Assembly: GCA_036655895.1 (NCBI GenBank)
Contig: JAVVPF010000001.1
Span: forward strand, 124,001 to 188,000
DNA from: Cloacibacillus sp.
GTDB lineage: Bacteria > Synergistota > Synergistia > Synergistales > Synergistaceae
Direction of reading: 5' to 3'
Length of the DNA stretch: 64,000 nt
Part shown: positions 1 through 64,000 of the stretch, one piece after another
How the letters are laid out: the number at the start of each line of letters is the position of its first letter
Position numbering within the stretch: the first letter of the stretch is position 1
Translations under genes and position numbers: made by a program
The notes under the pieces: model-generated
The model's database searches: none
What the model saw: the letters and a program-made list of their open reading frames with translations, nothing else
Told to the model about the DNA's origin: nothing

Positions 1-399
1 AAGCGCCGCCCGCACCGCGTCGTCCTTCGGCAGTTCGTCCGAAAGCATCCCTTCAAGCGCTCTGTAGTAAAACGGAGTGCCGCCGATAAAAAGCGGCGCG
101 CGTCCACGTTTTATTATGCGCGCAGCGGCAGCGGCAGCCTCCTGCGCGAAGTCCGCCGCGGAGAATATTTGATCCGGGTCGGCCACGTCTATCAGATGAT
201 GGACGACCTCGCGGCGCACCTCGCGCGAGACTTTGTCCGTGCCTACGTCAAGATAACGGTAGACCTGACGCGAATCGACGGAGATGACCTCGGCGTTCAG
301 CTCCTTCGCAAGCGAGAGGCTGAACTCAGTCTTTCCGACCGCTGTAGGCCCGATTATTGCTATGACCGGAATTTTTTCTTGTTTTTTTTCTTCCTGCAT
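1..399 (-). CDS. miaA: tRNA dimethylallyltransferase MiaA (partial, 3' end outside window)
   Basis: The N-terminal 133 codons of MiaA, which puts an isopentenyl group on A37 of tRNAs reading UNN codons. The P-loop GPTAVGKTEF follows the start directly. After it come EVISVDSRQVYRYLDVGTDK and HHLIDVADPDQ, the family's substrate-binding motifs, and then IGGTPFYYRAL. The start ATG (399-397) abuts the mutL stop codon with no gap, so the gene is translationally coupled to mutL. The remainder, including the tRNA-swivel domain, lies left of base 1. Placement after mutS-mutL matches the mutL-miaA linkage seen in many bacteria. Confidence 0.93.
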   Translation of the reverse strand, partial: MQEEKKQEKIPVIAIIGPTAVGKTEFSLSLAKELNAEVISVDSRQVYRYLDVGTDKVSREVRREVVHHLIDVADPDQIFSAADFAQEAAAAAARIIKRGRAPLFIGGTPFYYRALEGMLSDELPKDDAVRAAL

Positions 400-2169
400 C
401 TATCTCTCAAACCATTCAAATAGTTTTTTGTTTTCAATGATGAAGACCGTAGGCCGTCCGTGCGGGCAGGTGTACGGCGACTCGCAGCGTTCAAGGCGTT
501 CAAGCAGCGCGCGTGCCTCCTCCGGCTCAAAGCGTCTGCCAAGCTTCACGGCGTCGCGGCAGGCAAGGCGCGCCATGCGCCACCACACCTCACGGTCGCG
601 CTTCGCCGGGTCGCTTTCTGTCTCTATCCCGCGCAGGGCGGAGCGCAGCATATCTATAGGTGAAAGATGCCCTTTGCCTTTAAGCGCCGGGACAGCCGTC
701 ACCTTTTTGGCCTCCGTGCGAAAGCCGAGCGCCTTCAGTTCGTTTTCGTAGAGCGCGGCGTCGGCGGCTACGCCCTCCGGTATGTCCATCGGCAGAGTGA
801 GCCACTGCACCGCGACGCTGCCCTTGAAGCTTTCACATATCTCTTCAAAGAGTATCCTCTCGTGCGCCGCATGCGGGTCCATTATTGCAAGCGCCTCAGG
901 GAAGTCGAATATAAGAAATCCGTCCGCGCTCTGGCCTATGTAATGTTTTTCCTGGGCAGTTTCGTTGTTTTGTTCCGGTAAAATCATGCCGTTTTCGTCA
1001 GTCTGTGCCTCCGCCGGGAAAAATATGTTCTGCACTGGGGAGGAGGCGCGCTGCGGCATCGGCTCGTATTTCGGCTTGCTTGTCAAGCTCCACGCGTTTG
1101 GGTTGCAGAGCGCACCATTTTCAAAGTTCCGCGGAGCGGGCGCCGAAAGCGGCGCGTCAAATGCCTGGTGCGTCAAGCCGTCCGGTGAAAGCGAAGGAGG
1201 TGCGCCGAATGAATGACGCTGCGAGCAGACGGATTTTGCGTTTTCGTAGATTATCCTGAAAATGTCCTGCCCCCTGCGAAAGCGTATCTCCTCTTTCGTC
1301 GGGTGGATGTTTACGTCCACATCCTGCGGCGGCAGCTCGATCGTCACCATCCACTCGCCGTAGGCCGCGGCATCCGCCGCGCATATCGCCGCCTTAACAG
1401 CCGCGTCCTGCACACGTCTGCCGTTTACAAAAAGCATTACCAAAACGCGGCGTGAATCTGGAAGAGGGTTCCACCACACCCGCGCGGCAAGCGCGCCGTT
1501 TTGCGACGACGACGCGTATATTTTCGTCTGCTTGCCCCATCGGCGAAGAAGAGCCTCAGAGGTAGAGGCAAGCGTGTTATATTCAAGTATTTTTTTTGTG
1601 TTTTCGTAGAGCCGGAAGGTTATCTCCGGGTGCATCAGCGCGTAGTCGTTGACAATCTGCACGATGCGGCGCAGCTCCGCCGACGAGGTCTTCAAAAATT
1701 TCCGGCGCGCCGGCAGGTTGAAGAAAAGATCGTCTATCTGTATCCGTGTGCCCGGCTTTGCCGGGGTGTCGGTGTGCAGCGTTATTTCTCCCGCGTCGCA
1801 CCGAATGAGGCCGCCAGTTTCCGACTGATGCGTCTTGCTGCGTATCTCCATGCGCGAGACGGCGGCTACGCTTGCGAGCGCCTCGCCCCTGTACCCGAGC
1901 GTGGTGATATTTTCAAGGTCGTCTATGCTGCTTATCTTGCTTGTCGCGTAACGTTCTATGGCAAGCGGCAGCTCGTCAAACGCTATGCCGCAGCCGTCGT
2001 CCTCTATTACGAAGGAGCTTTTTCCGCCAGCCTCCGTCATTATGGCGATAGTGGAGGCGCCGGCGTCGATGGAGTTTTCTATAAGCTCCTTAGCGACCGA
2101 CGAGGGACGTTCTATCACCTCGCCCGCCGCTATCCGTGTGGAGATGTCGGGCGCGAGTCTCTTTATCAT
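400..2169 (-). CDS. mutL: DNA mismatch repair protein MutL, endonuclease type
   Basis: 589 residues. The N-terminal GHKL ATPase domain is intact: AAGEVIERP, the magnesium-binding KELIENSIDAGA (Glu31 region) and GYRGEALAS (about 92-100). The C-terminal domain carries the metal-dependent nicking site: DPHAAHE at 431, matching DxHAxxExxxxE, then ACRDA at 536 and CPHGRP at 568. This is therefore the nuclease-bearing MutL used in organisms without MutH. Residues 315-400 form a low-complexity linker. ATG start; the gene overlaps the upstream mutS stop by 4 bases (ATGA), so the pair is co-translated. Acts with MutS in post-replicative mismatch repair in the cytoplasm. Confidence 0.96.
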   Translation of the reverse strand: MIKRLAPDISTRIAAGEVIERPSSVAKELIENSIDAGASTIAIMTEAGGKSSFVIEDDGCGIAFDELPLAIERYATSKISSIDDLENITTLGYRGEALASVAAVSRMEIRSKTHQSETGGLIRCDAGEITLHTDTPAKPGTRIQIDDLFFNLPARRKFLKTSSAELRRIVQIVNDYALMHPEITFRLYENTKKILEYNTLASTSEALLRRWGKQTKIYASSSQNGALAARVWWNPLPDSRRVLVMLFVNGRRVQDAAVKAAICAADAAAYGEWMVTIELPPQDVDVNIHPTKEEIRFRRGQDIFRIIYENAKSVCSQRHSFGAPPSLSPDGLTHQAFDAPLSAPAPRNFENGALCNPNAWSLTSKPKYEPMPQRASSPVQNIFFPAEAQTDENGMILPEQNNETAQEKHYIGQSADGFLIFDFPEALAIMDPHAAHERILFEEICESFKGSVAVQWLTLPMDIPEGVAADAALYENELKALGFRTEAKKVTAVPALKGKGHLSPIDMLRSALRGIETESDPAKRDREVWWRMARLACRDAVKLGRRFEPEEARALLERLERCESPYTCPHGRPTVFIIENKKLFEWFER

Positions 2170-4745
2170 TTGAAATCAAGCACCTTTCTGCTGTCGGCCC
2201 GCAGGCGCGATACCATTTCAAGCGCCGAAAGGGGCGTCATATTGTTAGGGTCGCAGGCGGCAAGCTCCTCAAGTATGGCCTCCTGACGCACGTCAAAGAA
2301 CGTCAGTTGGTTCTGCCCCACCTTTTTCATATCCTCTTTTTTTTCGGCGCCTCTTTCTTCAAGCTCGGCAAGAAGCTCCTGAGAGCGTTTCAGCACAGCG
2401 GAGGGGACCCCCGCGAGGCGCGCCACCTCAATGCCGTAGGAGCGGTCAGAGGGCGCCTCGACTATTTTGTGCAAAAAGACTATGCCGCCCGAGCTTTCGT
2501 CCACCCCCATACTGAGGTTGACGACGCCCGAAAGCAGCTCTGCGAGCTGCGTAAGCTCATGATAGTGCGTAGCGAACAAAACGCGCGGCTTCGCAGATTC
2601 CTGCCCCTGCAAAAACTCGACGACGGACCACGCGATGCTGAGGCCGTCATAGGTCGATGTGCCGCGCCCGACCTCGTCAAGTATCACAAGGCTTCTGTCC
2701 GTCGCGTGGCGCAGGATGTTCGCCGTCTCCACCATCTCGACCATAAAGGTGCTCTGTCCGCGCGCCAGTTCGTCGCGCGCGCCTATCCTCGTGAATACGC
2801 GGTCTATCAGCCCGATGCGCGCCGATTCCGCCGGCACGAAGGAGCCTATATGGGCCATGACCGCAATCAGCGCCGCCATTCTGAGATAGGTGGACTTTCC
2901 AGCCATGTTCGGCCCCGTTATTATCGCGATGCGCCGTCCGTTTTCATCACTGAAGTCGAAGTCGTTCGGCGTGAAGGGATTTTTTCCAAGCGTGCGCTCT
3001 ACCACCGGGTGCCGCGCGTTCTTTATTACAAAGTCTTTGCTCATGTCCATCGAAGGCCGCACGTAGCCGCGTTCACTTGCGGTCTGGGCCAGGGAAAGCA
3101 GCGTATCTAGCGTCGCCGTAAAAGTGGCCGCCTCCTGCACCGCGTAAGAGGCTGCGATTATCTCCTGCACGAGGCCGTCATATATTCTTTGCTCAATGGC
3201 GAGCATCTCGCTTTCGGCGCTGAACATCTCGCGCTCGAAATTTTTCAGCTCGTCCGTTATAAAACGCTCTGCGTTGACCAGCGTCTGTTTGCGGATGTAA
3301 TCCAAAGGCGCGCGGTCGGCGCTTCCCTTCGGTATTTCTATATAATAGCCGAAAACTTTGTTTACTCCGGCTTTAAGTGCTTTTATCCCCGTCCGCGCGC
3401 GCTCCGACTCTTCAAACGAAGAGAGCCACCGCGACGAATTGCGCGCCTTTGAGCGCCATTCGTCAAGCGCGGCGTCGTATCCGTTGCGGATAACGCCGCC
3501 GTCGCGCGCAAAGCGCGGCACAGCCTCGGCTACGGCCGACGAAAGCAGAGCGGAAAGCGCCCTTGTATCGCATTTCGGTTCTATGCCGGCCATCGGCGCA
3601 CAGCGCGAGGTAAGTTTTTTTATCGCGGGAATCAGCGTCAACGTATCTGCGACAGCCTTCACGTCGCCCGGCGCGCCCATTCCGAGCGTGAGGCGCGAAA
3701 GCGCCTTTCCCATGTCACGGCAGCCTGAAAGCAGCTCCGAAAGCTCCGCGCGAAGCATGGTCTCCGCCATGAGGCCCTCAATCATATCTTGACGCGCAAA
3801 GATGGCGTCAAGGTCTTGAAGCGGCGAAACTATCCAGTCTTTGAGCATCCTGCGCCCCATGACCGTTTTGCATTTGTTGAGCGCCCAGAAGAGCGACGTT
3901 GAGCCGCCGTCCGTAAGTTCGAGGTTGGTCTGCGTGTTCTGGTCCAGTATTAGATTTTCTTTTGGGAGGATGGGCGTGAGCGAGGAAATGTGCGTCGCAG
4001 TGGAAAACTGCGTTTCTTCCAGATACTTTAGCGCAACGGCAGCGGCTCCCGCAGCAGGGTCGTAGTCTCCCAGCCCCATTGCGTCAAGAGAGGCTATCTT
4101 CCATTTGCGGCAAAGCCAGCTAGCGGCCTGCGGCACGGAGTAATCCGCCGCGTCGCGCTCTACTATGTTACAGTTTTCGTGAATCGGGCAGTTTTTTATA
4201 AATAAATCGCGCTGTCCGCGCCGTACAAGCACCTCGCTTGGGTTGAACGCGGAGACGATGGAAAGGCCGCCTTCAAGCGTGAAGGAGCCGGCTCTGAGCA
4301 GCCCGGAAGATGCTGCAAGCAGCGCTATGGAGATATTCTTGCCGTCGAAGAGGCAGGAGGCTATCTTTGCGTCTCCGTCGGAATTTTCCGGCAGCCACGT
4401 GCCGGGCGTCACTATTCTGTTTACGCCGCGCTCAACGAGTGTCCTGCCGTCCGGTTCCGTCATCTGCTCGCATATCGCTATGCGGTAGCCCGCGGCTACG
4501 AGCCTGCCCAGATATGAATCTACAGAGTGGAACGGGACGCCCGCCATCGGTATCGCGTTTTCCGCGTCCTTTGAGCGCGATGTGAGCGTGATGTCCAGCA
4601 CCGCGGAGGCGGTCTTCGCATCCTCGAAGAACATCTCGTAGAAGTCGCCCATTCTAAAGAAGAGCAGACAGTCGGGATATTTATCCTTCCAATGCACATA
4701 TTGCTCCAGCATGGGAGTCATTTTAGTTCCGGCCGGCAGTTCCAA
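2166..4745 (-). CDS. mutS: DNA mismatch recognition ATPase MutS
   Basis: 859 residues, normal length for MutS1. The mismatch-reading Phe-x-Glu is in GDFYEMF (Phe35, Glu37). Walker A GPNMAGKST is at 611-619, and Walker B plus signature DEVGRGTSTYDG at 690-701. Clamp and lever regions fill the middle. The first in-frame start is TTG at 4745. An ATG at 4721 beginning MTPMLEQY lines up better with the usual MutS N terminus and is an equally good start. Downstream mutL overlaps by 4 bases. Binds mispaired bases and recruits MutL. Confidence 0.96.
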   Translation of the reverse strand: MELPAGTKMTPMLEQYVHWKDKYPDCLLFFRMGDFYEMFFEDAKTASAVLDITLTSRSKDAENAIPMAGVPFHSVDSYLGRLVAAGYRIAICEQMTEPDGRTLVERGVNRIVTPGTWLPENSDGDAKIASCLFDGKNISIALLAASSGLLRAGSFTLEGGLSIVSAFNPSEVLVRRGQRDLFIKNCPIHENCNIVERDAADYSVPQAASWLCRKWKIASLDAMGLGDYDPAAGAAAVALKYLEETQFSTATHISSLTPILPKENLILDQNTQTNLELTDGGSTSLFWALNKCKTVMGRRMLKDWIVSPLQDLDAIFARQDMIEGLMAETMLRAELSELLSGCRDMGKALSRLTLGMGAPGDVKAVADTLTLIPAIKKLTSRCAPMAGIEPKCDTRALSALLSSAVAEAVPRFARDGGVIRNGYDAALDEWRSKARNSSRWLSSFEESERARTGIKALKAGVNKVFGYYIEIPKGSADRAPLDYIRKQTLVNAERFITDELKNFEREMFSAESEMLAIEQRIYDGLVQEIIAASYAVQEAATFTATLDTLLSLAQTASERGYVRPSMDMSKDFVIKNARHPVVERTLGKNPFTPNDFDFSDENGRRIAIITGPNMAGKSTYLRMAALIAVMAHIGSFVPAESARIGLIDRVFTRIGARDELARGQSTFMVEMVETANILRHATDRSLVILDEVGRGTSTYDGLSIAWSVVEFLQGQESAKPRVLFATHYHELTQLAELLSGVVNLSMGVDESSGGIVFLHKIVEAPSDRSYGIEVARLAGVPSAVLKRSQELLAELEERGAEKKEDMKKVGQNQLTFFDVRQEAILEELAACDPNNMTPLSALEMVSRLRADSRKVLDFK

Positions 4746-4753
4746 AATACTTT

Positions 4754-5167
4754 TTAATTCCTTCCTCTGTCCAGATAGCTTTGAAGCAGAAGCGTCGCGG
4801 CTATTTTATCCACCTTTGTTTTGCGCCCCGCGCGTGAGACGTCGGCCTCAAGAAGCGCCTGTTGAGCTATCGTCGTGGTGAAGCGCTCGTCCCAGAACTC
4901 CGTTTCAAGTTCCGGGAAATATTCTTTTATTTTTTCCGCGGTCTCGCGCATACGAACGGCTTCTGGCCCTTCGCTGCCGTCCGTGCGCCTAGGCAGCCCG
5001 ATAAGTATCTTAGGGTTTTCGTACTGCGCCGTTATCTTCGACAGTTCAAGCAGCCAGTCTTCGCGTGCGTTCAGCACAGCGACTCCCTGGGCGAAAAAGC
5101 CCAGAGGGTCGCTGACCGCAACGCCTATTCTTACAGTTCCTATGTCTAGTGCGATTATCCTCTGCAT
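4754..5167 (-). CDS. ruvX: Putative pre-16S rRNA nuclease RuvX (YqgF)
   Basis: 137 residues with the RNase H-like fold motif ALDIGTVRIGVAVSDP at the N terminus. The acidic residues ILIGLPRRTDGSEG and FWDERFTT, typical of YqgF, are also present, as is the C-terminal KVDKIAATLLLQSYLD. The family processes the 5' end of 16S rRNA; a role in Holliday junction cleavage was once proposed. The start ATG shares one base with the alaS stop (TAATG), so translation is coupled. The alaS-ruvX pairing is common. Confidence 0.92.
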   Translation of the reverse strand: MQRIIALDIGTVRIGVAVSDPLGFFAQGVAVLNAREDWLLELSKITAQYENPKILIGLPRRTDGSEGPEAVRMRETAEKIKEYFPELETEFWDERFTTTIAQQALLEADVSRAGRKTKVDKIAATLLLQSYLDRGRN

Positions 5168-7818
5168 TACTTTCCTTTAGACATAAGCTCTTTGAAAATT
5201 TCAGGAGCTTTCGCAAAGGCCGCGTCGAGCTTGTCCATGCCGCGCGCTCCGCCCTGAGCAAGCGTCGGGCTTCCGCCGCCCTTGCCGCCCATCTCGGCCG
5301 CCACCGCCTTAAGCATCAGCCCTGCGTGCGCGCCCTTTTTTGCAAGTTCAGGCGAGGCCATCGCCGTAAGTGCGACGTTTTTCTCCTCGCCTATGCCGGC
5401 AAGCAGCATAATAGCCTGAGGATACTTCTGGCGTATCCTGTCGCCTATCTGGCGCAGAAGGTCCGGCGTGATGTCGTCGAATTTTTCCAGGATGAGGTCG
5501 ACGCCGTCTATGTTGGCTATCGGCTTCACGCTGTCTTCGATGTCTGACATAGCCGATTTGACCTGAAGCTCGCGGTTTTTGCGTTCAAGCACCTTTTTCT
5601 CGTCAAGCATAGATTCTACGCGCGTCTGCAGCGTTTCGACGTCCTCGCCGAGTACGTTCATCAGCGCCATTATCGTGCCGCCGAAGCCCTGGAAGAGCGG
5701 CAGAGCCGGCGTGCCGGCCACGGCCGTGATGCGGCGTATGCCGGAGCCGATGCCCTCTTCTTTGACTATCTTCACCATGCCTATGTCGCCGGTGCGTTTT
5801 ACGTGCGTGCCGCCGCAAAGCTCCGTTGAGAAGTCCTCCACGTCGAGCACGCGCACCTCGTCGCCGTACTTTTCATCAAAGAGGGCGCGGGCGCCGCTCT
5901 TCTTCGCCTCTTCAAGAGACATCACCGTAGTTGTCACCGGCTTGTTTTTCAATATCTCGGCGTAGACTATACGCTCAGCCTCGCGCAGCTCGTCAAGCGT
6001 CACGGGCGCGAAGTGGTTGAAGTCAAAGCGTAAAAATGTCGGCGTCACGATAGAGCCGGCCTGACGGACGTGTTTGCCCAGCACGCGCGCAAGCGCTTCG
6101 TGCAGAAGGTGCGTCGAGGTGTGGTGACGCTGTATGTCGGCGCGGCGATCCTCGTTGATCATAGCGGTGACTGCATCAGCCGTCTTTATGACGCCCGCCG
6201 TCACTTTGCCGCGGTGTACGATGAGGTCGGCCACAGGATATACGGTGTCCGTCACCTCAAAGCTCATGCCGGGCGCCGTTATAAAGCCCGTGTCTCCCAC
6301 CTGGCCGCCCTTTTCGCCGTAAAACGGCGTCACTGAGAGCACGACGTCGGCGCAGCTTCCGGCGGGCGCGGACTCCACAAGCGCTCCGTCCACTATCACA
6401 GCCGATACGACCGCGTCAGATTTTGTCTTGTCATATCCGCAGAAGGGGCTTGGCGCAATTTTGTCGGCAAGCTCCGTATATACGTTCTTTGAAATTACGC
6501 TGCTCGTCTGCTTGCTAGCTGCGCGTGCGCGGTCGCGCTGCTCCTCCATCGCGGCTTTGAAGCCCTCCGTGTCGACGGTGATGCCGCGTTCTTCGCACAT
6601 CTCTTCCGTCAGCTCCAGCGGGAAGCCGAAGGTGTCATAAAGGACGAAGGCGACGTTTCCGGGCAGTTTGTTGTCTTTTGCTGCTTCAAGTTTTGAGATT
6701 TCTGAATCCATCAGGTCGCTTCCCTGTGACAGAGTGCGCGAGAAACGCTCCTCTTCCGTGCTCAGCACCTGCTCTATCGCGGAGCTTTGCTCGTTCAGCT
6801 CGGAATATTCGTCTCCGATGGAATCGCGGACGACGGGAAGAAGCTGCGTAAGGAACGGCTCGCTGATGCCAAGCAGCCTTCCGTATCGCACGCAACGGCG
6901 GATGAGGCGGCGAAGCACGTAGCCTGTGCCATCGTTCGTCGGCAGTATTCCGTCCGCTATCATGAAGGCGGCTGCGCGGATATGGTCGGATATGACCTTG
7001 ACGGCCATGTCTTTTTTGGGGTCCTCGCCGTATTTGACGTGCACCAGAGCGCAGGCCTTGTCCATTATCGGGCGGAAGAGGTCCGTCTCAAAGTCATTCG
7101 GCACGCGCTGGACGACGGAGGCGAGGCGTTCAAGCCCCATGCCCGTGTCTATATTTTTATTTGGAAGCGGCGTGAGGTTGCCCGCCTCGTCGCGGTTGTA
7201 CTGCATAAAGACGAGGTTCCAGATCTCCAGATAGCGGTCGCAGTCGCAGCCTACCGTGCAGGTGGGTTTCCCGCATGAATACTGCTCGCCCTGGTCGTAG
7301 ATTATCTCAGAACAGGGGCCGCAGGGGCCGACTGGGCCGGCCGCCCAGAAATTGTCGTCGGCGCCAAGGCGGAAGATGTGATCCTCGGGCAGTCCTACTT
7401 TTTCATGCCAGATGTTCCACGCCTCGTCGTCGTCGAGATAGACTGTGGCGTAGAGCCTGTTGGGGTCGAGGCCGACACGCTCCGTCAGAAATTCCCAGGC
7501 CCACGGGATTATCTCGGGCTTGAAGTAATCTCCGAAGCTGAAATTTCCGAGCATCTCAAAAAAGGTGTGGTGGCGGGCGGTGCGTCCGACATTTTCTATG
7601 TCGTTTGTGCGCACGCACTTCTGCGCCGTGGTAGCGCGAGTCACTTCAGGCGTCTTCAGGCCCAAGAAATACTGCTTGAAGGGCACCATCCCAGCTATCG
7701 TAAAAAGAAGAGTGGGGTCGTCGGGCACCAGTGAAAAGCTGTGATACCTTTTGCAGCCCTTCTCTTCAAAAAAATTCAAAAACAGTTCGCGTAACTCTTT
7801 GCCGCTGCGGCGTTCCAT
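5167..7818 (-). CDS. alaS: Alanyl-tRNA synthetase
   Basis: 883 residues, full length. The catalytic core shows RHHTFFEMLGNFSFGDYFK, a class II aaRS motif diagnostic of AlaS. The insert CGKPTCTVGCDCDR is Cys-rich. The editing domain has HHTSTHLLH and CGGTHVKRTGDIG, whose His and Cys residues bind zinc. The C-terminal part ends with the GGKGGGSPTLAQGGA stretch of the C-Ala domain. ATG start with AGGAGG eight bases upstream. First gene of an alaS-ruvX-mutS-mutL-miaA operon. Charges tRNA-Ala and hydrolyses mischarged Ser- and Gly-tRNA-Ala. Confidence 0.97.
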   Translation of the reverse strand: MERRSGKELRELFLNFFEEKGCKRYHSFSLVPDDPTLLFTIAGMVPFKQYFLGLKTPEVTRATTAQKCVRTNDIENVGRTARHHTFFEMLGNFSFGDYFKPEIIPWAWEFLTERVGLDPNRLYATVYLDDDEAWNIWHEKVGLPEDHIFRLGADDNFWAAGPVGPCGPCSEIIYDQGEQYSCGKPTCTVGCDCDRYLEIWNLVFMQYNRDEAGNLTPLPNKNIDTGMGLERLASVVQRVPNDFETDLFRPIMDKACALVHVKYGEDPKKDMAVKVISDHIRAAAFMIADGILPTNDGTGYVLRRLIRRCVRYGRLLGISEPFLTQLLPVVRDSIGDEYSELNEQSSAIEQVLSTEEERFSRTLSQGSDLMDSEISKLEAAKDNKLPGNVAFVLYDTFGFPLELTEEMCEERGITVDTEGFKAAMEEQRDRARAASKQTSSVISKNVYTELADKIAPSPFCGYDKTKSDAVVSAVIVDGALVESAPAGSCADVVLSVTPFYGEKGGQVGDTGFITAPGMSFEVTDTVYPVADLIVHRGKVTAGVIKTADAVTAMINEDRRADIQRHHTSTHLLHEALARVLGKHVRQAGSIVTPTFLRFDFNHFAPVTLDELREAERIVYAEILKNKPVTTTVMSLEEAKKSGARALFDEKYGDEVRVLDVEDFSTELCGGTHVKRTGDIGMVKIVKEEGIGSGIRRITAVAGTPALPLFQGFGGTIMALMNVLGEDVETLQTRVESMLDEKKVLERKNRELQVKSAMSDIEDSVKPIANIDGVDLILEKFDDITPDLLRQIGDRIRQKYPQAIMLLAGIGEEKNVALTAMASPELAKKGAHAGLMLKAVAAEMGGKGGGSPTLAQGGARGMDKLDAAFAKAPEIFKELMSKGK

Positions 7819-7862
7819 GCAGAGAACCTCCTAAGATTCGATAAAAATCTATATTTAATAAT

Positions 7863-7881
7863 ATTATATATCCAAATTATA
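7863..7881 (-). promoter_or_regulatory. Candidate -10 elements upstream of alaS
   Basis: Two minus-strand TATAAT hexamers (7876-7881 and 7863-7868) lie in the only AT-rich stretch between the deaminase gene and alaS. No convincing -35 is found at 16-18 bases. No T-box-like leader is visible in the short interval. Confidence 0.35.
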
Positions 7882-7915
7882 CATTCAACGCGCGCTATGC
7901 GCCGCGAAAGAAAAT

Positions 7916-9190
7916 TTACGCCGTCAGTATCTTTCTTCCGGCGGCTGCGTCGGCGAGCGTTTTTTCTGCGTCTATCGTCGTGAATATCCCGCTGTCGTAG
8001 AGCACCTGGCCCGCGACTACAGTCCTCATTATGTCGCGCGAAGAACCGGCGTAGACGATGCAGCCGGCGAGATTTTCTTCGTCCCAGCCGACGTAGTTCG
8101 GGCTGTCGAGGTCTATCAGCATGAAGTCCGCGTTCCAGCCCTCTTTGATAAGCCCCGTATTTTCAAAACCAAGCGCGCGCGCTCCGTTTATCGTGGCCAT
8201 CTCAAGCGATTTTTCCGCTGAAAGCGCCGTCGCGTCAAATCCTGCGCCTTTTTGGAGAAGGTTGGCGAAACGCGTCTCCTCCCACATGTCGAGGCCGTTG
8301 TTGCTGGACGCTCCGTCCGTGCCGATAGCCACGTTTACTCCCGCTTTGACCATCGCGTCTACCTTCGCTATGCCGCTTCCGAGCTTTAAGTTGCTTTTTG
8401 GATTATTGACCAGCGTCACGTTGGGGCGGGCGTAAAACGGCAGGCACTCTTCGTCAAGCCAGACGCAGTGGGCAAGAAGCAGATGCTTTACGGCAAGCAG
8501 TCCGCTCTTTTTTAGATATTCCTCGGGCGTCATGTGGCTGTTTGACATCGGCCAGTCATTTTTTGTTTCAAGCCAGTGAAGCTGCACCGCAAGGTCGTTT
8601 TCGACGGCGGCCGCCGCAACTTTTTCCATCAGCTCAAAGGGCACGGTATATGGCGCGTGCGGCCCGAGCTGAACGCTTATGAGGCCATCTTTGCCGTTGT
8701 AATCTTTTGCAAGCTGCAAATTTTCGCGCAGACGGGAACCGTCCTTGTCTCCGACGATGCCGCGCGAAAGTCCCGCGCGCATCCCCGCGGCAAGCGCTTC
8801 GTCTGCCTCGTCGCTCATAAAGAAATACATGTCGGCATAGCAGGTGGTTCCGCTTGCCAGCATCTCCATCATGGCGATCCGTGTGCCGGCGCGCACGATG
8901 TCCGCAGTGAGGCGTTCCTCAGCGGGCCATATCTTTTTTTGCAGCCAGTCCATGAGAGGCAGCCCTTCGCCCATGCCGCGCAGCATCGTCATCGCGGCGT
9001 GTCCGTGCGCGTTTACGAAGCCAGGCAGCATCGCGCATTTTCCGTGTCCGTTAAAGCCGGCGTCGTCAGCAAAACTGCCCGCGGCAGCCACCGCAGAAAA
9101 AAGGCCGTCTTCTACCCTTACGTCGCATAGCTTTGCTGCGCCTCTTTGCGCGTCCCACACCGCGACATTTTTATAGGTGGCCTGCGTCAT
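7916..9190 (-). CDS. mtaD: Amidohydrolase, probable 5'-methylthioadenosine/S-adenosylhomocysteine deaminase
   Basis: 424 residues of the amidohydrolase superfamily. Metal ligands are in LPGFVNAHGHAAM (HxH) and in GPHAPYTV, LAHCVWLDE and IGTDGASSNN, the last with the catalytic Asp. This set and order match the MtaD/SAH deaminase family, which converts MTA or SAH to the inosyl forms; ATZ/TRZ relatives look similar. The two genes just upstream, ahcY and mtnA, use SAH and the MTA-derived sugar phosphate, which supports the substrate guess. The start is two bases after the ahcY stop. Confidence 0.85.
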   Translation of the reverse strand: MTQATYKNVAVWDAQRGAAKLCDVRVEDGLFSAVAAAGSFADDAGFNGHGKCAMLPGFVNAHGHAAMTMLRGMGEGLPLMDWLQKKIWPAEERLTADIVRAGTRIAMMEMLASGTTCYADMYFFMSDEADEALAAGMRAGLSRGIVGDKDGSRLRENLQLAKDYNGKDGLISVQLGPHAPYTVPFELMEKVAAAAVENDLAVQLHWLETKNDWPMSNSHMTPEEYLKKSGLLAVKHLLLAHCVWLDEECLPFYARPNVTLVNNPKSNLKLGSGIAKVDAMVKAGVNVAIGTDGASSNNGLDMWEETRFANLLQKGAGFDATALSAEKSLEMATINGARALGFENTGLIKEGWNADFMLIDLDSPNYVGWDEENLAGCIVYAGSSRDIMRTVVAGQVLYDSGIFTTIDAEKTLADAAAGRKILTA

Positions 9191-9192
9191 TA

Positions 9193-10440
9193 TTATTCCT
9201 TCCAGCTCGCCATATATTCTATCTGTTCCGGCGTGAGCTTTTCCGTTTTCAGGCCGAGCGATTCAAGCTTCAGCTCCGCCACCTTTTTATCTAGTTCGTC
9301 GGGAACGTTGTAAAGCCCCGCCTCCATCGTGTGGGTCGCGATATACATCGCGGAGAGCAGCTGCATCGCAAAGCTCAGGTCCATTATCTCAACCGGGTGT
9401 CCGTCGCCCGCCGCGAGGTTGACAAGGCGTCCCTCGCCAAGAAGGTGCAGCCTGCGGCCGTCATCCATCACAAAGGTCTCTATGTTGTCGCGCGTTGCGC
9501 GAACCTCTTTTGCCATCTCGCGAAGGTCGGGAACGTAGACTTCTACGTCGAAATGTCCAGCGTTTGCAAGCAGCACGCCGTCCTTCATCTTTTCAAAATG
9601 TTCGCGGCGTATGACCTTCGTGTTGCCAGTCACGGTGATGAAGACGTCGCCGTGGGCGGCCGCCTCGTTCATATCCATCACGTCGAAGCCGTCCATCAGC
9701 GCTTCAAGCGCGCGGTGCGGATCCGCCTCCACCACGATGACGCGCGCGCCAAGGCCCGCCGCCCTTTTTGAAGCGCCTTTGCCGCACCAGCCGTAGCCCA
9801 CTATGACTACGCGCTTGCCCGCGACGATTAGGTTCGTCGTGCGCAGTATCGCGTCCCACACTGACTGCCCCGTGCCGTAGCGGTTGTCAAAAAGGTGCTT
9901 GCTCTGCGCGTCGTTTACCGCAAGCATCGGAAATGGCAGCACCTCTTCGTCGGCCATAGCCTGCAAACGTTTGATGCCGGTCGTCGTCTCCTCGCAGCCG
10001 CCAAGTATATTGGGGATGAGGTCGCGGCGCTCTTCGATTATCATGCTGACGACGTCGCCGCCGTCGTCTATTATCACCTGCGGGTCCCATTTGAGCATCT
10101 CGCGGATATTTTCTGTGTATTCTTCAGAGGACATCCCCCTGCGGCTGAATACATGCACTCCCTCTTCGGCAAGCGCGGCGCATATAGGGTCCTGAGTTGA
10201 AAGCGGGTTGCTGCCGGCGGTGGCTACCGTGGCTCCAAGCTGATGCAGCACTTTGAGAAGACAGGCTGTCTTTGCCTCCAGGTGCAGGCAGGCGCCGACA
10301 ACGACTCCGGTCAGAGGCTGGGCCGCCATCTCCTTCTCGGCTACGAGCTTCAGCACGGGCATGTACTCCCACGCCCACTCCATTCGTCTGTGCCCCTCGG
10401 GCGCAAGCGCTATGTCCGCTATCTTAAATTCGTTTCTCAT
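9193..10440 (-). CDS. ahcY: Adenosylhomocysteinase (S-adenosylhomocysteine hydrolase)
   Basis: 415 residues from the ATG at 10440, which has GGAGGA eight or nine bases upstream and follows the mtnA stop by two bases. A longer in-frame reading from 10563 runs back through mtnA in another frame and is not credible. The NAD site GYGWCGKGASKRAAGLGA is present. Substrate residues include ACLHLEAKTACL, DDGGDVV and LFDNRYGTGQS. The C terminus is compact, as in the shorter bacterial and archaeal type. Splits SAH into adenosine and homocysteine. Confidence 0.95.
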   Translation of the reverse strand: MRNEFKIADIALAPEGHRRMEWAWEYMPVLKLVAEKEMAAQPLTGVVVGACLHLEAKTACLLKVLHQLGATVATAGSNPLSTQDPICAALAEEGVHVFSRRGMSSEEYTENIREMLKWDPQVIIDDGGDVVSMIIEERRDLIPNILGGCEETTTGIKRLQAMADEEVLPFPMLAVNDAQSKHLFDNRYGTGQSVWDAILRTTNLIVAGKRVVIVGYGWCGKGASKRAAGLGARVIVVEADPHRALEALMDGFDVMDMNEAAAHGDVFITVTGNTKVIRREHFEKMKDGVLLANAGHFDVEVYVPDLREMAKEVRATRDNIETFVMDDGRRLHLLGEGRLVNLAAGDGHPVEIMDLSFAMQLLSAMYIATHTMEAGLYNVPDELDKKVAELKLESLGLKTEKLTPEQIEYMASWKE

Positions 10441-10442
10441 AT

Positions 10443-11453
10443 TTAATAAGTCCTCCCCAGAATAGTTTTTATATTTTGAGAAAAAGGAGCGTCTATGACG
10501 CCCTTCTCCGTTATTATTCCTGTTATCAGTTCCGCCGGCGTGACGTCGAACGACGGGTTCCACACCTTCATATCATCCGGAGTGACGCGTTCGCCGCGCA
10601 CTCTGCGCACCTCGTCCGGCGAGCGTTCCTCTATGGGGATATCCGCGCCGCACGCGCAGGCCGCGTCAATGGTTGATAGAGGAGCCGCTATGTAAAATGG
10701 CACGTTGTGATACTTCGCGGCTATGGCCAGGCTGTATGTGCCTATTTTATTTGCCGAATCGCCGTTTGCCGCAACTCTGTCCGCCCCCGTCACCACCGCG
10801 TCTATTTTTTTGCGAGACATCAAAAAGGCCGCCATCGAGTCCGTTATGACCGTGACGTCAAGGCCGTCGCGCGCAAGTTCCCATGAGGTGAGCGAGGCGC
10901 CCTGAAGACGCGGCCTCGTTTCGTCCGCGTAGATTTTTATATTTTTTCCGCTCTCCGCCGCCGCGCGAAAGACTCCAAGCGCCGTGCCGTAGCCCGCAGT
11001 GGCAAGCGCTCCCGCGTTGCAGTGCGTTATGACGGCGCAGTCGCGCGGCAGAAGGCAGGCGCCGTGCCGTCCGATGCTCCTGTTAATCTCTATGTCTTCG
11101 TTGTGGATTTTTATCGCAGCTTGCGTAAGTATCTCGCAGAGATGGGGGCTGTGTAAGTGCTCCGCCCGGACGGAGGTCATTTTTTTGATGGCCCAGTAGA
11201 GGTTGACCGCCGTGGGCCTTGTATGCGCAAGGCGGGCCGCCGCCGCGTCAAAGCATTTTTCTCTTTCCGCAAGCGCAAGTCCGTAGGCTGCGGCTACGCC
11301 TATTGCGGGCGCTCCCCGCACGGTCATATTTTCTATGGCAAGCGCCGTCTCCTCCGCGCTGCCGCATCGAATATATGCGACCTCGTGCGGCAGAAGCCGC
11401 TGGTCCAGCAAGAACAGCGCGCCGTCATTCCATTTTAAAGTTTCTGGCAGCAT
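10443..11453 (-). CDS. mtnA: S-methyl-5-thioribose-1-phosphate isomerase
   Basis: 336 residues of the eIF2B-like isomerase family. Signature stretches are TVRGAPAIGVAAAYG, CNAGALATAGYGTALGV, YADETRPRLQGASLT and VVTGADRVAANGDSANKIGT. The last includes the active-site Asp, and a conserved Cys lies in THCNAG. Converts methylthioribose-1-phosphate to methylthioribulose-1-phosphate in methionine salvage. The later mtn genes are not in this window, so the route may be partial or split elsewhere. In eIF2B-like families such an enzyme can also act on 5-deoxyribose-1-phosphate. Confidence 0.93.
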   Translation of the reverse strand: MLPETLKWNDGALFLLDQRLLPHEVAYIRCGSAEETALAIENMTVRGAPAIGVAAAYGLALAEREKCFDAAAARLAHTRPTAVNLYWAIKKMTSVRAEHLHSPHLCEILTQAAIKIHNEDIEINRSIGRHGACLLPRDCAVITHCNAGALATAGYGTALGVFRAAAESGKNIKIYADETRPRLQGASLTSWELARDGLDVTVITDSMAAFLMSRKKIDAVVTGADRVAANGDSANKIGTYSLAIAAKYHNVPFYIAAPLSTIDAACACGADIPIEERSPDEVRRVRGERVTPDDMKVWNPSFDVTPAELITGIITEKGVIDAPFSQNIKTILGRTY

Positions 11454-11474
11454 GATATCAGCTCCGGGCGTAAA

Positions 11475-12686
11475 TTATGATTCTGAAACAGATCGTATGA
11501 CGGCGCGGGCCTCTCCGCCGTTCATGATTATGCGGATATCCTGCCCCGGCGCAAGCGCGGCGGCCGAACGTATAAGCCGCCCGTCCGCGTCCTGGCAGAT
11601 GCTGTACCCCTTGGAAAGCAGCGCAAGAGGCGACAGGTTGTCAAGCCTTGCGGCAAACGAGGCAAGCCTGCGTTCTTCGTCCGCCGTCTTTTTGCGAACG
11701 GAAGCCAGAAGCAGCGCCTCCGCGCGGTTCGCGGTCTGCGCCGCCGGCTGGATGACGCCGCGCGCCACCGCGTTATAAAGACGTTCTTTTATTGATAAAA
11801 AATTTTTGTCCATGTTGCAGATGCGGTTTTCAAGGCGCCTGCGCATTATATGTCCCGCGTTTTTTATGCCGGAAGCAAGCGCCGCGCCGTCTGGAAAGAG
11901 GCGTTCGGCCGCTCCTGACGGCGTCGGCGCCGCCGCGTCCGCCGCCATGTCGGCAAGAGTGCTGTCTATCTGATGTCCCAGCCCCGTTATTACAGGCACG
12001 GGAGAGAGGCGTATGGCGCGCACGACAAATTCATTGTCGAAGGTGTCAAGGTCGTCGCGGCTGCCGCCGCCGCGTACCAGCATCACAGCCGAAAGGTCTG
12101 CGAGGCGCCGCGCGCGTTCAAATGCCCTCACTATCTCCTCCGCCGCCTCTAAGCCCTGCATCAGGCTCGGTATTATGACAAGCTCCGCGCACGGATAGCG
12201 CAGCGAATGGAGTTTCAGCACATCTTGAAGCGCCGCGCCCGTTTGCGATGTTATCACCGCTATACGCTGCGGATACCGTGGCAGCGGCCTCTTGAGCCGC
12301 ACGTCGAAGAGGCCTTCGCCTTCGAGCTTCGCGCGAAGCGCCTCTTTCGCGCGCGCCTTCGCGCCAGCGCCAAGAGGCAGAAGCGTCGTGGCGTAGACCT
12401 GATAGGAGCCGCGCGCGCCGTAAACGTCTATCTTGCCGCGCACAAGCACCTCGTCGCCGTCCTTCGGCCAGACGAGCACCGAACCGGCGTAAGAGCGAAA
12501 GAGCACGCACGAGACGCGCGAGTTCTCGCCGATGAGCGTAAAATAGGCGTGCCCGCTCGTGTGCATTTTAAATCCGAGCAATTCTCCGCGCACGCTAAGA
12601 TTTTGCAGCGCGGGTTCCCTCATCAGCGCCGCTTTGAGCGTCGCCGTCATCTCGTCGACAGTAAGTATTGCGTTATTCTGGAGCAT
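11475..12686 (-). CDS. xseA: Exodeoxyribonuclease VII large subunit
   Basis: 403 residues. The N-terminal OB-fold begins LTVDEMTATLKAAL, with GELLGFKMHTSGHAYFTL. The catalytic core has the family's RIAVITSQTGAALQD, VMLVRGGGSRDDLDTFDNE and ITGLGHQIDSTLADMAAD. A coiled-coil tail follows, and the SKGYSICQDADG motif is near the end. The small subunit gene xseB, often adjacent, is not present on either side. The start overlaps the nusB end by 14 bases. Confidence 0.94.
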   Translation of the reverse strand: MLQNNAILTVDEMTATLKAALMREPALQNLSVRGELLGFKMHTSGHAYFTLIGENSRVSCVLFRSYAGSVLVWPKDGDEVLVRGKIDVYGARGSYQVYATTLLPLGAGAKARAKEALRAKLEGEGLFDVRLKRPLPRYPQRIAVITSQTGAALQDVLKLHSLRYPCAELVIIPSLMQGLEAAEEIVRAFERARRLADLSAVMLVRGGGSRDDLDTFDNEFVVRAIRLSPVPVITGLGHQIDSTLADMAADAAAPTPSGAAERLFPDGAALASGIKNAGHIMRRRLENRICNMDKNFLSIKERLYNAVARGVIQPAAQTANRAEALLLASVRKKTADEERRLASFAARLDNLSPLALLSKGYSICQDADGRLIRSAAALAPGQDIRIIMNGGEARAVIRSVSES

Positions 12687-13212
12687 TATCTTTGCGGACT
12701 ATCCGTCCAAGCACTCCGTTCACAAAACGCCCCGATTCCTCGGTGCCGAATGATTTAGCAAGCTCCACAGCTTCGGAGATGGAGACGTTCACAGGGACGC
12801 TCTTTGCAACAAGCCCCTCGTAGAGCGTGAGCGCTATCACCGACTTGTCGATGGCGACGAGCCTTTCTGGACGCCACTTGCTCTCCATGTTGTCTCTGAT
12901 TATTTCTTCTATCTTCGTCTCGTTTGAACGCACGCCCCGGAAAAGCTCCACCGCGTAATTCAAAACTTCGTCGCGTTCGGATTCGCTGAGCGAGAGGTCA
13001 AAGCCGGAGATAAACGGAAATTTCGCGGGATCCGGCGTCTCTTCGCCGTCAGCCGCAAGCTCTTTGTAAAAAAGTAAAAGTGCCTCGTCCGCTGAAAAAA
13101 GCTCTATAGCCTCCGCCTGCGTGCATTCGGGCCTCATATCCAGCATGTAGATGAGCTGGAGCGCTATCTCGCGCGCCCTGTGCCGAAGCCTCGCCTTTCG
13201 TGACATTACCAA
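12673..13212 (-). CDS. nusB: Transcription antitermination factor NusB
   Basis: 179 residues from a TTG at 13212, which sits eight bases after AGGAG. An ATG six bases further in (13206) is the alternative but is less well spaced. The N terminus RHRAREIALQLIYMLD and C-terminal SISEAVELAKSFGTEESGRFVNGVLGRI (positions about 145-172) are the RNA-binding and conserved ends of NusB. The middle is 30-40 residues longer than E. coli NusB. Functions in rRNA antitermination with NusE. Overlaps xseA by 14 bases. Confidence 0.93.
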   Translation of the reverse strand: MVMSRKARLRHRAREIALQLIYMLDMRPECTQAEAIELFSADEALLLFYKELAADGEETPDPAKFPFISGFDLSLSESERDEVLNYAVELFRGVRSNETKIEEIIRDNMESKWRPERLVAIDKSVIALTLYEGLVAKSVPVNVSISEAVELAKSFGTEESGRFVNGVLGRIVRKDNAPE

Positions 13213-13216
13213 AAAA

Positions 13217-13690
13217 TCATCTCCTAAAGTGCTCCCTTAAGGCAGCAACCTGCTTTTGTCCGTCCTCTGTTATCACTATCCAGGAGATGGCGTAGCCAAT
13301 GACGGCGGAAAAAATCGCCCAGAGTATCCCTGTGATCCCCATGTGGAAGAGAGCCGTGACTCCTCCCGCCGCTCCCGCCCAAAAAAGCGGCAGCGTCCAG
13401 ATGGGCGTCGTTTTTTTATTGTCCTGCGGAGCGATGTTGACCCAGCTAAGCTGGACCATTATGCCCGATTTTGAAAAAAGGCCGTCAAGCCTGCGGCTGA
13501 TGCCGCTCTTCGTCTCCGCGTCCGTATCGTCCGGCACGGCTATATAGACGTTCAGCAGGTTCTTTTCCCCTATGAAGGAGACCTCCTGAACATAAAAATC
13601 CTTGGGAAGCCGCTTTGACACGATCAGTTTCAGAGCGTCTCCGTCGAGCCATATTTTACCAAGCTCAGTTGTCGTCCATAGAAACAGCAT
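13217..13690 (-). CDS. Conserved two-helix membrane protein of unknown function
   Basis: 157 residues from ATG 13690; a GTG at 13699 is possible but lies only two bases from AGAGG. A soluble N-terminal domain of about 95 residues (ELGKIWLDGDALKLIVSKRL, then NLLNVYIAVPDDTD) precedes two hydrophobic segments near residues 100-117 and 122-140. A short basic tail follows. I recognise no family. It lies directly after the asp23 terminator and before nusB. In Gram-positives Asp23 is anchored by the membrane protein AmaP, so an anchoring or partner role is a guess from position only. Expression must come from read-through or an unrecognised promoter. Confidence 0.75.
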   Translation of the reverse strand: MLFLWTTTELGKIWLDGDALKLIVSKRLPKDFYVQEVSFIGEKNLLNVYIAVPDDTDAETKSGISRRLDGLFSKSGIMVQLSWVNIAPQDNKKTTPIWTLPLFWAGAAGGVTALFHMGITGILWAIFSAVIGYAISWIVITEDGQKQVAALREHFRR

Positions 13691-13710
13691 TCTCTGCACC
13701 GCCTCTCATG

Positions 13711-13747
13711 AAAAAGAAGGCCGGTTTTGTGCGAACCGGCCTTCTTT
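13711..13747 (-). terminator. Strong intrinsic terminator after asp23
   Basis: Perfect 14-bp stem (13713-13726 with 13734-13747) around a 7-base loop. On the minus strand it ends in a CTTCTTTTT tract. It separates asp23 from the two-helix protein and nusB. Confidence 0.88.
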
Positions 13748-13766
13748 GTAGTCAGTAGCTGTGAAC

Positions 13767-14234
13767 TTAGGCCTCGTCGTCCGCAACACCCTCGGGATAT
13801 TCCGCGGCGTCCGCGTCCTGATCCCGGTTTGCCGCGAAGGTAATGCCCTGGACGTAAATGTTCACGCCCTTGATCGCATATCCTGTGTAACGTTCGACCT
13901 GGTCTTTGATAGCCTCCTGAACATCCCAGCAGACGTCGGGTATCCTGAGGCCGTACTTTACAGAGATATAAGCATCCACGACTATTTCGGGAGTATCTCC
14001 GTCAGAGATCGAAATACGGACTCCGTTTACCGTCTTCCTGCCGAGGCGGAGATTTGCCATGAGTCCTGGACTTGCCGGGGAGACGCCTTCAACGCTGTTG
14101 AGCGCCTTTGTTGCAAGCTGCGCGATGACATCCTCTGAGATCCTTATTTTACCCTCAAGATTTGACTGCGCGACGCCCACGTCATTGGCCTGTTTGTCTT
14201 CGGCTTTGAAATCCTCGTTAATTGATTCGACCAT
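13767..14234 (-). CDS. Asp23/Gls24 family envelope-stress protein
   Basis: 155 residues. Asp23 features are GKIRISEDVIAQLATKALNSVEGV, then the VRISISDGDTPEIVVDAYISVKYG stretch and IPDVCWDVQEAIKDQVERYTG, ending VKGVNIYVQGI-like. The C terminus is acidic. In Gram-positives these proteins sit at the membrane and respond to cell-wall or alkaline stress; some clades carry them beside nusB and efp, as here. ATG with GGGAGGAAT upstream. Followed by a strong terminator. The start is about 100 bases after the zinc-ribbon gene. Confidence 0.88.
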   Translation of the reverse strand: MVESINEDFKAEDKQANDVGVAQSNLEGKIRISEDVIAQLATKALNSVEGVSPASPGLMANLRLGRKTVNGVRISISDGDTPEIVVDAYISVKYGLRIPDVCWDVQEAIKDQVERYTGYAIKGVNIYVQGITFAANRDQDADAAEYPEGVADDEA

Positions 14235-14336
14235 TCAGCAATTCCTCCCTTATTAGTGCCGCCGACCGCGGCCCGCACGCCTCTGAAAGGCGCGGCGCGC
14301 GACGCAGGTCAGCGGACATAGCTTGCTTTCGACCGC

Positions 14337-14768
14337 CTAGTTCTCCGGGAACTTGAAGGGCTTTCCGCAATGCGGGCAGACAAGGTCTTCGTCCTCGTCA
14401 TACATCGCAGGCTCGAAATAGAAATCGTTGTTGCAGTTCGGGCAGGTCACCGATTCGTATTCCTCTTCGTCAAACTCTTCGCATTCGTCGTCATCATCAT
14501 CGTCGTCACCGTGGTGATGGCAGCACTCGTCGTCATCGTCGTAGAGCTCGTCAAGCTCGTCTTCAAGATCAGATACGTCCTCGTCCAGCTGCTCGAGGTA
14601 TTCGTTGAGCTCCTGATGTACCTCTTCGTGCTCTTCGATTGCAACAGCCAGGGAATCCAGTGCATCAACCAATGCAGAGTAAAACTTTGCTTTGTCAGGC
14701 GAATCAGCCGCTAAATTCTGACCGTCGATAAGCCCCTTAAGATATGCAATTTTCTCATGTGCGCTCAT
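14337..14768 (-). CDS. CD1247-type acidic protein with C-terminal zinc ribbon
   Basis: 143 residues. The N-terminal domain KIAYLKGLIDGQNL resembles that of the CD1247 family found in Clostridia and relatives. A coiled acidic region follows, with ECCHHHG inside a run of Asp/Glu around residues 78-100. The C terminus is a zinc ribbon with CPNCNNDF and CPHCGKPF. Function is unknown; the ribbon suggests nucleic-acid or protein binding, and the His/Cys/Asp patch could bind metal. Lies between efp and asp23. Confidence 0.85.
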   Translation of the reverse strand: MSAHEKIAYLKGLIDGQNLAADSPDKAKFYSALVDALDSLAVAIEEHEEVHQELNEYLEQLDEDVSDLEDELDELYDDDDECCHHHGDDDDDDDECEEFDEEEYESVTCPNCNNDFYFEPAMYDEDEDLVCPHCGKPFKFPEN

Positions 14769-14901
14769 TTTGAATCCCTCCTGTTGGATTATACGGGTGC
14801 TCCCAGCCGGCCCAGTGTGGAGCCGGCGCCTTTATTTACCGCCGACGGAGCGCGCGGACCATCTGACGAAGAAAAAGTCCGAACGAAGCCGCCGGTGACG
14901 C

Positions 14902-15474
14902 TTAACCCTTCGCCCGCTCCAGATACTCGCCGGTCCTTGTATCGACGACGACCATCTCGCCGTTTTCAACAAAGAACGGTACGTTTACCTTAAGGCCGGT
15001 CTCCGTGGTGGCGGGTTTGCCGCCGCCTGAGGCCGTGTCTCCCTTGAAGCCCGGAGGGGTGTCGGTTATTTTCATAGTTACCTGATTGGGGAGCTCGATG
15101 CCCATAACGCGGCCCTCAAACATATCGAAGCTCACCTCTAGGTCGTCGATGAGGTAGTTCACAGTGTCGCCCAGCATCTCTGCGGAGAGCATGACCTGAT
15201 CGAAAGACTCCATATCCATGAACACGAAGTCGTCCCCATCTTTGTACTGATACTGAGCGGGCTTTTCGTCGAAAACTATCCTTTCAAAGCGTTCGCCTGA
15301 TTTGAAGGACTGTTCCACACCAGAGCCGGTCTCCAGATTACGGAGCTTGCCGCGGACGATGGCGCCCCCTCTTCCCATTTTGTGATGCGAACATTCGAGG
15401 ATGACCCACATACCGCCTTCCCATCTGATCTTTAACCCTGGACGAAAATCACTCGTATCAACTACTTGTCCCAT
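14902..15474 (-). CDS. efp: Translation elongation factor P with arginine at the tip position
   Basis: 190 residues with all three EF-P domains: VVDTSDFRPGLKI at the start, TGSGVEQSFKSGERFE in the centre and VPFFVENGEMVVVDTRTGEYLER at the end. EF-P relieves ribosome stalling at proline runs. At the loop tip, where E. coli has modified Lys34, this protein reads KMGRGGA, placing Arg35 there. Arg is known at this site in rhamnosylated EF-P of Pseudomonas and Neisseria. No EarP, EpmA or similar modifier gene is in the window. GGGAGG lies before the ATG, and a good promoter is upstream. Confidence 0.95.
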   Translation of the reverse strand: MGQVVDTSDFRPGLKIRWEGGMWVILECSHHKMGRGGAIVRGKLRNLETGSGVEQSFKSGERFERIVFDEKPAQYQYKDGDDFVFMDMESFDQVMLSAEMLGDTVNYLIDDLEVSFDMFEGRVMGIELPNQVTMKITDTPPGFKGDTASGGGKPATTETGLKVNVPFFVENGEMVVVDTRTGEYLERAKG

Positions 15475-15549
15475 ACAAAAATGCCTCCCTGTAATCTTGC
15501 AATGAGCATATCACATGCCCACATATATCTCTTACGACTATGCTGTAAA

Positions 15550-15579
15550 ATCATAACATAATATGCGTTGATTTATCAA
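15550..15579 (-). promoter_or_regulatory. Sigma-70-type promoter of efp
   Basis: TTGATA (15574-15579), 18-base spacer, TATGAT (15550-15555) on the minus strand, about 75 bases before the efp start. It separates efp from the pilus operon. Confidence 0.6.
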
Positions 15580-15635
15580 ATATTAACTTAAAATTCCATA
15601 AAATCGGAAGCGTAAAGCTGCGCAATTTCCGGCGC

Positions 15636-16565
15636 TCACTTTTCACCGGCGGCCCGCGCTAGATTTAAGAGCGGCCAACTATACTGAAAAGAATAAAGCG
15701 GATACGGATACTCGTTGTACGCGACGCGGTATTCCGGCGGCCAATTTTCAACGCGCCTGACGGCCGCCGCGCCGTTTGCAAGCGACGCGTCGTCGCCGCG
15801 AATCAGAATATAGACCGTAAGCGCGCGCATATCGTCGCGCACGCGAAAGCGTATGTCGCAGACGCCGTTTTCACGCGGCTGCTCCCCCGCCGTGCGAAAG
15901 TCATTCGTATATAATTTGCCGTCGCGCGAAAAAACTTCAAGCGCGCGAAAATGGACTATCCTGTCGCCCTTGGGCAAATAAAAATCCTTCGCCGCGTAAT
16001 TTTTGACGGTAAGCTTCGCGCCGTTTGCCGCAAGCGCGCAAAATGGCGTCCGCTTGCGGCAGCCGGCGAACAAAAGCCAGTTTTTTACAGACGAGCCTTT
16101 ATCAAAGAGCGAAAGGTCCAGATAATTTAAAACAGGCGGCGCGTCGAAGGTAAGTTCTGCCTTGCTCTCCACGCCGCGCGCCTCGTTTTTCAGCCGCGCG
16201 CTTTCTGGAAAGCCGAAGGCGACGCGCAAAAGCCCTTCGGGGCGTTTGTCGTAAGTGGGCAGTATTGAAAGAGGCCCGTTCCAGCTAAACGGCGTAGCGA
16301 GCCTGTTGTTGAAGCCGCGTTTATAGCCTTCGGCGCCCGCCGCCATGCCCATGCCGCAGTAAAACACCGGAGCTACAAGAATGGCGGCGACGCACTCGGC
16401 GCGCCGCTGCGCCACCGCCCTGTCGCGGCAGAGCCGCAGCTCGAAAGAGGCCGTGCGCCACAACGACAAGGCCGCGGGCAGTATGAGTGCGAATATAAAA
16501 AGAGCGGCAAGACAGTCTGCAAGTATAAAGGCGCGGCTAACGCGGCGTCGACGCAAGCGCCGCAT
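15636..16565 (-). CDS. Pilin-like membrane-anchored protein of the type IV pilus locus
   Basis: 309 residues from ATG 16565; a longer reading from 16643 overlaps the preceding pilin gene and adds only a basic tail. The N terminus is very basic (RRLRRRRVSRA), then FILADCLAALFIFALIL. This looks like a prepilin N terminus with Ala rather than Gly before the cleavage point and Asp rather than Glu at mature position 5. The remaining 270 residues are a large unrecognised domain rich in aromatic residues. It overlaps the small pilin-like gene by 29 bases and is the last gene of the pilus operon, so a minor pilin or tip-associated role is inferred. Confidence 0.6.
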   Translation of the reverse strand: MRRLRRRRVSRAFILADCLAALFIFALILPAALSLWRTASFELRLCRDRAVAQRRAECVAAILVAPVFYCGMGMAAGAEGYKRGFNNRLATPFSWNGPLSILPTYDKRPEGLLRVAFGFPESARLKNEARGVESKAELTFDAPPVLNYLDLSLFDKGSSVKNWLLFAGCRKRTPFCALAANGAKLTVKNYAAKDFYLPKGDRIVHFRALEVFSRDGKLYTNDFRTAGEQPRENGVCDIRFRVRDDMRALTVYILIRGDDASLANGAAAVRRVENWPPEYRVAYNEYPYPLYSFQYSWPLLNLARAAGEK

Positions 16566-16746
16566 CCGGTGAGACCAGCAAAAGGGCCGCCGTTTCCGCG
16601 TCCCTCGTTTCGCGCAGGAGCGCCTCGTTTGAGACGGCTTCAAGCCTGAAATTCATATAGTGGATGGAAAAAGCCGCCGCTGCGAGAACGGCGAAGATGA
16701 AGACGGCGGAAAGCGCCTCTGTTATGAAAAAGCCCCGCCGCTTCAT
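16537..16746 (-). CDS. Small minor pilin (class III prepilin signal)
   Basis: 69 residues. MKRRG then FFITEALSAVFIFAVLAAAAF is a classic prepilin signal: basic leader, Gly at -1, Phe at +1, Glu at +5, then a hydrophobic helix. Only about 40 residues follow, so it is almost all N-terminal helix and very short for a pilin. Starts two bases after pilT and overlaps the next pilin-like gene by 29 bases, implying coupled translation. Processing needs a prepilin peptidase, which is not in this window. Confidence 0.7.
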   Translation of the reverse strand: MKRRGFFITEALSAVFIFAVLAAAAFSIHYMNFRLEAVSNEALLRETRDAETAALLLVSPDAALASTPR

Positions 16747-16748
16747 GG

Positions 16749-17822
16749 CTACATCATGTAACGGTTGAAGCTCTCGATGTCATAGGCGCGCGCAAGCGCG
16801 TCACGGCGGCTGACGATGCCGCTTTTGCAAAGCCGTGAAAGGTCTTGGTCCATAGTGTGCATACCAAGCGCCGCACCGGTCTGGATGACGTTCTTTATCT
16901 GCGAAGTCTTCCCCTCGCGGATGTAATTGTTTACGGCGTTCGTCGCCACCAAAAATTCCGTGGCGATGGTGCGTCCCGTCGTGCCCGAAAGCGGCACTAG
17001 CTGCTGAGAGAGCACGCCAAGAAGCATAGAGGCGAGCTGTATGCGTATCTGCTGCTGCTGATAGGGCGGGAATACGTCGACGACGCGGTCAACGCTCTGC
17101 GCCGCGTCCCGTGTATGCAGCGTGGCAAGCACAAGATGTCCAGTCTCCGCCGCCGTCACAGCGGCCGATATCGTCTCAAGGTCTCTAAGTTCGCCTATCA
17201 TCAGCACGTCCGGGTCTTCGCGCATCGCGCGGCGCAGCGCCTCGGAAAAAGATTTCGTATCGCTGCCTATCTCGCGCTGGTGTATCAGCGCCAGCTCCGA
17301 ATTGTAGAGATATTCAATAGGGTCCTCCACCGTTATCAGGTGCAGCGAGCGCGTCATATTTATCTCCTGTATCATAGCGGCAAGCGTCGTTGACTTACCG
17401 GAGCCTGTAGGCCCTGTCACAAGGAAGAGGCCGCTGTTCTTCTGCGCTATTTTTTTAAGCTCTTCCGGCAGGCTAAGCTGCTTTATCGTCCTTATGTTCG
17501 TAGTGATGGCGCGAAGCGCAAGCGCAGGGTGTCCCTTTTCAAAGAAAAGATTGGCTCGAAAGCGCTGCTCGCCGCTGCCGATATTCATGCCGAAGCTGAA
17601 ATCGAACTCGCGCTCCTCGTTGAAGCGCGCGAACTGGTCGTTCGTAAGCAGCTCTTCAATGACGAAGCGCATATCCTCGTCAGTCAAATCGGTGTGCTCC
17701 GGCAGACGCACAAGCTGGCCGTCTATGCGCAGCATAGGCGCGGAGCCGACGCTCATGTGGATGTCGCTTGCATTGTTATGGATAGCGTTTACAAGGATGT
17801 CCTGGAACAGAAAATTAGGCAT
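16749..17822 (-). CDS. pilT: Type IV pilus retraction ATPase PilT
   Basis: 357 residues. Walker A is GPTGSGKSTTL; the Asp box VEDPIEY and Walker B region DPDVLMIGELRD follow, with His-box ETGHLVLATLHT. AVNNYIREGKTSQI corresponds to the PilT AIRNLIREGK signature, separating it from PilB. Retracts pili by disassembling pilin. ATG with AAGGAG upstream, 15 bases after pilB. Confidence 0.96.
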   Translation of the reverse strand: MPNFLFQDILVNAIHNNASDIHMSVGSAPMLRIDGQLVRLPEHTDLTDEDMRFVIEELLTNDQFARFNEEREFDFSFGMNIGSGEQRFRANLFFEKGHPALALRAITTNIRTIKQLSLPEELKKIAQKNSGLFLVTGPTGSGKSTTLAAMIQEINMTRSLHLITVEDPIEYLYNSELALIHQREIGSDTKSFSEALRRAMREDPDVLMIGELRDLETISAAVTAAETGHLVLATLHTRDAAQSVDRVVDVFPPYQQQQIRIQLASMLLGVLSQQLVPLSGTTGRTIATEFLVATNAVNNYIREGKTSQIKNVIQTGAALGMHTMDQDLSRLCKSGIVSRRDALARAYDIESFNRYMM

Positions 17823-17837
17823 AACGGCAGCTCCTTA

Positions 17838-19556
17838 TCAATCAATAAGCGTAGTGTAAAGCATCTCTTCCACGCTGGTGACGCCCTCTTCGACCTTCCT
17901 GCGCGCGTCCTCGCGCAGCGTAAGCATTCCGTTCTTTATGGCCTGCGTGCGAAGCTCCTGCTCCGAAGCGCCGTCGTTTACCATCTTTTTCAGCGTATGG
18001 TCTATCGGCATTATCTCAGAGATGACCGTGCGTCCTTTATATCCGGTGAAGCGGCATTCCGCGCAGCCCTTCGGCGTATAGACGGGAGTTCCCTCCGGTA
18101 TGCCCGAATCCTTAGATTCAAGCTCCGTCACAAAGCTCCTCTGACGGCACGACGGACAGAGTTTTTTCACAAGCCTCTGCGCCACCACGGCGCGCAGCGA
18201 CGATGAGAGCAGAAAGCGCGGAACTCCCATGTCAACGAGCCTGTTTATGGAGGTCGGCGCGTCGTTAGTATGCAGCGTGCTCAGCACGAGATGTCCCGTG
18301 AGCGCCGCGCGCACGGCAAGCTCCGCCGTCTCCGTGTCGCGGATCTCTCCCACCATTATTATGTCGGGGTCCTGACGCAGTATCGAGCGCATGGCGCTGC
18401 CGAAGGTGAGGCCGATCTTTTCGTTGATCTGTATCTGCGTGATGCCGCCGATAGTGTATTCTACAGGGTCTTCCAGAGTGATGATGTTCTTCGTAGGTTC
18501 GTTCAAAAGTTCGAGCAGCGAATAGAGCGTAGTCGACTTACCGGAGCCTGTAGGCCCCGTCACCAGCACGATGCCGTTTGAGGCGCCTATCGCGCTCTTA
18601 AGCAGCGTCTGCTGCTCTTTGCCGAAGCCGAGCTTGTCTATGCCGATGCGTCCGCTGTTTTGGTCAAGAAGCCTCAAAACGGCCTTCTCGCCGAAAATCG
18701 ACGGCAGAGTCGAAACGCGCAGGTCGATGCGCGAGCCTGCGACCTTTATCAAAATGCGTCCGTCCTGCGGGCGGCGCTTCTCCGCTATGTCCATGCCGGA
18801 AAGTATTTTGATGCGCGCGACCAGCGGCTGGTGCAGATTGCTGGGTATCTCGAGATTGCTGAAAAGCGAGCCGTCTATGCGGAAACGCACGCGCGTCATG
18901 TTTTCCGCGGGCTCAATGTGTATGTCGGAGGCCTTCTCGCGCACCGCCTGTTCGAGTATGCTGTTCACGAGGCGCACGACGGGAGCCGCGTCCGCCGAGA
19001 TGTTCGTCACGTCCTGCGCGGTGGTCTGCGAGACGGTCACGATGTCTGGCGTCTTCGCGGAATCTCCCTCCTGCTTCATGACGTCCTTCATTGCGTCGTT
19101 GACGCTCGTCTGCACCCTGTAATAGCTGACGAGAGCCTTGTGGATGTCCGTAGCCGTCGCCACGCGTATCTCTAACTCCCTGTTCGTCAGAAGATAAAGT
19201 TCGTCTACAGCGTATGTGTCCATAGGGTCGGACATCGCGACGACTATTTTGTCGTCGCCTTGCAGCGATATGGGCAGTATGTTGAGCCGCGATGCGACAT
19301 TTTCTGGAACGGCCGCCAAAGCCTCCTGCTGCGGGCGCACGTTGACGAGCGATACGAAATCCAGGTCAAGCTGCGTGCAGAGCGCCTCCGCCAGGTGGTT
19401 CTCCGTCAGATAGCCGTCCTTTATCAATATCTCGCCAAGGCGCAGATGCGAAGCCTTTTGTTCTTTTAGCGCCGATTCCAGATTTCCAGCGGAGATGACG
19501 CCAGCGTTTATCAGCAGTTCGCCAAGGCGTACGACCTTGATTGGCTGATGCGGCAT
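17838..19556 (-). CDS. pilB: Type IV pilus assembly ATPase PilB
   Basis: 572 residues. The N-terminal GspE_N domain (LGELLINAGVIS, HLRLGEILIKDGYLT) precedes the ATPase core with GPTGSGKSTTLYSLL, LEDPVEY, RQDPDIIMVGEIRD and TGHLVLSTLHTND. Four zinc Cys follow (LCPSCRQ and GCAECRFTGYKGR), diagnostic for PilB/GspE rather than PilT. Drives pilus extension with PilC. Starts two bases after the secretin stop. Confidence 0.96.
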   Translation of the reverse strand: MPHQPIKVVRLGELLINAGVISAGNLESALKEQKASHLRLGEILIKDGYLTENHLAEALCTQLDLDFVSLVNVRPQQEALAAVPENVASRLNILPISLQGDDKIVVAMSDPMDTYAVDELYLLTNRELEIRVATATDIHKALVSYYRVQTSVNDAMKDVMKQEGDSAKTPDIVTVSQTTAQDVTNISADAAPVVRLVNSILEQAVREKASDIHIEPAENMTRVRFRIDGSLFSNLEIPSNLHQPLVARIKILSGMDIAEKRRPQDGRILIKVAGSRIDLRVSTLPSIFGEKAVLRLLDQNSGRIGIDKLGFGKEQQTLLKSAIGASNGIVLVTGPTGSGKSTTLYSLLELLNEPTKNIITLEDPVEYTIGGITQIQINEKIGLTFGSAMRSILRQDPDIIMVGEIRDTETAELAVRAALTGHLVLSTLHTNDAPTSINRLVDMGVPRFLLSSSLRAVVAQRLVKKLCPSCRQRSFVTELESKDSGIPEGTPVYTPKGCAECRFTGYKGRTVISEIMPIDHTLKKMVNDGASEQELRTQAIKNGMLTLREDARRKVEEGVTSVEEMLYTTLID

Positions 19557-19558
19557 AG

Positions 19559-21421
19559 CTATAGCCCGCCTGACTGGTACAGGCCGACCTTCGGCATGTC
19601 GATCACCTCTGCCGCTCCGGTCGGGATGTCAAGTATATATGGGATGGCGATAAAGGCCATCTGAGATTTTGAATGTTTCGTAGTGCTGTTCTTAAAGAGG
19701 TTGCCGAGGAGCGGTATATAGCCGAGTATAGGCACGCGCGAGACGTTCTTTGTTTTGTTTTCCTGATAGAGGCCGCCTATGACGAAAAGCTCGCTGTTGC
19801 GCACGCGTACCTGCGTCTCCACCTCGCGCTTTGTCGTCTCCGGCGCTTCGGAGGTGCCCGACTGCCGGAAGGCGACTATCTCGCCCGTCGATATCTTCAT
19901 TTTTATAGTAATGAAGCCGTCGCGCCCCATTATCGGCGTAAATTCGAGGGTAGGCCCCGTCTCCTGATTTGTGAACTCGGGGTTGCCGTTTTCATCGACG
20001 CCCGACTGATAGAGGTAGTTGTGCGTCAGCTTCACAGTGGCCTTCTGCCCGTCAAGCGCCACGACGGAGGGAGAGGCAAGGATCTTGCCCTTGTTGTCCG
20101 ACTCCATGAGGCGCAGGCCGGCGTCCAGCATCTTCATGGCGGGGTCTATAACGTTCGCCGGGAAGGTAGAGTCTGTGCCGCCGCCTATCATCGGCAGCTC
20201 GCCCTGCGTCGTCGTGCCCACTGGGTCGACGTTCGGCTTTATCAGTCCGTTGCCGTAGGTATAACGGCTGCCAAGGCCCGTCGCGCCGTAGGTGAATATC
20301 CAACCGCGATAGACCGCGGCTATCATTGATTCAATGTCCTGCTGCGCGCCGTCGCTTATCTCAACGAGCCGCGCCTCTATCATTACCTGCTTTCCCGGGT
20401 GGTCGATACGGTTCATCAGCGTCTCTATCCGGCTGTGCTGCTCAGGCGAGGCTGTAACGTAAAGGCAGCGGAGCCTGTCGTCTACGACGGGCGGCTTTGC
20501 GAGCGGCACAAGCCCCATGATGATTGCAGGCAGCTTCGCCGTGTCGGCGTAGGCCACTTTGTACTGGCGCGTCTGGTTCTGTCCAAGCGTCTTTCCGATG
20601 CTGTCCGCTGTGCCGACCACCAGCGTCTTTCCCATGAAGGAATAGGCCAAGTCGTTCATGCGCAGCATATACGAGAAGACCTCGTTGAACGGCGTCTTTT
20701 TGAACGAGAAGGTCATCGGCGTCTCAGGAACTGTGGAGTCGATCACGAGATTCAGATTGCGAAGCTGCGCGAGCATCCTAAGCACCTCGCGCACGGAGAC
20801 GTCGCGTAGTTCAAGCGTCACTGGCGCGGAGATGGCAAGCGGGTCGCCGTATGGCTTCGGCCTTGCGGGCGGCATGAGCGGAGGCGGAGTGATGCCCGTA
20901 GCTGGCGCGTCAAGCTGTATGCGCAGCCTGTTTGAGCCTTCCATGCCGGAGATCTCTTTTACAACCAGCGGCTTCGGGCCTATGATGTTCAGCGTGATGC
21001 CCTTTTTATCGTTAGAGGTGACGATTATCTGCTCCACAAGCGGCAGGTCGTACTTCTGCATCCACTGTTCGCTTTTTTTAAGGTCGATGCGCAGAACGTC
21101 CCATTCAAAATCGCCCCACCAATCCTGTTTGTCGGTGTCCTGCGGAAAGCGGATGTTGCTCCAGGCAAGCGCCGCCGCGTTGTTAGACTCTACCGCCTCC
21201 GGGTGTGATATTTTTACGCCGCGCAGTTCAAGTATCACCTGATTTGCGCCGTTTTGTGAAATGTGTAGGCCCTCGATGCGCGGCTCCAAGTTTTTCAGCT
21301 TGCGCGCCTGAGTCTCCGTAGCCTGCGCGCAGCCGCAAAACAGCACGGACGAGGCGATAAAGGCCGTAATCAGATAAAAAAAGATATTTATAATTCTGTG
21401 CGGTATTTTTTGTTTGCCCAC
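19559..21421 (-). CDS. pilQ: Type IV pilus outer-membrane secretin PilQ
   Basis: 620 residues starting with GTG 21421, AGGAG ten bases upstream, overlapping the PilP-like gene by 34 bases. A signal peptide (hydrophobic FFYLITAFIASSVLFCGCAQA) is followed by an AMIN-like region (about 45-175). N0/STN and N1 domains follow (LRDVSVREVLRMLAQ, then SRIETLMNRID). The secretin barrel carries the signature VPILGYIPLLGNLFKN. Forms the outer-membrane pore through which the pilus passes; shows the cell is diderm. Confidence 0.94.
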   Translation of the reverse strand: MGKQKIPHRIINIFFYLITAFIASSVLFCGCAQATETQARKLKNLEPRIEGLHISQNGANQVILELRGVKISHPEAVESNNAAALAWSNIRFPQDTDKQDWWGDFEWDVLRIDLKKSEQWMQKYDLPLVEQIIVTSNDKKGITLNIIGPKPLVVKEISGMEGSNRLRIQLDAPATGITPPPLMPPARPKPYGDPLAISAPVTLELRDVSVREVLRMLAQLRNLNLVIDSTVPETPMTFSFKKTPFNEVFSYMLRMNDLAYSFMGKTLVVGTADSIGKTLGQNQTRQYKVAYADTAKLPAIIMGLVPLAKPPVVDDRLRCLYVTASPEQHSRIETLMNRIDHPGKQVMIEARLVEISDGAQQDIESMIAAVYRGWIFTYGATGLGSRYTYGNGLIKPNVDPVGTTTQGELPMIGGGTDSTFPANVIDPAMKMLDAGLRLMESDNKGKILASPSVVALDGQKATVKLTHNYLYQSGVDENGNPEFTNQETGPTLEFTPIMGRDGFITIKMKISTGEIVAFRQSGTSEAPETTKREVETQVRVRNSELFVIGGLYQENKTKNVSRVPILGYIPLLGNLFKNSTTKHSKSQMAFIAIPYILDIPTGAAEVIDMPKVGLYQSGGL

Positions 21422-22011
21422 TGCCAGCTCACTCCTTTCGGATCTATAGAAAGAATTTTTCCTTTGCCTCCGCCGAACGACGCGCCCTGCTGCAATATCT
21501 GGCCCGCCTCTTCGCCGTCGATGTCAAGCGTGCAGACGGATTTTTCTCCCAGCACGATGAGCGCCTTTATCTTGACAGTCGGGATAAAATCGGGAACGCT
21601 CGTCTCCGATGCCGACTTTGGAGGCGGCGTCACCTGCGCTATCGGCGACCGCCCCACTGAGTCCTCTAAAGCCGCAAGCTCCGGCGACTGCTCGCGCAGA
21701 GTGACAAACGCGTCGTATTTTGCGTTCAGCGACTCCGCCCGTTTTTTGACCTCGACGTTCATCCGGGGCAACCCCTCGTGCGCGGGCTTTTCAAAGCCAA
21801 GATTGATGATGTTCGTAAAATTGTAAAAGGTATAGACCGAGGCCGCACCCATGACGAGAATTGCCGCCGTCGAGATATAGCTCTTTTTTTTGTCCTCCGG
21901 CGACATAGCGGCGGCGCGGCTGTTTAGGCTCCGCATAAATCCGCTCGCGCTTATAGATTTCATATTTTTTAAAGACGGCAGATGCAGCCCTTTGAGATCA
22001 AACTTCTTCAT
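21388..22011 (-). CDS. Type IV pilus inner-membrane lipoprotein-position protein (PilP-like)
   Basis: 207 residues with one hydrophobic segment near residues 47-66 (STAAILVMGAASVYTFYNF). A linker containing QVTPPPKSA follows, then a small C-terminal beta domain (VKIKALIVLGEKSVCTLDIDGEEAGQI and ISIDPKGVSWQWANKKY). Its place between pilO and pilQ and its architecture match PilP/GspC, which ties the inner-membrane complex to the secretin. There is no lipobox, unlike proteobacterial PilP, so assignment rests on position and shape. Confidence 0.7.
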   Translation of the reverse strand: MKKFDLKGLHLPSLKNMKSISASGFMRSLNSRAAAMSPEDKKKSYISTAAILVMGAASVYTFYNFTNIINLGFEKPAHEGLPRMNVEVKKRAESLNAKYDAFVTLREQSPELAALEDSVGRSPIAQVTPPPKSASETSVPDFIPTVKIKALIVLGEKSVCTLDIDGEEAGQILQQGASFGGGKGKILSIDPKGVSWQWANKKYRTEL

Positions 22012-22547
22012 TTCGCCGCCCCCACAGCCGCCGCAGCGGGCGGGCTCACCATCGCGGAGACGGTGAATCCATATTTTACTTCGTTGTTCGTCATGCCTTC
22101 GATGGACAGCTCCGTGACGCGCATCATATAGGAGCCCTGCCGCAGCGAGGCGAGCAGATGCAGCAGCTGATTGTAGTTCGCGACGCCTGCTACCTTAAAA
22201 GAGGTGTTCTGTTCCGTCTCCTCCGCCTTTGTCACGTCCGCGTCGTCAAAGCTCTGCGAAGAAAGCAGCCCAAGCAGAACGGAATAAAATTTATTCGGCG
22301 ACTCAACCGGGCCAGGCAGCCCCTTGTCGTCTATCTTAACAAGCGACTTGTACTGGAGGACGGCGTCTGCGCGCGACTCCATAGCCGCCCGCTGCACCTG
22401 CGCCTCCTGATATGAAAGGTCAAGCTGCTGATAGGCGGAGGCCAGCTTCTGCATCAGGATAAACTGCAAAGCCACCGCGAAAACAACCGCGGCTCCAGCC
22501 GCCATCAGATGGGCGCGCTTCATCTCTGTGATGTCAAAACTTCTCAT
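22008..22547 (-). CDS. pilO: Type IV pilus alignment protein PilO-like
   Basis: 179 residues: short cytoplasmic N terminus, one membrane helix (AHLMAAGAAVVFAVALQFIL), coiled-coil to about residue 65, then a ferredoxin-like periplasmic fold (SFKVAGVANYNQLLHLLASL). This is the PilO/GspM layout. Overlaps pilN by 4 bases and the PilP-like gene by 4 bases, so the set is translated as a unit. Confidence 0.8.
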   Translation of the reverse strand: MRSFDITEMKRAHLMAAGAAVVFAVALQFILMQKLASAYQQLDLSYQEAQVQRAAMESRADAVLQYKSLVKIDDKGLPGPVESPNKFYSVLLGLLSSQSFDDADVTKAEETEQNTSFKVAGVANYNQLLHLLASLRQGSYMMRVTELSIEGMTNNEVKYGFTVSAMVSPPAAAAVGAAK

Positions 22548-23212
22548 TGTGCGCCGCCGCCTTCCGTTTCGCCAGTCTTTTCGTTTTGTTCGGGCGCGGG
22601 CGCGCCATCTGTTTTCGGCGCGGCTTCCGCGGCCTTTTCAATACCGCCGTCTTTCAGCGCTTCGGCAAGAGGCTTAAGCTTCAGCTCAATGGAAAATGCG
22701 CGCAGCTTCACGCCGTTTCGCTGAGCCGCCGCGATGGTCGGCAAAGAGACGGAGGCGACCGTGGCCGCGGACAGCAGATCGTCGCCGAACTGCAATACCT
22801 CTTCGTCGGCGAAGGCGACGCCCTTGATGGTGGCCGCAGCCGCCGTCATAGTGAGCGATTCCACCACTACACCGTCAATAAGTTTGTTATTCAGCTCATA
22901 AAGAAATTCAACAGAGGGCACGTCGCCCAGCGAATAATCAAGCTTCGCCTCAATGGCCGCGCTCTGCTGCGAAAGACGTTCGTATTCCTTGTCCATCGCA
23001 GCCATCCGCTCGCCGTTTATCCGCATCGACTGCGCGATGTCGGCGCGCTCGCCAAGAATTGAATAAAATTTCCAGCAGGTCATAGAAAAAAGCAGCATAA
23101 AAGTAAGTGTAAAGACGGCGGCGAGAGAGAAAAGCAGATAATGCCTGCCGTTCTTTTCCTGTTCGGCGGCCGATTCCTGTTTGTTTATCCGAAGATCCAG
23201 CTTTACGACCAT
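22544..23212 (-). CDS. pilN: Type IV pilus alignment protein PilN-like
   Basis: 222 residues. The N-terminal KLDLRIN motif resembles the PilM-binding NLLP segment of PilN. One membrane helix (LLFSLAAVFTLTFMLLFSM) follows, then a coiled coil to about residue 90 and a periplasmic alpha-beta domain. An unusual Ala/Glu/Pro-rich tail covers the last 25 residues. Starts one base after pilM. Confidence 0.8.
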   Translation of the reverse strand: MVVKLDLRINKQESAAEQEKNGRHYLLFSLAAVFTLTFMLLFSMTCWKFYSILGERADIAQSMRINGERMAAMDKEYERLSQQSAAIEAKLDYSLGDVPSVEFLYELNNKLIDGVVVESLTMTAAAATIKGVAFADEEVLQFGDDLLSAATVASVSLPTIAAAQRNGVKLRAFSIELKLKPLAEALKDGGIEKAAEAAPKTDGAPAPEQNEKTGETEGGGAQ

Positions 23213-23213
23213 A

Positions 23214-24164
23214 TCATCTCATCGCCAATCCCAGCGCAATATCCCATTCACCGCTGTTTCTGAAATCAATGCCGTGTATCTTCATTGGGTCCACCTGCAT
23301 CACAGTGCCCATAGTGATGGAGTCCTTCATGAGGTCTCTTAAATAGGGCGTTGCGCCGGGGCCGAAAAGATAAAGCGACTTTGTGGAAAAGCCCCTGTTC
23401 TGCGAAAGCGCGAATTGCAGCGACGAACGAATGTCGCGCACGAACGAAAAGGCGTTGTCCCTGTATTCGTCAGAATCGGCGCCCTTTGCCATCGTCTCCG
23501 CCGGGAAGCCGAACGAAATGTTGCGGTAGAAGATGCCGTTGCCGTGCCACGAAAGGATGAGCACCGAACGCAGCTGCCCCGCGTAGACGAAGACGCAGGC
23601 GTCCTCTATCGGCACAGCCGGGCTTGCGGCCCGTTCAAGCGCAATCTGCGCCGGTTCAAGCGACAAGAGCCGAATGTTGTGCGCCGCCGCCCCTTTTGCT
23701 ATGTTGTCCAAAAGAGTGCGGCGCGCGGCGGCAGCGAGAAAGCGCTGTTCCGTCGTATCCTCCGTCAGCGGGTAATCTATCTCCGCGATGTCATAGACGC
23801 CGTCCCTCTCCGCGAAGGGAAAATAATTCTCAAAATCATAGCGAAAGGCCTGCTTTGCCTCCGGCAGCGTCATGCCCGGCATAGCGACTATGCGCAGCAG
23901 CGATTCAGTGATGGGGAGGGCGAAATTGACGGCGGTGTGGAATGATGAAATGGAGGAGGAGATATAACTGAAAATAAGGTCGAGATAGGCGCCGTTGTCC
24001 TCAAACGGGTCGTCGGAGTGCATATATCCCTCCGGTATCTTTTCCGTGACGGAATCGACGACGGTGTAGACGTCGTCCGCGCATTCAAGAGACAGATAAC
24101 GGAAAACGCCGCTGTCCAGCATGAGGCCGGCGGATATTTTTTTCTTCTTCAAAAAAAAGCCCAT
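23214..24164 (-). CDS. pilM: Type IV pilus actin-like protein PilM
   Basis: 316 residues of the FtsA/actin-like PilM type. It contains INFALPITESLLRIVAMPGM-like text (VNFALPITESLLRIVAMP), then EAKQAFRYDFENYFPF, the conserved PilM stretch. The phosphate-2-like VFVYAGQLRSVLIL and a late LYLFGPGATPYLRDL are also present. Sits on the cytoplasmic face and binds the PilN tail. First gene of the M-N-O-P-Q-B-T run; a TATAAT lies about 80 bases upstream. Confidence 0.85.
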   Translation of the reverse strand: MGFFLKKKKISAGLMLDSGVFRYLSLECADDVYTVVDSVTEKIPEGYMHSDDPFEDNGAYLDLIFSYISSSISSFHTAVNFALPITESLLRIVAMPGMTLPEAKQAFRYDFENYFPFAERDGVYDIAEIDYPLTEDTTEQRFLAAAARRTLLDNIAKGAAAHNIRLLSLEPAQIALERAASPAVPIEDACVFVYAGQLRSVLILSWHGNGIFYRNISFGFPAETMAKGADSDEYRDNAFSFVRDIRSSLQFALSQNRGFSTKSLYLFGPGATPYLRDLMKDSITMGTVMQVDPMKIHGIDFRNSGEWDIALGLAMR

Positions 24165-24241
24165 GAGACTCCCCCATCGACAAATATAAAGACTAGCAAC
24201 GGCACGACGTAAAGCAAAGAATACTTGCCGCCAGCGTAACC

Positions 24242-24247
24242 ATTATA
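24242..24247 (-). promoter_or_regulatory. Candidate -10 element upstream of pilM
   Basis: TATAAT on the minus strand in an AT-rich stretch 78 bases before pilM. No good -35 is visible. It would give pilM-T a transcript separate from the pilin genes. Confidence 0.35.
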
Positions 24248-24305
24248 TATTAAATCGCTGAAAAATATATAGCGAAAGTTTGTGAACGAGGGGGGTTATC
24301 ATTGT

Positions 24306-24354
24306 GGGAAGAGGTGTGGCCGCACCTCTTCCCGCAGCGGCCCTGTGCGGGGCC
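24306..24354. repeat. Two adjacent GC-rich hairpins between pilin-like gene and pilM
   Basis: An 11-bp perfect inverted repeat (24306-24316 with 24323-24333) lies beside a 5-bp GGCCC/GGGCC hairpin (24339-24354). No T tract follows on the minus strand, the direction of the genes. A T-rich run follows on the plus strand. May be an mRNA-stabilising or processing structure between the pilin and pilM transcripts. Confidence 0.6.
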
Positions 24355-24383
24355 AGCAGCTTTTGTTTTCTTATTTTTATTTT

Positions 24384-24905
24384 CTAAAACTGTGCGTTTG
24401 GGTTGTAGTTTGCCGTCTTTATCAGCATGTAGACATCTTTGCCGCCGGCGTAGTCGGGTTTTTTATTGGGGTCGGCCGTGGGCGCCGCGTAAAGCTTGTC
24501 TTTTTCCGCGAGGGCTTTCAGCGCCGCCGCTACCTTGTTGTCCGCCTTTGGGATGATCTCCGTCGCCGCTCCGTCGTACTTGACAAAGAGCGCGCCGCCG
24601 TCGTCCACCACGGAGAGGCCCGTCACGTCGATGTTTATCTTTGAGGCCGTCTGGCGCTGTATATCCTCAAGCGACCGCGGCCACGAGGCTGTGTCCGCAA
24701 AGTAGGCGTAGGTGCAGGCGCGCACGTTGCTCATATCCGCCGCTATCCTGTGCGCCTGCGCTACGGCGGTGGCGTTGTGCTCCGTGTTCATCAGAAAACC
24801 TGTCGTCAGCGCAATGACTACGATGAGTATCATAAAATGCTTCTGCGTCAATGCCTTTGAAATATCCTTTTCTTTTTTTGTTTCCTGTCTCTCGCTTTCG
24901 CTCAT
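24384..24905 (-). CDS. Pilin paralogue lacking a prepilin cleavage signal
   Basis: 173 residues from ATG 24905 (AGAGGA eight bases upstream); earlier in-frame starts lack ribosome sites. The N terminus is 29 polar residues (SESERQETKKEKDISKALT), then one membrane helix HFMILIVVIALTTGFLM. The soluble part parallels the major pilin: DMSNVRACTYAYFADTASWP against NMRNIKAATIMMYSDNDNKWP, and later IIPKADNKVAAALKALAEK. The Gly-Phe...Glu cleavage motif is absent, so it would stay in the inner membrane. Lies between pilA and pilM. Function unknown; a pilin chaperone or assembly factor is one reading. Confidence 0.72.
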   Translation of the reverse strand: MSESERQETKKEKDISKALTQKHFMILIVVIALTTGFLMNTEHNATAVAQAHRIAADMSNVRACTYAYFADTASWPRSLEDIQRQTASKINIDVTGLSVVDDGGALFVKYDGAATEIIPKADNKVAAALKALAEKDKLYAAPTADPNKKPDYAGGKDVYMLIKTANYNPNAQF

Positions 24906-25098
24906 CCTTCGCATCCTCTTTTCATTTATTTTCGCGGTACATAGATACGCGCCGAAGAGACGAAAAAATCCGCCTCCCTTTATGACTAAGGCAAAGCCTC
25001 TTGTCATTAAAAAGGATAGCGGATTATTAATTTGAAAGCGTTTGTAAGACTACGCTAATGGAGATAGGTGGAAAGACGGAAAACTGTTTTTTATCTCG

Positions 25099-25554
25099 TT
25101 ACTTAATATTCATGGAAGCTGTTGTGTCAGACACTGTTACACCACTACTCTCAAGCCCAGTAAGTTTTTCTGCAATATTCTTATCAATTTTCTCAGCCTT
25201 AATCGTAGCTTTTATTCCAGTTGTATCCGCTTTAGGGAAAGTTACAGAATAAGTAGCGCCTGTCGGCTTGCTGTCCAGATATTTTTCAATCGAATTAGGA
25301 GTAGTATCAATAGTATCACCAATCGCCTTGATATCATCCGATGGCCATTTATTATCATTATCAGAATACATCATGATTGTCGCGGCCTTGATATTTCTCA
25401 TATTTGAGAGAATCTTCGTAGCCTCAGCCTTGTCAGTCGCCGCGCCAGTTGACAGCATCATCATACCTGCGAGTATACCGATGATGATGATTACGATGAG
25501 AAGTTCAACGAGTGTAAAGCCCTTTTTGCGGTTCTTTTTGATTATTTTCTGCAT
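25099..25554 (-). CDS. pilA: Major type IV pilin PilA
   Basis: 151 residues from ATG 25554, with AAGGAGG eight bases upstream. The leader MQKIIKKNRKKG is followed by FTLVELLIVIIIIGILAGMM, a textbook class III signal with Glu at +5; the mature form is about 139 residues. The C-terminal region is Thr/Lys rich with no Cys pair, so no disulfide D-loop. The gene is AT-richer than its neighbours. A 190-base leader precedes it, consistent with high expression and post-transcriptional control. Confidence 0.92.
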   Translation of the reverse strand: MQKIIKKNRKKGFTLVELLIVIIIIGILAGMMMLSTGAATDKAEATKILSNMRNIKAATIMMYSDNDNKWPSDDIKAIGDTIDTTPNSIEKYLDSKPTGATYSVTFPKADTTGIKATIKAEKIDKNIAEKLTGLESSGVTVSDTTASMNIK

Positions 25555-25681
25555 TTCTAAATTTCCTCCTTGTATGTTTTTTAATAAAAGCCGATTCCGC
25601 CGCGCGTGCCCGCCCTGCATCGCACAAAGACGCCTCTTCGTGCCCCCTGGTATTGAAAAGGTCACAATATGCTTCCGGCAT
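25505..25681 (-). CDS. Possible upstream small ORF overlapping the pilA start
   Basis: A 58-codon ORF starting MPEAYCDLFN, three bases after a full AGGAGG (short spacing). It stops 50 bases inside pilA in another frame. Composition is unremarkable and no family is recognised. If translated it would run ribosomes across the pilA start. Equally, the AGGAGG may be chance or an RNA structure element. Confidence 0.25.
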   Translation of the reverse strand: MPEAYCDLFNTRGHEEASLCDAGRARAAESAFIKKHTRRKFRNAENNQKEPQKGLYTR

Positions 25682-25754
25682 ATTCCTCCTTCAATAATTA
25701 TGTATTAAACTTTCCTATGACGCAAAACGCCTTACGTGCTGCTCAAACGTCTCT

Positions 25755-25760
25755 ATTATA
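25755..25760 (-). promoter_or_regulatory. Candidate -10 of the pilA promoter
   Basis: TATAAT on the minus strand in a strongly AT-rich segment just downstream of pilC, about 200 bases before the pilA ATG. The hexamer 17 bases upstream (TTCCAT) is a poor -35; no sigma-54 GG...GC pair was seen. Confidence 0.4.
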
Positions 25761-25799
25761 ATATTAATTTAAATAAAATGGAATATCTATTTACGCAGG

Positions 25800-27056
25800 C
25801 TACATCAATGTTGTGATGGCGGTGATTATCGGCAGGAAGATGGCGAGCACCATGAAGCCGACTATGACGCCGACGAAGACGACCATGACCGGTTCAAGTA
25901 TCGAGCTTAAGCGCTTCACCTTTTCCGACAGCTCCGCGTCGTACCAGTCGGCCACCTTCTGCAGCATTTCGTCTGTGCGGCCCGTCTCTTCGCCTACCGC
26001 TATCATGTGCGCTATCATCGGCGGGAAAAGTTTTTTCTCCTGCACTATCTGGTGCAGAGGCTTGCCCATCGCGGCGCCGTCGCGCATCTCGATGAAGGCG
26101 CGCCGCATTTTTTCGTTGCCGGCGACGTCGGCCGTCATTTCAAGCGCGGTGAGCACCGGCACGCCGGACTGCAAGAGCGAACCCATCGTGCGGAAGGCGC
26201 GCGTGCTTGAAGATTTAAATACTATGTCGCCAAATATCGGAAGTTTCAGCAAAAAGACGTCTATAGGCATCTTCATCGACGGCATTCGGCGCAGCTTCGC
26301 AAGCAGCAGAGCAAGCAAAACTATCGTTATCGGTATCGTGTACCAGTTGGCCTGCATCCAGCGGCCGAGGCTGAAGGTCATTTGCGTGAGCATGGGCATC
26401 TCTATGTTCATGTTGCTGAAGGCCTTTTCAAACTGCGGAATGACGACGACGACCATTGCGCCGAGCACGAGCAGCGCGATTGCTATGACGACCGACGGGT
26501 AGGTCATCGCGGAGATTATTTTTTTGCGCAGGTTGTCTTGATCTTCCATGAAGCCGGCAAGTTTTGTGAGGCTTGCATCAAGCGTTCCCGATTCTTCGCC
26601 GGACCTGATGAGCGGTATGGTGATGGCGTCAAAGACCTTTGGATTTTCCGCAAGCGCGTTTCCGAGCGTCGTTCCCGCGCTGACACGGTTGTAGACGCGC
26701 GTCAGCACGCGTTTGAAGCGTTTGTTCTGCGTCTGCTCTATCAATATCGCAAGCGACGACGTGACGGGGATGCCCGCCGTTATCATTGTGGCGAGCTGCC
26801 GAAAAAATATAAGTTTGTCGCGCATTTTGATGCGCGCGGAAAGCTCCCAGAACGGATCTTTCAGGCCGGCCTCTTTCGGCGCGGCGGAGGCGCGCTCCGA
26901 GGCGCCTGTGAGGGAGATGGAATGGTCGACCGAGATGTTTATGGGTATCCACCCTTTGCCGCGAAGCCACGAAATAACGTCGGCCTCCGCCTGTCCCGAA
27001 CGCGAGCCGCGCATCGTCTTTCCGTCCGGCGCTTTAGCTTCATACTGGAATTCCAC
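25800..27056 (-). CDS. pilC: Type IV pilus inner-membrane platform protein PilC
   Basis: 418 residues with a GTG start (27056) after GGGGGGA. Two T2SSF repeats: FFRQLATMITAGIPVTSSLAIL in the first and FRTMGSLLQSGVPVLTALEM in the second. Three long membrane helices follow the GspF pattern, including the C-terminal VFVGVIVGFMVLAIFLPI. PilB acts on this platform during pilus growth. First gene of the pilus locus, with its own promoter. Confidence 0.94.
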   Translation of the reverse strand: MEFQYEAKAPDGKTMRGSRSGQAEADVISWLRGKGWIPINISVDHSISLTGASERASAAPKEAGLKDPFWELSARIKMRDKLIFFRQLATMITAGIPVTSSLAILIEQTQNKRFKRVLTRVYNRVSAGTTLGNALAENPKVFDAITIPLIRSGEESGTLDASLTKLAGFMEDQDNLRKKIISAMTYPSVVIAIALLVLGAMVVVVIPQFEKAFSNMNIEMPMLTQMTFSLGRWMQANWYTIPITIVLLALLLAKLRRMPSMKMPIDVFLLKLPIFGDIVFKSSSTRAFRTMGSLLQSGVPVLTALEMTADVAGNEKMRRAFIEMRDGAAMGKPLHQIVQEKKLFPPMIAHMIAVGEETGRTDEMLQKVADWYDAELSEKVKRLSSILEPVMVVFVGVIVGFMVLAIFLPIITAITTLM

Positions 27057-27087
27057 AAAGATCCCCCCTCGCTCTGTACCGAGATTC

Positions 27088-27116
27088 AGAATATATTCAT
27101 TGCCTTAAAAAGTCAA
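27088..27116 (-). promoter_or_regulatory. Promoter of pilC
   Basis: TTGACT (27111-27116), 17-base spacer, TATTCT (27088-27093) on the minus strand, 32 bases before the pilC GTG. Confidence 0.65.
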
Positions 27117-27140
27117 CGGAAGAGAAATGCTGTCACACAT

Positions 27141-27163
27141 AAAAAGAGGGCTTTTGAAGCCCC
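27141..27163 (-). terminator. Intrinsic terminator after the Panacea toxin-antitoxin pair
   Basis: Stem GGGCTT/AAGCCC (27148-27153 with 27157-27162). On the minus strand it is followed by TCTTTTT. Insulates pilC from the toxin-antitoxin unit. Confidence 0.75.
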
Positions 27164-27170
27164 ATGATTT

Positions 27171-27653
27171 TTATTTTATGTATTCCGAAAGCGCTTCACG
27201 GATCCTGTGTTTTACAGGAGGTTCAAGGTCGTTGCGATTTGAATCTATCCCTTGAAGTATCTGTATAGCCTCTTCTCGTCTCAGGCGCCCTTTGAATCTA
27301 TTTTTGTCATTTGCCAAAGCCACCGTGATTTCAGCCATAGATGGAAAACAATCGTCAACGTAGTCAAGAGAAGACGCCTCTGTATGATAATCAAGATAAG
27401 AATCGTGATGAAGAAAACTATAGACATCAGAGGGCAATGTGATTTCGCATTCGTTCCACTTCTTGCGTTCTTTTTTTGAATTGATAAAAAAGAAAATCGG
27501 AGGATCCTTGCCATCCATGAGAGCAAGATACTTGTTTTTGATTACGCCATTGGAAAAATGAGTTTCTAAATATAAAATTGAGCCGGTAGAACACGCACAC
27601 TCCGCCGGCAGTAACTCAAATAGCTTCGGCAGTAACCGATTGTTCTGTGACAT
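27171..27653 (-). CDS. Probable toxin partner of a Panacea (DUF4065) antitoxin, unknown mechanism
   Basis: 160 residues, no signal peptide or membrane segment. Features are GSILYLETHFSNGVIKNKYLAL near the N terminus, PPIFFFINS in the middle, then DVYSFLHHDSYLDYH and a helical C terminus. The opening half (a beta-rich segment followed by a hydrophobic FFINS strand) is reminiscent of small SH3-like toxin folds, but I cannot name the family. It overlaps the end of the DUF4065 gene by 38 bases and shares its low GC, and the order is antitoxin first. Toxin status is inferred from that pairing. Confidence 0.6.
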   Translation of the reverse strand: MSQNNRLLPKLFELLPAECACSTGSILYLETHFSNGVIKNKYLALMDGKDPPIFFFINSKKERKKWNECEITLPSDVYSFLHHDSYLDYHTEASSLDYVDDCFPSMAEITVALANDKNRFKGRLRREEAIQILQGIDSNRNDLEPPVKHRIREALSEYIK

Positions 27654-28164
27654 TTTTAATATGCCTCATTATGCTGCCGTCTGTGTCCACACTCTTAACC
27701 AGTGACTCAAAAGAGATGCGGTCGTCGGCTTCAGCCTCTTTGTAGTCGGACTCCTCGTGACTGGCTGTAATAAGCTGTCCCATGGGCATCGTCCCATATT
27801 TTTTGAGAGAATCATTTAAGCAGATATAGTCAATATCACTTAGGAAATCCGCGTTATATTCTTTATCCGCGACAATCTCATACTCAGATGAAAAATGGAA
27901 CGGAGCGTCGCGCAGGCAATCAAAATCGCATATTCCATCGCCGCGAATATATTTTAGCATATCATACGCGGTGCTTGGCACGGGCCCTTTTTGCAGAGCA
28001 TAATAATTTTCTCTGTACATTGTATTTCCCGACAGTCTGATATGTTCTTTATCCGCAAAGTAAATCACTTTCAGAAGATTGTACATATTTGTACATCCAT
28101 GCGAAAGGATATACAAAATAATCGACAGCGCCTTGTCGCAACGCACTCTTTTATTCAGTGACAT
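27616..28164 (-). CDS. Panacea-domain (DUF4065, SocA-like) antitoxin
   Basis: 182 residues from ATG 28164, with AAGGAGG seven bases upstream; the longer reading from 28191 has no ribosome site. The hallmark block KALSIILYILSHGCTNMYNL, then LLKVIYFADKEH and ALQKGPVPSTAYDML, defines the Panacea domain. Panacea proteins neutralise many unrelated toxins, and SocA itself is a ClpXP adaptor for its toxin SocB. AT-rich relative to neighbours, with its own promoter and terminator, so likely acquired. Confidence 0.82.
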   Translation of the reverse strand: MSLNKRVRCDKALSIILYILSHGCTNMYNLLKVIYFADKEHIRLSGNTMYRENYYALQKGPVPSTAYDMLKYIRGDGICDFDCLRDAPFHFSSEYEIVADKEYNADFLSDIDYICLNDSLKKYGTMPMGQLITASHEESDYKEAEADDRISFESLVKSVDTDGSIMRHIKNVTEQSVTAEAI

Positions 28165-28202
28165 GTTCAATACCTCCTTGCTGCAAACCACTTAAATGCC
28201 CT

Positions 28203-28245
28203 TTGACACCACTTACTATATATATCATTGATTTGGCTTTGTCAA
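28203..28245 (-). promoter_or_regulatory. Promoter and possible operator of the toxin-antitoxin pair
   Basis: TTGACA (28240-28245), 17-base spacer, TATATA (28217-28222) on the minus strand: near-consensus. A TTGACA copy in the opposite orientation at 28203-28208 forms an inverted repeat spanning the promoter, a possible autoregulatory operator. Confidence 0.7.
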
Positions 28246-28277
28246 TCTGTAAAAGTGCGTTCAACAAAACGTTCAAT

Positions 28278-28315
28278 AAAGAAAGAGCCGTGGAGACGGC
28301 ATTGTCTCCACGGCA
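28278..28315 (-). terminator. Intrinsic terminator after groEL
   Basis: 11-bp perfect stem (28288-28298 with 28305-28315) and a 6-base loop. On the minus strand it is followed by TCTTTCTTTAT. Confidence 0.82.
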
Positions 28316-28348
28316 GGTTTGATAGTTTTATATTTTGCGAAGCGGTTT

Positions 28349-29995
<1,647 letters not shown>

Positions 29996-30057
29996 TTATT
30001 CCCTCCGTGATCTCTTTGTTTATGAAAGTTTATAAGCTGTCTGAGCTGTGCGCGCAG

Positions 30058-30348
30058 CTACTTCTCAACGACGGCGAGTACGTCTCTTTCGCCGATTATG
30101 AGGTATGTCTCGTCGTCAACTTTGACTTCTGTGCCGGAATATTTGCTGTAGATGACTTTGTCGTCCACTTTGACTTCCATGGGCTGACGCGTGCCGTTGT
30201 CAAGAACTTTGCCTTCGCCTACCGCGACGACGATTCCCTCGACGGGCTTTTCTTTCACCGTATCAGGCAGTACGAGTCCGCCCTTTGTCTTTTCTTCGTT
30301 CGGCGCCGCCTTTACTACGAGTCTGTCTCCAAGTGGCTTTAGTTTCAT
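30058..30348 (-). CDS. groES: Co-chaperonin GroES
   Basis: 96 residues. [28 protein letters not shown] at the start contains the mobile loop that docks to Gro[23 protein letters not shown] follows. ATG with GGAGGG upstream. First gene of the CIRCE-controlled groESL operon. Confidence 0.97.
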
Positions 30349-30387
30349 AAAAGATCCCTCCAGTGATTATTATGTTCTGCTTTTGTG

Positions 30388-30414
30388 TTAGCACTCTATA
30401 CGTGTGAGTGCTAA
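30388..30414 (-). promoter_or_regulatory. CIRCE operator (HrcA binding site)
   Basis: Exact inverted repeat TTAGCACTC-N9-GAGTGCTAA between the groESL promoter and groES. It is the HrcA repressor site for heat-shock control. hrcA itself is not in the window. Confidence 0.96.
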
Positions 30415-30431
30415 TTCTCTTTACATGAGAA

Positions 30432-30460
30432 ATTCTAATAAGTATAGCCTCTTTGTACAA
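30432..30460 (-). promoter_or_regulatory. groESL promoter
   Basis: TTGTAC (30455-30460), 17-base spacer, TAGAAT (30432-30437) on the minus strand. CIRCE lies just downstream, over the expected transcription start. Confidence 0.7.
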
Positions 30461-30662
30461 ATCTGATTATAGGCAAATATTACGTATTTTCATCTGTAAT
30501 ATGGCCTTTCTTACACCATGCTGATTTATACATAATTTCTTTGACTTAATTAAATCTTACAGGCAATTACACGATTTACAGCGAATTTACGTATAAAAGG
30601 CGTAGAAAGAGAGGAAGGGCATGAGAGTGAAGGGGATTGGGTGATTTTACCTGTTTGGCATC

Positions 30663-30715
30663 TTCGTGCAATTAAGGGATATTGCATTGTATCTTTCGTG
30701 CAATTGTCATATACT
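30663..30715 (+). promoter_or_regulatory. Promoter with direct repeats ahead of the RelB/DinJ antitoxin
   Basis: TTGTAT (30687-30692), 17 bases, TATACT (30710-30715). Two copies of TTCGTGCAATT (30663-30673 and 30695-30705), 32 bases apart, straddle the -35. They may be antitoxin operators. The stretch 30,461-30,660 upstream is AT-rich and I see no gene in it. Confidence 0.55.
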
Positions 30716-30740
30716 GATTATGAAGACGGGAGATGATCAA

Positions 30741-31001
30741 ATGGCGGGTACAACAACAAATATCAGCATCCGTATGGATGCCGGGCTGAAATCGCAGGCG
30801 GACGCGCTTTTTAATGAGCTTGGGATGAACCTCTCGACGGCGTTCAATATATTCGTTCGGCAATCGCTCCGTGAGGGCAGGATCCCCTTTGATATTTCGC
30901 TAAATCAGTTAAACGCGGAGACGTTAGCGGCAATGGAAGAGGCGGAAAGAATCGCAGCCGACCCTGGTGTTAAGGGTACTGATTTATCGCCTGAAGGATG
31001 A
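30741..31001 (+). CDS. RelB/DinJ-family antitoxin, C-terminally altered
   Basis: 86 residues from ATG 30741, GGGAG nine bases upstream. TNISIRMDAGLKSQADALFN and ELGMNLSTAFNIFVRQSLRE form the ribbon-helix-helix DNA-binding domain of DinJ. AETLAAMEEAERIAADPGVK is the family's central helix. After DPGVKG the expected toxin-binding tail is missing; the last eight residues come from fused toxin-gene DNA read in the wrong frame. It should still bind DNA but may no longer neutralise a toxin. Confidence 0.85.
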   Translation: MAGTTTNISIRMDAGLKSQADALFNELGMNLSTAFNIFVRQSLREGRIPFDISLNQLNAETLAAMEEAERIAADPGVKGTDLSPEG

Positions 31002-31059
31002 CGTGTTGGTGCTCTCCTTGTCACGCATTGGAACGCACAGCGACCTGTTTGGCAAATAA
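30979..31059 (+). pseudogene. C-terminal remnant of a RelE/YafQ-type toxin
   Basis: In the frame +1 to the antitoxin the DNA reads LIYRLKDDVLVLSLSRIGTH then SDLFGK and stop. This is the closing strand and GTHSDLF motif of RelE/YafQ toxins. No start or N-terminal two thirds exist: a deletion has joined the antitoxin at about codon 78 to the toxin near its last 26 residues. Confidence 0.82.
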
Positions 31060-31060
31060 C

Positions 31061-31094
31061 GCAAAGAGCCGCGCTGGGTTGCGCGGCTCTTTGC
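31061..31094. terminator. Bidirectional hairpin between toxin remnant and hydrogenase operon
   Basis: 14-bp perfect stem (31061-31074 with 31081-31094), 6-base loop, one base after the remnant's stop and between convergent units. T tracts are weak on both sides, so it is a terminator by position and stability. Confidence 0.7.
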
Positions 31095-31106
31095 GTCTCT
31101 GTACTA

Positions 31107-31346
31107 TCAGATTGCCGGCATTATTGTTTCTTCGAAGAATTTGGCCGCCTCTTCTGGGGCTACTCCGTATGTTTTGCCGTCTATGCTGACGGAGACGCCG
31201 TTTTCGCAGTTGCCCATGCAGAAGGCTCCGCTTATTTCTATTTTTTCGTGAAGACCGCGGCGTTCTATTTCGTGCTGGAAGAGCTGGAGCACGTTGTATG
31301 CGCCTTTTAAGTAGCAGGAGGTGCCTATACATATCCTCAGTTTCAT
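31107..31346 (-). CDS. Small thioredoxin-fold [2Fe-2S] ferredoxin of the hydrogenase operon
   Basis: 79 residues. Cys6 and Cys11 (CIGTSC) with Cys43 and Cys47 (CMGNC) make the Cx4C...Cx3C pattern of NuoE-type [2Fe-2S] ferredoxins. Similar to the small HndB-type subunit of NADP-linked hydrogenases. Starts three bases after hydA. Probably an extra electron carrier or subunit of the HydABC complex. Confidence 0.85.
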   Translation of the reverse strand: MKLRICIGTSCYLKGAYNVLQLFQHEIERRGLHEKIEISGAFCMGNCENGVSVSIDGKTYGVAPEEAAKFFEETIMPAI

Positions 31347-31349
31347 GAG

Positions 31350-33044
31350 CTACTCTCCTTTTTTTCCGTAATGTACGTGGAGCAGGTCGTGAACGCGGCC
31401 TTTCAGCAGGCCGGCGTAGAGCGACATCATGAGCGGGTTTTCCTCGGAACGTTTTATGCTCGACATTCTGTCCGCCGAGTAGAGGCCTTTGCCGCGCGTG
31501 GCGCGCCCGTCGGAGAGCGCGAAGGGCTGTCCTCCTCCGCTGACGCAGCCGCCGGGGCACGCCATTATCTCTACGAAGTCGAAGTGTTCTCCGCCTTTTA
31601 TTCGCTTTATGATCTCTCGCGCGCTTCCCAGGCCGCTCACTACTGCGATGTGCAGTTCTTTGCCGCCGCTTTTTACCGTCGTCTCTTTTATGCCGTCGTT
31701 TCCGCGCATTCCGTTGAAGGCAAGCGCAGATAGGGCCGCCGGTGATTTGTCGGCGCTTATCCTGCGCAGCACCGCTTCGGTGACGCCTCCCGTCACTCCG
31801 AAGATGACGCCCGCGCCGCTCATTGTGCCAAAGGGCATGTCTATGGCCTCCGGTTCAAGTTCCGCGAAGGCGAGCCCCGACTCTTTTATCATCTGGATAA
31901 GTTCCTGCGTGGTGATGACGTAATCGACGTTTGCGCCGGCTTCGGTGCGGAATTCTTCGCGCGCGGCCTCGGCCTTTTTCGCAGTGCAGGGCATTACGGC
32001 TACGTGTACCTGTTTTCTCGGCGAATGTTTGTGGTGTTCTTTTATTACGGAGGCGAACATCTGCATCGGAGAGCGGCAGGTCGAGAGGTTTTCAAGCAGC
32101 TCCGGGTATTCTTTTTCGCAGAAGCTGACCCACGCGGGGCAGCAGGAGGTAAAAAGCGGCATCTTGCGTTCGCCGCCGGCAAGCCTGTCCAGAAGTTCCG
32201 AGGCCTCTTCAAGTACGGTGAGGTCTGCGCCGGTAGAGGTGTCGTAAACTTCGTTGAAGCCCATTCTGCGCAGCGCGGCCGTTATTTTGCCCATCGCGTT
32301 TTCGCCGCAGCCTATGCCAAGCTCCTGTCCGAGCGCCACGCGCACGGCGGGGGCTATCTGCACTGAGACGCGCGTTTCTTTTTCGTCAAGCGCCTTCCAG
32401 ACTTTTTCGCTGTCTTTTTTTATCACTATTGCGCCGGTCGGGCAGACGGCGGCGCACTGGCCGCAGCCTACGCAGTCGCTTTCTGAGATCGGTATGTCAA
32501 ATACGGTGCTGATGGTCATTTTTGAGCCGCGGTGCGCGAAATCTATCGCGCCCACCTGCTGAACTTCGCCGCACATGCGCACGCAGTCGCCGCAGAGGAT
32601 GCACTTGTTCTGGTCGCGCGATATGCAGAGCGAGGAGTCGTCGCGGCGGCTGGTTTCCGCGCCGTTTGGAAAGCGCACGCCCTCTATGTTGAACCTCATT
32701 GCAAGTTCCTGCAGACGGCATTTGCCGTTGTTGCTGCATGTTGTGCAGTCGCGGCAGTGCTCGGCGAGCAGCAGCTCCAGTATCATGCGGCGGTATTTGC
32801 GCAGGCGTTCGGTGTTCGTCCATATCTCAAGGCCCTCTTTTGGCGGCGTTGAGCAGGCGGCCTCCATGCCGCCCCATTTGTTTTCGACCATGCACATGCG
32901 GCAGGCGCCGTAAATCGAAAGTTCGGAGTAGTAGCAGAAGGTTGGCAGCATTATGCCGGCCTTTCTTATTACCTCGAGGATGTTCTTTTCTTCGCCGATC
33001 TCCACTGGGAGGCCGTCTATCATCATATATTTTTTGTTTTCCAT
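31350..33044 (-). CDS. hydA: [FeFe] hydrogenase catalytic subunit HydA
   Basis: 564 residues. From the N terminus: [2Fe-2S] ligands Cys37, 48, 51, 64; a His-ligated [4Fe-4S] site His96-Cys100-Cys103-Cys109; two [4Fe-4S] sites (Cys148-158 and Cys191-201). The H-cluster motifs are TSCCPAW (299), MPCTAKK (351) and EIMACPGGCVSGGGQP (492-507). All three motifs are intact, so it should be active (group A). The small-subunit region is fused at the C terminus. With HydB and HydC it forms a trimeric NAD(P)-linked, probably electron-bifurcating hydrogenase. ATG with AAGGAGG inside the hydB end. Confidence 0.96.
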   Translation of the reverse strand: MENKKYMMIDGLPVEIGEEKNILEVIRKAGIMLPTFCYYSELSIYGACRMCMVENKWGGMEAACSTPPKEGLEIWTNTERLRKYRRMILELLLAEHCRDCTTCSNNGKCRLQELAMRFNIEGVRFPNGAETSRRDDSSLCISRDQNKCILCGDCVRMCGEVQQVGAIDFAHRGSKMTISTVFDIPISESDCVGCGQCAAVCPTGAIVIKKDSEKVWKALDEKETRVSVQIAPAVRVALGQELGIGCGENAMGKITAALRRMGFNEVYDTSTGADLTVLEEASELLDRLAGGERKMPLFTSCCPAWVSFCEKEYPELLENLSTCRSPMQMFASVIKEHHKHSPRKQVHVAVMPCTAKKAEAAREEFRTEAGANVDYVITTQELIQMIKESGLAFAELEPEAIDMPFGTMSGAGVIFGVTGGVTEAVLRRISADKSPAALSALAFNGMRGNDGIKETTVKSGGKELHIAVVSGLGSAREIIKRIKGGEHFDFVEIMACPGGCVSGGGQPFALSDGRATRGKGLYSADRMSSIKRSEENPLMMSLYAGLLKGRVHDLLHVHYGKKGE

Positions 33045-33048
33045 CTCG

Positions 33049-34923
33049 TTAGCCCTCCTTTACGGCGTGGAAGGGGCATGCTGTGACGCACGCGCCGCAT
33101 TTGACGCACTTTTCCCTGTCTATTGTGAACGGCTCTTTTATCTTGCCCGTTATTGCCTCGACGGGACAGCCGCGCGCGCATTTGGAACAGCCTTTGCAGA
33201 GCGACGGGTCTATTACGAAGCTCTTTAATTTTGTACAGGCGTTTACTGGGCAGTATTTTTGATTGATATGAGCCTCGTATTCGTCTCTGAAGTTTTTAAT
33301 TGTGCTTATGACAGGCAGAGCCGCCGTCTTTCCGAGGCCGCATAGCGCGGTGTTTGAGATCATCTCAGCAAGTTCGAGCAGCAGCTCTATGTCGCCTTCG
33401 CGCCCCTCTCCTGCCACTATGCGTTCGAGGACGGCGAGCATCTGTTTTGTGCCGCCGCGGCAGGGCACACATTTGCCGCAGGACTCGTTCTGTGTAAAGT
33501 TCATGAAGAAGCGGGCTACCTCTACCATGCAGGTCTTACCGTCCATGACGACAAGGCCGCCAGAGCCTATCATTGCGCCAGCTGCTGAGAGCGAGTCGAA
33601 GTCAAGAGGCAGGTCGAGATCTTTCGCTGTGAGGCAGCCGCCGGAGGGGCCGCCTATCTGCACGGCTTTGAAATCCGCGCCGTCGCGCATCCCGCCGCCC
33701 ACTTCAAAGACTATCTCGCGCAGCGTTGTGCCCATCGGCACCTCTATGAGGCCTGTGTTCTCTATGTTGCCTGTGAGCGCGAAGGCCTTCGTGCCGGGAC
33801 TTTTTTCCGGGCCGAGGCTTTTGTACCACGCGGCGCCCTTATTTATGATTATCGGGACGTTTGCGAAGGTCTCGACGTTGTTGAGCACCGTGGGGCTGTC
33901 AAAGAGGCCGTGTTCCACTGTGCGCGGCGGCTTGACGCGCGGCATCCCGCGTTTTCCCTCTATTGAGGCGGTGAGCGCGCTTCCCTCTCCGCAGACGAAG
34001 GCGCCGGCTCCGCGGTTGATGTGCATTTTGAATGAGAAGCCCGTGCCCAGTATGTTTTCGCCAAGCAGCCCGAGCTTTTCCGCCTGCGCGATGGCTGTGC
34101 GAAGGCGCGAGACGGCCATCGGATATTCCGCGCGGACGTATATGTAGCCGTCTGCTGCGCCGCAGGCGAGCCCCGCTATCATCATGCCTTCGAGCATCCT
34201 GTGGGGGTCGCCCTCCATGACGCTCCTGTCCATGAATGCGCCTGGGTCGCCCTCGTCTCCGTTGCAGACGATGTATTTATTTTGAGCCTTCTGACGTTTC
34301 ACCTGGCTCCATTTGCGTCCGGTCGGGAAACCGCCGCCGCCGCGCCCGCGAAGGTTGGATTCTTCGATGAGGCCTACGACTTCGTCGGCGGTCATGTCAA
34401 AGAGCGCGCGCTCAAACGCGGCGTATCCGCCTATGGCGAGGTATTCTTTTATTGAGGTGGCGTCTATGTGGCCGCAGTGTTCGAGGACGTGGCGCGTCTG
34501 CTTTTTGTAAAATGGTATCTCAGACTGTTTTTTGAAGCTTTCGCCGTTTTTATGATAGGCGAGGCGTGCGATGTGTTCCCCTCCTACTATCGTTTTTTCG
34601 ACTATCTCGGCGCAGTCCTCTTCTTTTACCTTTACGTAGAGCCAGCCCTGCGGCTCTATGCGAACGAGCGGGCCCATTTCGCAGAAGCCGTGGCAGCCGG
34701 ATTTTTTCAGCCCTACGGAGTCGTCGTGCGGCTCTTCTGCAAGCTCTACCGCGACGTTCACGCCTTTTTCTTCCATTATTGTTTTGAGTTTCTGAAATAT
34801 TTCGAGCGAGCCGCTTGAAATACATCCAGTGCCCGCACATATCAATATTTTTTTCTTCTCTTCGGCGAGGCTTGCCGCGTATTTTACGCGGAGCTGGCGC
34901 AGCTCGTTGCGGTCGGTTATCAT
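33049..34923 (-). CDS. hydB: Hydrogenase flavoprotein subunit HydB (NuoF-like)
   Basis: 624 residues. An N-terminal thioredoxin-like [2Fe-2S] domain (CAGTGC and CHGFC) precedes the NuoF core. That core has the FMN site RGRGGGGFPTGRKW, NAD site GAGAFVCGEGSAL and [4Fe-4S] ligands ESCGKCVPCRGG. Two C-terminal [4Fe-4S] motifs follow (LCKGCSKCARGCP and KCVKCGACVTACP). This is the HydB/HndC arrangement, passing electrons between NAD(P)H, ferredoxin and HydA. One base separates it from hydC. Confidence 0.95.
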   Translation of the reverse strand: MITDRNELRQLRVKYAASLAEEKKKILICAGTGCISSGSLEIFQKLKTIMEEKGVNVAVELAEEPHDDSVGLKKSGCHGFCEMGPLVRIEPQGWLYVKVKEEDCAEIVEKTIVGGEHIARLAYHKNGESFKKQSEIPFYKKQTRHVLEHCGHIDATSIKEYLAIGGYAAFERALFDMTADEVVGLIEESNLRGRGGGGFPTGRKWSQVKRQKAQNKYIVCNGDEGDPGAFMDRSVMEGDPHRMLEGMMIAGLACGAADGYIYVRAEYPMAVSRLRTAIAQAEKLGLLGENILGTGFSFKMHINRGAGAFVCGEGSALTASIEGKRGMPRVKPPRTVEHGLFDSPTVLNNVETFANVPIIINKGAAWYKSLGPEKSPGTKAFALTGNIENTGLIEVPMGTTLREIVFEVGGGMRDGADFKAVQIGGPSGGCLTAKDLDLPLDFDSLSAAGAMIGSGGLVVMDGKTCMVEVARFFMNFTQNESCGKCVPCRGGTKQMLAVLERIVAGEGREGDIELLLELAEMISNTALCGLGKTAALPVISTIKNFRDEYEAHINQKYCPVNACTKLKSFVIDPSLCKGCSKCARGCPVEAITGKIKEPFTIDREKCVKCGACVTACPFHAVKEG

Positions 34924-34924
34924 C

Positions 34925-35401
34925 TTACAGCTCCTCCTTTAGGGTGGCCAGCAGCGCGGCGGCCTTTTCGGGGGTCATGGCGGGATAGACTTTGTCGTTT
35001 ACAGTGAGCACCGGAGCCAGGCCGCAGGCGCCGAGGCATGAGACAGTTTCCACTGTGAAGCCGAGGTCGTCGGTGGTAGCCTTTTTGTCTGACAGACCAA
35101 GTTCGGCACGGAGGCGTTCAAGAATGGGGATTGATTTTCGCACGTGGCAGGCTGTGCCGTCGCAGACCTTTATGACATATTTCCCCTTTGGATTAAGTGA
35201 GAAATTTTCATAGAAGGTGGCGACGCTGTATATCCGCGCCTGCGGAACGCCGAGCTTCTTTGAAAGATAGGGAAATATTTCGCGGGGCAGGTAGCGGAAA
35301 TGCTCCTGAATGTCCTGCAAAATAGCTATGACTGCCGTACCTTGTGCGGCGTGTCCGTCAATGATGCTGTCGATGAGCGCATAGTCGAATTTCTCCGTCA
35401 C
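34925..35401 (-). CDS. hydC: Hydrogenase [2Fe-2S] subunit HydC (NuoE-like)
   Basis: 158 residues from a GTG start. LPREIFPYLSKKLGVPQARIY and SVATFYENFSL are NuoE signatures. The cluster ligands are in CDGTAC and CLGAC. First gene of hydC-hydB-hydA-ferredoxin. AAGGA lies five bases upstream, within a small upstream ORF. The rex gene lies just ahead, suggesting redox control. Confidence 0.94.
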   Translation of the reverse strand: MTEKFDYALIDSIIDGHAAQGTAVIAILQDIQEHFRYLPREIFPYLSKKLGVPQARIYSVATFYENFSLNPKGKYVIKVCDGTACHVRKSIPILERLRAELGLSDKKATTDDLGFTVETVSCLGACGLAPVLTVNDKVYPAMTPEKAAALLATLKEEL

Positions 35402-35403
35402 TG

Positions 35404-35472
35404 TTATCCTTCTTTCTTTTTTTCTCCGCCGCCGGCGAAAGGCATAGCGCCAACAGCGGCCTCGTAGTTCAT
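35404..35472 (-). CDS. Possible 22-codon leader ORF before hydC
   Basis: Reads MNYEAAVGAMPF then a Gly-Lys-rich tail; its stop is two bases before the hydC GTG, and a GGAG precedes it at short spacing. It could couple translation into hydC. No similarity recognised, and such short frames arise by chance. Confidence 0.3.
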   Translation of the reverse strand: MNYEAAVGAMPFAGGGEKKKEG

Positions 35473-35558
35473 GGTCTCCGTTTATTTGAGAGCTATAAGT
35501 TTATGTAAATTGATTTGTGCTTTTTATTGAATAAAGCGGCCCAAAGGCGCGCCGTAGT

Positions 35559-36209
35559 TTACTGTTTTTCCTGCTGCTGCCTCAATCGGCTTGAAAGCGC
35601 CGCAAAGGAGGCCGCAAGATTTTCGTTTGTTATCAGTATGTCGGGAGGGACGTTCAAATGCACAGGGGCGAAGTTCCATATAGCCTTTATGCCGCCCAGT
35701 ATCATCGCGTCGCATATTGCTTGCGCATGTTCCGCGGGCGCGGCTATTATCCCGATGTGGACGCCTATACGCGCGCTGTATTCCGTGAGCCGAGAGGCCT
35801 CGAATATCTCTTTTCCGGCCACGGTCGTGCCGATTACCTCCTGTGCGCTGTCAAAGCCGGCTATTATTGAAAGGCCGTACTGGTCGAAATTTTTATACGA
35901 AAGAAGCGCGCGTCCAAGGTTGCCGACGCCGGCCACTATCGCCTCGTGCGCGTTTTTGCAGCCGAGAAAATCTTCCATGTCGTCTATGAGGCCTTCAAGC
36001 AGAAATCCTACGCGCGGATTTCCGTCGACCTTTGAGACGGCGGCCAAGTCTTTTCTGACCTGAACAGGATGCAGCCCCAGCTTTGCTGCTAGGTTTGAGG
36101 ATGATACGTAGATATTTCCTGCGTTTTTGAGCGCCTTCAGCTCTTCCAAATAGACCGGCATACGCTGTAGGGATTGTCTTGATATGCTTAGCGGCTTTGT
36201 GCTGTTCAT
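35559..36209 (-). CDS. rex: Redox-sensing transcriptional repressor Rex
   Basis: 216 residues. The winged-helix N terminus has ISRQSLQRMPVYLEEL, VSSSNLAAKLGLHPVQVRKD and GNPRVGF. The Rossmann NAD(H)-binding domain has AGVGNLGRALLSY and a C-terminal domain-swap helix. Rex senses the NADH/NAD ratio and typically represses hydrogenase and fermentation genes. The adjacent hyd operon is the obvious target, but I did not find a clear TTGTGA...TCACAA site upstream of hydC. Confidence 0.95.
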   Translation of the reverse strand: MNSTKPLSISRQSLQRMPVYLEELKALKNAGNIYVSSSNLAAKLGLHPVQVRKDLAAVSKVDGNPRVGFLLEGLIDDMEDFLGCKNAHEAIVAGVGNLGRALLSYKNFDQYGLSIIAGFDSAQEVIGTTVAGKEIFEASRLTEYSARIGVHIGIIAAPAEHAQAICDAMILGGIKAIWNFAPVHLNVPPDILITNENLAASFAALSSRLRQQQEKQ

Positions 36210-36247
36210 GTTTGTCCCTCCCTGTTAATCAATCATCCAATATCGAT

Positions 36248-36276
36248 AGTATAATAGCTTTATTGATTTTTGGCAA
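36248..36276 (-). promoter_or_regulatory. rex promoter
   Basis: TTGCCA (36271-36276), 17-base spacer, TATACT (36248-36253) on the minus strand, about 40 bases before the rex ATG. Confidence 0.7.
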
Positions 36277-36293
36277 GCAGTTTCTTTTACGAT

Positions 36294-37316
36294 TTACCAT
36301 ATACTCCACGACGGACTGGGCGAAAGAGAAAGGTCCGAGCGGTTGCCGCGCAAATATGAGTTGTAGCCTGCGGAGGCTATCATTACGGCGTTGTCTGTGC
36401 ACATAGCGCGCGGCGGAAGAAAGAGCGCGACGCCGCTTTTTTGCGCGTAGGCGTGCAGCGCGTCCCGCAGTCCTGAGTTTGCGGCGACGCCTCCTGAGAG
36501 CGTCAGCCGTTTTACTCCGGTCTGTTTCACAGCGAGTTTTATTTTTTTGAGCAGGCTTTCTATAACGGCGCGCTGGAAGGAGGCGCAGATGTCTTCCACT
36601 GGAAGCTCGCCGCCCTTTGCGCGTTCTTTTTCGATGAGGTTTATTGCGGCGGTCTTGAGGCCGCTGAAGCTGAATTCTATCTCATGCGACGCAGCAAGCG
36701 GCATCGGCAAGGTAAAGGCCTGCGCGTCGCCCGCCTGAGCGAGCCGATCTATCACTGGGCCTCCGGGGTAGCCAAGGCCCAGCGTTTTTGAAACTTTGTC
36801 GTACGCTTCGCCGGCTGCGTCGTCGCGCGTGGCGCCAAGCAGAGTGTAGTCGCCGAAGGCGCGCACAAGCACGACTTCCGTGTGTCCGCCGGAGACTATG
36901 AGCGAGACAAACGGAGGCGAAAGCGTTGGGTTTGCCGCGACGTTTGCGAAGATGTGCCCTTCAAGATGATTTACCCCAAGCAGCGGGAGGTTCCATCCCT
37001 GAGCGAGCGCCTTTGCGGTCATGACGCCGACGAGCAGCGATCCCATAAGCCCGGGGCCGGAGGTGACTGCGATAAGGGATATTTCTTTTTCTGGGTTTTG
37101 TATGCCGGCCTTATCAAGCAGGTTTTCAATGAGCGGCAGTATCGCCTCCTGATGCATCCTGGAGGCAAGTTCCGGCACGACGCCTCCGTAGAGGCTGTGG
37201 GAATCTATCTGGCTTGAGATAAGGTCGCAGAGGACGACGCCGTTTTCGTCAATGAGCGCGGCTGCGGTGTCGTCGCAGCTTGATTCTATGCCGAGCGTGA
37301 GAAAGCGGGCGCTCAT
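36294..37316 (-). CDS. tsaD: tRNA N6-adenosine threonylcarbamoyltransferase TsaD
   Basis: 340 residues from ATG 37316, whose A is shared with the TGA of the preceding zinc-ribbon gene; the longer reading from 37427 runs through that gene in another frame. GIESSCDDTAAAL opens the ASKHA fold; metal ligands are in HLEGH, with SGGHTEVVLV and SGGVAANSGLR in the core. Transfers threonylcarbamoyl to A37 of ANN-reading tRNAs with TsaB and TsaE, not seen here. Confidence 0.95.
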   Translation of the reverse strand: MSARFLTLGIESSCDDTAAALIDENGVVLCDLISSQIDSHSLYGGVVPELASRMHQEAILPLIENLLDKAGIQNPEKEISLIAVTSGPGLMGSLLVGVMTAKALAQGWNLPLLGVNHLEGHIFANVAANPTLSPPFVSLIVSGGHTEVVLVRAFGDYTLLGATRDDAAGEAYDKVSKTLGLGYPGGPVIDRLAQAGDAQAFTLPMPLAASHEIEFSFSGLKTAAINLIEKERAKGGELPVEDICASFQRAVIESLLKKIKLAVKQTGVKRLTLSGGVAANSGLRDALHAYAQKSGVALFLPPRAMCTDNAVMIASAGYNSYLRGNRSDLSLSPSPSWSIW

Positions 37317-37543
37317 CAGTGGGAGCAGCCCCCGCATCCTGCGCAGCCGCCTGTGCAGCAGCAGCCCTTCGCGCGCCGCTGTTCTCCTTTTTTGTGTATG
37401 AGGACGCGGCAGCCGCACTTTGGGCACCGTTCAGCAAAGCCGGCGCTTTCAAAGAGCTCTCCGCAGCCGGCGCATTTATAGATATGTATATCTTTTATTT
37501 CCTCTTTTGTCTGCGACTGGTTTATTTTTTGGGAACAGTCCAT
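37316..37543 (-). CDS. Small Cys-rich zinc-ribbon protein
   Basis: 75 residues. Cys24-Cys27 and Cys40-Cys43 form a zinc ribbon (YKCAGCGELFE, RCPKCGC). A Lys/Arg linker and a C-terminal Gly-Cys tail (CCCTGGCAGCGGCSH) follow. FmdB-type regulators have a similar ribbon, but the tail is unusual and no function can be assigned. Overlaps the secreted-protein gene by 22 bases and tsaD by one, so it is co-translated. Confidence 0.8.
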   Translation of the reverse strand: MDCSQKINQSQTKEEIKDIHIYKCAGCGELFESAGFAERCPKCGCRVLIHKKGEQRRAKGCCCTGGCAGCGGCSH

Positions 37544-38070
37544 TTCTCAGAATCCTCTCCGTAGCCGATCGTCACCTCGCTGCCCGGCTGTATGATGGAG
37601 GCGGGCACGGTGAAGGAGAAAAAGCCGCTGTATTTGGAGTCAAGTTCTCCGAACGGGTTTGTCATGCTGGGCGTAAGTATGTCGTTCTTGTCGGGGTGAT
37701 AGTCGCCGACGGCGATTTTTTCATAATCGAAGTTCCATGGTTTGTACGCGTCAAGATGGACGATGAAGAGCGCTTTGCCCTGCGTCGCCTCCGTGCCGAA
37801 ATACTGCGCCGCGTCATAGACCCAGCTTTCAAGTTTCGGGTTCGCGGTTATCGCTTTGGAAAGTTTCTCATCGACGTAGACGAATTGCAGCGCTCCGCGC
37901 GCTCCAAGCACCATGTCTCCCATGCGCTGCCCCTCTACCCACACGCTCGTTTGGCGCGCGTCAAGCAGCGGCGCCATCGGAGGAGCGTCCTGCGCCTCTT
38001 TTGCTGCGGCACTCCCGCAGAGGCAAGCGGCGGCGAGCAACCCTATAAGCAACACTAAATATTTTTTCAT
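37522..38070 (-). CDS. Secreted or periplasmic protein of unknown function
   Basis: 182 residues. A clean signal peptide, MKKYLVLLIGLLAAACLCGSAAA, precedes a soluble domain of about 158 residues. That domain is rich in aromatic and acidic residues and contains VWVEGQRMGDMVLGARGALQ and YSGFFSFTVPASIIQPGS. There are no Cys residues after the signal. No family recognised. AGAGG precedes the ATG. Heads a small unit with the zinc-ribbon protein and tsaD. Confidence 0.8.
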   Translation of the reverse strand: MKKYLVLLIGLLAAACLCGSAAAKEAQDAPPMAPLLDARQTSVWVEGQRMGDMVLGARGALQFVYVDEKLSKAITANPKLESWVYDAAQYFGTEATQGKALFIVHLDAYKPWNFDYEKIAVGDYHPDKNDILTPSMTNPFGELDSKYSGFFSFTVPASIIQPGSEVTIGYGEDSEKWTVPKK

Positions 38071-38217
38071 CTCAAACCTCTTTTCACTTTATTAAGACAA
38101 CAAACAAAAGAGCCATACGAAAAAAATCTATCCATACGACTCTTAATAATATCATAAATATCGACAGTGCGGCTATCTGATGAAGGTAAAAGCGCCTTGG
38201 TAGAAGATGCGCCCAAA

Positions 38218-38245
38218 CAGATACCCGAACAAATGAAGGTATCTG
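38218..38245 (-). terminator. Possible weak terminator after murJ
   Basis: 8-bp stem (38218-38225 with 38238-38245), 12-base loop, followed on the minus strand by TTTGGG. The rest of 38,071-38,285 holds a direct repeat of CCATACG and no gene I can support. Confidence 0.35.
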
Positions 38246-38285
38246 TGCCCGCTGTGCTAATTTTACGCAAGAGGACACGAGAGTT

Positions 38286-39923
38286 TTATTTTTTTCTGCG
38301 CGCGGCGTCCTTTATCCACTGCCATTCGGGACAGCGCAGCATGAAGGTAGAGAGGCCGTAGACCGCGCCCGCGCCGATTATCGCTGTGGCGAGCCACGCT
38401 ATGCGAAGGAGTAGCTTTGAAGCGGCGGGGTATGGCAGCAGAGTTTTGAACGCAAGCAGCACCGCGACCATGAGCGCTATGGAGACGAATATTTTGAAGC
38501 TCCAGAGCGGCTCAAAGATCATGAGCTTCTGTTTTATATTGCGGGACAGACGCCAGGCGGCAAAGACGCTCGCCGCGGTGAAAGCAAGAGCGGAGGCGGC
38601 GGCAAGGCCGGCATAGGCGAAGAAGTGCATCAGCGTGACGCTTGCGAAAAGGTTGACGCCCACTGTGACGCCGGTTATGAGGATGGCCGCGCGCGGCATC
38701 CTGCGCGCGTAGATGGCGCGCATTATCACGGTGCTGGTGGCCATCCCGGGAAGGCCCAGCGCGTAAAGCGCAAGCGCGGTAGCCGTGGCGTGCCACGCCC
38801 ATTCCGAAAAGGCGCCTCTAAAAAAGAGCAGGTGTATCACTTCGCTTGATATGATGGAGAGTCCCGCCGCCACAGGCAGCACCACAAAAAGGTCAAATCG
38901 CAGCGCGTCGCGGATGAAGTCGCGAAATTCAAGCGTTTTTGCCGGGTCCTGACGCGAGAGCATCGGAAGCACCGCCTGCGATATGGCTATGACGAAGAGC
39001 CCGAGCGGAAGCTGAAGCACCCTGTCCGCGTAGGTGAGGACGGAGATGGAGCCGGCGGCGAGAAACGAGCCGAGCATACGGCTTATGAGCGGGTTTAATT
39101 GGTTCAGTGAAAGCCCCGCGGCGTACGGTAAAAAAAGCACCATCATGCTGCGCAGGCGCTGGTCGTTTTTATTCGGCATCGCGGGCCGCAATGTCATTTT
39201 AAGACGCCCGCACCAGTAGACCTGTAAAAGCATGTGGAAGGCGCCGCCTATGAGCACCGCCGCAACGAGATTCCATATTGAAAGATGGCTGCGAGAAATA
39301 AGCAGGAAGGTGATGTAGGCGAGGTTGCTGACGGCGGGCGCTACAGCGGGGACGAAGAAGCTGCCGACGCTGTTTAGAACGCCCATTGCAAGCGCCCCAA
39401 CTGAGACGAGCATGAGGAACGGGAACATGAAGCGCGTCATGCTGATGGCAAGCGCGCGCTCGTGCTGCGCAAAGCCGGGCGCCATTATGTCGACCAAAAA
39501 GGGCGCAAATAGGATGCCGGCCACCACTACGCAGGAACAGCCGAAGATGAGCACGGTGAGCGCCTGATTGGCAAGCCTTTGGGCGCTGTCGCGGCCGTCC
39601 GCCGTGAGCGTTCTGGAAAATACTGGCACGAACGAGGCCGAAAGCGCACCCTCCGCGAGAAGCTGACGCGAAAGGTTAGCCAGCGTGTAGGCGACGAAGA
39701 AGGCGTCAAGCTGGCGCGTGGCTCCGAAGAGCGCGGCGGTGAGCATCTCGCGCACAAGGCCGAGCACGCGGCTCACGAGCGTTCCCGCCATCATCCTCAT
39801 GGCGTGGAAGACCATGCCGGACAGGTTTTTATTTTCTTCCATCATTGGCACAGGATCTCCATTAGGGTTCTGGCCGTCCGCCACAGGATCTCCGTTGGGG
39901 TTCTGGCCGTCAGCGCCTACCAT
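38286..39923 (-). CDS. murJ: Lipid II flippase MurJ
   Basis: Up to 545 residues of the MATE-like MviN/MurJ family, with about 14 membrane segments. AGTLVSRVLGLVREMLTAALFG and ADAFFVAY-like DAFFVAYTLANLSRQL near the N terminus are diagnostic, with ALSASFVPVFSRTL. The first ATG (39923) reads through two 11-residue repeats; a second candidate, ATG 39845 (MMEENKN), would leave them untranslated. Neither has a strong ribosome site. Overlaps lptB by 7 bases if the first start is used. Moves lipid II across the inner membrane. Confidence 0.94.
   Translation of the reverse strand: MVGADGQNPNGDPVADGQNPNGDPVPMMEENKNLSGMVFHAMRMMAGTLVSRVLGLVREMLTAALFGATRQLDAFFVAYTLANLSRQLLAEGALSASFVPVFSRTLTADGRDSAQRLANQALTVLIFGCSCVVVAGILFAPFLVDIMAPGFAQHERALAISMTRFMFPFLMLVSVGALAMGVLNSVGSFFVPAVAPAVSNLAYITFLLISRSHLSIWNLVAAVLIGGAFHMLLQVYWCGRLKMTLRPAMPNKNDQRLRSMMVLFLPYAAGLSLNQLNPLISRMLGSFLAAGSISVLTYADRVLQLPLGLFVIAISQAVLPMLSRQDPAKTLEFRDFIRDALRFDLFVVLPVAAGLSIISSEVIHLLFFRGAFSEWAWHATATALALYALGLPGMATSTVIMRAIYARRMPRAAILITGVTVGVNLFASVTLMHFFAYAGLAAASALAFTAASVFAAWRLSRNIKQKLMIFEPLWSFKIFVSIALMVAVLLAFKTLLPYPAASKLLLRIAWLATAIIGAGAVYGLSTFMLRCPEWQWIKDAARRKK
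39849..39914. repeat. Two tandem 33-base repeats at the 5' end of murJ
   Basis: Units 39849-39881 and 39882-39914 differ at three positions. In the murJ frame they encode ADGQNPNGDPV twice. Each unit carries a GGAGATCC ribosome-site-like core on the minus strand. Confidence 0.9.
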
Positions 39924-40666
39924 GTAAAGTCTTTGCCAAGGTAGTACTTTCGCGCCTCTTTATTTTTGGCTATGTAGTCGGGCTTGCCCTCGAGGAAGAC
40001 TTTGCCTTCGTAGATGAGGTAGGCCCTGTCTGTTATCGTCAGAGTTTCGCGAACGTTGTGGTCTGTCAGCAGTATGCCGTAGCCCCTCTCTTTCAGGTCG
40101 CGGATTATACCCTGAAGGTCGGCTACCGCTATCGGGTCGATGCCGCTGAACGGCTCGTCCAGCAGCAAAAAGAGCGGTTCAAGCGCAAGACAGCGCGCTA
40201 TCTCGACGCGCCTGCGCTCGCCGCCGGAGAGCGAGACGCCCTTTGTATCTTCAAGGTGGCTCAGCCCGTATTCTTTGAGCAGGTAGGTTATCTTCTCCCC
40301 GCGCACGTCCTTTTCGACGCCGGACTCCTCCAGCACGAGGTCAAGATTCTGACGCACGGTGAGGCTGCGAAAGACGGAGGCCTCCTGCGGCAGATAGCCG
40401 ATGCCGGCGCGGGCGCGCTCGTACATCGGAAGCTGCGTAAGGGGGATGTCGCCAAGCCATACGCTGCCTGATTCTGGATAGATGCGCCCCACTATCATGT
40501 AGAAGGTGGTGCTCTTTCCGGCGCCGTTCGGGCCTAGCAGCCCTATTATCTCGCCTTTTTTTATCTCGATGCTGACGTCGTTTACAACTTTTCTGTCGTT
40601 ATATATCTTGACCAGTTCTTTAGCGCGCAGCACCTTCGCCTCGCGGTCTTCGCCCATCGGGATCAT
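39917..40666 (-). CDS. lptB: LPS export ABC transporter ATP-binding protein LptB
   Basis: 249 residues. Walker A GPNGAGKSTTFYM is followed by the LptB-specific QEASVFRSLTVRQNL. The signature is SLSGGERRRVEIARCLA, and Walker B is LFLLLDEPFSGIDPIAV with switch His in TDHNVRETL. Powers LPS extraction with LptFG; those genes are not in the window. Overlaps lptA by 4 bases. Confidence 0.96.
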   Translation of the reverse strand: MIPMGEDREAKVLRAKELVKIYNDRKVVNDVSIEIKKGEIIGLLGPNGAGKSTTFYMIVGRIYPESGSVWLGDIPLTQLPMYERARAGIGYLPQEASVFRSLTVRQNLDLVLEESGVEKDVRGEKITYLLKEYGLSHLEDTKGVSLSGGERRRVEIARCLALEPLFLLLDEPFSGIDPIAVADLQGIIRDLKERGYGILLTDHNVRETLTITDRAYLIYEGKVFLEGKPDYIAKNKEARKYYLGKDFTW

Positions 40667-41742
40667 TTCTGTTCCACCCAGCTTTTTTCGCTGTCGCTCA
40701 TCGCGGAATCTTTTGCGGGCTTTTCAGGCTTTTTGTCGGACGAGGCCGGCTCTGAAATTTTCTCCGCGTCGTTTTGCTTTGTCTTCACGTCGCTCTTTGA
40801 CTGTTTTTTATTGGCTGTTTTGCCGTCTTTTTTGTCTTCTTTTTTATCTTCGTTTTTCTTTTTATCGTCTACGATGAAGGTTATTTTTGAGTTGCCTTTG
40901 GCCTCTATGTTGCGCGTATCCTCGTGCATCACCATCGTGTCCGCGGTGACGACCTTGCCGTCGCTGCGCACCGCCTTTGAGTTGCCGGAGACGACTATCG
41001 TGCCGCGCGCCTTTGAGTAGAGCGCCTTGTCTCCCGTCACTCTGGTTTTGAGGCCCTCTTTGTCTACATAGTCGAAGACGACGTTTTTATCGGCCGTCAT
41101 CTCCTGCAGCGTTTCCTGGCCCGTCTTTTCGTCTTTTACGAGCACGCCGTCCAGCGTCTTCGCGGAGAGCACGAATTTCTGTATCATGTCTTCGTAGCGC
41201 TTTACGTCGCGCGCCCAGAACTTGTTTCCGGTCCTTGTGGCTTCCGCGGCTTTGAGCGCCCTGTTCTCAAAAACTCCGTCGACTGAGCCGCGCGCCTTGT
41301 AATCTTCCGTGCCCAGCTGCCACAGAACGTAGTCCGCGTTGAGCCGGTCCTTTGGAGCGCGCGTCAGCAGCACTTTGCCGAAGGCTTCTACCGTGCCGTC
41401 CGTCTTTTTTGTCTTGTCGCCCGTCCACGTCGCGCTGTCGGCTACTAGCTTTACTCCTTTTTCGGGGAAGTCGCCGCTTACGCCGCCGCTTATCGTCATT
41501 ATCTCTTTTTCTGTATTGCCGTGCGCTTCCGCGCCAGTCAGCGTCGAGCCTTCGCGTTTGACTATTACGTTGCCCTTTGCGTGGGCCTCGTTTGTATTTA
41601 CGTTATACTGAATATCGTCCGCGGAGAGCGTGCTCTGCGTTTTGCCCGGAACGGGCTGTACGGCTGCAAAAACGGCGCTTGCGGTCAACGCGCAGATTGC
41701 GGCGAGCAACAGCGCCGCGGCATGTTTTTTTCTGATAGTCAT
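40663..41742 (-). CDS. lptA: LptA/OstA-type LPS transport protein with Lys-rich tail
   Basis: 359 residues, about twice E. coli LptA. A signal peptide (AAALLLAAICALTASAVFA) is followed by OstA beta-jellyroll stretches (STLSADDIQYNVNTNEAHAK and GNVIVKREGSTLTGAEA). A second similar run lies near residues 220-290. The last 70 residues are almost all Lys, Glu, Asp, Ser and Ala with no hydrophobic core. Likely the periplasmic LPS bridge. No lptC lies upstream. Confidence 0.87.
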   Translation of the reverse strand: MTIRKKHAAALLLAAICALTASAVFAAVQPVPGKTQSTLSADDIQYNVNTNEAHAKGNVIVKREGSTLTGAEAHGNTEKEIMTISGGVSGDFPEKGVKLVADSATWTGDKTKKTDGTVEAFGKVLLTRAPKDRLNADYVLWQLGTEDYKARGSVDGVFENRALKAAEATRTGNKFWARDVKRYEDMIQKFVLSAKTLDGVLVKDEKTGQETLQEMTADKNVVFDYVDKEGLKTRVTGDKALYSKARGTIVVSGNSKAVRSDGKVVTADTMVMHEDTRNIEAKGNSKITFIVDDKKKNEDKKEDKKDGKTANKKQSKSDVKTKQNDAEKISEPASSDKKPEKPAKDSAMSDSEKSWVEQK

Positions 41743-41835
41743 TAGGGACTCCTCTTTATTATATTCAAAAATAAAATGGCCCAGCGAAAAACGCTGAACG
41801 CTCTTATTTTACATTATTTTGATAAATATGTATCG

Positions 41836-42690
41836 TTATTTTTTCTCCGCCGGCTTAGCATTTACCCTATTCGCTATCATAGTGAATATCTCATGCAGAA
41901 AGACGAAAAATTCAGTATCTTCCGGCGGTACCGGAAGCGTCAGTCTGTTGGGGTACGCCGCCGCAGCGTTGCGTATGACCTCTGGCGTCCACGGGTCAAG
42001 AAGCACAAGCCAGCCGCGCTTTGAGGCTTCGTCAAGCGCCGCTTTGAGCGCCGCGCCGTCGCCGGAAAGCCAGCTTTTCCAGACGGAGTCGGGCGGGCGG
42101 ACTATGCCGGATATCGAAGAACGTACCCATGTGCCCTCCGCGCCGGTCAAATCGAGCATACGCTTGTCGCGCAGCATGTGGCGGCCTATGCCCATAGTGC
42201 TGTCGATACGCGACTGAAACTCCGCAAGACGCCGCTGATAGTAGGCGTAGTTCGGCGTGTCGGCCGCGGCGATTATTTTCATTATTTCCTGCGCAATGAA
42301 TGGAAGCATTGCCGGGTCGAAGAAGGCGCGGCGAAGCTGGTCCTCCGACATGGCGACCTTTTTATAGAGCAGGCGCAGATTTTTGTTGTTTTTTGATATT
42401 TTGAAGCGCGCCGCGTCGTCCGGGTCGAAGGCTATTACAAGCTCGGCGGCCCTGGGACGGCCCGTGGGTACGGTGGCCCCACCGCTGCCCCAGGTAGAAA
42501 GCGCCCTGACCGTGGCCTGTCTGCCGCCTATGAATGAGGCGACTTCGTAGAGCCACGGCGAGGTGACGGCTATTTTTACGTTCTCGGCTTGTGCGGCTTC
42601 TGTCGCTCCGCTGTAAAAGAGACAGAGCACGGCTGTGAGCAGAAGCCCGGGCAGCAGCCGCAGAGCGCGCCCGGGCGATGGCCGCCTCAT
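41836..42690 (-). CDS. ZnuA-like periplasmic solute-binding protein
   Basis: 284 residues from ATG 42690, overlapping pyrE by the ATGA motif; the frame open to 42750 lies inside pyrE. A signal peptide (ALRLLPGLLLTAVLCLF ... ATEAAQA) precedes VKIAVTSPWLYEVASFIGG and GRPRAAELVIAFDPDDAARF, reminiscent of cluster A-I metal-binding proteins such as ZnuA. No His-rich loop and no transporter genes are nearby. It lies between pyrE and lptA, an unusual place. Assignment is tentative. Confidence 0.6.
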   Translation of the reverse strand: MRRPSPGRALRLLPGLLLTAVLCLFYSGATEAAQAENVKIAVTSPWLYEVASFIGGRQATVRALSTWGSGGATVPTGRPRAAELVIAFDPDDAARFKISKNNKNLRLLYKKVAMSEDQLRRAFFDPAMLPFIAQEIMKIIAAADTPNYAYYQRRLAEFQSRIDSTMGIGRHMLRDKRMLDLTGAEGTWVRSSISGIVRPPDSVWKSWLSGDGAALKAALDEASKRGWLVLLDPWTPEVIRNAAAAYPNRLTLPVPPEDTEFFVFLHEIFTMIANRVNAKPAEKK

Positions 42691-43286
42691 TTTGTCTCCG
42701 GACGGCTTCCCGGCTTCACAAGCGGCAGCCCCTCTTTGCACATGGGGCATTCTTCCTCTTTGTATGAGGCGAAATGTACTTTCACCAGTGATTTCAGATC
42801 CCAGTCTGGAAGACAGGCCGCAGCCCGGCGGTCTACGATGCAGCCGGAGGCAGCCCAGTCCGCGCCGGCCGCGACAAGTATCTCTGCCGCCTCGCGTGAG
42901 GATTTTCCTGTGGTGCAGACGTCTTCCACGAGCGCAAAACGCAGCGCGCCGGGGTGCGGGAAGCGCTTAAGGCGCATTTCCCCGTCTACGCGCTCGGTGA
43001 ATATGAAGGGCACTCCAAGCGCGCGCGCAACTTCGTGGCCGATGATGAGGCCGCCGAGCGCGGGCGACAGGATAAAGTCGGGCTTTGCCGGAGCAAGCAG
43101 TTTGGCAAGCTCGGCGCCGGCGTAGGCCGCGTATTCGGGATAGCGCAGCATCAGCGCGCACTGCATGTAATTGTCGCTGTGCAGGCCCGATGTAAGTTTA
43201 AAGTGGCCCTGTAGGTGCGCGTCGCTTTTTTTCATCATTTCAAGTATTTTATTTGAAACTTCGTTGCCTGCGCAAATATTTTCCAT
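42687..43286 (-). CDS. pyrE: Orotate phosphoribosyltransferase
   Basis: 199 residues. HFKLTSGLHSDNYMQCA is the PyrE N-terminal signature, followed by SPALGGLIIGHEVARAL and PRPP loop ALVEDVCTTGKSS. The C-terminal extension EECPMCKEGLPLVKPGSRP, with a CxxC pair, is typical of one PyrE subgroup. Joins PRPP to orotate. Last pyrimidine gene of the operon. Confidence 0.95.
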   Translation of the reverse strand: MENICAGNEVSNKILEMMKKSDAHLQGHFKLTSGLHSDNYMQCALMLRYPEYAAYAGAELAKLLAPAKPDFILSPALGGLIIGHEVARALGVPFIFTERVDGEMRLKRFPHPGALRFALVEDVCTTGKSSREAAEILVAAGADWAASGCIVDRRAAACLPDWDLKSLVKVHFASYKEEECPMCKEGLPLVKPGSRPETK

Positions 43287-43291
43287 GGTCT

Positions 43292-43996
43292 CTACTCCAC
43301 TCCCTCAAGCGTCTTTATTATCTCTTTTGCCGCGGCTATCGGGTCGTGCGCCTCCAGTATGGGGCGTCCGACTACGATGTACGAGGCTCCAGCCTCCGCC
43401 GCCTCTTTCGCTGTGGCGACGCGGCTCTGGTCCTCGGTGCTTACTTTATGCGCGCGAATGCCGGGCACGACGCGCAGTAATTTTTCGGCTTTTCCAGCAA
43501 GCAGCGAAAGGTCGAGCGGAGAACAGACTATTCCATCCATGCCGGCGCGCTGTGCGGTCGTTGCGCGTCCTGTGAGGGCCTCTTCCATTTTGGAACCGGG
43601 GTGTACGTCGCTCCAAAGTTCGCCGCCTAAGCTTGTCAGCACCGTGATGCCGAGCAGCTTCATTTTGCTTTTAGTTTTATCGCGCATCGCTACGCTTCGC
43701 GCCATCATTTCGTATCCGCCGGAGGTGTGCAGCGTCAGCGCCCAGAGGCCAATTTCCGAAAGCGGCTCTACCGCGGAGGCTACTGTGTTTGGGATGTCGT
43801 GCAGTTTCAGGTCCAGAAAAAGCTCGTAGCCCATGTCGATTATCTCGCGGGCGAATGCCGTGCCGCCCAGCGCGTAAAGGCGCGGGCCTATTTTGACATA
43901 TTTAGTGGCCCTGTCAAGGCGTTCCAGGAAGGAACGCGCGTCGTCCAGAGTCGGAACGTCTACGGCGGCGATAAGGCCGCAGCGGTTGTCTTTCAT
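43292..43996 (-). CDS. pyrF: Orotidine 5'-phosphate decarboxylase
   Basis: 234 residues. The catalytic motif ELFLDLKLHDIPNTV is intact, along with IAAVDVPTLDDA at the start and GIRAHKVSTEDQSRVATAKEA and YIVVGRPIL near the end (phosphate binding). Makes UMP. Preceded by a 108-base gap that contains a strong inverted repeat. Confidence 0.96.
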   Translation of the reverse strand: MKDNRCGLIAAVDVPTLDDARSFLERLDRATKYVKIGPRLYALGGTAFAREIIDMGYELFLDLKLHDIPNTVASAVEPLSEIGLWALTLHTSGGYEMMARSVAMRDKTKSKMKLLGITVLTSLGGELWSDVHPGSKMEEALTGRATTAQRAGMDGIVCSPLDLSLLAGKAEKLLRVVPGIRAHKVSTEDQSRVATAKEAAEAGASYIVVGRPILEAHDPIAAAKEIIKTLEGVE

Positions 43997-44017
43997 TTAT
44001 TTTTCCCTCCTCAGAGT

Positions 44018-44048
44018 GATAGCACAACCGAAAAACAGTTGTGCTATC
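44018..44048. repeat. 11-bp inverted repeat in the pyrC-pyrF gap
   Basis: GATAGCACAAC and its exact complement, 9 bases apart. No T tract on the minus strand, so not a standard terminator. Could be an RNA hairpin or an operator. A TATAAT on the same strand lies just upstream, near 44,065-44,070. Confidence 0.7.
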
Positions 44049-44104
44049 TTGTTTGCTCTATATATTATAACCGATTCTATCTATATTCGTGCTCTGTATA
44101 CTTC

Positions 44105-45409
44105 TTAAAGCTCTTCTTCGTCCTGCCAGATTTTGTTTCCTTCGACGTAGGTCATTACGGGCCAGCCGGTGAGCGCTATGCCCTCCCACGGGCAGCAGCG
44201 CGCCTTGCTTTTCCATGTGCGGCAGTCGACGATGCGCGTTCTTTCTTCGTCTATGACGGTGAGGTCGGCGCAGGCTCCCTCTTCGATGCGTCCCAGTCCC
44301 TGCCATTTTTCCGTAAGCAGTGCGGCGGGTGAAGAGGTCATCTTTGTAAAGAGCAGTTCAAGCGGCACTTTCGGATAATTTCTCGCGCGGTAGTCAAGCA
44401 GCACGGCGGCGGCGCATTCAAGCGACGCAATGCCGAAGGGAGCTTCCTGGAACGGCTCGTCTTTTTCGTCCATGTGCCACGGCGCGTGGTCGGTCACTAT
44501 CGCGTCTATCGTGCCGTCCTGAAGGCCTTCCCAGAGCGCCTTTTGGTCGGCTTCCGCGCGTAGCGGCGGGTTGACCTTGAAGCGCGCATTGTAGCCGCTG
44601 TTTATTACGGCGTTTTCGTTGAGCGTCAGGTGGTGGAAGGTCGTGTCGCAGGTGATCTCCAGTCCGGCGCGTTTCGCGTTGCGGATGAGCTCCACCGCGC
44701 CCGCGCTTGACAGGTGCGTGAAGTGGATGCGGCCGCCAGTCTCGCGTACCAGCGCTATGCCACGCGCTACGTCTATTTCCTCGGAGGCGCCGGGGATACC
44801 CTTAAGGCCGGAAAGGGCGCTTACGCGGCCTTCGTGAACCTGTCCGCCTTTAAAGAGGCTGATTTCCTCGGGGTGCTCCATTATCCTGGGCAGTACGTGT
44901 CCCGTGTAAAGCAGCGCGAGTCGGAGAAGCTGGCTTGTGGCTACCGGCGCGCCGTCGTCTGTGAAGAATACCGCGCCCGCCTCCGCCATTTTTTCCATTT
45001 CGCAAATCTCTTTGCCTTCGCGGTGCTTGCTGACGCAGCCGGCGGGAAGGATGCGCGCTGCGTGCGCGGCCGCTCCGTGGCTCATCACATATTCGACGAG
45101 CGCTGGTTCCGATACGGCGGGCTTTGTGTTTGGCATGGCGACCAGTGTCGTGAAACCGCCGGCGGCTCCGGCGCGCGCGCCGCTTTTCAGGTCTTCGTTC
45201 CATTCCTGACCCGGGTCGCGGAAGTGGGCGTGGAGGTCTATGAAGCCCGGGGTGAGCAGTCTGCCGTTGCCGTCGACTACATCCGCGCCTTCGCATTCAA
45301 GTCCGCAGCCTATCTTCGCTATTTTGCCCTCTTCAACGAGAAGGCTGTCTTCTTTTATAAAATCTGTTCCGTTGAATATCTTGAAATCTTTAAAGAGCGT
45401 CTTTCCCAT
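44105..45409 (-). CDS. pyrC: Dihydroorotase
   Basis: 434 residues, the longer type I form. PGFIDLHAHFRDPGQE carries the HxH zinc ligands and LVAMPNTKPAVSE follows. IHFTHLSSAGAVE and AIVTDHAPWHMDEKD hold further ligands and the catalytic Asp. Start overlaps the pyrB stop by one base (TAATG). Cyclises carbamoyl aspartate. Confidence 0.96.
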   Translation of the reverse strand: MGKTLFKDFKIFNGTDFIKEDSLLVEEGKIAKIGCGLECEGADVVDGNGRLLTPGFIDLHAHFRDPGQEWNEDLKSGARAGAAGGFTTLVAMPNTKPAVSEPALVEYVMSHGAAAHAARILPAGCVSKHREGKEICEMEKMAEAGAVFFTDDGAPVATSQLLRLALLYTGHVLPRIMEHPEEISLFKGGQVHEGRVSALSGLKGIPGASEEIDVARGIALVRETGGRIHFTHLSSAGAVELIRNAKRAGLEITCDTTFHHLTLNENAVINSGYNARFKVNPPLRAEADQKALWEGLQDGTIDAIVTDHAPWHMDEKDEPFQEAPFGIASLECAAAVLLDYRARNYPKVPLELLFTKMTSSPAALLTEKWQGLGRIEEGACADLTVIDEERTRIVDCRTWKSKARCCPWEGIALTGWPVMTYVEGNKIWQDEEEL

Positions 45410-46365
45410 TATCTTGCACCTCCGCCGCAGAGATATAGCAGCGCCATTCTCGTCGCCACTCCCGAACGCACCTGCTCAAGTATCACGCTCTGATGGCCGT
45501 CGGCCACCTCCGAGGCGATTTCCACACCCCTGTTGATGGGGCCTGGGTGCATCGCAAGAGCGCCCGGCTTCGCGTACTTCATCAGTTCCTCGTCCGCGCC
45601 CCACCAGCGGTGGTATTCGTCTACCGACGGGAAGAGTCCGTCCTGCTGGCGTTCGCGCTGTATCCTAAGAAGATAGACCATGTCGGCGTTTGCGACGGCC
45701 TTGCGCGGGTCGCGTTCGTAGCTTACGCCAAGAGCGTGCGCTTCGCGTGGCATCATTGTCGGCGGGCCTGAAAGCACCACGTCGCAGCCCATCGTTTTGA
45801 AGGCTATGACGTCGCTGCGGGCTACGCGGCTGTGAAGCACGTCGCCTACGAGGGCTATTTTGCGTCCCTCAAGGTCGCCCAGATGCTTCCATGCCGTGTA
45901 AAGGTCAAGAAGAGCCTGCGTCGGATGCGCGTGCGTGCCGTCGCCCGCGTTGAGCACTATGCCGCGCTTCAGTTTTGAGGCGAGGTATTGGGCGGCGCCC
46001 ACCGCGCCGTGGCGCATAACGACTATATCGGCTCCCATCGCCTCAAGCGTCCATGCGGTGTCGCGCATGGTCTCGCCCTTTGAGGCGCTGGAGCCAGAGA
46101 CCGACCAGTTCACGACGTCGGCCGAGAGCATTTTTTCTGCAAGTTCAAACGATACCCTTGTGCGCGTCGAGTTTTCAAAGAAGAGATTGACGCACATCTT
46201 GCCGCGAAGCGCGGGCACCTTTTTGACGGGCCTGTCCATAACATTTTCCATGTGCCTTGCCTGATCGAGCAGGAAATAAAGTTCCTCGCGCGTCCAGCAG
46301 TCAAGGTCTATAACGCTGCGATGACGCCAGGTCATCTGCCCTATTTCATTAAGCATCTCGCTCAC
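45409..46365 (-). CDS. pyrB: Aspartate carbamoyltransferase catalytic subunit
   Basis: 318 residues. The carbamoyl-phosphate loop FFENSTRTRVSFELA and HPTQALLDLYT are diagnostic; ALVGDVLHSRVARS and MHPGPINRGVEI complete the active site. No pyrI regulatory subunit follows. Overlaps pyrR by 17 bases, so the genes are coupled. Confidence 0.97.
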   Translation of the reverse strand: MSEMLNEIGQMTWRHRSVIDLDCWTREELYFLLDQARHMENVMDRPVKKVPALRGKMCVNLFFENSTRTRVSFELAEKMLSADVVNWSVSGSSASKGETMRDTAWTLEAMGADIVVMRHGAVGAAQYLASKLKRGIVLNAGDGTHAHPTQALLDLYTAWKHLGDLEGRKIALVGDVLHSRVARSDVIAFKTMGCDVVLSGPPTMMPREAHALGVSYERDPRKAVANADMVYLLRIQRERQQDGLFPSVDEYHRWWGADEELMKYAKPGALAMHPGPINRGVEIASEVADGHQSVILEQVRSGVATRMALLYLCGGGAR

Positions 46366-46900
46366 AGATTACCACCTCGTCCTTTCCGTCCAGTTCTTCG
46401 ACTTTTACCTCTATTACTTCACTCTTTGATGTAGGAACGTTTTTGCCGCATATATCGGCGTGTATCGGAAGTTCGCGGTGTCCGCGGTCTATTATCACCG
46501 CAAGCTGGACTATCTCCGGGCGTCCGAGGTCTACGAGCGCCTCTAGCGCCGCGCGCACCGTGCGTCCCGTGTAGAGGACGTCGTCGACGAGGAAGAGGTG
46601 TTTGCCGCTGATGTCGCACGGCATTCTCGTGCTGTGGACGATGGGCTGCTCGGAGAGCGTTGTGAGGTCGTCGCGGTAGAGAGTGATGTCAAGCTCGCCG
46701 CACGGCACCTTTGAGCCTTCGGCCTCTTCGATGAGCTTCTGGAGCCTGCGCGCAAGATATACTCCGCGCCTGTGTATGCCTACCAGCACCATGTTTTCAG
46801 TGCCCTTGTTGTGCTCCACCATTTCGTGGGCTATGCGGCGAATTACGCGGTTCAAGTCCTGAGCGCTCATAAGCTGCGCTTTTTCTTTCAGTTCCGCCAT
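46349..46900 (-). CDS. pyrR: Pyrimidine operon regulator PyrR
   Basis: 183 residues. The PRPP motif LFLVDDVLYTGRTVRAAL and VGIHRRGVYLARRL match PyrR, as does LDITLYRDDL. PyrR binds pyr mRNA to control attenuation and can have uracil phosphoribosyltransferase activity. Heads pyrR-B-C-F-E. The 77-base leader shows neither the usual PyrR binding loop nor a terminator, so the mechanism here may differ. Confidence 0.95.
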   Translation of the reverse strand: MAELKEKAQLMSAQDLNRVIRRIAHEMVEHNKGTENMVLVGIHRRGVYLARRLQKLIEEAEGSKVPCGELDITLYRDDLTTLSEQPIVHSTRMPCDISGKHLFLVDDVLYTGRTVRAALEALVDLGRPEIVQLAVIIDRGHRELPIHADICGKNVPTSKSEVIEVKVEELDGKDEVVICERDA

Positions 46901-46983
46901 AAGTATCCCTCCGTTTTTTTATTTTATATTTTAAACTTAATAAACTTCGCAGTGCTCGCGCTTCATATTTCCCTGTCGAAGAA

Positions 46984-47012
46984 ATTATACCCCAATATTT
47001 TTTATTGTGCAA
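46984..47012 (-). promoter_or_regulatory. Promoter of the pyr operon
   Basis: TTGCAC (47007-47012), 17-base spacer, TATAAT (46984-46989) on the minus strand. Transcript leader about 77 bases. Confidence 0.78.
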
Positions 47013-47072
47013 GCGGTTGCAAAATATTATTTTGTAAAATTTGCGCGCTGCGTCCGATGTTGGGCTATGTCA

Positions 47073-47101
47073 TTGCGCCTGCGGCCATGTGACCGTATAA
47101 T
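47073..47101 (+). promoter_or_regulatory. Promoter of the molybdopterin oxidoreductase gene
   Basis: TTGCGC (47073-47078), 17 bases, TATAAT (47096-47101). GGAGTG and the ATG at 47125 follow closely, giving a leader under 20 bases. Confidence 0.65.
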
Positions 47102-47124
47102 TTTTAAAAAAGGAGTGACGCCGA

Positions 47125-49002
47125 ATGTCAGCCGAATGGAAATATACAGCCTGCCCTTACGACTGTCCGTGTACCTGTTCCATAAAGGCGCGCCATATCA
47201 ACGGCGTAGTTGAGATGCAGCCGAACACGGACAATAAATGGAGCAGGTTCGTCTGCGCGAAGGGGCGCAGATCTATAGACCGTCTGCACGATCCGCACAG
47301 GCTCACCTCTCCGCTTTTGAAGGGGCCTTCCGGCTTTTCCCGCATCAGTTGGGACGACGCGCTTGGCCTCTGGGCCGAAAAGATTTCGCAAAGCCGCGCG
47401 CAGTACGGGCCACATTCCGTAATGTCCCTCACGGGCGCAGGTTCGATGACATTTTCAAAGCAGCTTATCCCGGCCTTTTATTCGGCGCTTGGAGGATGTT
47501 CCGCCACAAAGGGCAGCCTCTGCTCGACCATCGGCTCTACCGGCCTTAAAGAATCTACCTGCGGCTTCGGCGTGCCGTATCTTTCATTTGAAGAGATGGG
47601 CAAGGCGCGCGGCATACTTTTTTGGGGACGCAACAGCTTCGCCACTCAGCCAAATCAGACGCCGTTTTTATTTTCGTTTGTAAACAACGGGGGCGAGACC
47701 GCCTCTATTGAGATACGGCGCTCAGAAACCGCGGACTCGTGCAAACAATTCTGGCGCGTGGCTCCCGGCGGCGACTGGGCGCTTGCCGCGTGGCTCTGCC
47801 GTGAACTTTTAGAACGCGGCGCGGACTGTAAAAAATGGCGCGGCCGCTGCGACAACGCTGATAAATTTGTCTCCTTCATCAATTCAATAAATAAAAACGG
47901 ACTTCTTGCCGCCGCCGGCATCCCCGAGGAGACGGCGCATGAAATATACGAATGGCTCGCGTCGCACGCGCCGGTCACGCACATCCTGGGCTACGGAGCG
48001 CAGAGGTACTGCCACGGCGACCTCCAGTTCAGATGGATATTCGCGCTTTCCGTGCTCCTTGGCGGTTTTGAGAACGCGGCGGCGGGGCTTTCGTTCAGCA
48101 AGGACGAGGGCGCGCTCTTTCCGGCCGGGCTCTTTGAAAGATGCGAAAATGTGCGGCGCTTCGGCGTCTCGTCATGGCCTTCGGAAATAATCGCAGCCGA
48201 CCCTCCCGTGCGCGTGCTGAACATCATGTGCTGCAATCCGGCGCAGCAGACGCCTGACGCGGCCGCTGTCGAAAAGGCTTTTTCCGCAGTTGATTTCAAG
48301 GCGTGCAGCGAAATGTTCATGACAAAGACGGCGCAGCTCTGCGACTTAGTTCTGCCTTCATCAATATATCTTGAAGAGGAGGACTGGATCGGCGCCTACG
48401 GCCACAGCTACCTCTCGCACAACGAAAAAATAACGGAACCGCGCGCCGGATGCAAAAGCGATCTGCAAATTTACGACGAATTGGCGCGAAAGCTTGGGCT
48501 TGACCTCGACCTCTCACAGCTCTACGCGAAGATGAACGACGCGCTGCTTGCCGATTCAAGGCTAAAGAGCGCTGGGAAAAATCTTTATAAATGGAGTGAA
48601 CCGTGTTACTGGAAACTGCCCGAGTCGCGCGCGCTGCTGCCCGACCGCGCGCCTCAGCAGATGATGCCGCCGAAGGGATATATAAGGCTCGTCACAGTGC
48701 ATTCCGACAGGTATATAAACGGGCAGAGCGCGGACGCGCCGTCCTGCGCGAAGGAACTCGTCATCCGGCTCTCGGAGCATCTATGTGAGAAAAGAGGGAT
48801 AGCCACAGGAGACGAGGTCTGCGTGCTCTCTGAAAACGGCGCCGGAATAAACATGAGGGCGGAGGCCGACGCGTCGCTTTCACCGGGGACGGCCTGGACT
48901 TATCAGGGACTGCCCGAAATAAATATGCTGACGTCAGCTCGCCCCGCACCCGGAAAGGGCGCGGCATACGCCGAATGTTTTGTGAAGGTATTTAAATTGT
49001 AG
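47125..49002 (+). CDS. Molybdopterin-dependent oxidoreductase, DMSO reductase family, substrate unknown
   Basis: 625 residues, no Tat signal, so cytoplasmic. The N-terminal [4Fe-4S] site uses Cys10, Cys14, Cys18 and Cys44 (CPYDCPCTC, FVCAKG). The first molybdopterin domain has the GSLCST segment near residue 133, whose Cys is the likely Mo/W ligand. VLPSSIYLEEEDWIGAYGHS and a C-terminal dinucleotide-binding domain (LSEHLCEKRGIATGDEVCVL) follow. Alone on the plus strand, with no electron-transfer or membrane subunit next to it. Substrate cannot be inferred. Its 3' end overlaps the convergent CCA-type gene by 11 bases. Confidence 0.87.
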   Translation: MSAEWKYTACPYDCPCTCSIKARHINGVVEMQPNTDNKWSRFVCAKGRRSIDRLHDPHRLTSPLLKGPSGFSRISWDDALGLWAEKISQSRAQYGPHSVMSLTGAGSMTFSKQLIPAFYSALGGCSATKGSLCSTIGSTGLKESTCGFGVPYLSFEEMGKARGILFWGRNSFATQPNQTPFLFSFVNNGGETASIEIRRSETADSCKQFWRVAPGGDWALAAWLCRELLERGADCKKWRGRCDNADKFVSFINSINKNGLLAAAGIPEETAHEIYEWLASHAPVTHILGYGAQRYCHGDLQFRWIFALSVLLGGFENAAAGLSFSKDEGALFPAGLFERCENVRRFGVSSWPSEIIAADPPVRVLNIMCCNPAQQTPDAAAVEKAFSAVDFKACSEMFMTKTAQLCDLVLPSSIYLEEEDWIGAYGHSYLSHNEKITEPRAGCKSDLQIYDELARKLGLDLDLSQLYAKMNDALLADSRLKSAGKNLYKWSEPCYWKLPESRALLPDRAPQQMMPPKGYIRLVTVHSDRYINGQSADAPSCAKELVIRLSEHLCEKRGIATGDEVCVLSENGAGINMRAEADASLSPGTAWTYQGLPEINMLTSARPAPGKGAAYAECFVKVFKL

Positions 49003-50209
49003 CTGCGTGATCTTCTGCCGCTTCAAGATATTTTGCTAGCGCGGCCGTCTCTTTTGCACGGATGTGCGCGCCTATCTGCGGCCCTTTGAGATTTTCAAAC
49101 AAGCCCTCTTTCGCGGCTTCGTCCATGACGCGGATGCAGGCGCCGTTTTCGCGCAGGTACGCCGGAAGCGTTTCGTTGTACGCCGCAACGACGGCGCAGA
49201 GGCCGTCAATTCCAAGCGGGCTCGCCTGCGCCGCGCGAAGCAGGTCGCGTATGGTGGCAGCGTTTGTAAGATGCGGCGCGCGCGTCTCTTCTTTTATGAC
49301 AAAGGCGGCGCACTGGCGCCATTTTTTTGGCAGACCGAGAGCTTTATCTATCTTTGGCAGCACCTCAAGCCGCACCGATTCTTGGCAGAAGTGATGTGGG
49401 AGCTCGTGCACAAGCGCCGCAAAGCGCACTTCAAGCCGCGTCGTATCTGCCGCCGCGCGGTCGAGGCCCTCCATTGAGCGTTCAAAGGCGTCGCTCTCTG
49501 GACGGCATAAGTTAGGTTTGCTATTTCCAATAAGCCCAAAAAGCCACGGAAATTCACTCGAAAGCAGCCCCGCCGCGCGAAGGGCGCGGAAATAGACGGA
49601 GGGCCGCTCGCAGGCAAGCGCCTTTTTTAGTTCCGCAAATTTTCGTTCTTTAGGTTCCAGCGCAAGTTCCGCCGCACATTTGTTCATCATGGCAAGAGTG
49701 CGCGGCTCTATCTCAAAACCAAGCTGCGCCGCCTGACGCGCGGCGCGCAGCGCGCGCACCGGGTCTTCGAAAAAATGAGAGGAGACGGCGCGGATGGTTT
49801 TTTCTGCTATGTCCCTTTCGCCGCCAAACGGGTCTATCAGCGTTCCACGGTCGTCCAGCGCAATGCTGTTTATCGTAGTGTCGCGGCGGCGGAGGTCTTC
49901 TTCTATCGTTATAGCCGCGTCGCAGACAAAATTAAAGCCCTTGTAGCCCGTGCCGTTCTTTTTTTCTTTACGCGCGAAGGCAACTTCGCACAAGGCGCCG
50001 TCTATGGACAGAAGAAATACTGGAAACGAATGACTCACCGGACGCGCATCCGGAAAAATTTTCAAAAATCTATCAAGCGAAAGCCCGCAGATGACGTAAT
50101 CGCGGTCGTGGACGAAACGCCCCATCAGTCCGTCGCGCACGGCTCCGCCCACTAGGTAGGCTCGGCCCCGGGCCGCTTTCACAGCCTGAAAAAATTCTTT
50201 CTGCGTCAT
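48992..50209 (-). CDS. tRNA nucleotidyltransferase/poly(A) polymerase family protein
   Basis: 405 residues from ATG 50209, the second of two close ATGs and the better spaced from GGAGGA. The head domain shows YLVGGAVRDGLMGRFVHDRDYVICG (catalytic DxD), then RRRDTTINSIALDD, IDPFGGERDI and EDPVRALRAARQAAQLGF. These are class II CCA-adding enzyme motifs. A helical C-terminal half follows. Most likely CCA-adding, though the three tRNAs seen here encode CCA, so repair is a likely role; poly(A) polymerase is possible. Confidence 0.88.
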   Translation of the reverse strand: MTQKEFFQAVKAARGRAYLVGGAVRDGLMGRFVHDRDYVICGLSLDRFLKIFPDARPVSHSFPVFLLSIDGALCEVAFARKEKKNGTGYKGFNFVCDAAITIEEDLRRRDTTINSIALDDRGTLIDPFGGERDIAEKTIRAVSSHFFEDPVRALRAARQAAQLGFEIEPRTLAMMNKCAAELALEPKERKFAELKKALACERPSVYFRALRAAGLLSSEFPWLFGLIGNSKPNLCRPESDAFERSMEGLDRAAADTTRLEVRFAALVHELPHHFCQESVRLEVLPKIDKALGLPKKWRQCAAFVIKEETRAPHLTNAATIRDLLRAAQASPLGIDGLCAVVAAYNETLPAYLRENGACIRVMDEAAKEGLFENLKGPQIGAHIRAKETAALAKYLEAAEDHAATI

Positions 50210-50253
50210 TGTCATTCCTCCGCTTTGTGCGTTCGTATCTGCCTTATGATAAC

Positions 50254-50277
50254 AAAAAAGCCGCCGAAGACGGCGGC
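50254..50277 (-). terminator. Intrinsic terminator after frr
   Basis: GCCGCCG/CGGCGGC stem (50260-50266 with 50271-50277), 4-base loop, then six T on the minus strand. Ends the rpsB-tsf-pyrH-frr operon. Confidence 0.9.
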
Positions 50278-50297
50278 TCATTCTCGTTCAATATCGC

Positions 50298-50855
50298 TTA
50301 GTTGTCCATTATCTCTTTTTCTTTTTCCACAAGCGAGCTGTCTATTTTTTTGATGAAGGCGTCGGTCTTGTCCTGAGCCTCTTTCTGGAACTTCTTAAGC
50401 TCGTCCTCGGTGATTTTGCTATCTTTTTCCAGCTTTTTGAAGGACTCGATGGCGTCGCGGCGTACGTTGCGGACCGCGATGCGAGCCTCTTCCGCCAGTT
50501 TGTTGACCATTTTTTTAAGTTCAAGACGCCGCGCCTGCGTCAGCTCCGGCAGGTTGAGACGAATAGACTCGCCGTCGTTCTGCGGAGTGATGCCGAGGCT
50601 TGAGGTCTGGATGGCCTTTTCGATTGATTTTATCGCGGTCTTGTCCCACGGCGTGATCACTATCTGACGCGCCTCCGGGACGTTGACGCTGCCCATATTT
50701 TTTACGGGCGTCAGTGTGCCGAAATAGTCCACCTTTATATCTTCGACAAGTGCGGGATGCGCTCTACCGGTGCGGATGCCAAGCATGGCTCCCTTAAGGT
50801 GTTCTATGCTCTTTTCGCAGCGCGTGTTTAGTTCCTTGATTACGTTCTGAGGCAT
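50298..50855 (-). CDS. frr: Ribosome recycling factor
   Basis: 185 residues from ATG 50855, eight bases after AAGGAG; the GTG nine bases earlier lies inside that ribosome site. GIRTGRAHPALVEDIKVDYFG and VNVPEARQIVITPWDK are signatures, with LPELTQARRLEL and a C-terminal helix. Splits post-termination ribosomes with EF-G. Last gene of its operon. Confidence 0.97.
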   Translation of the reverse strand: MPQNVIKELNTRCEKSIEHLKGAMLGIRTGRAHPALVEDIKVDYFGTLTPVKNMGSVNVPEARQIVITPWDKTAIKSIEKAIQTSSLGITPQNDGESIRLNLPELTQARRLELKKMVNKLAEEARIAVRNVRRDAIESFKKLEKDSKITEDELKKFQKEAQDKTDAFIKKIDSSLVEKEKEIMDN

Positions 50856-50897
50856 ACGGGTCACTCCTTATAAGATTTTTTATAATTATAATACTCT

Positions 50898-51605
50898 TTA
50901 TGAAACTATAGAGCCAATATTTTCTCCGTCAATGAGAAGCCTGCGTAAATTTCCCTTTTTCAATACGTCAAAGACTACTATAGGTATGTTGTTTTCCTGG
51001 CAGAGCGAGAAGGCCGCGGCGTCCATCACTTTGAGCTGTTTCTGGAGCGCGTCCATATAGCTGACGTGCGGTAGCTTTACCGCGTCTTGATATTTCGCCG
51101 GGTCTTTATCATAGATGCCGTCGACTTTCGTAGCTTTGAGAAGGCAGTCGACGCCTATTTCGGAGGCGCGAAGCGCCGCAGTCGTATCCGTTGAGAAATA
51201 GGGAGAGCCTGTGCCCGCGGCAAAGATGACTATGCGGCCCTTTTCGAGGTGGCGCATCGCGCGGCGCCTGATGACCGGCTCCGCTATCTCACGCATCTCT
51301 ATTGCCGACTGAACGCGCGTAGGCTGGCCAAGGCGCTCTAGCGCGTCTTGAAGCGCGAGCGCGTTTATGACCGTGCCAAGCATTCCCATATAGTCGGCCT
51401 GAGCGCGCTCAATGCTTTTGGTCTGAGCGCCGCGGATAATGTTGCCGCCTCCGACTACCATTGCGATGCTTATTCCTTCGGAGGCCACGTCGGTTATCTC
51501 TTCGCAGATGTTGCGCACTGCGTCGGGATTCACTCCGAAATGGCTGTCTCCGGCAAGTATTTCTCCGGAAAGTTTCAGCAGTATTCTCTTATATGTCTTC
51601 TCCAC
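50898..51605 (-). CDS. pyrH: UMP kinase
   Basis: 235 residues with a GTG start. [23 protein letters not shown] and [15 protein letters not shown] are UMP kinase motifs of the amino acid kinase fold. Conserved tsf-pyrH-frr order. A hairpin terminator lies 30-58 bases before its start, so it may depend on read-through. Confidence 0.97.
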
Positions 51606-51634
51606 GATTTCACCTTCCGATACGATTTTTTGCT

Positions 51635-51663
51635 AAAAAAAAACGAGGGATATAATCCCCCGT
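51635..51663 (-). terminator. Terminator or attenuator between tsf and pyrH
   Basis: Seven-bp stem with one wobble (51643-51649 with 51657-51663) and a 7-base loop. On the minus strand it is followed by nine T. Lies inside an otherwise conserved operon. Confidence 0.75.
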
Positions 51664-51681
51664 TTTTTAGTTTTTTAGGAG

Positions 51682-52278
51682 TTAGCCTTCGATCATGAAG
51701 CGCGCGTAGCGGCGGACGATGATGTTTTCGCCGATTTTTGCGATGTTTTCAATGACGAGATCCTTGATCTTCACTTCGGGGTCACGCACGTATTTCTGCT
51801 CCATGAGGCAGTTTTCCTCATAGAATTTGTTGATGCGGCCTTCGGCGATCTTTTCGAGCATCTTTTCAGGCTTGCCCTCTTCGCGGGCCTGAGCAATGAT
51901 GACCTGCTTTTCATGCTCGATGATGTCCGCGGGGACCTCTTCAGGGGTGATGTAAGTGGGGTTTGAAGCGGCGATGTGCATCGCTATTTCATGGCCCAGC
52001 TTGTTGAACTCGTCTGTGCGCGCGACAAAGTCTGTCTCGCAGTCAAGTTCAAGAAGAACGGCAAGTTTCGCGTTGCTGTGGACGTAGGTGAACATTTTGC
52101 CCTGAGACGCTGTGCGCTCGGCCTTTTTGGCCGCTTTGGCGAGGCCCTTTTCGCGAAGATAATCGCAGGCCTTGTCCATGTCGCCGTCGCATTCGACAAG
52201 CGCCTTTTTGCAGTCCATCATTCCGACGGATGTGCGAGCGCGAAGTTCGGACACCAATGCTGCTGTGATATTTGCCAT
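51682..52278 (-). CDS. tsf: Translation elongation factor Ts (compact form)
   Basis: 198 residues from ATG 52278; extra upstream codons lie in rpsB. ITAALVSELRARTSVGMMDCKKAL and GKMFTYVHSNAKLAVLLELDCETDFVARTDEF (positions about 55-86) are EF-Ts core motifs. The second half of the proteobacterial protein is missing, giving the short form also known in Thermus and others. Regenerates EF-Tu-GTP. One base after rpsB. Confidence 0.97.
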   Translation of the reverse strand: MANITAALVSELRARTSVGMMDCKKALVECDGDMDKACDYLREKGLAKAAKKAERTASQGKMFTYVHSNAKLAVLLELDCETDFVARTDEFNKLGHEIAMHIAASNPTYITPEEVPADIIEHEKQVIIAQAREEGKPEKMLEKIAEGRINKFYEENCLMEQKYVRDPEVKIKDLVIENIAKIGENIIVRRYARFMIEG

Positions 52279-52279
52279 A

Positions 52280-53104
52280 TTAGTTAGTCTCCTTCCAGCC
52301 CTTCTGCTCCGCCAGCTCTTTTTCACGAACCTTTACCTCTTCAGCCGCTGAATCGTCCACTGCGGGCGCTTCTTCGGCGGGAGCGGCTTCGGGAAGAGCC
52401 TCTTCCTCAACGCGTGCGTCCTGACCCTGGCGGCCTTCGATGAAGGCGTTTGCCATAAGTCCGACTACGAGTTCGATGGCGCGGATGGCGTCGTCGTTTC
52501 CGGGGATGGGGTAATCTACGACGTCGGGGTCGCAGTTTGTGTCAACGATTGCGATGACGGGGATATCAAGCTTGTGCGCCTCAAGTACGGCGATCGTCTC
52601 ACGGCGCGGGTCGATGATGAAGAGGGCGTCGGGGATGTCCTTCATCTCCTTGATGCCGGAGAGGTATTTTTCAAGCTTTTCACGCTCTTTGCGGAGCTGG
52701 ATGATTTCTTTCTTGGGGTATCTGTTGATGCTGCCGTCCTCTTCCATCTGCTGAAGCTCGACCATGCGCTGCACGCGGCGGCGAATGGTGGCGAAGTTCG
52801 TAAGAAGGCCGCCCAGCCAGCGCTGGTTGATATAGAACTGGCCAGCTTTGAGAGCTTCGTCGCGGATGGGATCCTGCGCCTGACGCTTTGTTCCTACAAA
52901 GAGGATGCTGCCGCCCGACTTTGAAACTTCACGAACGAAGTCATAGGCCTTTTCAAGCCCTTTGACCGTCTTCTGAAGGTCGATTATGTAGATGCCATTG
53001 CGCTCTGTGAAGATGAACGGCTTCATCTTCGGGTTCCAGCGTCTTGTCTGATGTCCGAAATGGACGCCGCATTCAAGAAGCTGTTTCATACTTACTACTC
53101 CCAT
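52280..53104 (-). CDS. rpsB: 30S ribosomal protein S2
   Basis: 274 residues from ATG 53104, AGGAGGG seven bases upstream. [20 protein letters not shown] and [21 protein letters not shown] open the protein; FINQRWLGG-like [18 protein letters not shown] and [19 protein letters not shown] follow. The C-terminal 40 residues form an acidic Ala/Glu tail absent from E. coli S2. Confidence 0.97.
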
Positions 53105-53207
53105 GTGAATCCCTCCTGTTTTTTCCTCCAGACGCTTCATCCGAAACGAGCCCGCATTGGGGAACCTCATTTACGTCAGCGACTGTGCGTGGTTTACACC
53201 GTTCCCA

Positions 53208-53236
53208 AGTATATCATGCGAACTGTATAAAAACAA
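53208..53236 (-). promoter_or_regulatory. Promoter of rpsB operon
   Basis: TTGTTT (53231-53236), 17-base spacer, TATACT (53208-53213) on the minus strand. Leader about 100 bases; no S2-specific structure recognised. Confidence 0.7.
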
Positions 53237-53237
53237 C

Positions 53238-54725
53238 CTACGATTCTATCTCAAATTCCTTGAGGCGCTCTGCGCTCTCCTCTTTACCAAACAGGCTGCC
53301 GACGATGAAGACGACTATCGCTATTGCGAGCGTAGGCACTATGGCCGTCGTGCCGCCCACGCTCACCTTTGAAATGGTGAAGTAAAAGAACGAAGCGGTC
53401 CCGCATATCATGGACAATATCACTCCTGTAGAGTTTGCGCGGCGCCAATAGAGGCCGAATAACGTCGGGCAGAAAAATACCGCCTCCAGCCCTCCGAAAG
53501 CAAAAAGATTTATCCATACAAGCAGCGACGGCGGCCTCATCGCGGCGAAAAAGACGAGCACGCCGACCACTCCCGTGACGATGAGGCTCATTCCGCGGAT
53601 TTTTGAAGGAGAAAGGCGCGCCGCATCGTTTTTAGCGACGTAATGAAAATAAATGTCCTTTACGATGGCGGCGGAGCACATGATGAGCATCGAATCGACC
53701 GTGGACATGATGGCAGCAAGCGGACCTGCGATGAATATGCCGGCCCAGAACGGCGACATCAGGCGAACTGTAAGAGTAGGAACGGCAAGGTCGCCCACCG
53801 CGATATCGGGAATGACCGCGCGCCCCATCGCGCCTACGAGATGCATCGCGAGCATCGTGAAGCCCACGACGAACGTCCCGATGATCATTGCGTTGTGCAT
53901 CGAGCGCGAGTCCTTATAGCCGAGGCATTTCTGCGTAGTCTGCGGAAGGCCCAGGATGCCGACGCCGACAAGCACCCAGAAGGAAAGGATGAACGGCTTC
54001 GGGATGGCGTTGCCGCCTCCGGTCGGGGTAAGAAGCTGCGGGTCTATCGAGTAGAGCGTCCTCATGATGTTCTCCACTCCACCGCCCGCCGAAATCACTG
54101 CGTAAAGGATGGCGACGGAGGCAAAGAGCATCATGATGCCCTGAATGGTGTCCGTCAAAACTACGGCGCGAAAGCCGCCGATGGTCGTATAGATTATGAC
54201 CGTCAGGCCGAATATCAAAAGCCCCGTCTGATAGGAATAACCGGTTATGGATTCAAAGAGCCGCGCGCCTCCTATGAACTGCGCCAGCATAGAGGCCATG
54301 AAAAAGACAAGCAGCGCGACGGATGCCAAGATGACGACGGCGTCGCTGCTGTACCTCGCGCGCAGAAAATCCGTGATGGTGACCGCGTGAGTACGGCGCG
54401 CGATAAGCGCAAAACGTTTGCCCAGCACTCCAAGCGTCAGAAAGGCGGTAGGCACCTGTATCATGGACAGAAGTATCCACCCAAGCCCCACGTTATAGGC
54501 GACGCCCGGGCCGCCCACAAAGCTGCTTGCGCTCGTATAGGTCGTGATTATCGCCATAGCGAGCACGAAGCCGCCCATTGAACGGCTGCCGATGAAATAT
54601 TCTTCCATGAAGCCGGCTGTGTCGGTCCTCTTTCCGGCCGAACGGCTGGCCCACGCGGCAACGCCCATAATGAGCGCAAAATAAAGAACGAGCGGGATTA
54701 TCATCCCAAGTCTGTTAATAATCAT
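53238..54725 (-). CDS. panF: Sodium:solute symporter, probable sodium/pantothenate symporter PanF
   Basis: 495 residues with about 13 membrane segments of the SSS family. EYFIGSRSMGGFVLAMAIITTYTSASSFVGGPG is at about 42-74, then SMIQVPTAFLTLGVLGKRFA, YTTIGGFRAVVLTDTIQG and PLAAIMSTVDSMLIM. The panF-yhdT gene pair is widespread, and the upstream 88-residue gene is YhdT-like, which supports pantothenate uptake. ATG overlaps that gene by 4 bases. Confidence 0.9.
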   Translation of the reverse strand: MIINRLGMIIPLVLYFALIMGVAAWASRSAGKRTDTAGFMEEYFIGSRSMGGFVLAMAIITTYTSASSFVGGPGVAYNVGLGWILLSMIQVPTAFLTLGVLGKRFALIARRTHAVTITDFLRARYSSDAVVILASVALLVFFMASMLAQFIGGARLFESITGYSYQTGLLIFGLTVIIYTTIGGFRAVVLTDTIQGIMMLFASVAILYAVISAGGGVENIMRTLYSIDPQLLTPTGGGNAIPKPFILSFWVLVGVGILGLPQTTQKCLGYKDSRSMHNAMIIGTFVVGFTMLAMHLVGAMGRAVIPDIAVGDLAVPTLTVRLMSPFWAGIFIAGPLAAIMSTVDSMLIMCSAAIVKDIYFHYVAKNDAARLSPSKIRGMSLIVTGVVGVLVFFAAMRPPSLLVWINLFAFGGLEAVFFCPTLFGLYWRRANSTGVILSMICGTASFFYFTISKVSVGGTTAIVPTLAIAIVVFIVGSLFGKEESAERLKEFEIES

Positions 54726-54988
54726 TTCTTCTCCTCATGGTCGTCCTGGATAGAAAGATCCTTGAACATCATCCTGATTGCGGCCCACAGCAGAAAAGAA
54801 ATGCCGATATAGCCGACGATGCAGCTATAAAAGAACCATTCAGGGAAGCCAAAGATATAGTTGTACTCCGCCGGGTCGTCGCCAAAACCATAAGCGGTGA
54901 CGTACCACCAGGCAAAGAATAAAAGATAGAGCCCGACAATGATGAACGTTTCTTTTTTCGTAGTCTTCAAAAATCCTTTAGAAGCCAA
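54722..54988 (-). CDS. YhdT-family small membrane protein (panF partner)
   Basis: 88 residues from TTG 54988, GGAGGG seven bases upstream; a TTG at 55006 is poorer. Two membrane segments, IIVGLYLLFFAWWYVTAYG and WFFYSCIVGYIGISFLLWAA. GLYLLFFAWWYVTAYGFG and FGFPEWFFYSC match the DUF997/YhdT pattern. Role unknown; always near panF-type symporters. Confidence 0.85.
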   Translation of the reverse strand: MASKGFLKTTKKETFIIVGLYLLFFAWWYVTAYGFGDDPAEYNYIFGFPEWFFYSCIVGYIGISFLLWAAIRMMFKDLSIQDDHEEKK

Positions 54989-55033
54989 TGTGCAGCCCTC
55001 CAGCAATGTGCCGTAATGTTCCTATGGCGCAAC

Positions 55034-55062
55034 AGTATAGTACATTTAGATAAAATCAACAA
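55034..55062 (-). promoter_or_regulatory. Promoter of yhdT-panF
   Basis: TTGTTG (55057-55062), 17-base spacer, TATACT (55034-55039) on the minus strand. Confidence 0.7.
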
Positions 55063-55125
55063 TATTAGTAAAGTTTTTTCTTCCTCCCGCCTCAAAATCA
55101 AAAGAGTTTTAATTAGAACTGCCGC

Positions 55126-55153
55126 TTGAAAAGTTTAGGAAATCGGGTATAAT
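55126..55153 (+). promoter_or_regulatory. Promoter of tRNA-Ser(CGA)
   Basis: TTGAAA (55126-55131), 16 bases, TATAAT (55148-55153), 21 bases before the tRNA. Confidence 0.72.
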
Positions 55154-55174
55154 GCATTACGTCCTTCAGTGCGG

Positions 55175-55267
55175 GGAGGGGTGGCCGAGTGGTCGAAGGC
55201 GGGCGACTCGAAATCGTCTTAGCGGTGCTGAGCCGCTACGTGGGTTCAAATCCCACCTTCTCCGCCA
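55175..55267 (+). tRNA. tRNA-Ser, anticodon CGA
   Basis: 93 bases including encoded CCA. Acceptor GGAGGGG pairs with CTTCTCC, D arm is GGCCGAGTGGTCGAAGGC, anticodon loop is CTCGAAA. It has the long variable arm of class II tRNAs and T arm GTGGGTTCAAATCCCAC. Reads UCG. Confidence 0.96.
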
Positions 55268-55277
55268 ACGCATACAC

Positions 55278-55312
55278 AAGCCTTGCGGGCGCAATGTCCG
55301 CGAGGCTTTTTT
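55278..55312 (+). terminator. Terminator after tRNA-Ser(CGA)
   Basis: AAGCCTtGCGG pairs with CCGCgAGGCTT, followed by six T. The 55,313-55,545 stretch beyond holds the kinase promoter and no gene. Confidence 0.88.
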
Positions 55313-55403
55313 GTAAACTTAACTTGCAGCTTTTTCTTTGGTGGAATTATTTTCGGCCCTTTTAAAATTTCTTAAAATTTCCAGCGCCAGCATCGCGGAC
55401 AAA

Positions 55404-55432
55404 TTGACTGAATTGAAACTTGACTCTATTAT
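55404..55432 (+). promoter_or_regulatory. Promoter of the hybrid histidine kinase gene
   Basis: TTGACT (55404-55409), 17 bases, TATTAT (55427-55432). Leader about 107 bases with no recognised structure. Confidence 0.6.
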
Positions 55433-55545
55433 TGAGCGAGGCCTTCTCATATTATTTGATGCGACAGGCGCAGGCCGGCGGTTTTCACAAATCGTCTGCC
55501 GTGATGCGTAAAGGCCGATAATATCTTTGTCGGGAGGCAGAGCGG

Positions 55546-58500
55546 ATGCAGGATAAAAATATTATTCTCATTACGGATGATAGCTCTGACAACAAATCTC
55601 TGCTGTCAAGCGCTTTTTCGGACAGCTTTACGACCGTGGAGGCCACGGGCCGCGAAAAGGCGGCGGCGTTCATAGAGGCCAATGCAAAGCGCATTGCGGT
55701 CGTCCTGCTCCGCTACTTGCCGCAAACTACAGATGCTCCCGCCCTTTTAAAATGGCTCTCGACCGGCAAATACGCTGGCCTTCCCGTCATCGCGCTCTCA
55801 GATGACGCGGCAGACGAACTTTCGGCGCTCCGCGGCGGCGCGTGGGATTTTATAGCGATGCCGGCGTCGTCCGAAGTGATACGGGCGCGCGTCGACAACC
55901 TCCTTGCCAGATACGGCTATATAAAGGAACAGGCCTCCGTAAAAGAACTTGAAATGGCCAACCTGAAGATGGACAGCCTTATAAACAGCATACCTGGAGG
56001 CATAGCCATCTACAGGCTGGACGACGGCTTTAAGACGATATATTTCTCCGACGGAGTGGCGCAGCTGAGCGGCTACACGCGCGAGGAATACGCGCAGTGG
56101 ATAAAGAACGACGCGGCCGACGCGGTCTACAAGGGCGACAGAGACCGCCTTTACACCGGTGCTATAGAGGCGCTGCGCGTCGGAGAGACTATAGACGAGA
56201 CGTACCGCATCTATCATAAAGACGGGAGCCTCGTCTGGGTGCATCTTACCGGAATGCCTATAGGAGAGGAAGAGGGACATATAATCGTCTACGCCGTCTT
56301 TCAGAGCGCGTCGCGGCAGTCGCAGCTTTACAGCGAGCTGCTGGACCAGTCAAACGAAGGCATCTACGCCTGCGACATCGCAACCCACGAACTGCTCTAT
56401 CTGAATAAAAAAGCATCCGAGCTGCTGCACACCCCTGCAACTCCGCTTGTAGACAAAAAATGCTACTCCTATCTCTTCAACAGAACAAAGCCGTGCAGTT
56501 TCTGCAAGATAGATAAAATGAGACACGACAGTTTCCTTGAACGCGAATTTACCTACCCAAGGGACGCGCGCACGTACAGGCTGATGGGAAAGCTGATGCA
56601 GTGGAACAAGATAACGGCGCACGTCGAGTATGTGACGGACATCACCGAAAGAAAAACCGCGGAACAGCAGAACGCCGCGCTTTTAAAACAGCTTGCCTCG
56701 GTCATCGAACACGTCCCGGGCGGCATGTGCCTCTACCGTCACGACGGCAAAAAAATTATCCCTGTGGTCCACAATCAGGCCTTTTACGACATCTTCGGCT
56801 ATTCGGAAGACAACCTGCAAATGGTCAATCAAGAAGCCAGCTTTCTTAACGTCCATCCTGATGATATGCGAAAACTCAAACATCTTATCGCTGGGGCGTT
56901 AAAAAATGGCGGCAGCCTGCGCCACACCTACCGCGTCTACAACGACGCGCTTAAAAAATATATATGGGTCTACCTAAACGCCGTCTCCATACCTCAGCCG
57001 AACGGAACGCAGCTCATATACGCAAGCTACACCGACGTCACCGACGAACGCACGGCGCAGAACCGTCTGCACGACACGCAGCTGCTTCTGTCGGCCGCAC
57101 TGCGCAACGCGCGGATCACGGTGTGGGAATACGACCTCGAAAAAAAACAGATAACACAATCCGTAGAGGCGCAGGACAGACAGGGTTTCGGCGTCACGAT
57201 AGAAAATGTTCCCGAGTCTTTGATAGAGTGCGGCTACGTACATCCTGATTCCGCCTCCGACTATCGCGCCTTCTACCGCGAGGCGGCGAAGGGCGCGCCG
57301 CGCGCCGTGATGGATGTGCGGGTGCGCGCAAAGGGCGACAAGGATTACTGGTGGAAGAGGATAATCTACATACCAGTCTTTGACGGCGCCGGCAAGCATT
57401 TACGGTCAATAGGGACGGCGCTCGACGTCACAGAGCTGAAGCTTCAGGAAAGCCAGTACGCGGCTCTTGAGACGCTGAAAAACGTGACAAAGCACGGAGT
57501 AATGCTCAATGTTACAAAAAATACGGCGGACGTAAGAGGAGCGGCCACGGACAGCGACATGGACGGTGGCATCACCTCCATTGACAAATTTTTCGCCCGC
57601 GCGCGGCTGCGGATCGTGGACGAAAAGATGCGCGCCGGCTTTGACGCGATTTTTACGCGGGAAAACATACTTCAGGCTTACGCCTCCGGCAAGACAGAGG
57701 CCTCGTGCGAGGGGTTGTGCAACTTTGGAGACGGACGCGCCAGGTATACTGAATTCAAGCTGCGTCTCACGAGGGATCCGCAGACTGGAGACATCATAGG
57801 CTTCACCTACCTGAACGACATACACGCCAGCAAAACGGTGCAGGAGATGATAAGCGGCGTCATCGACCTTGCCTACGACTATATCGTGGCTATACGGCTA
57901 GAAGACGACAGCTTTACGGCCTACGCCAGCAGAAGCTACTATTACGAAGGCTTTGAACGAAGCGGATATTACACTCCCGAACAGGAGCGCTGGCTGCATT
58001 CGTGCACCGCTCCAGAAAATTGGGCAAGCCTTACCGCAAGCCTCGCGCTCGACAACGTCATGCGCATGCTGGACGCGGAACAAACTTACTCAATATATAT
58101 GGAAATCAGCGACAGAAAAGGTTTCCTCCGGCGCAAAAAACTGACCTTCTCATATATGGACGACAGAAAAGAATTCATCCTCATGACGAGGGCTGACGTG
58201 ACAGAGCAGTACAACAGACAGCTGAAGGCGAACCGGGAACTTTCAATGGCGCTTGAAATAGCGGAAGGCGCCAATACGGCGAAAACGGAATTTCTCTCCA
58301 AAATGAGCCATGACATGCGCACGCCGATGAACGCCGTAATAGGACTCGCGGAACTGGCTCGCGACGCCTCTTCGCTTGCCGAATGCCGCGACTACCTGCA
58401 CCAGATCTCCACCTCCGGCAAATATCTGCTTTCGATAATCAACGACGTGCTGGAAATGAGCAGGATAGAAAGCAGAAGCATAGAACTGCACCCCACCGTC

Positions 58501-59409
58501 GTCTACATGCCTGACTTCATAAGAGACACGGCCTCTATCGTGCTCCCCGACATCATTAAAAAAGGCATATCCTTCGAGATACGACAGAACGACCTCACCG
58601 CGCTTTACATGCGCGTCGACACCACCTACATACAGCAGGTGCTCGTCAACCTCCTTTCAAACGCTATAAAATTCACACCGCAGGGAGGCCGTATAGAGCT
58701 TATAATAGAAAACCTGTCGGAAAAGGAACACCGCGTCATAAACCGCATCACAGTAAAAGACACTGGGATAGGCATCAGCGAAGAATTTCTTCCGAAGGTC
58801 TTCCTGCCCTTCGAGCAGGAAGATTCTACAAACGACGACGGGCGTATGGGTACAGGGCTGGGGCTTTCAATAGTAAAGAATATTGTTGAGAGAATGGACG
58901 GCGAGGTTTACGTGCGCAGCAAAAAAGGCGAAGGCACCACTTTCGTCGTAGAGTGGACGCTTGACTCCGTACCGCAGGAGGAATATGCTCCAAAAGAAGA
59001 CCCGAAAGCCGGCGTACAGGGCGACATCAACGGCAGGCGCGTGCTGCTTTGCGAAGACCATCCGCTGAACAGGGCGATCGCGGCAAAGCTGCTGGAAAAA
59101 AAGGGCGTCGTCGTCGAATTTGCCGAAAACGGCAAAATAGCCGTAGAAAAATTCACCAGCCGCCCAGCCGGATATTACGACGCCATCCTGATGGATATAC
59201 GGATGCCGGTCATGGACGGCCTTGAAGCGGCGCAGGCCATCCGCGCGCAGGAAAGGCACGATTCTCAGACCGTGCCGATAATCGCAATCACGGCCAACGC
59301 CTTCGAGGAAGACAGGCGCAAGAGCATAGCCTGCGGTATGAACGCACACCTGGCAAAACCCATAGAGCCTCAAAAGCTCTACGAGACGCTGGCCCGGCTG
59401 CTCGGATGA
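55546..59409 (+). CDS. Cytoplasmic multi-PAS hybrid histidine kinase with N-terminal pseudo-receiver
   Basis: 1287 residues, no signal or membrane helix. Residues 1-125 form a receiver-like domain (IILITDDSS) in which the phospho-accepting Asp is Arg56 (VVLLRYLP) and the switch Lys is Met105 (FIAMP), so it cannot be phosphorylated normally. At least four PAS-like domains follow (about 143-260, 266-375, 388-505, 515-640), with more PAS-like text up to about 880. HisKA has FLSKMSHDMRTPMNAVIGL (His922); HATPase_c has LVNLLSNAIKFTPQGG and GTGLGLSIVKNIVE. The C-terminal receiver is intact (Asp1217 in MDIRMP, KP near the end). No output regulator is adjacent. GGGAGG precedes the ATG. Confidence 0.93.
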   Translation: MQDKNIILITDDSSDNKSLLSSAFSDSFTTVEATGREKAAAFIEANAKRIAVVLLRYLPQTTDAPALLKWLSTGKYAGLPVIALSDDAADELSALRGGAWDFIAMPASSEVIRARVDNLLARYGYIKEQASVKELEMANLKMDSLINSIPGGIAIYRLDDGFKTIYFSDGVAQLSGYTREEYAQWIKNDAADAVYKGDRDRLYTGAIEALRVGETIDETYRIYHKDGSLVWVHLTGMPIGEEEGHIIVYAVFQSASRQSQLYSELLDQSNEGIYACDIATHELLYLNKKASELLHTPATPLVDKKCYSYLFNRTKPCSFCKIDKMRHDSFLEREFTYPRDARTYRLMGKLMQWNKITAHVEYVTDITERKTAEQQNAALLKQLASVIEHVPGGMCLYRHDGKKIIPVVHNQAFYDIFGYSEDNLQMVNQEASFLNVHPDDMRKLKHLIAGALKNGGSLRHTYRVYNDALKKYIWVYLNAVSIPQPNGTQLIYASYTDVTDERTAQNRLHDTQLLLSAALRNARITVWEYDLEKKQITQSVEAQDRQGFGVTIENVPESLIECGYVHPDSASDYRAFYREAAKGAPRAVMDVRVRAKGDKDYWWKRIIYIPVFDGAGKHLRSIGTALDVTELKLQESQYAALETLKNVTKHGVMLNVTKNTADVRGAATDSDMDGGITSIDKFFARARLRIVDEKMRAGFDAIFTRENILQAYASGKTEASCEGLCNFGDGRARYTEFKLRLTRDPQTGDIIGFTYLNDIHASKTVQEMISGVIDLAYDYIVAIRLEDDSFTAYASRSYYYEGFERSGYYTPEQERWLHSCTAPENWASLTASLALDNVMRMLDAEQTYSIYMEISDRKGFLRRKKLTFSYMDDRKEFILMTRADVTEQYNRQLKANRELSMALEIAEGANTAKTEFLSKMSHDMRTPMNAVIGLAELARDASSLAECRDYLHQISTSGKYLLSIINDVLEMSRIESRSIELHPTVVYMPDFIRDTASIVLPDIIKKGISFEIRQNDLTALYMRVDTTYIQQVLVNLLSNAIKFTPQGGRIELIIENLSEKEHRVINRITVKDTGIGISEEFLPKVFLPFEQEDSTNDDGRMGTGLGLSIVKNIVERMDGEVYVRSKKGEGTTFVVEWTLDSVPQEEYAPKEDPKAGVQGDINGRRVLLCEDHPLNRAIAAKLLEKKGVVVEFAENGKIAVEKFTSRPAGYYDAILMDIRMPVMDGLEAAQAIRAQERHDSQTVPIIAITANAFEEDRRKSIACGMNAHLAKPIEPQKLYETLARLLG

Positions 59410-59493
59410 CCGTTGCCGCCTAATTTATACAAAGCGCCGCGCTAAACCAAACGCTTCATACTAAGCCTATTTATAAAAAAGGATTGATAGGAC

Positions 59494-59670
59494 ATGGAAA
59501 TAAAAATGCATATCTTGATTGTCGCCACTTTTATCGTTTCGTTTCTCGCAGCCGCGTTATGCCAATGGCAGATCAGCGTCATCCACTGGCTGGTCGTCTG
59601 CGTTTCCGGGCTTGCCTCAATTTTGTCGCTTGCGATACTTGTGATAGAAAGAAAGAACAAGAGCAACTAA
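59494..59670 (+). CDS. Small two-helix membrane protein
   Basis: 58 residues starting MEIKMHILIVATFIVSFLAA, then a short polar turn and a second helix VVCVSGLASILSLAILVIE, ending in a basic tail. An AGGA-type site precedes the ATG. Lies 84 bases after the kinase gene and before a terminator, so it may share its transcript. No family recognised; composition and topology make it a credible gene. Confidence 0.55.
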   Translation: MEIKMHILIVATFIVSFLAAALCQWQISVIHWLVVCVSGLASILSLAILVIERKNKSN

Positions 59671-59701
59671 AGAGGCGCCGCCTCGAATATAGGAAGAGAA
59701 A

Positions 59702-59732
59702 AGGAGCCGGAGAAAAATTTTCTCTGGCTCCT
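59702..59732 (+). terminator. Terminator after the small membrane protein
   Basis: Near-perfect inverted repeat (59702-59716 with 59718-59732, one G-T pair), followed by GTATTTTC. The A/T-rich centre serves as loop. Confidence 0.75.
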
Positions 59733-59746
59733 GTATTTTCGTAAAA

Positions 59747-59838
59747 TGGCGGAGAGGATGGGATTTGAACCCATGGAAGAGTTTGACCCCTTCACTCACT
59801 TTCCAGGCGAGCTCCTTCGACCGCTCAGACACCTCTCC
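59747..59838 (-). tRNA. tRNA-Ser, anticodon GGA
   Basis: 92 bases with encoded CCA (59747-59749). Acceptor GGAGAGG/CCTCTCC, anticodon loop CTGGAAA, long variable arm, T arm ATGGGTTCAAATCCCAT. Reads UCC and UCU. Confidence 0.96.
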
Positions 59839-59856
59839 GCGTAACCGACGTGGAGC

Positions 59857-59885
59857 ATTATAACCTATCGCGCCGACTATGTCAA
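59857..59885 (-). promoter_or_regulatory. Consensus promoter of tRNA-Ser(GGA)
   Basis: Exact TTGACA (59880-59885), 17-base spacer, exact TATAAT (59857-59862) on the minus strand. Confidence 0.9.
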
Positions 59886-59919
59886 AAAATGATTCATTTT
59901 GGGAGGCATTATTACGGCA

Positions 59920-60405
59920 TTATTTTAGTTCAGAAAAAACGCCTTTAACAAGCGCTACAAAAACAACAAGCGCTCCGGTTATAAGGTAGAGGTCGGCAAG
60001 ATTGACGGCAAGTCCGCTCGGGAAAAATCCACTAAAGAACTGGCCGTTCAAAAAAGGCAGCGGCATCCAGTCTACAACGTGGCAATAAATAATCCTGTCC
60101 GCCAAGTTGCCAACGGCGCCCGCAAGCATCGCAGCCACTCCGGCAAGAAGCGGCATCGGACGCCGGCGCATTGTAAAGATCATAAATAAAAGAAATATCG
60201 CGGCGGCTAAATTCAAAAATATGAGCAAGCGCGGCTCAGAACCGGTCAGCATACCAAAAGAGACACCGCTGTTGCGGCTCACCCGCGCAAAGAAAGAGAT
60301 GGCGGCAAGCTTTGTAATGCGGTCAGCCGCAACAAGCGCACAAAAAAAACAAAAGAGCGAAAGTAGTTTTTTATTTTTTATCCACTCTGCCACGTGCGCG
60401 ACCAT
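59920..60405 (-). CDS. lspA: Lipoprotein signal peptidase LspA
   Basis: 161 residues from ATG 60405 (AGAGG six bases upstream). A longer frame open to 60546 begins inside the tRNA-Arg terminator and is unlikely. Four membrane helices; ALVAADRITK, RNSGVSFGML, AGAVGNLADRIIYCHVVDWM (catalytic Asp) and LAVNLADLYLITGA (second catalytic Asp) are the LspA motifs. Cleaves prolipoprotein signals at the inner membrane. Confidence 0.93.
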   Translation of the reverse strand: MVAHVAEWIKNKKLLSLFCFFCALVAADRITKLAAISFFARVSRNSGVSFGMLTGSEPRLLIFLNLAAAIFLLFMIFTMRRRPMPLLAGVAAMLAGAVGNLADRIIYCHVVDWMPLPFLNGQFFSGFFPSGLAVNLADLYLITGALVVFVALVKGVFSELK

Positions 60406-60541
60406 GAACGCCTCTTCCCTTCCAGCAGCCACAAATGCGCCGCACAATGCGCGCTCGGCGCCCAAGTCGAAAAGGCCAGCAAAAGTTGACTTTCGCATAG
60501 CCTTTGCGTATTCTTTAAAGGAGGATGAGCCAGCCTCTAAA

Positions 60542-60567
60542 GACAAGAAAACACCTCAACGAGGTGT
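60542..60567 (-). terminator. Terminator after tRNA-Arg(CCG)
   Basis: ACACCTC/GAGGTGT stem (60551-60557 with 60561-60567), 3-base loop, followed by TTTCTTGTC on the minus strand. Confidence 0.78.
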
Positions 60568-60582
60568 CCGTGTGCAATAATA

Positions 60583-60658
60583 TGGCGTGCCTGTGGGGAT
60601 TTGAACCCCAGACTTCTACCTCCGGAGGGTAGCGCTCTATCCGCTGAGCTACAGGCAC
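60583..60658 (-). tRNA. tRNA-Arg, anticodon CCG
   Basis: 76 bases with encoded CCA. Acceptor GTGCCTG/CAGGCAC, D arm GCTCAGCGGATAGAGC, anticodon loop CTCCGGA, T arm TGGGGTTCAAATCCCCA. Reads CGG. A TATACT lies 18 bases upstream at 60676-60681. Confidence 0.96.
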
Positions 60659-60705
60659 ATTTAACAACGTTAAGTAGTATAACATATCCAGAGAGGAGCC
60701 GCCAC

Positions 60706-61179
60706 ATGGATGATATTTTTTATATGCGGGAGGCGCTGGCAGAGGCGCGCGCCGCCGCCGCGTGCGGCGAGATCCCTATAGGCGCCGTCGTTGTGAAGGA
60801 CGGCGAAATAATCGGCCGCGGCCATAACACAAGAAAGCTAGACAACGCCCCATTGGGGCACGCGGAGCTTGCCGCGCTGTCACAGGCCGCAGAGCGACTG
60901 AACAACTGGCGCTTTGACGGATGTTCCATATATGTAACGCTGGAGCCGTGCATCATGTGTTCCGGCGCGCTTATGCAGTGCCGCGTATCGCGCGTCGTAT
61001 TCGGCGCGAAAGACCCAAAGGGCGGCGGCTGCGGCTCGCTCTACTGCATACCAAAAGACAGCAGGATCTATCACAGGCCGGAGTTGTCGGCTGGGATATT
61101 AAAAGAAGAATGCGCGGCGCTGCTGAGCGATTTTTTTATCAAAAAGCGCACGGAGAGAGCATCGCGAAATTCCGAGTGA
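60706..61179 (+). CDS. tadA: tRNA-specific adenosine deaminase TadA
   Basis: 157 residues from ATG 60706, AGGAG seven bases upstream; the frame open to 60601 is antisense to tRNA-Arg. Zinc and catalytic motif GHAELAALSQA (HAE) and TLEPCIMCSGALMQCRVSRVVFG (PCxxC, about 83-105) are intact, as is IPIGAVVVKDGEIIGRGHN. Converts A34 to inosine in tRNA-Arg(ACG). Confidence 0.94.
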   Translation: MDDIFYMREALAEARAAAACGEIPIGAVVVKDGEIIGRGHNTRKLDNAPLGHAELAALSQAAERLNNWRFDGCSIYVTLEPCIMCSGALMQCRVSRVVFGAKDPKGGGCGSLYCIPKDSRIYHRPELSAGILKEECAALLSDFFIKKRTERASRNSE

Positions 61180-61254
61180 TATCTATTTTTAAATCATTGA
61201 AAGAGACGCGCAATGAGAGTAAACTTAAAATGGATTCACTAGAGGGGGATTTTT

Positions 61255-62169
61255 ATGAGACTTGTAACGCGTTCTGATTTTGACGGACTTGCCTGCGGGG
61301 CGCTGCTTAAAGAGAGTGGAATAATAGATAACTGGATGTTTTCACATCCAAAAGATCTTCAGGACGGACTTGTCGACGTGACCTGCGACGACTGCCTTGC
61401 CAACGTTCCGTATGTGCCGGGCTGCGGGCTTTGGTTCGACCATCATTCAAGCGAGAGCGAACGTCTTGAATTAAACGGCAGATACAAGGGCGAGAGCAGA
61501 ACTGCGCCATCCTGCGCCAGAATAATTTACGACTATTACGGCGGCGCAGAACGTTTCGCCCATTACGACGCAATGATGGCGGCCGTCGACAAAGTGGACT
61601 CAGGCGCTCTTTCCGTGGACGAGGTGCTGCACCCGTCTGGATGGATACTCCTTGGTTTCATAATGGATCCGCGTACGGGATTGGGACGCTGGAGAAATTT
61701 TACTATCTCAAACTATCAGCTCATGGAAAAGCTGCTGGACTGCTGCAGCTCAATGGATATAGACGAAATAATGGAGCTGCCGGACGTCAGGGAGCGCATA
61801 GAGGTATATTTTGAACAGAGCGGCAAATTTGACGCGATGATAAAAAAATATACGAGGACTGACGGGGAGCTTATCATAAGCGACCTGCGCGGGGTGGACC
61901 CCATCTATTCGGGCAACAGATTTTACATATACAGCCTCTACCCGAAGCAGAATATATCCATGTGGATAGTGAGCGGAAAGGGCGGCAAAGGATGCAGCTG
62001 CGCGGTCGGCTATTCCGTGCTTAACAGAAGCTCTTCCGTGGACGTTGGAAAGCTTATGCTGAAATACGGCGGAGGCGGCCATAAAGCGGTAGGGACGTGC
62101 CAGTTCACAGACGAATGTATGGACGAAAATATAAAACTGCTCATCGGCGAGATCACAGGCAAAAAATAA
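61255..62169 (+). CDS. DHH-family phosphoesterase
   Basis: 304 residues. RSDFDGLACGALLKE supplies the DxD ligands, TCDDCLANVP and LWFDHHSSE the DHH motif. The C-terminal DHHA1 domain ends with GGGGHKAVGTCQF. Relatives include oligoribonucleases, exopolyphosphatases and cyclic dinucleotide phosphodiesterases; nothing here decides the substrate. GAGGGGG seven bases before the ATG. Follows tadA by 75 bases. Confidence 0.88.
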   Translation: MRLVTRSDFDGLACGALLKESGIIDNWMFSHPKDLQDGLVDVTCDDCLANVPYVPGCGLWFDHHSSESERLELNGRYKGESRTAPSCARIIYDYYGGAERFAHYDAMMAAVDKVDSGALSVDEVLHPSGWILLGFIMDPRTGLGRWRNFTISNYQLMEKLLDCCSSMDIDEIMELPDVRERIEVYFEQSGKFDAMIKKYTRTDGELIISDLRGVDPIYSGNRFYIYSLYPKQNISMWIVSGKGGKGCSCAVGYSVLNRSSSVDVGKLMLKYGGGGHKAVGTCQFTDECMDENIKLLIGEITGKK

Positions 62170-62215
62170 ATCAGGCGCGTTGCCGCGTATCGTCACATTT
62201 TGCGCATGGCAAGCT

Positions 62216-62255
62216 ATATCAAACGGGACGGCCAAAAGGCCGTCCCGTTTGATAT
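62216..62255. terminator. Bidirectional terminator between the DHH gene and korC
   Basis: 18-bp perfect stem (62216-62233 with 62238-62255) around AAAA, between convergent genes. AT-rich ends supply T stretches on both strands. Confidence 0.88.
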
Positions 62256-62276
62256 ATTTCGTATGTGAGGCGCCAG

Positions 62277-62849
62277 TTAGTTCTTTCTGGCCGCCACCGC
62301 GTCTGCCATCAGCTTGTAGCCTTCGTCAAACGCTCTTTCGTTGAGTTCTTCAGTTCCCTTCGGGACGCGGGCGAGGATGGCGTCTTTTACAGCCTGGGGC
62401 TGTGTGAGACCCTTGTCCTCAAGAACCTTTGCCGCTGTTCCGAGCGCCACCATGTTGACAACGATCTCGCGGCCAAGCTTCTCGCGCGCCGTCTTTACGA
62501 TGGGCAGAAGATATATCTCAGCGTCGAGCTTCGGGGGCTCTGTCACGAAGAAGTCGTCAAGAATGACTGTCGCGCCCTTGGCTGTGTCATGGCTGTATGT
62601 GTCGCAGGCCTTCTGTGTCAGGATGACCTGGAGGTTCGGGTGCGCGGCCTTCGGGTAGTCTATTTCGTCGCGGTCATAGACAACTTCCGACTTCGATGCG
62701 CCGCCGCGCGCTTCCGGCCCGTAAGCCTGGCTCTGTACTGAATTGAGGCCCTCTGTGCGGAGTGCTGCGGCCTCACCCAGGATCACTGCGGCGAGGATGA
62801 CTCCCTGTCCGCCGGATCCAGCAACGCGAATTTCAAAACGATCGCTCAT
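62277..62849 (-). CDS. korC: 2-oxoacid:ferredoxin oxidoreductase gamma subunit (KorC type)
   Basis: 190 residues. RVAGSGGQGVILAAVILGEAA and SQAYGPEARGGASKSEVVY define the gamma domain. In this clade a separate gamma subunit after alpha and beta is typical of 2-oxoglutarate synthase. Last gene of korA-B-C in transcription order. Confidence 0.85.
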   Translation of the reverse strand: MSDRFEIRVAGSGGQGVILAAVILGEAAALRTEGLNSVQSQAYGPEARGGASKSEVVYDRDEIDYPKAAHPNLQVILTQKACDTYSHDTAKGATVILDDFFVTEPPKLDAEIYLLPIVKTAREKLGREIVVNMVALGTAAKVLEDKGLTQPQAVKDAILARVPKGTEELNERAFDEGYKLMADAVAARKN

Positions 62850-62861
62850 GATCCGTTCCTC

Positions 62862-63692
62862 CTATGCCTGCGCCTGTGCGCGTTCAATGACGTCGTTGTA
62901 GCGGTCAGTGTATTCGCGGGCGTTTTCTATGTTGACAAATTCGCCAACAACGATCTTGCCTTCAAGCTCCTCGGGGGTCATCTTGTCGGCCTGAGCCTTA
63001 AGGACTGTGTGCTCCTTAAGGAACTTGATGTTGTCTGTCGGGCGGCTGCGCTTGTTTTTGCGTCCAAACTGCGTGTGGCAGAAGGAGATGATCTCAACGA
63101 GCGCAAATCCCTTTTTCTGATGTTCGATGGCCTTTTTGAGTATCTGCTCGCACATGATGGGGTTGGCTACCGTTGCGCGCGCTACGAATGTTGCGCCTGC
63201 GCCTGCTGCCAGCTTGCAGATGTCAAATGTCGGGTCGATCGAACCATAGGGCGCTGTGGCTGCGAAGGCGCCTTCCGGCGTCGTCGGCGAAGCCTGTCCG
63301 CCGGTCATTCCGTAGATGTTGTTGTTCATGAGGACCGCTGTGATGCCTATGTTGCGGCGGCAGGCGTGGATGAAGTGGTTTCCGCCGATAGCGGTACCGT
63401 CGCCGTCGCCCATGACGTTGACGATCGTCAGTTCGGGGTTGGCCAGCTTAACGCCGGTCGCAAAGGCGAGTGAGCGTCCGTGCGCCGTGTGGAGCGTGCA
63501 GGCGTCGATATAGCCGGGCATACGGCTTGAGCAGCCGATACCTGATGAGATGCAGACCTTATCCTGTGGGATGTTGAGGTCTGAAATGGCGCGGAGGATG
63601 GAGTGCATGATGATTCCGTGTCCGCAGCCGGGGCACCAGATATGAGGCATAAACTTAGTGCGCAGGAGTTTCTTTACATCTTCGCGTGGCAT
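62862..63692 (-). CDS. korB: 2-oxoacid:ferredoxin oxidoreductase beta subunit (KorB type)
   Basis: 276 residues. PHIWCPGCGHGIIMHSILRA, then the TPP motif MGDGDGTAIGGNHFIHACRRN and MNNNIYGMTGGQASPTTP. Cys ligands for a [4Fe-4S] cluster are present (CPGCGH plus Cys54 and a late Cys). Decarboxylates the 2-oxoacid with TPP and passes electrons to ferredoxin. Starts two bases after korA. Confidence 0.9.
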   Translation of the reverse strand: MPREDVKKLLRTKFMPHIWCPGCGHGIIMHSILRAISDLNIPQDKVCISSGIGCSSRMPGYIDACTLHTAHGRSLAFATGVKLANPELTIVNVMGDGDGTAIGGNHFIHACRRNIGITAVLMNNNIYGMTGGQASPTTPEGAFAATAPYGSIDPTFDICKLAAGAGATFVARATVANPIMCEQILKKAIEHQKKGFALVEIISFCHTQFGRKNKRSRPTDNIKFLKEHTVLKAQADKMTPEELEGKIVVGEFVNIENAREYTDRYNDVIERAQAQA

Positions 63693-63694
63693 AA

Positions 63695-64000
63695 TTACGC
63701 CACCTCCTTGATGAAGGACATTATCTCAGCCGGCTTGTAGAGTTCGCCGTTGATGAGGTTCTTGCGATGTACTTCGCAGTTGCCCTTGACGGCTCTTTCT
63801 ACTTCAAGCACCATCTGGCCCGCGTTGAGCTCGGGGACGATGATGTGCTTGACTCTCTTGGAGATCTCGGCGATTTCTTTATCCGGGAAGGGCCACAGTG
63901 TGATGGGACGGAAATGTCCGACCTTCACGCCCTGCTCGCGCAGTTCGCGGATTGCGCGAAGCGATGAGCGGGAGACTGAGCCGTAGGAAATGACGACTAT
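63695..64000 (-). CDS. korA: 2-oxoacid:ferredoxin oxidoreductase alpha subunit, C-terminal part (KorA type)
   Basis: The last 101 codons; the frame is open to the window edge, so the gene starts right of base 64000. VVISYGSVSRSSLRAIRELR then KVGHFRPITLWPFPDKEI and NAGQMVLEVERAVKG match the KorA C-terminal domain. Substrate class (2-oxoglutarate or another 2-oxoacid) cannot be settled from this part. Confidence 0.85.
   Translation of the reverse strand: MVVISYGSVSRSSLRAIRELREQGVKVGHFRPITLWPFPDKEIAEISKRVKHIIVPELNAGQMVLEVERAVKGNCEVHRKNLINGELYKPAEIMSFIKEVA

Follow-up and report, generated by a model that had tools for sequence, protein, structure and literature searches.

GspK-type minor pseudopilins lack Glu5, keep the cleavable Gly and sit at the tip or base. 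In the archaellum, ArlF and ArlG (FlaF and FlaG) are described as a putative stator pair that arose by duplication of the filament protein ArlB; the cited passages argue that a filament subunit, once duplicated, turned into a fixed stator component, and state that within the filament superfamily the ArlFG stator occurs in the archaellum only (PMC8667602). Among the literature matches listed, whose titles and abstract openings were compared, none described a pilin without its signal in the type IV pilus locus of a bacterium.

The window analysed here is a 64,000-nucleotide stretch from a Cloacibacillus sp. genome (G000, contig C1, positions 124001-188000). Its type IV pilus locus carries a gene for a protein of this kind, which we call SlpA; SlpA, and SlpB for a second paralogue found in related genomes, are labels coined in the present analysis.

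The slpA gene in the pilus locus

The genes lie on the minus strand in the order pilC, major pilin, slpA, pilM, pilN, pilO-like, pilP-like, pilQ, pilB, pilT and minor-pilin-like ORFs. The features are as follows, with a slash marking the cleavage position in prepilin sites here and below.

25800-27056, minus: pilC platform protein (T2SSF, E 6.1e-63)
25099-25554, minus: major pilin, 151 aa, prepilin site KG/FTLVE (Pfam N_methyl, E 1.1e-9), KKGFTLVELLIV
24967-25025 (approximate), minus: terminator-like hairpin followed by UUUUUU, between the pilin and slpA (150-nt fold, z -3.06, matched by 1 of 200 shuffles)
24384-24905, minus: slpA (label given here), signal-less pilin paralogue, 173 aa
24306-24360 (approximate), minus: two hairpins in the gap from slpA to pilM (99-nt fold, z -4.45, matched by 0 of 200 shuffles)
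23214-24164, minus: pilM-like (Pfam PilM_2 at 17.9 bits, below the cut-off of 27; the label leans on position)
22544-23212, minus: pilN (PF05137, E 2.9e-8)
22008-22547, minus: pilO-like (position, and a weak T2SSM match below cut-off)
21388-22011, minus: pilP-like (position only, no family match)
19559-21421, minus: pilQ secretin (PF00263, E 1.7e-39)
17838-19556, minus: pilB-type assembly ATPase (MshEN and T2SSE)
16749-17822, minus: pilT-type ATPase (T2SSE; the PilT label comes from position and length)

The SlpA protein consists of a polar tail (residues 1-23), an uncharged hydrophobic run (24-41), a helix with the motif AxAHRI from residue 49, a globular part to about residue 163 and a C-terminal extension (164-173). 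The best 19-residue hydrophobicity window spans residues 23-41 (KD 1.86). The polar segment, first annotated as 29 residues, therefore measures 23, as the uncharged run begins at residue 24. Family models have a blind spot for proteins of this kind. Window SlpA has zero matches in Pfam up to E 1 and three weak matches in NCBIfam, with no prepilin model among them, and neither SlpA nor SlpB of genome G028 is detected by Pfam. AlphaFold models of the two window proteins from two-row alignments reached pLDDT values of 37.5 and 39.8, which is very low confidence.

The hairpins bear on both the start of the gene and its transcription. A longer reading of slpA from an ATG at 25007 (207 aa) is unlikely because the terminator-like hairpin and its U-run overlap the upstream in-frame extension. 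The hairpins between slpA and pilM have no U-run on the gene strand; a U-rich run follows them on the plus strand, and they could terminate a plus-strand transcript. Folding of the 150 bases that follow slpA is strong in G028 (z -8.63) and weak in G015 (z -2.00, matched by 9 of 200 shuffles) and G020 (z -1.80, matched by 10 of 200). Rfam gave nothing at gathering thresholds over 23000-27500, the hairpin stretch occurs once in the genome, its only other match being its own inverted repeat, and a pattern scan found promoter-like and terminator-like sites no commoner than in shuffles. The presence of hairpins on both sides suggests something other than simple co-transcription of slpA with pilM, and the gene may well be its own transcription unit.

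Several other features of the surroundings were recorded. Of the minor-pilin-like ORFs, one at 15636-16643 (minus) has the site A/FILAD, in which Asp replaces Glu5, and its counterpart in G028 reads A/FTLAE; another, at 16537-16746 (minus), is very short, encoding 69 aa with G/FFITE, and overlaps the next gene, and the corresponding ORFs of G028 and G020 encode 103 and 105 aa. Between groEL (identified by eye) and pilC lies a SocA-like Panacea antitoxin gene (27616-28191, minus; PF13274, E 7.8e-15), followed by a 160-aa ORF (27171-27653, minus) that belongs to no family and is possibly the toxin partner; PADLOC gave no match. Cloacibacillus porcorum is described as non-motile, and the words pili, fimbria and flagell are absent from the text of that description (PMC3709534).

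Relationship of SlpA to pilins and to SlpB

The first-pass annotation took the 173-aa product for a pilin paralogue, and comparison across genomes bears this out. SlpA matches a pilin of genome G010 at 44 of 121 positions (36%, E 1e-21), and the match extends into the C-terminal part. The window's own pilin gives only a weak match (15 identities in 45 positions, pairwise E 0.006; E 1.9e-6 in a whole-genome search), since it has itself diverged in the second half. The window major pilin also lacks the VxMxIK-like end common to most of the aligned pilins, its divergence lying in the C-terminal half. In the PDB, a profile of the four known SlpA proteins with 22 pilins retrieved chains of geopilin, GspG and PilE; a profile of SlpA alone retrieved none of these. 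The 22 pilins used here and below were picked for carrying the prepilin motif, and three further pilins (L015, L035 and L005) were left out of the alignment. By sequence, SlpA retains the amphipathic second half of helix 1 and the pilin globular domain. The match to the G010 pilin supports the descent of SlpA from bacterial pilins.

In G015, G028 and G020 a second signal-less pilin paralogue, slpB, lies upstream of slpA. SlpB has 191-202 aa, with a charged tail of 37-41 residues that is longer than that of SlpA, a membrane segment and a site-less pilin-like remainder. We did not find SlpB in the window's genome, where the search gave four matches (best E 2.2e-5), each of them an ordinary pilin or slpA itself. 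The SlpA and SlpB profiles align over 137 columns (E 1.1e-10), and the His of the motif A-x-A-H-x-I occurs in three of four SlpA and all three SlpB (six of seven Slp proteins) and in 0 of the 22 pilins. In a tree of the soluble part, SlpA and SlpB each form a clade (100/99 and 100/100), and the branch that separates the two together from the 22 pilins has a support of 88/79, below the program's mark for firm support. A single loss of the signal preceding the SlpA/SlpB split is likely on these grounds.

Loss of the prepilin site

The absence of a GFxxxE site, which had been proposed for the window protein, holds there and extends beyond it: the same loss is found in three genomes of two other genera, with no orthologue retaining a signal. 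A site of the form (G or A)/FxxxE before the hydrophobic helix is present in 0 of seven Slp proteins (missing from all four SlpA and all three SlpB) and in 22 of 22 pilins, which were chosen for it. A misread slpA start was rejected as an explanation since a terminator-like hairpin lies in the extension and since the site is also absent from the other three SlpA.

In all 22 pilins the distance between the cleavage site and the A-x-A-x-x-I motif is exactly 30 residues, and the corresponding residues of SlpA were counted by hand from the translations and the motif positions. At the pilin cleavage register SlpA reads A/L in the window, E/K in G015 and G028, and E/R in G020, and the position of Glu5 is taken by His in the window and by Gly in the other three. 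Shifting the site by five residues gives H/F, G/M, G/L and G/F (window, G015, G028 and G020), with Glu5 never present. By its sequence, window SlpA has no prepilin site in either register. The window genome has one prepilin peptidase match over the cut-off and 12 N_methyl matches over the cut-off among the 13 listed, so the loss of the signal is specific to slpA.

The shifted register bears on an alternative in which SlpA is a minor pilin. The peptidase would cut at the shifted site before the hydrophobic segment, and the Glu5-less product would take its place at the pilus tip or base in the manner of GspK. The glycines of G015, G028 and G020 agree with such a site, and shifted cleavage may occur in those three, but the His of the window means that the Gly is not conserved. 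Cleavage here would also leave a mature helix five residues shorter than in the 22 compared pilins, and the tails of SlpA in the window and in G020 hold five acidic residues each. We consider this assignment unlikely.

Occurrence in related genomes

Searching 185 genomes of the phylum with the SlpA profile gave four matches (G000, G015, G028 and G020, all at E 2.3e-89 or better), and the next match, at E 3.2e-27, is the G010 pilin, which keeps its GFTLVE site. The SlpB profile gave three matches in the same 185 genomes (G015, G028 and G020, E 5.2e-101 or better; next 2.9e-7). These counts are of profile-detectable proteins, which more diverged orthologues could escape; on them, SlpA is known in four genomes of three genera.

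A survey of pilM gave 43 matches in 42 of 52 genomes of the family, and the upstream side was read at 30 of the 43. Three of these have slpB-slpA upstream of pilM, one has slpA alone (the window), eight have an ordinary pilin and one has a pilin whose start is cut by the contig end. At six loci fewer than 600 bases are available and no pilin is seen; at 11, 1500 bases are available with no pilin, some of these matches beginning inside pilM. The pilin and pilM of G010 both lie at contig ends, which hides their arrangement.

The pilus genes are split in two of the genomes that carry the pair. In G028 and G020 slpB-slpA adjoin pilM, while pilC-pilA sit elsewhere, some 0.85 Mb away next to groEL (read by eye) in G028 and on another contig in G020. 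Transposase-like ORFs lie close to the break in G028 (read by eye). A CRISPR-like array is found about 4 kb from slpB in the same genome (L037, 18066-18983), seen as repeated FNPHEREARD and ILIHTSVKLVT in the ORF translations.

In three genomes of genus g9 an ordinary pilin immediately precedes pilM, and both slpA and slpB are absent from the genus; the slpA-slpB pair seems dispensable. G025 of this genus, which has neither gene, joins G015 and G028 (95/95) in a tree of PilM, PilB and PilQ from six genomes, in which the outgroup G022 has no PilB and a long branch. This grouping suggests that losses of slp genes have probably occurred, with horizontal transfer as a possible alternative.

Conservation and proposed function

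Mean pair identity among the four SlpA, with gaps scored as mismatches, is 0.12 in the tail, 0.28 in the membrane segment, 0.61 in the helix, 0.61 in the globular part and 0.48 in the C-terminal extension. Conservation of the helix and globular part, and not of the tail, points to a periplasmic role.

The reading that we favour, tentatively and at somewhat less than an even chance, is that SlpA is an uncleaved, membrane-anchored accessory protein with a pilin fold that acts in the periplasm. A pilin gene would have been duplicated within the pilus locus, and SlpA would afterwards have lost both the FTLVE mature start and the preceding Gly that the prepilin peptidase needs; polar, charged or glycine residues now occupy the positions of the first mature residues. 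With no usable site, the protein would be neither cut, methylated nor polymerised, and would insert into the inner membrane as a predicted single-pass protein, its short tail in the cytosol and its pilin domain in the periplasm. The sequence predicts that it stays in this membrane. Through its conserved helix and globular domain SlpA may be a fixed periplasmic partner of pilins, of the assembly platform or of both, and in the relatives it would act jointly with SlpB. A role in regulating assembly or retraction is possible.

An extension of this proposal, which we regard as improbable, is that the bacterial SlpA and SlpB arose independently of the archaellum as a pair of uncleaved pilin duplicates that form, at the periplasmic face of the inner membrane, a fixed scaffold or stator for the pilus machine, the window keeping a one-protein version. 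Were such a bacterial stator-like case true, the one-gene and two-gene states, together with the relatives that lack the genes, would allow one to ask what an uncleaved pilin does to the pilus machine.

The same conservation pattern weighs on the proposal that SlpA is a membrane-bound regulator, which would pair with pilin in the membrane, in this way sense or restrict the supply of free pilin, and thereby tune assembly or retraction. The retained pilin helix and domain would suit such pairing, as would the position of slpA next to the major pilin gene in the window, but the cytosolic tail through which a signal would leave is not conserved, and in G028 and G020 slpA lies away from the pilin gene. 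We doubt that this is the function of SlpA.

Selection argues against a functionless, decaying duplicate. Although the signal is lost and occurrence is patchy, with slpB missing from the window and both genes from genus g9, the frame is open in three genera, the orthologues are 48-53% identical to the window protein and 55 columns are invariant. In a single genome pair, G015 against G028, dN/dS is 0.22 for SlpA and 0.14 for SlpB, compared with 0.23 for PilP, 0.11 for PilM, 0.10 for PilQ and 0.06 for PilB. Comparisons with the window gave 0.31 and 0.22 for SlpA, but with silent sites near saturation (dS 1.57-1.93), and are given no weight here. Both slp genes look to be under purifying selection in that one pair, which disfavours a pseudogene, and we judge decay to be very unlikely. 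Similarly improbable is a secreted protein, released when ordinary signal peptidase cleaves at an AxA past the hydrophobic run, for although an alanine-rich stretch follows the segment (ATAVAQA in the window), this AxA corresponds in the alignment to the conserved A-x-A of the pilin helix and lies eight residues beyond the uncharged run in the window (four in G015).

Comparison with known systems

The helix and globular domain of SlpA align with those of type IV pilins of the GspG/PilA kind. Unlike these, SlpA lacks GFxxxE and the start of the mature helix and has a 10-residue C-terminal extension, and in the window the tail is longer and polar. Glu5 is absent from both GspK and SlpA, whereas window SlpA has His where GspK keeps its cleavable Gly; the other three of the four SlpA have Gly at that place.

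By alignment and tree, SlpA is a relative of filament subunits without the filament-type N-terminus. As described for ArlF and ArlG in the passages cited above, it would be a duplicate of a filament subunit with one membrane helix and a soluble domain, and its N-terminal helix is shortened. Two paralogues are likewise present per locus in G015, G028 and G020, with one gene only in the window. In contrast to ArlF and ArlG, SlpA is bacterial and of pilin rather than archaellin type, and its shortening is about five residues against 15-20. The resemblance would thus be one of evolutionary route, namely duplication of a subunit and loss of the filament-type start, and not of descent or membership, and it says nothing on rotation. 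On the cited account of the archaellum pair, ArlF and ArlG appear to be the nearest precedent in kind for SlpA.
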